This document shows positions 1 to 33,329 of a stretch of 33,329 bases of DNA, one piece after another. Both the position numbers and the translations under genes were made by a program. The notes beneath the pieces were generated by a model, which saw only the letters and a program-made list of their open reading frames with translations, made no database searches and was not told the origin of the DNA. The stretch comes from a virus. The stretch's first letter is position 1, and each line of letters begins with the position of its first letter. Location of the stretch: the IMG/VR virus record IMGVR_UViG_3300037882_000126, positions 1 through 33,329 of that record, one strand, 5' to 3'.

Positions 1-153
1 ACATCTAATTTGATTTATAACACAGCAATTACAGGCACATCTGCACAAGCTACTTATAATTATATTCTAAGCACATCACAAGCTAACGTATTCGTTGGTG
101 ATACAGGCTCTGCAGGTAACGTTGGCTTTACTTGGATGGCTATTGGTTATTAA
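1..153 (+). CDS. Tail-fibre-type protein, C-terminal fragment
   Basis: An open frame runs from the first base and stops with TAA at 151-153, so only the last 50 residues are visible. They are rich in Thr, Ser, Ala and Gly and end in FTWMAIGY, a beta-rich, aromatic ending of the kind seen at the C-termini of phage tail fibres and adhesins. The next gene begins inside the stop codon (TAATG), so this is the upstream member of the virion operon. It may be the end of the Gly-rich gene that runs off the right edge of the window, because the frames agree. No catalytic motif is visible, and the tail-fibre call rests on composition and position. Confidence 0.55.
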   Translation, partial: TSNLIYNTAITGTSAQATYNYILSTSQANVFVGDTGSAGNVGFTWMAIGY

Positions 154-443
154 TGGTAAAAGTTCCAGTTGTTATTCGTGAGGATTACACAATGTTGTTG
201 GAGCTTTATGACAACTTGTTGTGGTTTCACACAGATGTTCGTAAGTGGACACCAACAGTTAAAGCAAAGTTTTTAGAAGATTTAAATTTATTACAACACT
301 TAGTTTCTGTTCCGATTGTCGCTATTGCACATGAAGACAATAAGAAGCTGGTTAAGTTTGGTAAATCAATAGGTTTTGAGTTTAAACAAGATTTTATAAG
401 CGAAGATAAACAAATGTATCACATATACAGTAGGAGTCTATAA
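153..443 (+). CDS. Small phage protein, possibly GNAT-like
   Basis: This 96-aa protein is chosen to start at the ATG overlapping the previous stop (TAATG) rather than at an in-frame ATG 21 bases upstream that lies inside the preceding gene. The C-terminal half contains KKLVKFGKSIGFEFKQDF, resembling the last strand-helix unit of GNAT acetyltransferases, where an 'x-x-GFE' segment is typical. The acetyl-CoA loop is not clear, so it may be a degenerate or divergent fold. It lies just before three internal-virion-type genes, the position held by gp13 in T7. Function is not established; virion assembly or a small acyltransferase are both possible. Confidence 0.5.
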   Translation: MVKVPVVIREDYTMLLELYDNLLWFHTDVRKWTPTVKAKFLEDLNLLQHLVSVPIVAIAHEDNKKLVKFGKSIGFEFKQDFISEDKQMYHIYSRSL

Positions 444-1486
444 TGGGTGGAGCAGTCTCAGCAATCGCAGGTCCAGTACTGGGCACAGTTGGTGGATTAA
501 TTTCTGGAGGAAAAGCAGCTGATGCCTCTAAAGGACAAGCAGAAGCATTAAGAGCTGCTGCCGATAAAGCTTCAGCAATGGCTCAGTTCCGTCCTTACGG
601 AATGACTACTGCTTTTGGTACTTCAGCTTTTACTCCTGAAGGACAAGGCAGCTATACATTATCGCCACAGCTTAAAGCTCTGCAAGATCAGCTGTTTGCT
701 CAGATGGGTTCTTATGACCCAACTAAGATCAGCCAAGCAGCGCAGCCGATCGTGGGCGGAGCAGAAAGCTTATTTAATCTAGGACAACAGTACCTAGCTA
801 CGTCTCCTGAACAAGCTGCTTCCGAGTATATGGCACAACAGCAAAGCCTGTTAGCGGGTACTCGTGAACAGCAGTTAGCTAATATCCGTAATCAACAGTT
901 ACAGACAGGTCGTACTGGTCTTGCCACTGGTGGTACTACTACAGGTATGCAAGCAACTAATCCAGAGATGGCTGCTTACTATAATGCGTTAGCTCAGCAG
1001 AACGCTCAGTTAGCTTCTCAGGCTGATGTCGAAGGACGCAAGCGTGTAACATTCGGTGCTGGTTTATTTGGTACTGGTGGCGAGTTGCTAGGTCAAGTAC
1101 CTGCACTAGAGTCAGCTGCATACAACCCATTGAAGACACAGCTTGGTTTACTAGGTACTACTGAAGCTATGGGACAACAACCATACACAACCAGTATCGA
1201 TCTTGCTAACCAATACGCACAAGCTGGTGCTCGTCAAGGTCAGTTATATCTCCAACCACAACAAGCTGCTGCTCAGGCTTACAGCCAGTATCAAGGCTAT
1301 AGCCCAATGGGTACGGCTCTTAGCGGTCTCGGCTCAGCGATGAGCGGAGGAGGTGGCGGTGGTGCTTCTAGCTGGTTCAGCAGTTTAATTGGAAGTAATG
1401 CTGGTACAGCAGCTCGATATGGGACAAACTTAGGCTCTCAACAAACCAATATGTTACAAGCACAAGAACAAGGACTTTGGGGTTAA
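443..1486 (+). CDS. Internal virion protein, gp14-like position
   Basis: This 347-aa protein is preceded by a good ribosome binding site (TAGGAGTCTATA-ATG), and its start overlaps the previous stop. The N-terminus has a Gly/Ala-rich hydrophobic stretch (about residues 3-25), followed by Gln/Ala-rich helical sequence and a Gly-rich patch near residues 305-318. Small Ala/Gln-rich proteins with a hydrophobic N-terminus at this place, before two larger Ala-rich proteins and the lysis genes, match the internal core or ejection proteins of T7-like phages, which leave the capsid to form a conduit across the cell envelope. The assignment is by order and composition, since no enzymatic domain is visible. 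Confidence 0.6.
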   Translation: MGGAVSAIAGPVLGTVGGLISGGKAADASKGQAEALRAAADKASAMAQFRPYGMTTAFGTSAFTPEGQGSYTLSPQLKALQDQLFAQMGSYDPTKISQAAQPIVGGAESLFNLGQQYLATSPEQAASEYMAQQQSLLAGTREQQLANIRNQQLQTGRTGLATGGTTTGMQATNPEMAAYYNALAQQNAQLASQADVEGRKRVTFGAGLFGTGGELLGQVPALESAAYNPLKTQLGLLGTTEAMGQQPYTTSIDLANQYAQAGARQGQLYLQPQQAAAQAYSQYQGYSPMGTALSGLGSAMSGGGGGGASSWFSSLIGSNAGTAARYGTNLGSQQTNMLQAQEQGLWG

Positions 1487-1488
1487 TT

Positions 1489-2550
1489 ATGGCTGAGAAT
1501 ATTGTAAGTAGTTTATTCGGTATCAACCCACAAGCTTTGTCTCAACAAAGACAAGCCACAGACGCAGCTAACGCTTTCCGTTATGCTCAGCTAGACCCAA
1601 TGCAGCAAGCTAAGATGGCTATCTATCAAGGCACAGCTGGTTTAGGTCGTGGTGTTAGTGGTTTACTAGGCGGTGATCCAGAGATGGAGAAAGCTTCGAT
1701 GGCTAAGAAACTAGCTGGACAGTTTGACATCTCGACTGCTGACGGCTTGCGTCAGTATGCACAAGCATTGGCTCAGAACGGAGCTCCTGATTTAGCAGCT
1801 ATGGCTGCAGCAGAAGCAGATAAACGCAGTCTTACACAGGCTCAAACAGCTAAAGCTCTTCGTGAACAAAATGCTCCGTCTTCTGATTTAGGTAAGAAGA
1901 TTGCTGAGCGTCAGGCTATTGTAGATCAGTACGGACCTAATGACCCTCGTGTAGCGTTATACGATAAAGCTATTGCTCGTTCAGGAGAAGGACAGAAGAT
2001 TGTTGTCGGAGTCAACGCTATTGACAAAGAAGGTAATCTACGCTCTAGTTTCTTGACTGAAGCTAAACCATATCGTGATCCGTTCATTGCTGCTGGTAAG
2101 ATTGAAAACTTGCTTACATCTGAGTCTAGCTTGGCTGATAAGATTAGTAAGAAACAATGGGGCAAACTTGCTGGCGATGCTACCATCTCCAACAAAGACA
2201 CAGAAGGCTTAACACAGTTCGGTGATCTAGGTACTCGTTTGAACGGTATCTTGACTCAGTTCGCTGAGGGTAAATACTCAGATGACCAACGTAAAGAAGC
2301 GATTAACTTGGCTCGTCAAATCAAAGCTCAGTCAGAGTCTGGATATAACGAAGTACGTGGACAATATCTATCCCGTGCTGAAGCTGAGAAACTCGATCCT
2401 AAGACACTGGGCTATATTGCTCCTGTCCTGCCTAAAACAGCTCGTTCGTTTGTGGTTGGTAAAGTTTATTCAGATAAAAACGGTAAGCAAGGTGTGTTTC
2501 AGGGTTATAATGCAGACGGTACACCTAACTTTAAACCAGCTAGCAAATAA
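1489..2550 (+). CDS. Internal virion protein, gp15-like position
   Basis: This 353-aa protein is started at the ATG at 1489 (MAENIVSSLFGINPQAL), just after the upstream TAA. An in-frame TTG 12 bases earlier lies inside the preceding gene. The sequence is Ala/Gln-rich and mostly helical, with a Gly-rich segment (GLGRGVSGLLGGDPE, about residues 50-64). The C-terminus ends in a small beta-like unit (VVGKVYSDKNGKQGVFQGYN). It is the middle of three consecutive large Ala-rich genes, as in the ejection-protein clusters of podoviruses. No catalytic motif is seen, and its role in the inner core or ejection complex is inferred from order. Confidence 0.6.
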   Translation: MAENIVSSLFGINPQALSQQRQATDAANAFRYAQLDPMQQAKMAIYQGTAGLGRGVSGLLGGDPEMEKASMAKKLAGQFDISTADGLRQYAQALAQNGAPDLAAMAAAEADKRSLTQAQTAKALREQNAPSSDLGKKIAERQAIVDQYGPNDPRVALYDKAIARSGEGQKIVVGVNAIDKEGNLRSSFLTEAKPYRDPFIAAGKIENLLTSESSLADKISKKQWGKLAGDATISNKDTEGLTQFGDLGTRLNGILTQFAEGKYSDDQRKEAINLARQIKAQSESGYNEVRGQYLSRAEAEKLDPKTLGYIAPVLPKTARSFVVGKVYSDKNGKQGVFQGYNADGTPNFKPASK

Positions 2551-2558
2551 GGAATAAC

Positions 2559-5015
2559 ATGGCAGATTTTGACTGGGAAAGTGCTCAAGAGGTACAAAGC
2601 ACAAAACCTGCAGTTTCAGAAGGTCGTAAGATTGTAGAACAAGCAGCTGAAGGACCTCTTGGTGAGGTTGTTTCAGCCCTTCCTTGGGCTCAAGCAGCTA
2701 CTGGCTTTGCTCCTCTAGTAGGACAGCCTAGTGGCTATGATATCGATTCTAGCCAAGCTATGGGGGCTCTACGACGTTTATTTGGACTGTCTGGGCAGGC
2801 TCCTGAGACTGTTGGCGGAAAAGCCGTAGGAGCTGGTTTAAAGGCTCTGACAAGCCCTTCTACATATACCACTGCTCCGTTGTTCGGAATGGTTGGTCCT
2901 ATCTCTACCGCTGTAACCGCTGCTGGCGGTGCTGCTGGTGCTGAAGTAGGTCAAGAATATCTTGGTCTTCCTGGAGCTATCTTTGGTGGTCTCGTGGGCG
3001 GTGCTCCTGGACAGATGGCTGGCACAGGTAAGCGTTTGTTCTCTGAGTTCCAAGCAGCTTCACAGGCTGGAGGAGCTCTCAATGACTTCGCCAGCACTGT
3101 AGGTGGTAAACGTGCTGCTACCGTGGCTCAGAAAGCCTTTGAATCTGATTCTAACCTAGCTGCTAACCTTCTCCGTGCTCGTGAGATTGAACAGTTGACT
3201 GGTGTTAAGCTTCCTACCAACGCAGCTGCTCAAGGCTCTAACGTTCTTATCCAAGAGATGCGTTCACAAGCTGCTCAGAATCCACAATTCTTAGACGCTA
3301 TTCGTCAACAAGAAGCACAGGCACAGAAAGACATCTTTGCTAGAGCACAGAAGCTATTTGGTCAGCCCTCTGCTGAGCGTGTAATAGAAGCAACTAAGAA
3401 TGAAGCTTCTGCTGTTAAGAGTCTAAGTCGTCGTATTGCCGACATCGATGCTTCTTTAGGTCGTATGACTTCTGAAGTAGAGAATGTCGATCCTACACGA
3501 CTGGGCAATCAGATCACTAACTTAGTTAAAGCCAAAGAAGCTGCTGCTCGTGAAGCAGTGTCTCCTCTGTATGAAAATGCTTTGAACGCTGCGGAAGCTA
3601 AAGGTATTAACCTTAATCCAGATCAAACACAGTCAATCTATGACTTTGTACAGTCTTCTGTAAACAGAGATACATTCAAGACATTCCCTGGAGTGTACGG
3701 CAAAGTATTGTCTAAGTTTAAACCAGAGACATTAGAAGACGGAACAGAAGTCTTTAAAGCTGCTACTGTACGTGATCTAGACTCACTGAAGCGTGAAGTT
3801 AACAAAGCTCTTCGTGGTCCTGCAAGTCAAGATACTCGTCGTATCCTCCTGAACTTACGTAATCAAGTAGGTACAGTTGTTGATGAGCTTCCACAAGACT
3901 TTGCTGATGCTTACCGTGGTGCTGATGCTGAATACTTACGCAGAGTTGGTATTCCTTTTGAAGCTAAAGCTATCGAAGACATTGGAGGTAAAGGATTTGT
4001 TGAGCAAACCGTTCCTGTCCTTACAAAGAACCCATCAGCATTGCAACAGTTCCTTGATGTATCAGGTAACGACGGTGCTCCAATCATCCGTGATGCGTTC
4101 ATGTATGACTTAGCTAAAAACCCTAGCTTAATCGACCCTAAGACTGGTGGATTAAATACGAAGGTATTAGACAAGTTCTTGAACCAGAATCGTGATACTT
4201 TGAAGCTAGTCCCAGAAGTACAGACTGAGCTGAACGGCTTACGTGTAGATACTAAGCAGTTAGTCGCTGCTCGTAACAAGGTAGACGACTTACTCAGAGC
4301 TGAAAGCATCCGTGAAGCTGATAGCCTGTTCAATAAAGTAAGTAACCAACGCTTGAACACTGTGTTGGATAACTTCTTGGCTGTGCCGTCAGAGCAGACT
4401 ACTATCATGAATCAGCTTAACAAGAATCCTGAAGCTATGAAAGGCTTTAGAGCTGCTGTTGCGGACAAGATGCTGCAAGGCGGTAGCCCTCTGGAGTTCT
4501 ATACAGCTAACCAGAAGGCTTTGGACAAGCTATACGGTCCTACCTACACTGAAAACGTAAAAGCTCTTGCAGAGGCTGCACAAGCTCTTGCATCGAATCC
4601 TGTGAAGCTTAATGTGCCTATCTCAACTATTCGTAAGACTAAGTTTGAGGAAGCTACTGGTATGTCTCCTGAGGGTACAGTTGCTTTAGCACGTCGTCAG
4701 ATTACATCTAACTTCCAGAAGGTAACTATTGGTCTAAGTAAGTTCTTCCAGAACCAAGCTAACGAAGCAGAGAAGAAAGCTATTCAGGAGTTTTTACAAG
4801 ACCCTAAACAGATTCAGAAAGCAGCTGAGTACATGAAAGAAATTAACATGACTCAGGATTTACCTAAAGTACGTAAGTTGGTGGATAAGTTTACTTCTGA
4901 AGTAGCTCGTCGGGGCGCATACGCAACCAAGCTTGGCTTAGATGCTGAGATTGGTGCAGTGCAACCAGGAGAGTCACAACAACCAGAATCAGTTGACATG
5001 GAGTTTAGTTTCTAA
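2559..5015 (+). CDS. Large internal virion or ejection protein, gp16-like
   Basis: At 818 aa this is the largest gene of the window, with ribosome binding site AAGGAATAAC-ATG. The N-terminal 170 residues contain Ala/Gly-rich hydrophobic stretches (about 100-160), followed by a long, mainly helical, Gln/Ala/Lys-rich region. Size, composition and position directly before the holin-like gene match the largest ejection protein of T7-like phages, which enters the cell with the DNA. Unlike T7 gp16, no lytic transglycosylase motif is evident, so any peptidoglycan-cutting activity must lie elsewhere. Its stop overlaps the next start (TAATG), implying coupled translation. Confidence 0.65.
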   Translation: MADFDWESAQEVQSTKPAVSEGRKIVEQAAEGPLGEVVSALPWAQAATGFAPLVGQPSGYDIDSSQAMGALRRLFGLSGQAPETVGGKAVGAGLKALTSPSTYTTAPLFGMVGPISTAVTAAGGAAGAEVGQEYLGLPGAIFGGLVGGAPGQMAGTGKRLFSEFQAASQAGGALNDFASTVGGKRAATVAQKAFESDSNLAANLLRAREIEQLTGVKLPTNAAAQGSNVLIQEMRSQAAQNPQFLDAIRQQEAQAQKDIFARAQKLFGQPSAERVIEATKNEASAVKSLSRRIADIDASLGRMTSEVENVDPTRLGNQITNLVKAKEAAAREAVSPLYENALNAAEAKGINLNPDQTQSIYDFVQSSVNRDTFKTFPGVYGKVLSKFKPETLEDGTEVFKAATVRDLDSLKREVNKALRGPASQDTRRILLNLRNQVGTVVDELPQDFADAYRGADAEYLRRVGIPFEAKAIEDIGGKGFVEQTVPVLTKNPSALQQFLDVSGNDGAPIIRDAFMYDLAKNPSLIDPKTGGLNTKVLDKFLNQNRDTLKLVPEVQTELNGLRVDTKQLVAARNKVDDLLRAESIREADSLFNKVSNQRLNTVLDNFLAVPSEQTTIMNQLNKNPEAMKGFRAAVADKMLQGGSPLEFYTANQKALDKLYGPTYTENVKALAEAAQALASNPVKLNVPISTIRKTKFEEATGMSPEGTVALARRQITSNFQKVTIGLSKFFQNQANEAEKKAIQEFLQDPKQIQKAAEYMKEINMTQDLPKVRKLVDKFTSEVARRGAYATKLGLDAEIGAVQPGESQQPESVDMEFSF

Positions 5016-5389
5016 TGGACCCAATCACCTTACTAGCTGCATTTGCACCTCTGGCGGTAGACTTAGGCAAGTCGTTGATTGCCAAGTTTGTCGCTCCAGA
5101 GAACTTCAAACCAGCAACTATTGAACAGTATGTCGAGGTCAAGAAGATTGACTTAGAGATGTTTAAGGCTTTAAACGAGGCTGGTGGCTCTAATCCATCA
5201 TACTTGTGGGTAGAGGCTATCGTAAGGCTGCAGCGTCCTCTAGTGGTCGCTATAGCTCTTGGTGCATGGGCTTGGAGCCATACATACGGTATCCCAAGCT
5301 CTGAAGTCGATAACTTCGCTGCTATTGTAGGTTTCTACCTCTTTGGTGATCGTACAATGTTTTACGCTAAGAATGGAATTGCTAAATGA
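5015..5389 (+). CDS. Holin-like membrane protein
   Basis: This 124-aa protein has a hydrophobic N-terminal helix (about residues 4-24), a central amphipathic part, a second hydrophobic segment (PLVVAIALGAWAW, about 74-88) and a third weak one (FAAIVGFYLFGDR, about 101-113). The ending FYLFGDRTMFY resembles the GTA_holin_3TM type of holin. It sits immediately upstream of an endolysin gene and overlaps it by ATGA, the classic lysis cassette arrangement. The likely role is to permeabilise the inner membrane at the end of infection. The holin assignment rests on membrane pattern plus neighbour. Confidence 0.65.
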   Translation: MDPITLLAAFAPLAVDLGKSLIAKFVAPENFKPATIEQYVEVKKIDLEMFKALNEAGGSNPSYLWVEAIVRLQRPLVVAIALGAWAWSHTYGIPSSEVDNFAAIVGFYLFGDRTMFYAKNGIAK

Positions 5390-5754
5390 GTTTTACACTA
5401 TCTGAACGCTCCAAAATCAACCTTAAAGGTGTGGATGAAAGATTAGTAAAGATTGTAGAACAAGCCATCAAAGAGACACCTATTGACTTCACAGTCACAG
5501 AAGGTCTTAGAACACCTCAGAGGCAACAACAGCTTGTCAATGAGGGATACAGTCAAACTCTTAAATCAAAGCACCTAACAGGTCATGCAGTCGATTTAGT
5601 GGCTATTGTCGATGGTAAGGTAAGCTGGGAAAAGAAACACTATCCTCCGTTAGCTGAAGTAATGAAGAAAGTCGCTAACGATCAAGGTGTTAAGATTCGT
5701 TGGGGTGGTGACTTTAAGTCCTTCTTCGATGGTCCTCACTTTGAATTAATGTAG
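5386..5754 (+). CDS. Endolysin, M15 L-Ala-D-Glu type peptidase
   Basis: This 122-aa protein carries the zinc-peptidase signature of the VanY/M15 family: SKHLTGHAVDL at residues 61-71, giving ligands H63 and D70, and a third ligand H118 in DGPHFE. The arrangement and small size match the T5 Lys-type L-alanyl-D-glutamate peptidases, which cut the stem peptide of peptidoglycan. The N-terminal region (residues 35-50, EGLRTPQRQQQL) is the conserved front part of the fold. There is no signal peptide, so release through the upstream holin-like protein is expected. The start overlaps that gene by four bases (ATGA). Confidence 0.9.
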   Translation: MSFTLSERSKINLKGVDERLVKIVEQAIKETPIDFTVTEGLRTPQRQQQLVNEGYSQTLKSKHLTGHAVDLVAIVDGKVSWEKKHYPPLAEVMKKVANDQGVKIRWGGDFKSFFDGPHFELM

Positions 5755-5771
5755 CATATATTACACATTTT

Positions 5772-5818
5772 ATACTTATAGGTATCAATTTCACTGCTAT
5801 TTTGATACTTGTAGGTAT
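5772..5818. repeat. Tandem palindromic 14-mers between convergent genes
   Basis: Two near-identical copies of ATACTTRTAGGTAT lie at 5772-5785 and 5805-5818, 33 bp apart. Each copy is itself an imperfect palindrome, and the two copies can also pair with one another through G:U wobbles. They occupy the gap between the end of the lysis genes and the end of the reductase gene, immediately next to the leftward terminator. They could be protein-binding sites or part of a longer RNA hairpin. Confidence 0.5.
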
Positions 5819-5841
5819 AAAAAAACCTCCCCGAAGGGAGG
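5819..5841 (-). terminator. Intrinsic terminator of the leftward operon
   Basis: Read on the minus strand, a 6-bp GC stem (CCTCCC / GGGAGG) with a TTCG loop at 5826-5841 is followed by seven T residues (5819-5825). This is a standard rho-independent terminator placed 25 bp after the ribonucleotide reductase stop. On the plus strand the stem is not followed by a T run, so it serves the leftward transcript. Confidence 0.85.
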
Positions 5842-5865
5842 CTGTAAAGTACCACACAATGTTAC

Positions 5866-7776
5866 TTAGATAGAGCATCCACCAGCGGTGCAAGACAACA
5901 TCTGAGCACCTTCGACGTTATCGTCATACTCTTTGAAGTTCTCCCAGTTTACTGTCTCTGGAACTAACATCTTGAGCTGGTTATAAGTCTGTTCGTCACA
6001 CTCTTCATACGGAGCTTGTTTGTAAGTTCCACCATCCATCGGCAGGAAAGACACACCAGTAACTTCATCAAAGTGCTTAAATGTCCATGCTCCGACATCC
6101 ATCCACTCTTTCTCTAATACAGAGATAGTTACTGAAGGCTTATGCTCACAGTAATGACGCTGGAAAATCAACCACAAGCGTAAGTGCTCAATCGCAGTCA
6201 AATCCTCACGTAACAACGCACCATCAGCCACAGCAACAGGAAAGCTAAACACTGTTGTTGATTCAGGCTTCATCACACAAGGCTCTGCAACAAAACCAGC
6301 TTGAATCATAAACTGTGTTAAAGGGTCTTTGTTATCAGCTCGGACACGACGAATATAATACTTACTATGCTGAGGATGAATGCCAGATGCGGTAGAACAG
6401 AGCTGACTGACTGTCCCTTCGGGCTTGACTGCAGTGACAGCCACACTCTGATTAATTCCAATAGCGTCAGCGTAGAAAGCGTTAGTAGCAACAGCAAGGT
6501 CACGGAGAGCCTCCAATCGAGCAGGTAATCCTTCATCATCAGGATTGTTAAGTAGAGTGTTGTCGCAAATACCAGTCATTGACACACCTAAGAGTGCTTC
6601 TTCTTCAGTGTTCTTCTGCCAAATCTTACGCAAGTAAGGGAAGTCTGTTAACGATGCTTGGAATGTTCCCAGAATCGTAGCAAGCCTAATCTTACGGCTG
6701 ATGTCATCGATACTATCAGTAGAGCGAATGATGCAAGAAGACAGATTACAGAATTGGTAAGGACGTAAAATGATCTCCGAACATGGGTTTGTTCCGAACT
6801 CATAAGTCGCATCTCGTCGTCCATTCTTAGCAGCTTGCTTCTGGCTAGCTTCACGATTAAAGATTCCACGCTCACCAGAGTGTGATTCATAGATAGAACT
6901 CCATTCACGCATGAATTGACCAATAGAAGGTGTCTCTAAGTAAGAAGCAGAGTTGTTAGCCAATGCTCGTTGACCTTGACCATCCCACCATGCACCAGCT
7001 TTAGCGTGAGCCATCTTGTCATCAGATAAGTCTGACAAAGAAATCATTGCTGACCGTCTGACTCCACCCACAACAACAACTTCCCCGATCTTACAGAGAA
7101 TATCATGACACTCAAGGGAAGTGAGACGACGACCTGCTGCTCCTTTAAACTTGGCGACACAAAACTTATAAAGTTCTTCCAAAGGTCCTGGTCCAGAGGC
7201 TCTACCTCCGAATGTCTTAAGTCTAGCCCCTGCAGGTCGAACTCGTGATACGTCGAACTTTGGAATCTCGCCAGCGTATAGAAGAGCCAAGAGTTGACGA
7301 AGTGATTTTGCCCATCCTTCTTTAGAATCCGACACAACAATAGAAGTCTTACTATCAAACAACTGCTCTGGCACTTCAGGTAATTTCTTAACATATTGCT
7401 GCTCCACAGAGAACCCAACACCAGTACCACAAAGCAAGATGTACATCGCTTCGTCAAAGGCTTTAGGGTCATCAATCGGTAAATAAGAACAGTTAAATGC
7501 AGCCACGTTCTGACGCTCGAGAGCTGGTCCAGCTGTCATAATAGCTCTCATAGACGGTACTACATCCAACGCAACTACTGCCTCTTCAAGTTCTTTACGA
7601 AGTTCTTTTGTAAGTGTGTAGTTCTGTTTTTCTGCTAAATGCTTTTCCATAAAATCAAAATATCGTGCCACTGTTTCATCCCAGTGCTCACGACGACCTT
7701 TATCGTCAAGATAGCGACTGTATCTCGATTTAGCGATGAAGGTATTGTATGGAGTCATTGTGTAGTTATTGCTCAT
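5866..7776 (-). CDS. nrdJ: Class II (B12-dependent) ribonucleoside triphosphate reductase
   Basis: This 636-aa enzyme converts ribonucleoside triphosphates to deoxyribonucleotides using adenosylcobalamin. Visible residues fit the monomeric RTPR (Lactobacillus leichmannii) type: redox cysteines C96 (FNCSY) and C343 (QFCNLS), the thiyl-radical cysteine C332 and E334 in NPCSE, and the C-terminal shuttle pair C629 and C634 in a CX4C arrangement. No separate beta subunit or activase is present, as expected for class II. The start overlaps the previous small gene by ATGA. It is the last gene of the leftward operon and provides dNTPs for the phage polymerase. Activity depends on host cobalamin and a thioredoxin-type reductant. 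Confidence 0.93.
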   Translation of the reverse strand: MSNNYTMTPYNTFIAKSRYSRYLDDKGRREHWDETVARYFDFMEKHLAEKQNYTLTKELRKELEEAVVALDVVPSMRAIMTAGPALERQNVAAFNCSYLPIDDPKAFDEAMYILLCGTGVGFSVEQQYVKKLPEVPEQLFDSKTSIVVSDSKEGWAKSLRQLLALLYAGEIPKFDVSRVRPAGARLKTFGGRASGPGPLEELYKFCVAKFKGAAGRRLTSLECHDILCKIGEVVVVGGVRRSAMISLSDLSDDKMAHAKAGAWWDGQGQRALANNSASYLETPSIGQFMREWSSIYESHSGERGIFNREASQKQAAKNGRRDATYEFGTNPCSEIILRPYQFCNLSSCIIRSTDSIDDISRKIRLATILGTFQASLTDFPYLRKIWQKNTEEEALLGVSMTGICDNTLLNNPDDEGLPARLEALRDLAVATNAFYADAIGINQSVAVTAVKPEGTVSQLCSTASGIHPQHSKYYIRRVRADNKDPLTQFMIQAGFVAEPCVMKPESTTVFSFPVAVADGALLREDLTAIEHLRLWLIFQRHYCEHKPSVTISVLEKEWMDVGAWTFKHFDEVTGVSFLPMDGGTYKQAPYEECDEQTYNQLKMLVPETVNWENFKEYDDNVEGAQMLSCTAGGCSI

Positions 7777-7928
7777 TCGACTTCTCTTTCTAATTTATCT
7801 GCGTTGTCTTCAATCCGATCACTAAACATCTCTACTAGCTCCTCGCTTGTTACTTCGAGTAGCTCCAGCAGTACTTCTTCTGGGATTTGTTTTAGTCGGT
7901 CTTTTATTTCCACTAGTGTCAAGGGCAT
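7773..7928 (-). CDS. Small acidic protein overlapping the GT gene
   Basis: This 51-aa protein begins MPLTLVEIKDRLKQIPEEVL and is rich in Glu and Leu, probably helical. The start at 7928 is chosen because it has a very strong ribosome binding site (GGAGGAGATATGTA-ATG); a longer in-frame version would lack one. It overlaps the end of the upstream glycosyltransferase by 107 bases in the +1 frame and ends in ATGA shared with the reductase start, so it probably helps couple translation. Function unknown. Its IPEEVLLELLEVTSEELVEMF pattern looks like a small protein-binding helix bundle. Confidence 0.7.
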   Translation of the reverse strand: MPLTLVEIKDRLKQIPEEVLLELLEVTSEELVEMFSDRIEDNADKLEREVE

Positions 7929-8889
7929 TACATATCTCCTCCGTCTTAAAATGTTTAAGTGCTTCATTTAGTCCGTCTTCCCAATTATCGAACCACACAG
8001 TTTTCATTGTATCATACCAGTACGTAGTGTCACCTTTAGGATACCATCTCCAGCACGATAGTTTCTCACCGCCAATTAAATTAGCGACAGGAACACCTAC
8101 CGAGCCAGCGATATGTGCGATTGCGGAATCTACAGAGATAACTCCGTCCAATGCTTGAACTTTGTCAGCTGTATCAACCCATAATTCGGAAGTTAAGTAA
8201 CCACCTTCTTGTTGCAGATTAACCCATTCAAACTCAGGATGTTCAGCGATGAACTTATCCATGATTTCTTTAGGCATCTGCTTTGCCTTCATGTTCCAAC
8301 TGGTGTTGGTAGTGGTATAACAGTATCCTATCATAGGTTTGTCGTGTTTTTCTTGACTTAGATCAAGATTCCTAAATATACCTTCTGCACCATAAATGTG
8401 CGCCACTGGCTTAGCTGGCAACACACCATGTTCCATAAGGCAATAAGGAATAGACATCACTTTGAGCCGAATACCGTTCTTAACTTCCTGTTCCATGTCA
8501 TAGAAACCGTCATGGTTGGGAAGCCTACGAAGCAGCTTTAGAATCTGCCGAGGAAAAGCCAGCTTAACTGACTTAGCCCCTGCTTCTTTTAACAACGGAA
8601 TGAAGCGACTGAACTGAATCATATCACCCCAACCAGCCTCACACCAGACTACGATGTTCTCTCCTTTAATGTTCATGCCTGGAATCCAGACACGCATCTT
8701 ATCGAAGTTAGACTTAACACCGTACACTGGGGTAAGGTTCGGAAGAGACCGCAACTCATGTAGATAGAAACCGTATTCCCAGTTCCCTTCTTTAATAAGT
8801 CGTTGTCCTTTCTGATAGGCTGGATTAGCATCTTCTTGATTAGTTACAGCGTAGAAGTTAATCCGTCGATGCTTATTTAATTCAATCAT
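7822..8889 (-). CDS. GT9-like glycosyltransferase with basic C-terminal extension
   Basis: This 355-aa protein has the hallmarks of the GT-B, heptosyltransferase-like domain often found after TPR repeats: ENIVVWCEAGWGDMIQFSR (residues 77-95) and VDSAIAHIAGSVGVPV (253-268) with the downstream CWRWYP segment (279-284). It probably transfers a sugar from a nucleotide donor, with the acceptor unknown (host surface glycan, virion protein or DNA). The recognisable domain ends near residue 315. The last 35 residues are Arg/Lys/Ser/Thr-rich and are encoded wholly within the overlap with the next gene, so they look like an overprinted tail. It overlaps the DUF3310 gene by 8 bases at its start. Confidence 0.75.
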   Translation of the reverse strand: MIELNKHRRINFYAVTNQEDANPAYQKGQRLIKEGNWEYGFYLHELRSLPNLTPVYGVKSNFDKMRVWIPGMNIKGENIVVWCEAGWGDMIQFSRFIPLLKEAGAKSVKLAFPRQILKLLRRLPNHDGFYDMEQEVKNGIRLKVMSIPYCLMEHGVLPAKPVAHIYGAEGIFRNLDLSQEKHDKPMIGYCYTTTNTSWNMKAKQMPKEIMDKFIAEHPEFEWVNLQQEGGYLTSELWVDTADKVQALDGVISVDSAIAHIAGSVGVPVANLIGGEKLSCWRWYPKGDTTYWYDTMKTVWFDNWEDGLNEALKHFKTEEICNALDTSGNKRPTKTNPRRSTAGATRSNKRGASRDV

Positions 8890-9220
8890 AATATCCGTTG
8901 TAAACAGTTTCGTAGTTTTTAATCAAGTATTCAATATAATGCTTAGCTTTTTCTAGGTCTTGAACACCTGCTTTGTGAGGAAAGCGAAGAATGTATTTTA
9001 CCACGTTAGCTGACCAAGGGTCTAGTTTGTAATCGCTATAGATGTCCCAAGGTTGAATCTTGGTACGCTTATAGTGATTACCTCCTATCTGCTTAGCCAT
9101 TACATCGCCAGCGTCTTCCATACCAGCTCTTTTAGCCTTCTCTGCTAATAAATCCTTAAGAGTGCAGGTCTGTGTTTCTTGTTTTTCCACACGTAGTGGT
9201 TCATACATTGGATCGTTCAT
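8882..9220 (-). CDS. DUF3310 protein, T7 gp1.7-like nucleotide kinase
   Basis: This 112-aa protein has the DUF3310 core: GGNHYKRTKIQPWDI followed by ANVVKYILRFPHKAG and DLEKAKHYIEYLI. T7 gp1.7 of this family is a nucleotide kinase acting on dGMP/dTMP, so a role in nucleotide supply fits beside the reductase. The start is placed at 9220 (MNDPMYEPLRV) because it has AAAGGACTATC upstream and an ATGA overlap with the exonuclease stop. A longer in-frame reading would lie entirely inside the exonuclease gene. Enzymatic activity in this particular protein is inferred from family membership. Confidence 0.8.
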   Translation of the reverse strand: MNDPMYEPLRVEKQETQTCTLKDLLAEKAKRAGMEDAGDVMAKQIGGNHYKRTKIQPWDIYSDYKLDPWSANVVKYILRFPHKAGVQDLEKAKHYIEYLIKNYETVYNGYYD

Positions 9221-9957
9221 GATAGTCCTTTTATCTCTACTTTTTTCTTTTCCAAAGCTGTCGTGCCCTGCGCCCACGTGCCACATGATCGACACTGATA
9301 CCGCTGATACGTTCCAGTAGACGAAACTGCTGTTCCACGCTTTTGAAGATGCGTATGTCCACAAGATGGGCAACCTTGAATATCGTTGAATAGATTACGG
9401 TTAGGAGCGTTCTTAATCCAAGGTAGAAGTGTATCGTAAAGGTTTTCCAATAAAACCACATCTTGAATATTGTAATCTTCCATTCGTTTCCAAGCATCTT
9501 TATCTCCGTTCATGCACTTGACCCACAATGCGTGACCTTCGTGCTCGTGTTTCTGTCCAATCCCAAGTCTCTGAGCTACGTAGTCCAACTTATTACTAGG
9601 AAACCTAAAGCTGCTGCGAACAACACGTAATAGGTCAATCTGTTTATAAGGCGATGGTGGATTAAGACGATGTAGTAAGAATTCCTTGTTAAGAGTAGGA
9701 ATATCAAACTTAGTACCATTATAATGAATAACTGCATCTGCACTGTCGAGAAGCTCATGAATACCTTTCAGCATGGCTTTTGGTTTAGATTGATGAACAG
9801 AATCAAAGTAAATGTCGTCCTCTCCGAGCCACTTTGCTGCATAGCAAAGCACGTAAGAGGATTCCATCAACTGATTGATACTGACGTTTTGCTGCCACAG
9901 ACCCCATACATGGGCTGTGTTAGGACTAGACTCAATATCTAACAGTAAGATTTTCAT
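9217..9957 (-). CDS. DnaQ-like 3'-5' exonuclease with zinc ribbon
   Basis: This 246-aa protein has an RNase H-fold exonuclease domain with motif I LDIE (D7, E9), motif II HYNGTKFDIPTL (D85) and motif III YNIQD (Y162, D166). It is followed by a C-terminal zinc ribbon with C196, C199, C222 and C225. Similar predicted exonucleases (YprB-like ribonuclease H-like) act on single-stranded nucleic acid. The polymerase downstream already carries its own proofreading domain, so this enzyme is more likely used in end processing, recombination or RNA trimming. It starts inside the stop of the small gene before it (TAATG). Confidence 0.82.
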   Translation of the reverse strand: MKILLLDIESSPNTAHVWGLWQQNVSINQLMESSYVLCYAAKWLGEDDIYFDSVHQSKPKAMLKGIHELLDSADAVIHYNGTKFDIPTLNKEFLLHRLNPPSPYKQIDLLRVVRSSFRFPSNKLDYVAQRLGIGQKHEHEGHALWVKCMNGDKDAWKRMEDYNIQDVVLLENLYDTLLPWIKNAPNRNLFNDIQGCPSCGHTHLQKRGTAVSSTGTYQRYQCRSCGTWAQGTTALEKKKVEIKGLS

Positions 9958-10229
9958 TAGAATTCCATTTCCATTTGTCGTTTATTACAACCAGCACCGC
10001 AGGTTGCTTGAACACAGTGTTCACATCCGTCTGTTTCATCGCCAAAGCTAAATTCAACTACATTATCATGAGAAGAACCAATGTTGTATCCGTACAGCAT
10101 AGATACAGCTTTCTCATAGATACCTGTAACAATATTATGTCCTTGTCCATCAGGAAGGTTTACAGTCAATACAACGCTTCTGCAGTCTTCCTCGCTTTCG
10201 TACTCACTAAAATCAAAATGTAATCTCAT
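9957..10229 (-). CDS. Hypothetical protein with cysteine-rich C-terminus
   Basis: This 90-aa acidic protein has ribosome binding site AAAGGAAAAGAA-ATG and an ATGA overlap with the nuclease gene upstream. The C-terminus contains a compact cysteine cluster (GCEHCVQATCGAGC, about residues 68-81) that could bind a metal. The N-terminal half looks like beta strands. I do not recognise the family. Its place between two nucleases suggests a role in DNA metabolism or as a regulator of them, but that is only context. Confidence 0.6.
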   Translation of the reverse strand: MRLHFDFSEYESEEDCRSVVLTVNLPDGQGHNIVTGIYEKAVSMLYGYNIGSSHDNVVEFSFGDETDGCEHCVQATCGAGCNKRQMEMEF

Positions 10230-10567
10230 TTCTTTTCCTTTGAAATAATATCGAAGAAAGCCTCTGCGTCTAACGCTACTAAAGGCTTACGTCCGTTCTG
10301 TTTAATTACAACAACTGGCTCGTGTGTACCGTGTGTATTAGCTTGGTCATAATGACCGTACAACGCTACCTTTGCCAGACTCTTACATTCAAACTGAAAC
10401 GGTATCAAGTCTCTAGCATGGGGACTGAGCTTTACGTCCTCTCCGCCTGCTCCCATCGACGTTGACACTAAGTCGCCCTGCCTTAGCTGGGGAAACCTTT
10501 TTTGCAGTTCCGATACTACCCACTTTTGCAGGTTTCTTCCCTTTGCTTTTGCTGACTGGGGCTTCAT
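10226..10567 (-). CDS. PD-(D/E)XK-type endonuclease, resolvase-like
   Basis: This 113-aa protein has the pattern of a small restriction-fold nuclease: AKGRNLQKWV near the N-terminus, GGEDVKLSP with D44, and FECKS with E60 and K62, giving a D-x15-ExK active site. Such proteins in T7-like replication clusters serve as junction-resolving or general DNA endonucleases. The start at 10567 is supported by AGAGGTGAAAG-ATG. The gene begins 155 bases before the end of the gene upstream, in the +1 frame, which is unusual. The resolvase role is inferred; the nuclease fold is well supported by the spacing of acidic and Lys residues. Confidence 0.72.
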   Translation of the reverse strand: MKPQSAKAKGRNLQKWVVSELQKRFPQLRQGDLVSTSMGAGGEDVKLSPHARDLIPFQFECKSLAKVALYGHYDQANTHGTHEPVVVIKQNGRKPLVALDAEAFFDIISKEKK

Positions 10568-10823
10568 CTTTCACCTCTAGTTGTTGGTCAATAATCCAAG
10601 ACTTAGGAATACTGATTACATTGTTGCATAAATGATCTGACACAGTTCCAGCGACACAAACACCATCATCTGTTTCTGCTACTAAGAACCCTACGGTGAT
10701 GCAGGTAGCAAGGTCTACTTTGGGTTCTTCCCAGCCAGCATCAGCTTGAGCATCAATCCACGTTAGACGCACCACAGGCGCTTCTGTAAGGTTTACAGCT
10801 ACTTTCACTTTGGCGGTTGCCAT
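10413..10823 (-). CDS. Phage protein with overprinted basic tail
   Basis: This 136-aa protein is started at 10823 (MATAKVKVAVNL) because AAAAGGACAAGT precedes it. Residues 15-80 contain VVRLTWIDAQADAGWEE, a TVGFLVAE strand and an IPKSWI ending, a compact beta-rich phage domain of unknown function. From about residue 86 the sequence becomes Lys/Arg/Ser/Pro-rich (KSKGKKPAKVG, SRRRGRK). All of that tail lies in the 155-base overlap with the resolvase-like nuclease. The basic tail could bind DNA or RNA, or could be a by-product of a lost stop codon. It overlaps the FEN gene by 19 bases at its start. Confidence 0.65.
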   Translation of the reverse strand: MATAKVKVAVNLTEAPVVRLTWIDAQADAGWEEPKVDLATCITVGFLVAETDDGVCVAGTVSDHLCNNVISIPKSWIIDQQLEVKDEAPVSKSKGKKPAKVGSIGTAKKVSPAKAGRLSVNVDGSRRRGRKAQSPC

Positions 10824-11482
10824 ACTTGTCCTTTTTCTCTGAGAATCCATAATAGACGACCGTTTTCTAATACTCTAGCTTCGTCACCTTCGTAGGCTTC
10901 TAACACCACGTCGTACATCTCCTTCTCGGTTTTGCACTCAGCTAACAGCTTATTAGCCTTGACTGGTCCAATACCTCTAAGTCCTATGATGTTATCAACC
11001 TTATCGCCAGTGAGTATCTGGAGATAGAAGTTCTTAATACCTTCTTCTTCCGTGATGAAATACTTTTCACCTTTAACGAAGTTGTAGTGATGTCCACGAA
11101 TCATGTTGATGTCTTTATCGAGCGTTACCAAGATATAGTCTTCAGGATCGTGAGCGTAAGCATAGATTCCTAATGCGTCGTCTGCTTCCATACCGTTGAC
11201 AACTTCAAAGTTCCAAGACTTTTCCATGTACTCACGCAGTAATTGAAAATGATAGGGTTTAGCATTATCAGTCCTATTACCTTTGTATGGTGCGGTAACG
11301 GCAACCTCATCTCTGAAGTTACCTTTACCTGTCAAATAACCTTGAACATCGTCAACATTGAGATTAATGTACAACTCGTCCAGAAACTCTGAGAGCCGTG
11401 CTAACGCAAATTCGGCAGGGTCTCCTTCAGAAGCAAATCCGAAACGATATACAAGAATGTCAGCGTCGACGATGGCGATCAT
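10805..11482 (-). CDS. 5'-3' exonuclease (FEN family), free-standing
   Basis: This 225-aa protein matches the N-terminal nuclease domain of DNA polymerase I and T5/T7 flap nucleases. Acidic metal ligands are seen at D6 and D8 (IVDAD), in MEADDALG (E99, D101, D102), in LDKDINM (D122, D124) and in GDKVDN (D160, D163). They are followed by the helix-3-turn-helix GLRGIGPVKANKLL (167-180), which holds DNA. It would remove RNA primers and flaps. The phage polymerase has no such domain, so this gene supplies the missing activity. The start overlaps the SSB stop (ATGA). Confidence 0.9.
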   Translation of the reverse strand: MIAIVDADILVYRFGFASEGDPAEFALARLSEFLDELYINLNVDDVQGYLTGKGNFRDEVAVTAPYKGNRTDNAKPYHFQLLREYMEKSWNFEVVNGMEADDALGIYAYAHDPEDYILVTLDKDINMIRGHHYNFVKGEKYFITEEEGIKNFYLQILTGDKVDNIIGLRGIGPVKANKLLAECKTEKEMYDVVLEAYEGDEARVLENGRLLWILREKGQVWQPPK

Positions 11483-11904
11483 AATGGAATGTCGTCGTCC
11501 ATTTGCTCATCAGCAGAAGCTGAATCAGCATTGTAGACTTTCAAGTCAGTGATAGTAATCTTCGCCAAAGACGGAGACACACCAGACTTGTTCTTCCAGT
11601 TCCAGTGATAAGGCTTAATCATTGCGACTGCCTTAGAACCGTTACCAACTGCTTCTTTGATCTCTTCACCAGAAGCATCAAATGGCTTGATCTCATAGTT
11701 ACTCTTAGCTGTAATGAACCAGCCCTTTTCAGGCTTGTCTTCACGCTTACGTGGTGCAAGACCTACTGCTTCCAATGCTTTAACAGCACCATCAGAAAGG
11801 TTGCACAAATCTACTTGATATTTACCACTCATCTCGGACTTGCGATTGAGAAAAGCCCATTGAACTTCGGCTTCAAACTTCACAGGTTTATCGATATTAC
11901 TCAT
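11479..11904 (-). CDS. Single-stranded DNA-binding protein, gp2.5-like
   Basis: This 141-aa protein has a predicted OB-type beta-rich body (AEVQWAFLNRKSEMSGKYQVDL, GWFITAKSNYEIKPFD) and ends in the acidic tip DEQMDDDIPL. That tip is the hallmark of SSB and T7 gp2.5 C-termini, which dock polymerase and helicase. It coats single-stranded DNA at the fork. The ribosome binding site AAAGGAGTTTTAAAT is strong, suggesting high expression, and the gene follows a 52-bp gap in an otherwise overlapping operon, where a secondary promoter is possible. It overlaps the FEN gene by ATGA. Confidence 0.82.
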   Translation of the reverse strand: MSNIDKPVKFEAEVQWAFLNRKSEMSGKYQVDLCNLSDGAVKALEAVGLAPRKREDKPEKGWFITAKSNYEIKPFDASGEEIKEAVGNGSKAVAMIKPYHWNWKNKSGVSPSLAKITITDLKVYNADSASADEQMDDDIPL

Positions 11905-11956
11905 ATTTAAAACTCCTTTAATATACTGCGTTGAATTAAACTACTCTTTAATACTG

Positions 11957-12148
11957 CTACTGCACTGTCCCTGTAAACTGACGCATTTCATCGAGACCTT
12001 CCATTTCATCATTCTCGATACACCAGATAGCTGCTTCCATTACATCCAGCGTATCGTCAAGTGTAACAGAAGTTCCGATAGAGAATGTTCTGTCAGCATA
12101 CAAGGTTAAAACAACTTGCCCTTCAACTACTTTATCTTCTTTGTCCAT
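11957..12148 (-). CDS. Small acidic hypothetical protein
   Basis: This 63-aa protein starts within the polymerase stop codon (TAATG), so it is probably translated by reinitiation. It is strongly acidic, with a beta hairpin-like start (GQVVLTLYADRTFSIG) and an acidic helix (DTLDVMEAAIWCIENDEMEGLDEM). The family is not recognised. Its place between polymerase and SSB suggests an accessory of replication. Confidence 0.6.
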   Translation of the reverse strand: MDKEDKVVEGQVVLTLYADRTFSIGTSVTLDDTLDVMEAAIWCIENDEMEGLDEMRQFTGTVQ

Positions 12149-13806
12149 TAGTGGGTCTCTTTCCAGTTATTACCAACTTTATACTCGCCCGTCAACGGAC
12201 AGTTCATGTTAAATACTACACCAGATGCTTCAATTGCTTTAACACCTGATTGTCCTACTTCTTCTGCATACTGCTCTGGTACTTCAATCTGCCACTCATC
12301 ATGAACATTAGCTACTAATTTAAACGGTATTTTCCGCTTTGTCAAGTCTTTATACAAAATAACCATTGCTTGCTTCATTACGATTGCGCCAGCACCTTGC
12401 AATAGCGTGTTGACCGCAGCGTGCTCCGAACGAATGAGTAGCTTACGTCCGTCAAGACCTGGTAATTTGCCTTCTTTAGCGAATATGCGACTAACTTTCT
12501 GCCGTAACGCATTGAGCTTGGGTGTGTTCGCCAGAAAAGAATCAATGAGCTTTTGTCCTTCTTTCGATGAACCTCCAGCAACCGACCCGATTTTGGCAGC
12601 TCCTGCGCCATAGAGGAAGGCATATATAAACGTCTTAGCTTGGTTCCTCGTTTCAAGCCCTGCAGCTTTTTGGTTCGTTGTGTGTATGTCGCCTGATACG
12701 ACTTCCATTGTATACGCATGATCGTTCATATAGTGAGCAAGCATACGAAGCTCTAATCCGCTTGCATCGATACCCACTAACTTATTTCCTTTCTCAACTG
12801 TCCATAAAGCCCGACATTCGGGACCATATACTGCACTGCTGTTAGGCACTTGTGCCATATTGGGGCTCATGTGCGTCATACGACCTGTGACAGCTCCGTT
12901 AGTTATGACACGACCATGTACCCTACCATCTTCTTTAACAGCTTCTAACCACGATTCTACCTGTGCTATACGCTTCTGTAGCATTAAGTACTCTGCGATG
13001 GCTTTCGCTTCTGGGAAGTCGAGACCTTCGAGCGTGGTTTCGTCGACGATGACGCTACCTTTTTCGGTGCGCTTCGTGGGCTTCCAGCCTTTTTCTTGGA
13101 GTCTTTCTGCGATTTGCTTACGGCTTCCTGGGTTGAACGGCTCGACGATATCCCGAAGAGGCTTGCCCGATGTTTTGTGGGTGCGCCCAGATGTGACGAC
13201 GGGAGGAAATATCCTTTGCATTTCAACGAGAATAGTATCCAGCTTAGCTTTAAGTTCCGATAGTAATAGCATACTAGAAGCTTCATCGATCTTAAAACCG
13301 TTTCTTTCTTGTACGCAAATAATTGCTTGGACTTCATGTTCTAACTCCTGTGATTTATCAGAAAAACCTTGTTGTTTCAAATCAGTTATTATACGTTGAT
13401 ACAGTTTGTATAATACCTCTACGTCCTGCTTGCAATACACAATCATCTCATCTAAGGTGTGAGTTTTTAAATCAAAGTCATCGAAGTCAATCTTCTGCGA
13501 CCCTAGTTCCTCGCCCCATGACGCTAAGCTGTGACCGCCTTCTCTGCTTGGATTGAGTAATCGGCTTAGCACTAACGTATCTCTCGTCATCTTCAATGTA
13601 ATCTGACAGTTCCATAACTTGTTCAGTAGATAGAAGTCGAACGCTATCCCATTGTGAGCCACTATCAAAGTTGCGTCCTTTATGTATTCCCGTAGGTCGC
13701 TTGCTTCTGTCCATGTCCGTACTTCTCCAGTATCAATGTCTTTGGTTACAACACACCAGATTTTAGTGTGAGCGAGGTTGGTTTCAATATCAAGAATAAT
13801 TTGCAT
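12148..13806 (-). CDS. Family A DNA polymerase with 3'-5' proofreading domain
   Basis: This 552-aa replicative polymerase is of the T7 type. The proofreading domain is marked by LDIET (D6, E8), HNGIAFDFYLL (D57) and YCKQD (Y124, D128). The polymerase motifs are A, GIDASGLELR (D347); B, RNQAKTFIYAFLYG (R387, K391, Y395, Y399); and C, VHDEW (H502, D503, E504). The residue equivalent to E. coli Phe762 is Tyr395, as in T7. It has no 5'-3' nuclease domain, and at 552 aa it is shorter than T7 gp5, so a thioredoxin-binding insertion is probably absent. It works with the helicase-primase and SSB of the same operon. Confidence 0.95.
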   Translation of the reverse strand: MQIILDIETNLAHTKIWCVVTKDIDTGEVRTWTEASDLREYIKDATLIVAHNGIAFDFYLLNKLWNCQITLKMTRDTLVLSRLLNPSREGGHSLASWGEELGSQKIDFDDFDLKTHTLDEMIVYCKQDVEVLYKLYQRIITDLKQQGFSDKSQELEHEVQAIICVQERNGFKIDEASSMLLLSELKAKLDTILVEMQRIFPPVVTSGRTHKTSGKPLRDIVEPFNPGSRKQIAERLQEKGWKPTKRTEKGSVIVDETTLEGLDFPEAKAIAEYLMLQKRIAQVESWLEAVKEDGRVHGRVITNGAVTGRMTHMSPNMAQVPNSSAVYGPECRALWTVEKGNKLVGIDASGLELRMLAHYMNDHAYTMEVVSGDIHTTNQKAAGLETRNQAKTFIYAFLYGAGAAKIGSVAGGSSKEGQKLIDSFLANTPKLNALRQKVSRIFAKEGKLPGLDGRKLLIRSEHAAVNTLLQGAGAIVMKQAMVILYKDLTKRKIPFKLVANVHDEWQIEVPEQYAEEVGQSGVKAIEASGVVFNMNCPLTGEYKVGNNWKETH

Positions 13807-13810
13807 TTCA

Positions 13811-14476
13811 TCATCTTACTAAGTGCTCATACTTGTTGTCAACAAATATAATGTTTGCACCGCAACGAATCAGAGGAAAGTAGTTGTTTTCACCCAACAG
13901 TGTGCTAACCGCATCTGCATAGTTGAATTTATCAAGACCACCTACTTCCGCACAGATTAGCTTAAACGGAAATCGCTCAAAGTCAATGCTGTCAAGAATA
14001 TCGTAGTCGAGACCTTCCACGTCAATCGTAAGAAAATCAGGAACAGCTTTATTGCTTAAAACTTGAGCAACTGTCATTACTGGTAATTGACGAACATCTC
14101 TAATGCTGAACTCTGGGTGCTCTAATACAAATGCCTCTACTGTAGCGTGATCGAAGGAGTTACGACCAGAATGTTCATCTACCATGTAAAAGTCTAAGAA
14201 GCCAGATTCTGTACCGACACCAAAGTTTAGGTTTACATCTAGTGGTCGATCAACCATGAACTGTGTAAACAGGTACGGATTAGCTTCTACGTTGATACCA
14301 CGAGAGCCAGCATCGTAGAACAGTTTAGTGTTGCTAATGTTAGTAGGGTGATGTGCTCCGATGTCTAGGTAAGATGGATTATCAATACCCAGATTATCGA
14401 AAACAGCCCGAATAACAAGATCATCTCCATGTTGTGCATACGTTACTCCTCCGAATCGTTGGTCAGGGTGTGTCAT
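13811..14476 (-). CDS. FkbM-family methyltransferase
   Basis: This 221-aa protein has the SAM-binding motif I SYLDIGAHHP (residues 35-44), an acidic residue at the next strand (INVEANP, E64) and the FkbM signature LTIDVEGLDYDIL (149-161). The family usually O-methylates sugars or polyketide-like molecules. In a phage this may modify host surface glycans, virion glycans or a nucleotide sugar. It is embedded in the replication operon directly upstream of polymerase, overlapping the previous gene by ATGA. The GT9-like gene lies in the same operon, so a shared glycan target is possible but unproven. Confidence 0.82.
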   Translation of the reverse strand: MTHPDQRFGGVTYAQHGDDLVIRAVFDNLGIDNPSYLDIGAHHPTNISNTKLFYDAGSRGINVEANPYLFTQFMVDRPLDVNLNFGVGTESGFLDFYMVDEHSGRNSFDHATVEAFVLEHPEFSIRDVRQLPVMTVAQVLSNKAVPDFLTIDVEGLDYDILDSIDFERFPFKLICAEVGGLDKFNYADAVSTLLGENNYFPLIRCGANIIFVDNKYEHLVR

Positions 14477-14877
14477 TTCTCTTGTGCCTTTCTTAGTATT
14501 GCTCTTTTAAAATCACGCCAAGTTCCGCTAGATTGGCAAAACTCAAAGAATCGTTCTTTTATTTCTTCATCTGTTAGTAGTGTCTTTGCTGGTTTGTAAT
14601 ACTGGCTATTTTCCCAGCCATGCCAAGCCTCACAAACATTCTCTACTAGGTCATAAACTGTGTGTCCTGAGTCGCTAATACTTTCATCAAGCCATCGATT
14701 AAATGCCTCGTCACTAAACCTTTTTCTATCTGCTTCTCGGTCTTTTAGTGTCTTTGCTGGATGGGTGTAGAGTGGAATAGCGTTATCCGCCCAAACAGGT
14801 TCAACTTCAGTAAATGTTGTAAAACTTCCTTCATCGTCAGTTTCAATGACTTTCCAAGCTACTGGTTCATTGTTCAT
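14473..14877 (-). CDS. Phage protein with 'PLYTHPAKTL' motif repeats
   Basis: This 134-aa protein has a VAWK...PLYTHPAKTL front end of a kind widely found in phage and prophage hypothetical proteins. PAKTL occurs twice (about residues 40 and 97), each copy followed by an acidic/basic helix (KDREADRKRF and LTDEEIKERF), suggesting an internal duplication. Function unknown. It overlaps its upstream neighbour by 11 bases, and its stop overlaps the methyltransferase start. Confidence 0.65.
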   Translation of the reverse strand: MNNEPVAWKVIETDDEGSFTTFTEVEPVWADNAIPLYTHPAKTLKDREADRKRFSDEAFNRWLDESISDSGHTVYDLVENVCEAWHGWENSQYYKPAKTLLTDEEIKERFFEFCQSSGTWRDFKRAILRKAQEK

Positions 14878-15088
14878 TTAATAACCTTTCTAATACTGCT
14901 AGTTTCTCATCATCAGTCATTACATACCATCTACTGATTTCATCTTTAGTTCGACCACAATCATTACATTCTTGAATTGTGATGTCGTAAGTGCATTTAC
15001 CGATACACGGTGACTTTACCATATCTTCTTTCCATTTCCATGAATTACTCCAGTTGTGTAGATTGAGTGGAAAACATTTCCAGACCAT
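14867..15088 (-). CDS. DUF1289 family cysteine protein
   Basis: This 73-aa protein carries the DUF1289 core SPCIGKCTYD...CNDCGRTKDEI, with C28, C32, C41 and C44, followed by WYVMTDDEKLAVLERL. The four cysteines probably bind zinc or an iron-sulphur cluster. The first 22 residues are Trp-rich and not part of the family. An alternative start at 15022 (MVKSPCIGKC) has AAGAAGAT upstream, while the longer start shares TAATG with the preceding stop. Function of the family is unknown. Confidence 0.72.
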   Translation of the reverse strand: MVWKCFPLNLHNWSNSWKWKEDMVKSPCIGKCTYDITIQECNDCGRTKDEISRWYVMTDDEKLAVLERLLNEQ

Positions 15089-15273
15089 TACTCACAGTTC
15101 TTTCTTAATCGTTTAGTCTTGTCTTCGTTATCGCTAAAGTACTTACACTCCTTACCTTCTCGTGGGCTATCAACAAAGTAAGATTGTCTATATTCACAAA
15201 CTCTAGCAGTAAAGCGATAACACCTCTCACGCTTCTTACAAGTCTCGTCACGACACATTGTTATATCAGCCAT
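15088..15273 (-). CDS. Cysteine-rich small phage protein
   Basis: This 61-aa protein starts at 15273 (MADITMCRDETCKKRERCYRF), chosen for the strong AGGGAGAAACAGA ribosome binding site rather than an upstream in-frame start. Cysteines at 7, 12, 18, 26 and 43 suggest a metal-binding knuckle, and the FTARVCEYRQSYFV segment follows. Small proteins with a similar front end are common in phages. Function unknown. It overlaps the previous gene by 8 bases. Confidence 0.68.
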   Translation of the reverse strand: MADITMCRDETCKKRERCYRFTARVCEYRQSYFVDSPREGKECKYFSDNEDKTKRLRKNCE

Positions 15274-15523
15274 TCTGTTTCTCCCTAACAAAATCAACAG
15301 CGTCCCAGAAACCGTCCTCATATTCTTCTGACCTAGTTCCGTGCATAGTGATATCCTCAGCCCATACCACCATTTTTTCCAAGTGTCTAAGCTGCCTACG
15401 CTGGCTTTCGATTAGTTCTTGCGCTTGCATCAGAATAACATGAGCTGTTCCCCAAGGTAATTCAGAAGTCTCGTCTAAGTATTCTTGAATTTCTCTTAAT
15501 ACTTTTTCAGTAGCTAGTCGCAT
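15266..15523 (-). CDS. Helical hypothetical protein
   Basis: This 85-aa protein is mostly charged helix (LREIQEYLDETSEL, AQELIESQRRQLRHLEKMV) and could form a coiled coil between about residues 30 and 50. The C-terminus EEYEDGFWDAVDFVREKQNG resembles short acidic segments of phage early proteins. The family is not recognised. It sits in the run of tiny overlapping early genes. Confidence 0.58.
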   Translation of the reverse strand: MRLATEKVLREIQEYLDETSELPWGTAHVILMQAQELIESQRRQLRHLEKMVVWAEDITMHGTRSEEYEDGFWDAVDFVREKQNG

Positions 15524-15687
15524 TTGTCCTGTAACTCCATGATGTCATGCTGAAGTGCTTTAATTTCATCGTTCATAAAACGCAACATTTCTGTTGCATC
15601 TTGAATCAATCCACATTCTTTTTTTGCGTATGGATTGCCGTAGCGTTGATCTAATGCTTCAATCAACTCTTCAATCTTCATAACCAT
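15514..15687 (-). CDS. Small helical hypothetical protein
   Basis: This 57-aa protein starts at 15687 (MVMKIEELIEALDQRYG). The start is chosen because GGAG sits 8 bases upstream; a longer in-frame reading would cover the membrane protein gene. It is predicted helical (EMLRFMNDEIKALQHDIMEL, coiled-coil-like). Function unknown. It overlaps both neighbours by about 10 bases. Confidence 0.55.
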   Translation of the reverse strand: MVMKIEELIEALDQRYGNPYAKKECGLIQDATEMLRFMNDEIKALQHDIMELQDKCD

Positions 15688-15917
15688 TTTGTAATCTCCA
15701 CAATAATAAAAGTTAATACACCGAAGGCATACAAAGCTGTAGCCACTCCTTCCACTAGCACCAGCGGTGCGTCGTCCTGGACATACCCAGCAGCTGTCCA
15801 CAATCCGCTACCTATCAAACCGAATAAGATATTAAGAGGATAGATATTGAAGCTGGTTAGAGCTATTCCAATGAGACATAAGGTAGTCCCGTACCATTTA
15901 AGGCTAGAAAGCTGCAC
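15678..15917 (-). CDS. Small membrane protein, GTG start
   Basis: This 79-aa protein has up to three hydrophobic segments: about residues 9-24, 29-44 and 60-76. The start is the GTG at 15917, preceded by a near-perfect ribosome binding site (AGGAGGTGGACA), which sits inside the end of the gene upstream. A TTG further upstream lacks such a site. It is probably an inner-membrane protein. In early phage operons such proteins often alter host membrane functions or exclude other phages, but nothing specific is shown here. Confidence 0.68.
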   Translation of the reverse strand: MQLSSLKWYGTTLCLIGIALTSFNIYPLNILFGLIGSGLWTAAGYVQDDAPLVLVEGVATALYAFGVLTFIIVEITKWL

Positions 15918-16092
15918 TGTCCACCTCCTCCAGTTGATACTCAATATCAATTAAATCATCCTCGCTAATCTTTTCCTCCTCAACTGCATCGTAAAGGTCG
16001 TCCTCACGATCAGCATATACTGAAACAATATAAGTTTTTGTAACTTTAAACTTTCCAACAACACCTGCTGGTTCTTCTTTGTAGTACATCAT
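15904..16092 (-). CDS. Small acidic hypothetical protein
   Basis: This 62-aa protein has a GGAGAAATAAAAA ribosome binding site. It has a beta-strand-like middle (FKVTKTYIVSVYADREDD) and a very acidic C-terminus (EEEKISEDDLIDIEYQLEEVD). The family is not recognised. It overlaps the previous gene by ATGA and the membrane protein start by 14 bases, where its last codons form the ribosome binding site for that gene. Confidence 0.58.
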   Translation of the reverse strand: MMYYKEEPAGVVGKFKVTKTYIVSVYADREDDLYDAVEEEKISEDDLIDIEYQLEEVDSAAF

Positions 16093-16412
16093 TTTTTATT
16101 TCTCCATTCGTCAATTAGTTTATCAAGTCTACTGCCTTCAACCCATTCAAATTCTTCCATGATGTTGTCACAGTTTACAACAACTGGTGCAACAGTTTCA
16201 AGACCTACATCCCACGCACTATTACGCAACCAAAGATAACGCTCTGCGTTCTCCCAAGTATCACGATTGTCCTGAATCTTACTAAACACATTGATGTTAA
16301 TGTTTCGTAAGCGATCAATTTCATCGCACAGTGCCGTGATATATCGTCGTGTGACTACATATTCGTCTTTTGCCGCATAACTACGGGCTTGTTTAACTAA
16401 ATCTTCGTTCAT
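16089..16412 (-). CDS. Hypothetical early protein with 'ERYLWLRN' motif
   Basis: This 107-aa protein has an N-terminal helix with a YAAKDEYVVTRRYITALCDEIDRLR segment and then ENAERYLWLRNSAWDVG. The 'RYxWLR' pattern recurs in many uncharacterised phage proteins. Function unknown. The ribosome binding site GGAAAGATTAAT lies in the last codons of the 27-residue membrane peptide upstream. Confidence 0.6.
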   Translation of the reverse strand: MNEDLVKQARSYAAKDEYVVTRRYITALCDEIDRLRNININVFSKIQDNRDTWENAERYLWLRNSAWDVGLETVAPVVVNCDNIMEEFEWVEGSRLDKLIDEWRNKK

Positions 16413-16413
16413 A

Positions 16414-16497
16414 TTAATCTTTCCAAAAGTCTGTCATGTGAGAAACCGTATACCCTAAAAATACTACCAATAATAAAACAAGTAACAAGGTAATCAT
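16414..16497 (-). CDS. 27-residue single-pass membrane peptide
   Basis: The sequence is MITLLLVLLLVVFLGYTVSH followed by MTDFWKD and a stop. The start overlaps the primase-helicase stop (ATGA) and has AAGGATACGTT upstream. One Leu/Val-rich transmembrane helix fills residues 2-15 with a short polar tail. The overlap, the ribosome binding site and the filling of an otherwise empty gap support it as a real gene. Function unknown. Confidence 0.6.
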   Translation of the reverse strand: MITLLLVLLLVVFLGYTVSHMTDFWKD

Positions 16498-18092
16498 AAC
16501 GTATCCTTAATTTCCATCATTCGTCCAGTACTAGGATTATATAACAAGTCACTAGCACCACCAGTATAGCCACTAAATCTATTCTTCAATACTCTAACAT
16601 GGGTGGTGTTGCGTTCAATTGCATCCACAGCCTGTCCATTACGTTCTAATCCTATCACAATGTCAGATAGCTGTGCAATAGCACCAGAGCCACGAAGCTG
16701 TGCTAACGATGTCGCTGCTCCTTCTTCGTGTCCACGATCGCTAGGACGCTTTAGGTGGCTTACACAGATCAAGCTGATGCCTGTTTCCTGCACTAACATA
16801 CGCAAGCGTGTCATGATCGAGTCAAGTGCTTTACGTTCGTCACCGACATCGCCCCCACTAACAATAATGCTAATGTGGTCGAGAACAACAAATCCACAGT
16901 TGAGCCCTTTCGCCATATACCTAACTCGGTTGACAATGTTATCAAGAGAGCTACTACCAAAATGGTCAAAAAGAAATAAGCGATTAGTACCAAGCGTGCT
17001 ATCGAAAGCATTTTTTAATTCCGTATCAGAAACTTCTACATCAGGTAAATGAATTGGTTTGTTTACAGCCAGCGACATAAGGCTACGAGCAGTCTTACGC
17101 ACACCTTCTTCCAAGAACAACATACCAATATTGTCTTCGGTGTTGTTCAAGATATGCCACACAATCTCACGCAAGAACTGGGACTTACCAAGACCAGAGC
17201 CAGCTGTAACCATTACCAGTTCACCTTTACGGATGCCGTAGGTTAGCTTGTTCAAGCCGTCATACGGATAGGTTACTTCAGCTTTCTCCATCGGAGTTGA
17301 TACAACCTCCCATAGGGTAGAACCTTCGATAATGCCGTCTGGGACATAGTTCTCAGCTCTCCACCAATCTTCCACGAATTCCTTGCTGGCATTGATCTGG
17401 AGGTAATCAGAAGCATCTTTGAGAGTGGTACGCATCTTCATCAGCTTTGCTTTAGCACCGAACAATTCAGCCACAGCAACAGCGGCTTTTTGTCCAGGCT
17501 CATCAGAGTCAAAAGCTATAACAATGTTCTCAAAGGAATCAATGTACTCAAACTGGGCTTTGCAGTCCTTTAGAGCAGCTGCAGCGCCATTCCGTACAGA
17601 TACCACAGGGTACTTAGCACCCATCATCTGAAAGGCTGACAGAGCGTCTAATTCGCCCTCACAGATGGTTAGATAGCGACCGCCACGAGGGAATAAGCTT
17701 TGACCGAACAAAGTAGCCTTAGAGAAGTCCCCAGCAATAGCAAACTGCTTGTTCTCTACATTTCGTGTCTTGACTGCCGTTAGTACATTGTCAATGTCGT
17801 GATATGGGTAGTAATGGTTTTCGCTTTTGTTATCTAGACGAACCCCATATTTTGTACATACAGCAGAAGAGATATTCCTACTAGCAATAGCCAGAGTAGT
17901 AGCTTCATCATAAAAGTTTAAATCCTTGTTCATAAGTTTCTTTACAGTTGTATTCATTGGAAAAGGTCTGCTACTGTCTGTGTAAGTTTCACACACATAG
18001 CAATAAGCGTGTCCATCATCGTATAGCGTGTTTCCGTCGCTGGAGCCACAGTTAGAGCAAGCCATACGTTTTACTGCTCTGCTCTCGGTCAT
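16494..18092 (-). CDS. DNA primase-helicase, T7 gp4-type
   Basis: This 532-aa bifunctional protein has an N-terminal zinc-binding primase module (C12, C15, C31, C34) and a TOPRIM domain with CEGELDALS (E145) and IAFDSDEPG (D195, D197). These are followed by a RecA-like DnaB-family helicase domain with Walker A AGSGLGKS (297-304), Walker B FVVLDH (D405, H406) and a sensor SHLKRP (H446). It unwinds the fork, makes primers and couples to the polymerase and SSB of the same operon. It has GAGGACGCATTAAT upstream and starts within the stop of a 54-aa gene. Confidence 0.95.
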   Translation of the reverse strand: MTESRAVKRMACSNCGSSDGNTLYDDGHAYCYVCETYTDSSRPFPMNTTVKKLMNKDLNFYDEATTLAIASRNISSAVCTKYGVRLDNKSENHYYPYHDIDNVLTAVKTRNVENKQFAIAGDFSKATLFGQSLFPRGGRYLTICEGELDALSAFQMMGAKYPVVSVRNGAAAALKDCKAQFEYIDSFENIVIAFDSDEPGQKAAVAVAELFGAKAKLMKMRTTLKDASDYLQINASKEFVEDWWRAENYVPDGIIEGSTLWEVVSTPMEKAEVTYPYDGLNKLTYGIRKGELVMVTAGSGLGKSQFLREIVWHILNNTEDNIGMLFLEEGVRKTARSLMSLAVNKPIHLPDVEVSDTELKNAFDSTLGTNRLFLFDHFGSSSLDNIVNRVRYMAKGLNCGFVVLDHISIIVSGGDVGDERKALDSIMTRLRMLVQETGISLICVSHLKRPSDRGHEEGAATSLAQLRGSGAIAQLSDIVIGLERNGQAVDAIERNTTHVRVLKNRFSGYTGGASDLLYNPSTGRMMEIKDTL

Positions 18093-18253
18093 ATTAATGC
18101 GTCCTCAAATTGTGATAAATCTAGTTTTACTTTAGGGCTACGAACACATTTAAATGTCCAACCAGCCCTATCGTTTACCAGTTGCCTAGCTTCTTCTTGG
18201 CGACCGACAATACGCATCAAGTCACCGTTCTCGTCTTTAACTAAGTATTTCAT
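18089..18253 (-). CDS. 54-residue early protein upstream of primase
   Basis: The frame begins MKYLVKDENGDLMRIVGRQE and continues through EARQLVNDRAGWTFKCVR to a TGA that overlaps the primase ATG. It has a G-rich site (GGTGGGCTAA) upstream and overlaps the preceding gene by ATGA. The compact beta-alpha pattern and uninterrupted overlaps on both sides support a real gene. Function unknown. Confidence 0.65.
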   Translation of the reverse strand: MKYLVKDENGDLMRIVGRQEEARQLVNDRAGWTFKCVRSPKVKLDLSQFEDALI

Positions 18254-18429
18254 TTAGCCCACCATTGTCCTTGTGTCAACCGAGCACACAGTTTCTGGAC
18301 ATCAGCAGGGTGGTCAGCTTTGTCAGAGCAAGCATAGACTACTGAACGAGGGTTTTGATAAAACCATACAGTTCCAATAATCCCGAACGTCAGAACGCCT
18401 ACGCATAATATAGTTAACCAATCTCTCAC
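18250..18429 (-). CDS. 59-residue membrane-anchored protein, GTG start
   Basis: The frame starts with GTG at 18429, preceded by GGAGGAATC, and reads MRDWLTILCVGVLTFGIIGT followed by VWFYQNP. One transmembrane helix covers about residues 5-24, and a soluble part with two cysteines (C34, C48, able to form a disulfide) follows. The N-in, C-out topology is inferred. Overlaps with both neighbours (GTGA and ATGA) support it. Function unknown; small envelope proteins in early phage operons often act on the host envelope. Confidence 0.65.
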   Translation of the reverse strand: MRDWLTILCVGVLTFGIIGTVWFYQNPRSVVYACSDKADHPADVQKLCARLTQGQWWAK

Positions 18430-18575
18430 GATTCCTCCAACAAAGCTAGTTCAAGTTTCTCAGCGATTAAGACATCAAGGTCTTGAAGTACCTTGCTGTA
18501 GCCGTACTGCTCTATCAAATCCATCATCGCAGACAAAGTGAAATGATAGTGTGCTTCTAAGTTCTCGTCTGGCAT
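18426..18575 (-). CDS. 49-residue helical acidic protein
   Basis: The frame starts at the ATG at 18575 (MPDENLEAHYHFTLSAMMDL), chosen because GGAG lies 7 bases upstream; an ATG 12 bases earlier has no ribosome binding site. The protein is helical and acidic (QDLDVLIAEKLELALLEES). It is the first gene of the long leftward operon after the 18.6-18.77 kb gap, and its last codons provide the ribosome binding site of the next gene. Function unknown. Confidence 0.6.
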   Translation of the reverse strand: MPDENLEAHYHFTLSAMMDLIEQYGYSKVLQDLDVLIAEKLELALLEES

Positions 18576-18766
18576 AAGTTTCTCCATAAATTAAGACTAC
18601 ACATTAACACATAGGGACATAGGTGTCTGTTGTATTTTGTCAACATCAATGTATTGACAATTAGACAAATCCATGCTACCCTCATCTATATAGATACAAT
18701 GTATCTTTAGAGTACTAAGTATTAACATAAGAATATACATAGTACTCTATAGAGTGCTTTAGTACA
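18576..18766. promoter_or_regulatory. Leader region with hairpins before the replication operon
   Basis: This non-coding 190 bp holds a CACATAGGGACATAGG repeat (18608-18623), a variant dyad TGTTGTATTTTGTCAACA (18628-18645), the hairpin AGATAC-AAT-GTATCT (18692-18706) and the perfect 9-bp inverted repeat TAGAGTACT/AGTACTCTA (18708-18716 and 18741-18749). A TTGACA occurs on each strand near 18640-18660. It lies between the 18767-19012 gene and the start of the long leftward operon and is probably a control region, but no convincing -10 box is present. Confidence 0.45.
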
Positions 18767-19012
18767 TTAACGATCTGCATAGACATCATCATAGTAATCA
18801 TCATTGTTAGCGTTATAGTCGGAAAGATCATCTTCATCTTGGTATCCACCAATGTCAGATTCATGTAGTAAATCCTTACGATCAGAATGAATGATAACGG
18901 TGTCCATAGCGACATAGCAGTCTTGGCATATGTCTAGGTACTGTCCAGTGATTAAATGCTTCCTAGTGGCTTCATAGTCGTTCAGTGAAGCATTGCAAAT
19001 AGTACATCTCAT
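18767..19012 (-). CDS. Zinc-knuckle protein with acidic tail
   Basis: This 81-aa protein has ribosome binding site AGGAGAATTAAA-ATG. Two CxxC pairs (C3-C6 and C29-C32) separated by about 22 residues form a probable treble-clef or zinc ribbon, with ATRKHLITGQYLDICQDCY between and around them. The C-terminal 30 residues are Asp/Tyr/Asn-rich (DEDDLSDYNANNDDYYDD), an acidic tail like those of DNA mimics or SSB-type docking tips. Similar small zinc proteins are common in phage early regions. Function unknown. Confidence 0.7.
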   Translation of the reverse strand: MRCTICNASLNDYEATRKHLITGQYLDICQDCYVAMDTVIIHSDRKDLLHESDIGGYQDEDDLSDYNANNDDYYDDVYADR

Positions 19013-19027
19013 TTTAATTCTCCTTAG

Positions 19028-19171
19028 TTAATTACAAATGATGGTTTTACCATCGTTACAAACACTGCATACTACCATAGACCCATCTGGTGCAATGATG
19101 GTGATAGGTCTACAAGAAGCGTAAGCCGACACACTCACACATAGGCACATAGCGACATAGAGGTATTTCAT
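19028..19171 (-). CDS. 47-residue exported cysteine-rich peptide
   Basis: The frame begins MKYLYVAMCLCVSVSAYASC, a clear signal peptide with an AYA-S cleavage site or a degenerate lipobox, and continues with a mature part containing four cysteines (C20, C35, C38, C46) and an IIAPDGSMVVCSVC segment. AAAGGAGAATTACT-ATG is a strong ribosome binding site. The mature peptide of about 28 residues is likely disulfide-bonded in the periplasm. Function unknown; an anti-host or exclusion role is only a guess. Confidence 0.7.
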   Translation of the reverse strand: MKYLYVAMCLCVSVSAYASCRPITIIAPDGSMVVCSVCNDGKTIICN

Positions 19172-19572
19172 AGTAATTCTCCTTTTGGTTAGATACAACA
19201 ATTACAGTCTCGTGGGGTTTTTTACATTTGCACATAGGGACATACCCTAATGTGGTATAAAAACAACACATCTACACATAGGCATATAGGGTGTTTTAGA
19301 CTGTTGTATAAAAACAACACTTATTATTGGTATTTTTTCAGATTTCAAAAAAATGTTGTTTTAAAATGACAATCAATTTTAAGGGGCTTTTTAGGGCTTT
19401 ACAGCCATTTTAAGCAATTCTGGGGTATAGGTATCACCTGGAGCGTTGCAGGGCTTCTGGAGCTTGTTTTAGGGCTTGCTGGAGGGCTTACTTGCGGCAT
19501 TGGTTTAGCTCCCAGAGTCCCCAGAACTTAGGACATAAAAAAACCCTCCGTCTTACGGGAGGGCTTCGGGGT
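19172..19572. promoter_or_regulatory. Non-coding region with dyads and short repeats
   Basis: This 400-bp stretch has no convincing gene. It contains three copies of the 18-bp dyad element (19251-19268, 19302-19319, 19354-19371), two CACATAGG-type repeats (about 19230-19245 and 19274-19288), a cluster of GGGCTT repeats (19383-19480) and a leftward terminator near its right end. It separates the amidoligase cassette from the small early genes and should hold the promoter for 19171-18767, although no consensus -35/-10 pair is seen. Confidence 0.5.
19537..19563 (-). terminator. Intrinsic terminator after the amidoligase cassette
   Basis: On the minus strand the stem CCCTCCCGT...ACGGAGGG (19544-19563, with one bulge) is followed by seven T residues (19537-19543). 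It closes the leftward cassette 10 bp after the possible 27-residue ORF and isolates it from the early genes further left. Confidence 0.85.
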
Positions 19573-19656
19573 TTAAGTAAACCAGAATAAATACAGTTCT
19601 TTTATTTTGGCTAGCCATCGCTCTACTGGGGAGCAATCATCGGGAGGGAAAATCAT
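19573..19656 (-). CDS. Possible 27-residue peptide after the amidotransferase
   Basis: The frame MIFPPDDCSPVERWLAKIKE then LYLFWFT begins with the ATG that overlaps the amidotransferase stop (ATGA) and ends just before the terminator stem. A GGGAG lies 12 bases upstream, a little far. It is short and the codon signal cannot be judged, so this is tentative. If real it is the last member of the amidoligase operon and might be a substrate or a regulator. Confidence 0.35.
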   Translation of the reverse strand: MIFPPDDCSPVERWLAKIKELYLFWFT

Positions 19657-20684
19657 TGGTAAGCCATCTCCCTTTCTTTTTCGATAGCCTTCTCTTCAGC
19701 GATCAAAAACGGGAATGATTCTCTAGCTATTTTGAAATCCGACATGATTTTTATAAACCAATCTTCATCTATCTCGCTCTCCATCGCCATCGCCACAATG
19801 TCTAGGAATGAATCAAGTCCAAAAGTCCGAGCAAATGATCTAGCCTGATAGATCGCCAGAGAGCCAGCTTTATAAAGTCCCATCTCCATCAAATCATCTA
19901 AAGCCATATAGAGATCGTCCTCTAAATCTTTTGGAGCAATCCCATAGCTCTGGTTCTCCCAGTGGGATTCGTAGTCATAGCCGTAGTTGTTTTGCCATCT
20001 TGGAGCCGTCCCATAGCCCTTAGCGGAGTATGTTGGTTTAGGTGCTGGGTCTTCGTTTACTTGCGCTTGCGCTAGCTCTGGGCTTGCGTCATAAGTCTTG
20101 GTTGCCGTAGGGCTTGCTGTCCATGCGTAAGTATTGGAGAGCCACAATCCTCCCCAGTAAACCCCAGCGGATTCGTTGATCGTCACAAGTCTGTTCTGGT
20201 TATCCATCAGCACGAATTTATTGCTAGCGCCTATATGGGATTCGATCAAATCCTGAAATTCTGGAGTGATAAAAAAGTCTGGATTGTTTGCCAGCATTGG
20301 GCGCAAGTAGTCACGGATATAGTGCCAAGTGTCCGACTTGGTAGTGTCCTTTTTATTGTCGGTGTGCAATATGCCGTTGTGCATGAGCCAGAGATCAATG
20401 CCGTGTTGCTTAGCGTTCAGAACTTCGTAGGGGTGACAGTTCTCTAGGTCAGTCGCTCCGTGGGTTCTCATGCGTAGGTGAAATGCACAGTCCTTTCCAG
20501 CGATATGGGAGTAATAGAAATTTACAAAATCGTCCGCTGTTTTTGGTAAGCATTTTTCGATTACCAGAGATTCGCCTTCGGTGTACATAACCCCGACCCC
20601 GTCAGAGTTGCTAGAGTAAAAATCCTTGAGCCAGCTTTCAGAGAGTGCTGGGGAGTTGCTTAATTGAGTGACTAATAAACACAT
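19653..20684 (-). CDS. Class II glutamine amidotransferase
   Basis: This 343-aa protein begins MCLLV, so removal of Met exposes the N-terminal Cys nucleophile (C2) of the Ntn-hydrolase GATase class II. Matching motifs follow: NSDGVGVMY (26-34), HLRMRTHGATDLENCHPY (69-86) and WLMHNGIL (99-106), which bind glutamine and form the oxyanion hole. The enzyme releases ammonia from glutamine for a partner synthetase or ligase, here the adjacent amidoligase. After about residue 190 there is a Thr/Pro/Tyr/Gln-rich linker and a helical C-terminal domain (about 255-340) of unknown role. The ribosome binding site is AAGGAAAAATAATC. Confidence 0.88.
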   Translation of the reverse strand: MCLLVTQLSNSPALSESWLKDFYSSNSDGVGVMYTEGESLVIEKCLPKTADDFVNFYYSHIAGKDCAFHLRMRTHGATDLENCHPYEVLNAKQHGIDLWLMHNGILHTDNKKDTTKSDTWHYIRDYLRPMLANNPDFFITPEFQDLIESHIGASNKFVLMDNQNRLVTINESAGVYWGGLWLSNTYAWTASPTATKTYDASPELAQAQVNEDPAPKPTYSAKGYGTAPRWQNNYGYDYESHWENQSYGIAPKDLEDDLYMALDDLMEMGLYKAGSLAIYQARSFARTFGLDSFLDIVAMAMESEIDEDWFIKIMSDFKIARESFPFLIAEEKAIEKEREMAYQ

Positions 20685-20702
20685 GATTATTTTTCCTTGA
20701 AA

Positions 20703-22112
20703 TTATTGTTCGTTGGTTGCGAGATCGAAAACTGATTGTTTCTGGGCTTCGGTTCTGGGGTTGCTTTTTATCTTTCCAAGTTCTGGGAGTGCCCAGTTTT
20801 TCTCGGTCAAATATTGGCGCAAAAACTTGGTGTCGCTTAAGTTCTCAGAGCGACAAATAAACTCTAAGAAATTCTCCGTTGTGAGTTGATTAGTGCCAGT
20901 GTCACGACAGAAAAACCAAGTCGCATAGGTGAACTCTAAGCAAGCCATGATCGTGGCATAGCGGAGTGTTCCCCTAAACATTCTGAACTCTACAGTTTGC
21001 TTATTCTGAAAATTCAGAGCTTCGTAACGATCAGCGTTTAAGTATTGAAGATTGTTTTCGCTCTTAGCGTTTTTAAGCCATTCATAGCCAGCCTTTTTAT
21101 TTTTCACTTGGGAATATCTAGAGCTATCCCTCCGAGCCAGAGAGCGAACTAGTCGCTGGTTCCCTGAATCGTTGATAAATAAAACCATCTTCACAGCGTG
21201 AAAAAGCGACATTCCTTTTTTGCAAATATGTACATGAAGTCCGCAAGTCTGGGTGTCATGCGACTTAAGACCACGCAAGGGGTTTTTGAAGTGTTCTAGC
21301 TGTTTAGCGTGTACATCTAAGCCAGTCCAGCCAGTAACCATCTCAAAGCCGTGGTGTAGTGAGCCGTCTGATTCTAGGGCGCAATACCTAGAGCCGTCTG
21401 GAGTAGTGCCTACAGCGTTAATTAAGTCCTGCGCCAAATCCCTGCGATCGTCATAGTCCCCAGAGCGTACCTCCATCTCAAGTTCTAACCCCATGAGTAC
21501 GGGAGTTTTACGATCGTCAAATGAACTAGGAATACGGGACAAAATCCGCTTGCTGGAGTGATATTCGCCTATGACTGAATCGTCCTCTTCGTCCTCCTCC
21601 GCTTGCTCCTCTTCGTACTCTTCGTTAGTAATGTAGGTGTCCTGAAAGTCGCTCCAAGTGTAGTTATCACTGGTACAGCAATCACAAATATGCTCGTTTC
21701 CGTCATGCGCCCAGTGCCCATCATCATCAAGTTCTAACCAGTTGCAATCGTCACAAGTAAACACCTCTGAATATTCTGGGAATTTCTCGTTAAACCAATC
21801 AGCAATCTCTTCGTGGTGTCCCGACCTAGTCCAGCGGTCACGGATTCGCTCGTTATCGTTTAAGAGCCGTCTAGCGGTGTCCCCGTCTTGCGTTGCGATC
21901 AGTTCAGCCAGTGAGTGCCCGACCCGTTGATTCTCTTTTCTATGCTCCGACCAAATGCGTGGATAGCGTTCAAGTTCTGGGGACATCTTTCCGTTTTTGA
22001 AATTGATATTCGCCAGCATGAGATCACGAATTTTTTGCTTACGAACTTCAGGAGCGACTAAGTTGTGTAAGTCTTTTAAGCCTTTGAGTGCTGTTTGAAT
22101 GTTGTATGTCAT
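20703..22112 (-). CDS. Amidoligase (COOH-NH2 ligase) with zinc domain
   Basis: This 469-aa protein has the amidoligase (glutamine synthetase/GCS-like) core: GLELEMEV (208-215; E210, E212, E214), CALESDGSLHHGFEMVT (244-260; E247, D249, E257), CGLHVHI (290-296; H293, H295) and VEFRMFRGTL (374-383). These are the metal, ATP and acyl-phosphate residues of the family, which forms amide or peptide bonds with ATP. An N-terminal part carries a zinc-binding pair (C120, C123, C143, C146) and a very acidic linker (166-178). It is paired with a class II glutamine amidotransferase, as known for this family. The substrate is unknown. The ribosome binding site is CGGAGGTTTTCACC. Confidence 0.85.
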   Translation of the reverse strand: MTYNIQTALKGLKDLHNLVAPEVRKQKIRDLMLANINFKNGKMSPELERYPRIWSEHRKENQRVGHSLAELIATQDGDTARRLLNDNERIRDRWTRSGHHEEIADWFNEKFPEYSEVFTCDDCNWLELDDDGHWAHDGNEHICDCCTSDNYTWSDFQDTYITNEEYEEEQAEEDEEDDSVIGEYHSSKRILSRIPSSFDDRKTPVLMGLELEMEVRSGDYDDRRDLAQDLINAVGTTPDGSRYCALESDGSLHHGFEMVTGWTGLDVHAKQLEHFKNPLRGLKSHDTQTCGLHVHICKKGMSLFHAVKMVLFINDSGNQRLVRSLARRDSSRYSQVKNKKAGYEWLKNAKSENNLQYLNADRYEALNFQNKQTVEFRMFRGTLRYATIMACLEFTYATWFFCRDTGTNQLTTENFLEFICRSENLSDTKFLRQYLTEKNWALPELGKIKSNPRTEAQKQSVFDLATNEQ

Positions 22113-22127
22113 GGTGAAAACCTCCGA

Positions 22128-22247
22128 TTAGATAGAGAGAATTAAGACAAGGCCAAAGTAGAAAACCACAGCCAGAGCCAGAGCTAGCACGACCTCCGAC
22201 CAAGTTACTTCGTTTACACCTACAGCGAGAGCTAATAATTTCAACAT
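22128..22247 (-). CDS. 39-residue membrane peptide leading the amidoligase operon
   Basis: The frame begins MLKLLALAVGVNEVTWSEVV and continues LALALAVVFYFGLVLILSI to a TAA, with a strong GGAGGTTTTAAAA ribosome binding site and one transmembrane helix (about residues 18-39). It is the first gene of the cassette, 15 bp before the amidoligase. The first 17 residues may form a second, amphipathic helix. It could anchor the enzymes at the membrane or be an acceptor for them; both are speculation. Confidence 0.62.
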   Translation of the reverse strand: MLKLLALAVGVNEVTWSEVVLALALAVVFYFGLVLILSI

Positions 22248-22357
22248 TTTTAAAACCTCCAAAATTAGGATATTGATTAAATTTCCCCTAAGGGACTTTC
22301 AGGGTATCACAGTTTTATAGCTAGCTCACTATTTGAGCCACTAAATTTATGACTTCG

Positions 22358-22393
22358 TGTCCTGGTTGCAACACTTGGGCAAGTGCCAGGACA
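22358..22393. repeat. Bulged inverted repeat, 13 bp of stem
   Basis: TGTCCTGG at 22358-22365 pairs perfectly with CCAGGACA at 22386-22393, and CACTT (22372-22376) pairs with AAGTG (22381-22385) around a GGGC loop, with a 6-base bulge (TTGCAA) on one side. No T run follows on either strand, so it is not a simple terminator. It lies upstream of the 39-residue peptide and could be part of that transcript's leader. Confidence 0.6.
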
Positions 22394-22590
22394 TCATCGC
22401 CCGCTAAGCCTTATTCTATATGGATCGCTAGAGATCAGAGTGAGAGAGTGCCAGAGTCCCAGCGATAGAGAAAACCTCCCAGAGAGCGTTTAAATCGTTT
22501 TTAGCCGTACTGTATGGATAACCAGTAGATAAATGCCAGAGTTCTGGGAGTAGTGCCAGAGTCTTGCTAAGTAGGAGTGTCAAACAAGTT

Positions 22591-22646
22591 AGATAATGCG
22601 CCAGAGTTAATCAGATAATCAAAACCAAGATAATCCAGAGATAATC
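22591..22646. repeat. Iteron-like AGATAATC repeats
   Basis: AGATAATC occurs at 22613-22620, 22628-22635 and 22639-22646, with AGATAAT at 22591. GTTAATCAGA occurs twice, overlapping them. The reverse complement GATTATCT is at 22715-22722 and a related GATTATCA at 22781-22788, flanking an AT-rich tract. The arrangement suggests an initiator or regulator binding array. Confidence 0.5.
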
Positions 22647-22916
22647 AAAGTTAATCAGAGTGTGAAGTTAATATAATATATTGAGTAGTTAATATTATAT
22701 TTACAAGTGCCAATGATTATCTAGCTATTAAGTTAATACAGTGCATGATCTATTAAGTATTGATTATGTTCCCCAGCATTGATTATCATTATCTATTATG
22801 TCCTCCCCTATTATCTGGGTGCTATAGGGTGCAACATCAACACACACACTAACCAATATCAAAGCAGCATTGTCTGTCATGTTGCGCCATAGTTTCTTGG
22901 TTGTTCTCTAATAAAG

Positions 22917-22934
22917 TGTTGTATTAAAACAACG
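22917..22934. promoter_or_regulatory. Conserved 18-bp dyad element
   Basis: TGTTGTATTAAAACAACG is here. The same dyad, with at most a few changes, is found at 19251, 19302, 19354, 18628 and, in reverse orientation, 27722. The half-sites TGTTGT/ACAACA flank an AT core and all copies are intergenic. It is probably an operator for a dimeric protein. Confidence 0.55.
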
Positions 22935-23210
22935 GGGGGAGGGTCAATGCTAACCGTAAATGTTTAACGGAGCCACTAACGCATACAAAATAAAGAAAAT
23001 AGACTATATTGCACTGCAACGTAAGTCTTTGATATATAAGGATGTTCACAGTAAAGTTCCATAATGTGAAATAACTGTGAAATGGCAGAATCTGTGCACC
23101 TCTGAAGGAGGGACTGCGGAGACATCAAAGACAACACAGCCCCGCATAGCTCACCGAATGGGTCAGCGATAGCTATATCGCTAAGTAAGTAACTATTCGT
23201 AACAAAGTAC

Positions 23211-23239
23211 TTGACATTTCTTTAAAAGTATGATATTGT
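23211..23239 (+). promoter_or_regulatory. Sigma70-type promoter for the packaging and head operon
   Basis: A perfect -35 TTGACA (23211-23216), a 17-bp spacer and a -10 TATTGT (23234-23239) point right toward the terminase genes. The promoter at 27685 has the same -35, spacing and -10. It leaves a leader of about 200 nt before the first gene, containing the hairpins at 23322-23340 (TACCTCT/AGAGGTA) and 23352-23401 (GTTCTAT/ATAGAAC). It should be read by host RNA polymerase. Confidence 0.75.
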
Positions 23240-23321
23240 TCACTATATAGAACTGTGATGCAAGACGTTAGGGATGTCTTTACTTCAGCGGTGTTAGTGC
23301 TTTGTTGTTTAATTCTTTAGT

Positions 23322-23401
23322 TACCTCTTCTGTAGAGGTATAAACAATAAGGTTCTATTTAGTACATAGTTCTTTATCAATACATAGTACTGATATAGAA
23401 C
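23322..23401. repeat. Hairpins in the leader of the terminase operon
   Basis: TACCTCT (23322-23328) pairs with AGAGGTA (23334-23340). GTTCTAT plus AGTAC (23352-23365) pairs with GTACT plus ATAGAAC (23387-23401) across a two-part stem. No T run follows the first stem. TACATAGTACT (23381-23391) is repeated exactly at 18736-18746. These may control expression of the downstream gene. Confidence 0.45.
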
Positions 23402-23450
23402 AACCTATATTAAAGACTAACAATATAGTAGAGCACCCTAAAGGATTTTT

Positions 23451-23891
23451 ATGTCGCCCAATAAGGATAACGACTTGCAAACTGAAACAATAGAAATACC
23501 TTCTGTCGAGAAGAAAAAAGAATTAAAAAAAGGAAGACCTCGTAAAGCAGATATTGTCGCTAAGAAAAAGGGACATCGTGAGACTAGAGGTCGTCCAGCA
23601 GGAGATGCTGCAAGGATTGCTGAATTTAAAGCAAGATTGCTAGGCACTGCTGGTGATAAGATTATTAGGACTTTAATCGAGAAGGCTTTAGACCCTGACG
23701 ATAAAGACCAGATTGCAGCATTGAAGATGTGTGTCGACCGTGTCTTACCTTTGTCGGCTTTCGATGCAAGTAAACAATCTGGGGGAACTCCGCAGATCAG
23801 TATTAACATTACTGGCTTAACAGGTACTGTAGACAGCACTCCAGTAATTGAGATGGCTGACGAAGTTGAATATAAGGAAGTCGATGAGTGA
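23451..23891 (+). CDS. Probable terminase small subunit with AT-hook-like motifs
   Basis: This 146-aa protein has ribosome binding site AAAGGATTTTT-ATG. The N-terminal third is strongly basic with two GRP cores (KKGRPRK, residues 26-32, and RGRPAG, 46-51), the AT-hook type of minor-groove binder. It is followed by a helical domain (AEFKARLLGTAGDKIIRTLIEKALDP) typical of DNA-recognising small terminase subunits. It directly precedes and overlaps (8 bases) the large terminase gene. The small subunit selects phage DNA for packaging. The call rests on position plus DNA-binding motifs. Confidence 0.7.
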   Translation: MSPNKDNDLQTETIEIPSVEKKKELKKGRPRKADIVAKKKGHRETRGRPAGDAARIAEFKARLLGTAGDKIIRTLIEKALDPDDKDQIAALKMCVDRVLPLSAFDASKQSGGTPQISINITGLTGTVDSTPVIEMADEVEYKEVDE

Positions 23892-25143
23892 ACTAAACTT
23901 CCAGCTGCTTAAGTGGCAGCAAGATGTATTTAAGGATAAGACTCGATTTAAAGTTATTGCTGCTGGTCGTCGCTGTGGTAAAAGCAGACTAGCAACCATG
24001 ATGCTGATTATTAAGGCTTTAGAGGCTCCTGAAGGCTCTGCAGTGCTCTACGTTAGTCCCACCTTGGGACAGTCCCGTCAGATCATCTGGGATAGTCTCT
24101 TAGAGCTTGGTAAGCCTGTTATTAAGTCTGCTCATATTAATAATATGGACGTGACTTTAATTAACGGTAGAAAGATTCATATTCGTGGCGCTGATAACCC
24201 AGATACGCTTCGTGGTTTGAGCTTGTACTATGCGGTATTGGACGAATGTGCGTTTATGAAAGAAGACACTTGGGAAAAGATTATTCGAGCTTCTTTGTCT
24301 GACCGTAAAGGTGACGCTATGTTCATCTCTACTCCGTCAGGACGTAACTGGTTCTATGAAATGTACAAGTTAGGATTTAGTGATGAGGATGAAGAGTGGA
24401 AAGCGTGGCACTTTACAACGAAGGATAATGAAACAATCGATCCTACAGAAGTTGATAAAGCTAAAAGGACATTATCTACCTTTGCGTTCAAGCAAGAGTA
24501 TGAAGCTAGTTTTGACAACGCTGGACAAGAGATTTTCAAACAAGAATGGATCAAATTCGGAGAAGCACCTCAATATGGCGATTACATTATTGCAATCGAC
24601 TTGGCAGGGTTTGAAGAGGTGGCGAAAAACGCAGGTTCTTCGAAGAAACGACTGGACGAGTCGGCAATCGCTGTAACAAAAGTAGGTCCTGATGGTGATT
24701 GGTTTATCGAGAAGATTATTCACGGTAGATGGGACATCAAAGAGACTGCAGCAAAGATTTTAAGAGTTGTAGCTGAGTATCAGCCAATGGCGGTAGGTAT
24801 TGAACGTGGAGCATTGAAGAACGCTGTTCATCCTTACCTTAACGATTTAATGCGTAAGAACAATGTGTACTTCCACATACAGGACCTGACACATGGTAAC
24901 AAGAAAAAGACGGAAAGAGTGGCATGGGCTCTCCAAGGTCGCTTTGAACACGGACGTATCACCCTTAACCAGGATGAGGATTGGGGTGAATTTGTGGATC
25001 AACTCATGCAGTTTCCAACCGCTAACGTGCATGATGACTTGGTTGATGCACTAGCCTATGTAGATCAAATGGCTGTATCTAATTATGCTCAGGATTATGA
25101 AGAAGACGAATACGAAGTACTTGACGTTATAAGTGGATACTGA
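23884..25143 (+). CDS. Terminase large subunit
   Basis: This 419-aa packaging motor protein starts at 23884 (MSELNFQLLKWQQ), chosen for AAGGAAGTCG upstream and overlap with the previous gene; an in-frame ATG 36 bases earlier lacks a site. The ATPase part shows a Walker A-type AGRRCGKS (27-34), Walker B YAVLDE (D120, E121) and a coupling motif STPSG (149-153). The nuclease part shows IAIDLAG (D239), VGIERG (E307) and DDLVDAL (D384, D385, D388), the RNase H-like metal site. It cuts concatemers and pumps DNA through the portal encoded two genes later. Confidence 0.93.
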   Translation: MSELNFQLLKWQQDVFKDKTRFKVIAAGRRCGKSRLATMMLIIKALEAPEGSAVLYVSPTLGQSRQIIWDSLLELGKPVIKSAHINNMDVTLINGRKIHIRGADNPDTLRGLSLYYAVLDECAFMKEDTWEKIIRASLSDRKGDAMFISTPSGRNWFYEMYKLGFSDEDEEWKAWHFTTKDNETIDPTEVDKAKRTLSTFAFKQEYEASFDNAGQEIFKQEWIKFGEAPQYGDYIIAIDLAGFEEVAKNAGSSKKRLDESAIAVTKVGPDGDWFIEKIIHGRWDIKETAAKILRVVAEYQPMAVGIERGALKNAVHPYLNDLMRKNNVYFHIQDLTHGNKKKTERVAWALQGRFEHGRITLNQDEDWGEFVDQLMQFPTANVHDDLVDALAYVDQMAVSNYAQDYEEDEYEVLDVISGY

Positions 25144-25694
25144 TGACATACTTAGTTTATTTTTTTTTAGCATTAATCTCTTTGCCGATAACACTGTTGG
25201 GATTACTGCTTGCTCCTGTGCTACCTATCTTTGCTGCTAATGAGTTTGGATGGAGCGACAACCACAGTAAGGAAGAGTTTGGTCCTAGACTACCTAGTTG
25301 GTTGTTCTGGTTCATGACACCAGATAACGATCTATATGGCGATGCAACATTTTTAGCGATTAACGGAAAGAGCTACTGGTCTATGGTTAAGTGGCTTTGG
25401 AGAAACCCTGCTTATGCGTTTGCTCTGAAGTATCTCCATAATCCTTACTACACCACAGTCGCTGGAGACAAAACGATTAAAGATAACGACGGTGCTAAAG
25501 AAGGGTGGTGCTTTGTTACAGGTAACGGTTTATTCCAGTTTCGCTATGTGAAAAGAATCTTTAGTACAAACCGCTGTATCTTAATAAATCTAGGATGGAA
25601 CATCATGGCTTTAGTAGATGACAATGTTAATCCTAAACCAGACCCATACCAAGCAACATTTGTATTCTCCCCACGAATCTCTGGATTCAGATAA
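25143..25694 (+). CDS. Membrane-anchored phage protein between terminase and portal
   Basis: This 183-aa protein starts in the terminase stop (TGATG). The N-terminus is a strong hydrophobic helix (residues 3-32), followed by a conserved-looking soluble part with RLPSWLFWFMTPDNDLYGD (49-67), YWSMVKWLWRNPAYAFALKYL and a final beta part. The Trp/Tyr-rich pattern is like other uncharacterised proteins next to phage terminases. It may be an inner-membrane-associated assembly or packaging factor. No known function. Confidence 0.65.
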   Translation: MTYLVYFFLALISLPITLLGLLLAPVLPIFAANEFGWSDNHSKEEFGPRLPSWLFWFMTPDNDLYGDATFLAINGKSYWSMVKWLWRNPAYAFALKYLHNPYYTTVAGDKTIKDNDGAKEGWCFVTGNGLFQFRYVKRIFSTNRCILINLGWNIMALVDDNVNPKPDPYQATFVFSPRISGFR

Positions 25695-25706
25695 CAAGGA
25701 ACCGCA

Positions 25707-27680
25707 ATGGCTGAATTAAAGCAAAACGAATTTGACGAACCAACCGAATCAGACAAAGAGCTGATAGAGTTTGTTGTATCACATACTGATCGCTGGAGAG
25801 ACTGGCGAGACACTAACTACCTAACAGACTGGCTAGAGTATGAGCGTATTTTCCGAGGTGTTTGGTCTGCTGAAGACAAACAAAGAGATTCTGAGCGTAG
25901 TCGTATTATTTCTCCTGCTACTCAACAAGCCGTTGAAACACGACACGCTGAGATTGTGGAAGCTATTTTCGGTAATGGTGAATACTTTGATATTCAAGAT
26001 GATGTCAAAGATGCAGAGAAAATAGACGTTAAAGCTCTCAAAGCTTTGATGACTGAAGACTTAGATAAAGAGAAGATTCGTAAGTATGTCTCACAAGTTG
26101 AGCTACTTGCTGAAATCTACGGAACTGGTATCGCAGAGATTGTTGTCTCCAAGAAGCCAGAAATGATCGCCACTACGATGCCAATGCCTGACGGTACGGC
26201 AGCGTATGGTGTGCTTGAAAAAGAGTATACCTGCATCAAGGTAAACCCTATCAACCCTAAGAACTTCCTGATTGATCCTAATGCGACTACTATTGAAGAC
26301 GCTATGGGTGTGGCTATCGAGAAGTATGTTTCTATCCACAAGATTGTGGAAAACATGGAGAAGGGTATCTATCGCAAAGTAGATATTGGACCAGTTGGTG
26401 AAGATACCGACTTAGAGCCAACACAAGAGTCCTCACAGTTCCAAGACGACAAAGTACTGGTCCTGACTTACTATGGTCTAGCTCCTCGTGAGTATGTAGA
26501 ACAGCTTGAGAACGACGGTGAAGAAGTTGTTGATTTGTTCCCAGATGATTCTGTAGCTGATAAGTACTCTGACTTGGTTGAGTGCATCCTTGTTGTAGCT
26601 AATGGTTCTAAGCTTCTCAAAGCTGAAAAGAATCCATACATGATGAAAGATCGTCCTGTGGTTGCTTACCAAGACGATACAGTTCCTGGACGCTTCTATG
26701 GTCGTGGTACTGTAGAAAAGGCTTACAATATGCAGAAAGCCATCGATGCGCAGCTTCGTGCTCACATGGATAGCCTAGCCCTCACTACAGCTCCGATGGT
26801 CGCTATGGACGCTACAAGGCTTCCTAGAGGTGCTAAGTTTGAAGTTAAGCCTGGAAAAGCTATCCTCACTAATGGCAATCCTTCTGAAATCCTATTCCCG
26901 TTCAAGTTCGGTGAGACTGACCAAGGTAATATGGCTGCTGCACAGAACTTTGAACGTTTATTGCTCCAAGCTACTGGCACTATGGACGCTGGCGGTCAAG
27001 CAACACCTAACACACGTGACGGTGCAGCTCAGATGTCTATGTCTGTAGCAGGTATTATCAAGAAATACAAGCGTACTTTGATGAACTTCCAAGAAGATTT
27101 CATGATTCCGCTTATTCGTAAAGCTGCTTTCCGTTTCATGCAGTTCGACCCAGAACGTTATCCTACTGTTGACCTGACATTCTGCCCTACAGCGACCCTT
27201 GGTATCGTTGCTCGTGAGTACGAACAGTCTCAGTTAATTGCTTTGTTGCAGACTTTAGGACCTGACACTCCTGTATTGCCTATGATTTTGCGTGGAATTG
27301 TTGAAAATTCTAGTCTTTCTAACAAAGCTGAGATGGTTCAGAAGCTAGAAGAGATGATGCAGCCTGATCCACAACAGCAAGCTATCCAGCAAGCTACAGT
27401 TCAGCTTACTGCAGAAAAAGCACAGGCTGAAATTGAAGAAATCAAGTCAAGAGCAGCTAAAAACATGGCTGATGTGCAGCAAACAGCTATTGAGAATCAG
27501 CTTATGCCTGTTGAAACACAAGCTAAGCTGGCTCAAGGACTGTCTGCGAACATTCGTGGGAACGCTTCTGATGATGAGTTTGCTAAACGTGCCAAGATTG
27601 CTGAATTAGCTTTAAAAGAAGCTGATATTAACAGCAACGAACGCATTGCATTAGCACAAATGAACAGAAAATTACAATAA
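25707..27680 (+). CDS. Portal (head-tail connector) protein
   Basis: This 657-aa protein has ribosome binding site AAGGAACCGCA-ATG. Its length, its place after the large terminase and before scaffold and capsid, and its sequence (a helical acidic N-terminus, a central beta-rich stem/wing region with KPGKAILTNGNPSEILFPF, a GRGTVEKAYNMQKAID helix, and a long Gln/Ala/Glu-rich C-terminal coiled region of about 560-650) fit podovirus portals. Twelve copies form the ring at the packaging vertex through which DNA enters and leaves. Confidence 0.85.
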   Translation: MAELKQNEFDEPTESDKELIEFVVSHTDRWRDWRDTNYLTDWLEYERIFRGVWSAEDKQRDSERSRIISPATQQAVETRHAEIVEAIFGNGEYFDIQDDVKDAEKIDVKALKALMTEDLDKEKIRKYVSQVELLAEIYGTGIAEIVVSKKPEMIATTMPMPDGTAAYGVLEKEYTCIKVNPINPKNFLIDPNATTIEDAMGVAIEKYVSIHKIVENMEKGIYRKVDIGPVGEDTDLEPTQESSQFQDDKVLVLTYYGLAPREYVEQLENDGEEVVDLFPDDSVADKYSDLVECILVVANGSKLLKAEKNPYMMKDRPVVAYQDDTVPGRFYGRGTVEKAYNMQKAIDAQLRAHMDSLALTTAPMVAMDATRLPRGAKFEVKPGKAILTNGNPSEILFPFKFGETDQGNMAAAQNFERLLLQATGTMDAGGQATPNTRDGAAQMSMSVAGIIKKYKRTLMNFQEDFMIPLIRKAAFRFMQFDPERYPTVDLTFCPTATLGIVAREYEQSQLIALLQTLGPDTPVLPMILRGIVENSSLSNKAEMVQKLEEMMQPDPQQQAIQQATVQLTAEKAQAEIEEIKSRAAKNMADVQQTAIENQLMPVETQAKLAQGLSANIRGNASDDEFAKRAKIAELALKEADINSNERIALAQMNRKLQ

Positions 27681-27684
27681 AAGC

Positions 27685-27713
27685 TTGACAAACGTAAAAA
27701 AGTGTGGTATTGT
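27685..27713 (+). promoter_or_regulatory. Sigma70-type promoter before the head genes
   Basis: TTGACA (27685-27690), a 17-bp spacer and TATTGT (27708-27713) lie in the 84-bp gap after the portal gene. The expected start point falls at or in the 18-bp dyad (27722-27739), so a protein bound there would block it. It should boost scaffold and capsid expression. Confidence 0.75.
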
Positions 27714-27721
27714 TACAACAT

Positions 27722-27739
27722 TGTTGTTTTAATACAACA
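27722..27739. promoter_or_regulatory. 18-bp dyad over the head-gene promoter start
   Basis: TGTTGTTTTAATACAACA is the exact reverse complement of TGTTGTATTAAAACAACA, of which 17 bases occur at 22917. Half-sites TGTTGT/ACAACA and a TTAA centre make it nearly palindromic. Its position 9 bp after the -10 box is that of a classic repressor operator. Confidence 0.6.
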
Positions 27740-27764
27740 TAGTTCCCAATAAAAGGATAAAACT

Positions 27765-28016
27765 ATGACACCAGAATTACAGAAGTACTATGAAGATCGC
27801 TTTTCAATGATGGCGACGCAGGGTTGGGAAGACTTAACTGAAGATACTAAAAACATCTTTAACGCAGTTAACAACCTTGCACCAGTACAGAATGAACATG
27901 ATCTTTTCTATCGTAAGGGACAACTCGATATCCTGCAATGGTTATTGAGCCTTAAGGAAAGTTCAGCAAATGCCTATGACCAACTCTCGTCGGGAGACGT
28001 TTCGGATGGGTCGTAG
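27765..28016 (+). CDS. Small helical protein after portal
   Basis: This 83-aa protein has AAAAGGATAAAACT upstream and contains a compact helical region (QKYYEDRFSMMATQGWEDL, FYRKGQLDILQWLL). Short proteins with a 'QGWEDL...KGQLDILQWLL' pattern are frequent beside podovirus portals. It is the first gene after the internal promoter. Its role may be in head assembly, though this is only from position. Confidence 0.65.
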   Translation: MTPELQKYYEDRFSMMATQGWEDLTEDTKNIFNAVNNLAPVQNEHDLFYRKGQLDILQWLLSLKESSANAYDQLSSGDVSDGS

Positions 28017-28254
28017 ACTGTTTGACTTCCTCTGTGAGGAAAAGCATTTACAAGAGAGGTTAGTTTCGGATGAGGTTACTAACCTACCTTGTGAAGTTTG
28101 CGGTAAGGACGCTGTGCGTCAAATATCAGCACCACGCATTAACTTAGAGCCCTTCTCTGGCACTTATATCGGAGCAACGGCTAAATGGGAACGCAACAGA
28201 GCTGAGAAAATGAAGCAAGAGCGAAAACGCAACGAGGGCAAAGACAACTCCTAA
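28006..28254 (+). CDS. Small zinc-ribbon-like protein
   Basis: This 82-aa protein is read from 28006 (MGRRLFDFLCEEKHLQERLV), where the recognisable domain begins and a GGGAG lies 9 bases upstream. In-frame ATGs at 27970 and 27976 would extend it into the previous gene. C10/H14 and C29/C32 (LPCEVCGK) look like an FmdB-type zinc ribbon, followed by RQISAPRINLEPFSG and a basic C-terminus (WERNRAEKMKQERKRN). Such proteins are common between portal and scaffold genes in podoviruses. Function unknown. Confidence 0.65.
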   Translation: MGRRLFDFLCEEKHLQERLVSDEVTNLPCEVCGKDAVRQISAPRINLEPFSGTYIGATAKWERNRAEKMKQERKRNEGKDNS

Positions 28255-28308
28255 CGGAACCTTTGTTATTTTATAAATCCTACAATCACTTTGTGACAGG
28301 AGAATTAG

Positions 28309-29109
28309 ATGGCTGAATTTGTTGATGAAAACGAACTGCACGAAGGTGCGGTAGACCAAGTAACTGACCAAGAGGAACAAACTCCCCAGGAGCCTCCCAA
28401 GGAAGAACCCAAAGCTGAAGACGATATCCCTGAGAAGTATAAAGGTAAGTCTGTAGCTGAGATTGCAAAGATGCACCAAGAAGCTGAGAAGCTAATCGGT
28501 CGTCAAGCGCAAGAGGTTCACGAAGTTCGAAGTCTAGCCGACCAACTTCTAAAGCAGCAACTCGATAGTAATAAGACAAAACAGGCAACTGAACAAACGC
28601 AGGAAGAAGATTTTTTTGCTGATCCACAGAAAGCTATCAATCGCACTGTTGACCAACATCCTGCAGTATTAGCGGCACAGCAAGCAAGTTTAGATTTGAA
28701 GAGGATGCAGACAGGACAACAACTGGCTGCTAAACATCCTGATTTTATGGAGATTGCACAAAATGCAGACTTTCAGAATTGGATTAAATCTTCTCCGTTT
28801 CGTATGGACTTGTTTACTAAAGCAGACGCAGAGTTTGACTTCCCTGCAGCTGATGAATTGTTGAGTACCTACAAGGAACTTCGACAAGTCAAATCAACTC
28901 AGCACCAGGAACAAGCAAAAGCTGTAGAAGCTAAAGCTCAAGATACTGCATTACGAGCAGCTAGTGTGGATGTAGGCGGTTCTGGAGAAGTAAGCAGAAA
29001 GATTTATCGTCGTGCTGACCTTATCAAACTGAAAATGACCGACCCTGATCGTTATATGGCACTCCAAGATGAAATCATGGATGCTTATGCAACTGGCAGA
29101 GTCAAATAA
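28309..29109 (+). CDS. Scaffolding protein
   Basis: This 266-aa protein has a Glu/Pro/Gln-rich disordered N-terminus (residues 1-45), a helical middle with IPEKYKGKSVAEIAKMHQEAE (a pattern seen in podovirus scaffolds) and a charged C-terminal region ending RRADLIKLKMTDPDRYMALQ. It sits directly before the capsid gene and has the strong site CAGGAGAATTAG. Scaffold directs capsid assembly and then leaves. The assignment rests on composition and position. Confidence 0.75.
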   Translation: MAEFVDENELHEGAVDQVTDQEEQTPQEPPKEEPKAEDDIPEKYKGKSVAEIAKMHQEAEKLIGRQAQEVHEVRSLADQLLKQQLDSNKTKQATEQTQEEDFFADPQKAINRTVDQHPAVLAAQQASLDLKRMQTGQQLAAKHPDFMEIAQNADFQNWIKSSPFRMDLFTKADAEFDFPAADELLSTYKELRQVKSTQHQEQAKAVEAKAQDTALRAASVDVGGSGEVSRKIYRRADLIKLKMTDPDRYMALQDEIMDAYATGRVK

Positions 29110-29133
29110 ACTTAATCTTAGGAGATTTATAAA

Positions 29134-30036
29134 ATGGCTTTAGGTACTAATCACGTTACTAGCACTCGTGCTGCTACATTTATTCCAGAAATCTGGAGTG
29201 ATGAAATCGTTGCTGCTTACAAGAAAAACTTGGTAGCTGCAAATTTGTTCAAAAAGATGTCATTCAAGGGCAAGAAAGGTGACACAGTTCACATTCCAGC
29301 TCCTGTTCGTGGCTCTGCTAACCTCAAGGTTGCTGAAACTCAAGTAACATTGAACGCAAACACTGAGTCTGAAGTACAAGTGTCTATCAACAAACACTAT
29401 GAATATAGCCGTTTGATCGAGGACATCGTCGAGACTCAAGCATTGTCTTCTTTACGTCAGTTCTACACTGATGACGCTGGCTACGCTTTAGCTAAACAAG
29501 TTGATACTGACTTGATCCGCTTAGGTCGTGGTGCTAACGGTGGTGACGGTACTGCTGCTTATGACAAGGCTTACTCTGGTGCTGACGGTACAACTTTGTA
29601 CACAGGTACTGCTGCTGCTTTGACTGCTGCTGCTATTCGTCGTACTATCCAGCGTCTTGACGATGCTGATGTACCGATGGACGGTCGTTTCTTCATCATC
29701 CCACCAGCAAGCCGTAACACAATCCTCGGTTTGTCTGAGTTCACAACCTTCAACTCCGTTGGTGAGGCAGCTTCTGCTAACTCAATCCGTAACGGCATGA
29801 TCGGTGACATCTATGGTGTTTCAGTGTATGTAACAACTAACGCTGACTCTGCTACTGATGGCGACCGTATCGCTTTGATGGCTCATAAAGACTTTGCTGT
29901 ATTGGCTGAGCAAGTTGCTGTTCGCTCACAGACTCAGTACAAGCAAGAGTATTTGGGTACACTCTTCACTGCTGACACTCTCTACGGTGTTGCAGAGTTG
30001 CGTGATACTTCTGCTATCGCTCTCGCAGTAGCCTAA
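29134..30036 (+). CDS. Major capsid protein
   Basis: This 300-aa protein has a strong TTAGGAGATTTATAAA-ATG site. The sequence has an HK97-like flow: an N-terminal arm (TFIPEIWSDEIVAAYKKNLV), KKGDTVHIPAPVRG, an E-loop/spine region with EDIVETQALSSLRQFYTDDAGYALAKQVD, a P domain with RFFIIPPASRNTILGLSEF, and an A domain with AVLAEQVAVRSQTQYKQEY. The order and the terminator right after it support abundant expression. It forms the icosahedral head with the scaffold as template. Confidence 0.85.
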   Translation: MALGTNHVTSTRAATFIPEIWSDEIVAAYKKNLVAANLFKKMSFKGKKGDTVHIPAPVRGSANLKVAETQVTLNANTESEVQVSINKHYEYSRLIEDIVETQALSSLRQFYTDDAGYALAKQVDTDLIRLGRGANGGDGTAAYDKAYSGADGTTLYTGTAAALTAAAIRRTIQRLDDADVPMDGRFFIIPPASRNTILGLSEFTTFNSVGEAASANSIRNGMIGDIYGVSVYVTTNADSATDGDRIALMAHKDFAVLAEQVAVRSQTQYKQEYLGTLFTADTLYGVAELRDTSAIALAVA

Positions 30037-30049
30037 GCTGTAAACTCAG

Positions 30050-30076
30050 GATAGCCCTTCGGGGCTGTCTTGTTTT
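30050..30076 (+). terminator. Intrinsic terminator after the capsid gene
   Basis: GATAGCCC (30050-30057), a TTCG tetraloop and GGGCTGTC (30062-30069) form an 8-bp stem with one G:T wobble, followed by the T-rich TTGTTTTA. It separates the head operon from the tail-fibre genes. A second, weaker inverted repeat (CTTGTTTTA/TAAAACAAG, about 30069-30105) follows it. Confidence 0.85.
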
Positions 30077-30118
30077 AGTATATTCCTAGAGTGTATTAAA
30101 ACAAGTCAAGGAGTCTGA

Positions 30119-31294
30119 ATGTCAATCTATCGTGGAGCAGGTGGTTCTGGAGATGCAGTCGCTGACTCATCTAGTGAAGCACTATTAGTTCGTGAATTAG
30201 CAGTCGAAGTTCAAGCCGATGCGGACGCTGCTGCTGCTTCTGCTGCCGCTGCTTCGACCTCAGCCAGCGGTGCATCTACATCTGCGACTAACGCAGCTTC
30301 TAGTGCCACTGCAGCGGCTTCGTCAGCCACTTCTGCAGCATCCTCAGCTTCTGGTGCTTCTAGTTCTGCTTCCGCAGCTGCTACATCAGCATCTAACGCA
30401 GCTACTTCTGCAACAGCAGCTCAAACTGCAGAGACTAACGCAGAGACAGCAGAAACTAACGCTGCAGCTTCAGCAAGTTCAGCTTCTACCTCTGCTTCTA
30501 CAGCAACTACACAGGCAACTAATGCAAGTAATTCCGCAACTGCCGCAGCCACTTCAGCAACAAATGCTTCAAACAGTGCGTCTGCTGCATCCACATCTGC
30601 AACCAATGCAGCAAGCTCAGCTACTACCGCATCAGGAAGTGCTACTTCAGCAGCTTCTTCAGCCTCTAGTGCCAGCACTTCTGCAAGCAATGCAGCTACC
30701 AGCGAAACTAACGCAGCAGCGTCTGCAAGCACAGCAACCACTCAAGCAGGAATAGCAACTACTCAGGCTTCTAACGCTTCTACATCAGCAACAAATGCTG
30801 CCTCTTCCGCTACTGCGGCTTCAGGCTCCGCATCAACAGCTTCTACTGCTGCGACTAACGCAAGTAACTCTGCTTCAGCAGCTTCGACATCAGCAACAAA
30901 TGCTAGTAACTCAGCCTCTGCTGCTGCTACTTCAGCGACTAACGCTGCCAACTCAGCAACACTTGCAGCTTCATACACACCAAGTCAAACAGGTAACTCT
31001 GGTAAGTTCTTAACTACTAACGGTACTGCTACATCTTGGGCTACTGTTGATGCTCTTCCGTCTCAGACTGGCAATGCTGGTGAGTACCTAACTACTGACG
31101 GCACTAATGCTTCATGGGCTGCTTTAGATACCGATGCTAATAGCACAACTAAAGGTTTATACGAGCACAACAGTTCTATTACTACAAATTACACAATCGG
31201 TTCAACAAATAATGCTATGTCGACAGGTCCTTTATCTGTCGCAAGCGGTGTTACTGTTACCGTCCCTAGCGGTCGACGCTGGGTAATTCTTTAA
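30119..31294 (+). CDS. Tail fibre protein with Ala/Ser/Thr repeat shaft
   Basis: This 391-aa protein has AAGGAGTCTGA-ATG. The N-terminal 40 residues (GAGGSGDAVADSSSEALLVRE) lead into about 250 residues of low-complexity Ala, Ser, Thr and Asn in short heptad-like units (SATNAASSATAASS). These presumably form a long fibrous shaft of coiled or trimeric helices. The C-terminal third has two similar strands (SQTGNSGKFLTTNGTATSWAT and SQTGNAGEYLTTDGTNASWAA) and ends in TVTVPSGRRWVIL, a common end of phage tail modules. It probably forms the attachment fibre. Confidence 0.75.
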   Translation: MSIYRGAGGSGDAVADSSSEALLVRELAVEVQADADAAAASAAAASTSASGASTSATNAASSATAAASSATSAASSASGASSSASAAATSASNAATSATAAQTAETNAETAETNAAASASSASTSASTATTQATNASNSATAAATSATNASNSASAASTSATNAASSATTASGSATSAASSASSASTSASNAATSETNAAASASTATTQAGIATTQASNASTSATNAASSATAASGSASTASTAATNASNSASAASTSATNASNSASAAATSATNAANSATLAASYTPSQTGNSGKFLTTNGTATSWATVDALPSQTGNAGEYLTTDGTNASWAALDTDANSTTKGLYEHNSSITTNYTIGSTNNAMSTGPLSVASGVTVTVPSGRRWVIL

Positions 31295-31303
31295 GGATAT
31301 AAG

Positions 31304-31735
31304 ATGAGTTCTGTAGTTATTTCAGGAGACACAAGCGGTGCTGTTACTTTAGCAGCTCCTGCTGTTGCTGGCACAAATACACTTACTTTACCTGCAGCAA
31401 CTGGTACAGTTTTAACAACAGCTACTACTGGTATGTGTAAAGCGTGGGTAAATTTTAGTGGAACAACTATAAACGGTTCTTACAACATAGCTTCTGTAAC
31501 CAACCCAGGAACAGGGACATTTACAATAACTTTTACAACAGCAATGTCAAACACAAACTATTGCCCACAGATTAGTTGTTCTTTTGCTTCTGGAATTAGA
31601 GAAGATGTGTTTGGTGTTGTTTATAACGACTCTCCTTATACACCAACTACAACTTCTTTTACAGTTAAGTTCTATCGTGCAGATACAAACGCAGCAGTAA
31701 ACCCAACTTTTGGTTATGTTGCAGTATTTGGATAA
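31304..31735 (+). CDS. Tail-associated adhesin-like protein
   Basis: This 143-aa protein has AAGGATATAAG-ATG. A short repeat-like front (SGDTSGAVTLAAPAVAGTNTLTLPAATGTVL) precedes a beta-rich part with WVNFSGTTINGSYNIAS, FTITFTTAMSNTNYCPQISC and a terminal FTVKFYRADTNAAVNPTFGYVAVFG. It looks like a modular receptor-binding or decoration protein. It is the first of a row of similar genes. The family assignment is by module style, not a named domain. Confidence 0.6.
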   Translation: MSSVVISGDTSGAVTLAAPAVAGTNTLTLPAATGTVLTTATTGMCKAWVNFSGTTINGSYNIASVTNPGTGTFTITFTTAMSNTNYCPQISCSFASGIREDVFGVVYNDSPYTPTTTSFTVKFYRADTNAAVNPTFGYVAVFG

Positions 31736-31747
31736 TAAAGGACAATA

Positions 31748-32182
31748 ATGGCATCTATCATTTCAGCAGGAACAACAACAGGAACAGCTTTAAATGTATC
31801 GGCTGACACAAGCGGTAATTTAGCGTTTCAAACACAAGCTGGTGCTAATACACAAACACTACCAAACGGTACTGGAACGATTGCTTTAACAAGCCAACTT
31901 GTTGGTGTTGACCAAACTGTAACCAATGTAGGAGCAAGCAGAGCACTGGCAACAAACTATACAAACTCAACAGGTAAACCAATTATGGTTTATGTGTCAA
32001 TGTCAAATGCTTCAGCTTCGGCAATTACGGTTAGTTATATCAATGGTGTGTTGCTTTATGGCTCTGCTGACCCAAGTGCAAATGCTTATTATAGTGTAGT
32101 CTTATTAGTTCCTTCAGGAATGACTTATAATGTTGGCATGAACGGCACACCGACTCTTGTTAATTGGGTAGAAATACGATGA
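31748..32182 (+). CDS. Tail-associated adhesin-like protein, second module
   Basis: This 144-aa protein has AAAGGACAATA-ATG and begins with a related module (SADTSGNLAFQTQAGANTQTLPNGTGTIALTSQ). A beta-sandwich-like C-terminal part follows (PIMVYVSMSNASASAITVSYING, VVLLVPSGMTYNVGMNG, WVEIR). The shared front with the upstream gene and different rear suggest exchangeable tip modules that decide host range. It overlaps the next gene by ATGA. Confidence 0.6.
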   Translation: MASIISAGTTTGTALNVSADTSGNLAFQTQAGANTQTLPNGTGTIALTSQLVGVDQTVTNVGASRALATNYTNSTGKPIMVYVSMSNASASAITVSYINGVLLYGSADPSANAYYSVVLLVPSGMTYNVGMNGTPTLVNWVEIR

Positions 32183-32406
32183 AATTATTTAAAGATTCAA
32201 ATAATGAAGTCTTTGCTTACGAATTAGACGGTTCACAAGACCATTTAATTGGTGAGAAGACTCCTATTACACAACAAGAAGCTGACTCTTTAATTGCTGC
32301 AAAACAAGCAGCTTTACCAGTTCCAACACCTTTAACACCTTCTGAAAAACTAGCTTCTGTTGGTTTAAGTGTTGATGAACTGAAATCACTGTTAGGGGTT
32401 AGTTAA
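32179..32406 (+). CDS. Fibre-associated small protein
   Basis: This 75-aa protein starts at the ATG within ATGA shared with the upstream stop (MKLFKDSNNEVFAYELDGSQ); a longer reading begins inside the previous gene. LTPSEKLASVGLSVDELKSLLGV at the C-terminus is a helical ending common in phage proteins next to fibres. It could be a fibre assembly factor or a minor tail component. The stop overlaps the next start (TAATG). Confidence 0.6.
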   Translation: MKLFKDSNNEVFAYELDGSQDHLIGEKTPITQQEADSLIAAKQAALPVPTPLTPSEKLASVGLSVDELKSLLGVS

Positions 32407-33329
32407 TGTCATTAATATTTGACGGAACAAATGGAATTACATTTCCTTCGTGGACCACAGCAACTAGACCTTCTAGTCCTAATGCAGGACAGACAGGATA
32501 TAACTCCACTATCGGAGCATTAGAGTCCTACATCGGAAGTACTTGGACTGTTGTGCCTTATACAGGGACTTCCACAACTTACAGCGTTGAGTATCTCATT
32601 GTCGCTGGTGGCGGAGGCGGTGGTGCTCGTGTTGCTGGCGGTGGCGGTGGTGGTGGTGTACTGAATGGTTTTGCTAATGTCACTGTTGGTACAGGATACA
32701 GTCTTGTTATTGGCGGCGGTGGTGCTGGTGGAGCAAACTCTGCAGGTAGTTCTGGTACACAGGGGTCTAACTCTACAGGTTTTGGCTTAACAGCGGTAGG
32801 AGGTGGTGCTGGTGCAGGTCTCGGAACTGCTGGCGGTGCTGGTGGTTCTGGTGGTGGTAGTTCATATACTTCTGTTGCTATCGGTGCTGCTACGGCTGGA
32901 CAAGGTTTTGTTGGCGGATGTGCTTACACTATTGGTGCTTCTTATGGTGGCGGTGGTGGTGGCGGTGCTGGCATGACAGGCGGACAGGGAACAACACTTT
33001 GCGGTGGCAACGGTGGTTCAGGTATGTTGTCTAAAATAAGTGGAACTTATACTTATTATGCTGGTGGCGGTGGCGGTGGAATATCCTCTCAATTAGGCGG
33101 TACTGGCGGTGCTGGTGGCGGTGGTCAAGGTGGTAATGTATCAAACGGAGTTAATGGAACTGCAAACACTGGCGGTGGCGGTGGTGGTGGTGGAGACTTC
33201 TTTACTGGTGGCGCAGGTGGCTCAGGAATTGTTATTGTCTCTTACTTTGGAGCACAACGAGGCACAGGCGGAACCGTAACATCTGCTAATGGCTACACTA
33301 TTCATACATTTACTTCAAGTGGAACATTC
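32406..33329 (+). CDS. Gly-rich tail adhesin, runs off the window
   Basis: A frame of 308 codons starts at 32406 and is still open at the last base. The N-terminal module is LIFDGTNGITFPSWTTATRP and SSPNAGQTGYNSTIGALESY, a type that recurs at the front of aquatic phage tail proteins. It is followed by about 200 residues with many runs of Gly (GGGGGGARVAGGGGGG and similar), as in polyglycine-sandwich adhesins, and a final SANGYTIHTFTSSGTF strand. It probably binds the host receptor. The frame of the left-edge fragment matches if the molecule is circular. Confidence 0.68.
   Translation, partial: MSLIFDGTNGITFPSWTTATRPSSPNAGQTGYNSTIGALESYIGSTWTVVPYTGTSTTYSVEYLIVAGGGGGGARVAGGGGGGGVLNGFANVTVGTGYSLVIGGGGAGGANSAGSSGTQGSNSTGFGLTAVGGGAGAGLGTAGGAGGSGGGSSYTSVAIGAATAGQGFVGGCAYTIGASYGGGGGGGAGMTGGQGTTLCGGNGGSGMLSKISGTYTYYAGGGGGGISSQLGGTGGAGGGGQGGNVSNGVNGTANTGGGGGGGGDFFTGGAGGSGIVIVSYFGAQRGTGGTVTSANGYTIHTFTSSGTF

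Follow-up and report, generated by a model that had tools for sequence, protein, structure and literature searches.

Organization of the operon

The window analysed here is the whole of a virus record of 33,329 bases, whose genes include those for terminase, portal, major capsid protein, DNA polymerase and ribonucleotide reductase; no end repeats were found in it, and the record may be incomplete. On the minus strand, a compact operon (19573-22247) carries, in this order, the genes of a 39-residue microprotein, a 469-residue amidoligase, a 343-residue class II glutamine amidotransferase (GAT) and a 27-residue microprotein, followed by a strong terminator. The first gene (22128-22247), headed by a GGAGG ribosome-binding site, encodes a protein, MLKLLALAVGVNEVTWSEVVLALALAVVFYFGLVLILSI, which its sequence and homologues indicate to be a membrane microprotein with a single span (TM39). 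The amidoligase gene (20703-22112) is separated by 18 bp from that of the GAT (19653-20684), with plausible ribosome-binding sites ahead of both, and the ATG of the last gene (19573-19656; product MIFPPDDCSPVERWLAKIKELYLFWFT, supported by homologues and by the pN/pS of its class) overlaps the GAT stop codon (ATGA). The operon is closed by an intrinsic terminator (19567-19540, minus strand) with a 10-bp stem and a T run, for which folding gave -15.4 kcal/mol (z -3.2).

An initial annotation of this DNA had placed the two large open reading frames at these positions, with the motifs MC, RTHGATDLENCHPY and HNG in the GAT and GLELEME, ESDGSL, CGLHVH and VEFRMFRGTL in the ligase, all of which are present. 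It had also described an operon of two enzymes with its own leader region and terminator. The enzymes and the folding-backed terminator stand, but the supposed leader is partly coding, as it contains the 39-residue frame, and both microprotein genes belong to the operon as well; in fact, the lower limit drawn by the annotation (19573) is the end of the frame overlapping the GAT stop. A leader RNA or riboswitch was rejected, with no Rfam match, and promoter motifs upstream of the operon matched no better than in shuffled sequence. No PADLOC defence family and no specific NCBIfam family was matched.

Elsewhere in the window, an FkbM-type methyltransferase (13811-14476, minus strand) and a protein with a weak, below-cut-off glycosyltransferase 9 match (7822-8889, minus strand) are possibly surface-modifying. 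A 391-residue protein (30119-31294, plus strand), largely made of degenerate repeats rich in Ala, Ser, Thr and Asn, is probably a tail or fibre protein.

The amidoligase and the glutamine amidotransferase

The ligase matches the Pfam family Amidoligase_2 (PF12224; COOH-NH2 ligase, glutamine synthetase-like) with 32.6 bits against a cut-off of 22 (E 1e-7), as well as PHROG amidoligase families. Its AlphaFold model (pLDDT 83.5) matches the structures of YbdK, glutamate-cysteine ligase (GCL) and glutamine synthetase with Z 10-11.5, over a putative catalytic domain of residues 198-441 (20790-21521, minus strand), the N-terminal region being barely probed by these matches; by sequence, no solved relatives were found. 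E210, E212, E247, D249, H293, H295, E375 and R377 are invariant in 50/50 relatives, and F376, between the last two, is kept in 49 of them. The N-terminal part carries a zinc-type ribbon (21675-21755, minus strand) whose four cysteines, C120, C123, C143 and C146, are likewise invariant in all 50. On its profile, its modelled fold and its acidic/His motifs of catalytic type, the protein is assigned to Amidoligase_2. Both this identity and the zinc-type domain had been proposed by the initial annotation, which had also considered that 20703-22112 might match no amidoligase profile, or that the conserved Glu and His residues might be lost on alignment; the match is there, and the residues are kept.

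For the GAT, already annotated as class II, the match to Pfam GATase_4 is below threshold (15.3 bits against a cut-off of 23, E 0.01), and the family is reached through relatives, since the homologue in MW202733 exceeds the cut-off with 26.7 bits. The class is supported by the AlphaFold model (pLDDT 82.8), which shows the class II Ntn hydrolase fold and matches EgtC, GlmS and PurF (Z 9-11), with EgtC (11.0) and GlmS (10.8) tied over residues 2-198 and the helical C-terminal extension barely probed; by sequence, the only solved relative was a marginal PurF match. C2, R71, T74, N103, G104 and D118 are invariant in 51/51 relatives, and R71, N103-G104 and D118 fall, in an alignment made by eye, on what we take to be the glutamine-pocket Arg, Asn-Gly and Asp of GlmS. 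From this fold and these residues, the protein is considered to be a class II glutamine amidotransferase, with glutamine hydrolysis as its predicted activity.

Pairing in viruses and bacteria

When viral contigs were searched with the GAT alone, 72 loci were obtained; the ligase lies directly upstream in 69/69 of those with sequence there, the remaining three beginning at a contig end. In bacteria, the GAT lies just downstream of the ligase in 77/80 loci, while two of the others stop at a contig edge and one (L092) has no GAT. The two genes are essentially inseparable, and this near-obligate pairing, together with prior reports in other phages, agrees with the initial annotation, which had called the pairing known. 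A ligase without an adjacent GAT is found in the C. difficile phage AR1086-1 (L080:3028-6908), where its neighbours are RNA-repair genes (next to RlaP, near kptA). Plasmids gave only four weak matches.

Bacterial copies of the pair often adjoin integrases or relaxases, the clostridial ones often being near relaxases, resolvases and DUF960 genes. Three Polynucleobacter loci (L083-L085), 46-50% identical, hint at a Burkholderiales host; two of them (L083 and L085) adjoin a tyrosine recombinase and have a gene for a relaxase or a coupling protein close by. In a sister clade, a protein of 256-257 residues with weak, below-cut-off similarity to R2K ATP-grasp ligases is encoded a few genes past the GAT (L166:13194-13967, L169:12928-13698).

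An exchangeable slot next to the terminase genes

Phages with a closely related terminase differ in what lies between a small zinc-ribbon gene (18767-19012, minus strand) and the terminase genes. Nine such contigs carry the pair in this slot, and eight related contigs, with flanking genes identified on both sides, are without it; L218 has a terminase 91% and a capsid 98% identical, yet no pair. The slot holds small ORFs only in L230, L231, L233 and L251, the anti-restriction protein ArdC and GP88 in L225, GP88 and HNH in L245, and a C5 DNA methyltransferase in L249. With the whole cassette missing from several close phages, it is accessory, always present or absent as a unit. Absence of the pair from related phages, which the initial annotation had considered as a point against its reading, was seen for the cassette as a whole and not for the pairing itself. 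That genes for anti-restriction and methylation occupy the same slot suggests, by position, a role in conflict, and the position of the cassette mildly favours an early host-conflict role over modification of the virion.

The zinc-ribbon protein at the slot edge (81 residues) is kept in nearly all related phages, and its L218 homologue has no Pfam match. Encoded at 19028-19171 (minus strand) is a 47-residue protein, MKYLYVAMCLCVSVSAYA..., which contains cysteine and seems to have a signal peptide; in several relatives a homologue occupies the interval from the zinc-ribbon gene to the slot, whether the pair is present or not.

Microproteins flanking the pair

In 17 loci, a homologue of the 39-residue protein precedes the ligase, and the 8 that were aligned all keep TWxE and a C-terminal LSI; homologues of the 27-residue protein follow the GAT in 13 loci (class pN/pS 0.42). 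The equivalent positions in relatives are taken by short ORFs of several unrelated families, one class being a zinc ribbon and not membrane-spanning. One of seven modelled families is carried by 29/42 ligase lineages, and none by the other 13. The pN/pS values of six classes (0.21-0.42) indicate that the microproteins are translated and under selection.

In tests devised after the pattern had been seen, with upstream and downstream thresholds of our own choice, a 20-45 residue ORF starts at the GAT stop in 22/39 ligase clusters against 25/209 control gene clusters (p 6.5e-9), and a hydrophobic one in 16/39 against 14/209 (p 2e-7); ligase clusters were used at this lineage level because the GATs, clustered at 70%, collapsed to 10 groups. 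At the level of loci, an upstream hydrophobic microprotein is present in 17/60 against 9/273 controls, and a downstream one in 26/60 against 26/273. The fairest replication is a separate bacterial set, mostly clostridial, with 13/68 against 10/555 controls (p 5e-8), where the downstream limit was widened to +35 post hoc and the statistics ignore kinship.

When the whole viral collection was scanned with three of the families, 26 loci were found (10, 7 and 9), 23 of them in the context of the pair. In the sequence available, three homologues stand without it: beside GP88 (L302:5001-6271), beside small ORFs (L303) and after ArdC (L307:925-2458). Exclusiveness of the microproteins to the pair, suggested by an HMM scan of a set of loci, was rejected on account of these three; what remains is a strong enrichment, seen in phages and again, independently, in the mobile elements of bacteria. 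Microprotein and enzyme look like independent modules sharing one early slot, of which the microproteins, judging from the exceptions, may be general members.

Relation to known systems

The amidoligase (PF12224) and GATase pair has been reported in the OM43 phages MEP401 and MEP402 (PMC10580990), in a work that quotes roles from phiEco32 and Marvin and calls them unexplored. In a profile search, MEP401/MEP402 and mycobacteriophage Marvin showed both genes side by side and ordered as here, with proteins less than 35% identical to the present pair; unlike the operon here, MEP401 and Marvin have no 20-45 residue hydrophobic ORF directly after the GAT. As far as the account of Hardies (2013) given in PMC5498523 goes, RIO-1-like podoviruses have a seven-gene peptidoglycan cassette, and in RIO-1/phiEco32/PSA-HP1-like podoviruses its amidoligase and GAT stand among genes of transcription, DNA metabolism and replication, envelope modification being proposed. 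An annotated cluster of this kind is present in Stenotrophomonas phage StenR_269. The gamma-glutamyl cyclotransferase (GGCT) and the ATP-grasp ligase of RIO-1/phiEco32 had no counterpart in the present, possibly incomplete, record by PF06094 and by R2K_3, the sole ATP-grasp family searched; in the sister clade an ATP-grasp-like gene is nearby. The superinfection idea is repeated in a prophage survey (PMC11318856), and amidoligases are not mentioned in a survey of polyvalent proteins (PMC5512222). The enzyme pair and the idea of cell-wall amidation or superinfection exclusion have both been published for other phages, the idea as a proposal.

EgtA/EgtC, of ergothioneine synthesis, combines a GCL-like ligase with a class II GAT-like Ntn hydrolase, EgtC being a top structural match; to our knowledge, it has no zinc ribbon and no microproteins, and its gene context is different. 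In MurT-GatD of S. aureus, a Mur-ligase-like MurT is joined to a GatD-type GATase, families which differ from those of the pair here. This system offers an analogy, being a two-subunit, glutamine-dependent machinery for peptidoglycan amidation (PMC3267633, PMC5871853). The placing of the pair at an exchangeable site by the terminase genes and the enrichment of hydrophobic microproteins next to the pair both look new; no description of such microproteins was found in the literature checked, which did not extend to the founding analysis (Iyer 2009) or to the paper on Marvin.

Proposed function

The reading which we tentatively place foremost, at slightly less than an even chance, is that this accessory operon encodes a two-subunit, membrane-associated enzyme for glutamine-dependent amidation, which would act in early host conflict on an envelope-associated class of target. 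The fold, the residues and the pairing lead to the amidation reading, the microproteins to the membrane, and the slot and mobile-element context to the use in host conflict. In such a complex, the GAT would release ammonia from glutamine by means of its N-terminal cysteine, and the ligase would activate a carboxylate with ATP and join the ammonia to it, giving a primary amide; acidic groups would probably be capped in this way, using glutamine and ATP. The predicted mass change is about -0.98 Da, and the +113 Da shift that the initial annotation had also offered does not fit glutamine-derived ammonia on a carboxyl. Choice of the target may fall to the zinc ribbon, and the membrane microprotein(s) may place the enzyme at the inner membrane or regulate it there. 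Given such placement, an envelope-associated target, a peptidoglycan precursor or a membrane protein, would be the most likely class; of the candidates offered by the initial annotation (peptidoglycan, a host protein or a virion peptide), none is singled out by the findings. Acting early in infection, a timing to which gene order points, the enzyme could serve host takeover or counter-defence, including the exclusion of competing phages.

The microproteins might instead merely hitchhike in a variable early locus, the pair amidating a cytosolic host protein, an RNA-associated target or a metabolite independently of the membrane. Their occurrence also beside GP88 or ArdC would fit this, as would the N-terminal zinc ribbons, which suggest protein or nucleic-acid binding, and the C. 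difficile phage ligase among RNA-repair genes; nevertheless, hydrophobic microproteins are independently enriched in bacterial, mostly clostridial, loci, and we regard this explanation as rather unlikely. A RiPP-like scheme would make the microproteins the substrates, the ligase amidating or ligating an acidic residue or the C-terminus of a short phage peptide that would then act in the membrane. It is supported by the very small genes that start on or next to the GAT stop, by how strongly they are enriched in phages as well as in bacterial elements, and by an acidic residue conserved by the membrane segment in several classes (the invariant TWxE; an invariant D). However, the families show no relationship among themselves, and one of the classes consists of a zinc ribbon; a class B member (L037) has lost the glutamate, and three homologues come without the two enzymes; moreover, since a class II GAT supplies ammonia, only simple amidation would be expected, and a substrate role appears distinctly unlikely.

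The two enzymes could also oppose each other as in EgtA/EgtC, the ligase making a gamma-glutamyl-type amide and the Ntn hydrolase cleaving it, with no channelling of ammonia. The tie between EgtC and GlmS at the head of the structural matches for the GAT and the likeness of the ligase to glutamate-cysteine ligases point in this direction, but the residues observed are compatible with either chemistry and the tight one-to-one pairing fits a channelling complex, so that we consider this arrangement very unlikely.

Pairs of amidoligase and GATase occur widely, in phages and in mobile elements, and for years cell-wall modification or superinfection exclusion has been put forward again and again as their role. 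To this the association with microproteins and the exchange with anti-restriction genes add clues to the place (the membrane), to the timing (early) and to peptides as anchor or substrate. It is possible, if doubtful, that the amidoligase-GATase modules of mobile elements have three parts, the third being a membrane microprotein dedicated to them as anchor or substrate, and that they would constitute an unrecognised class of envelope-directed counter-defence or phage exclusion, swapping with ArdC and DNA methyltransferases.
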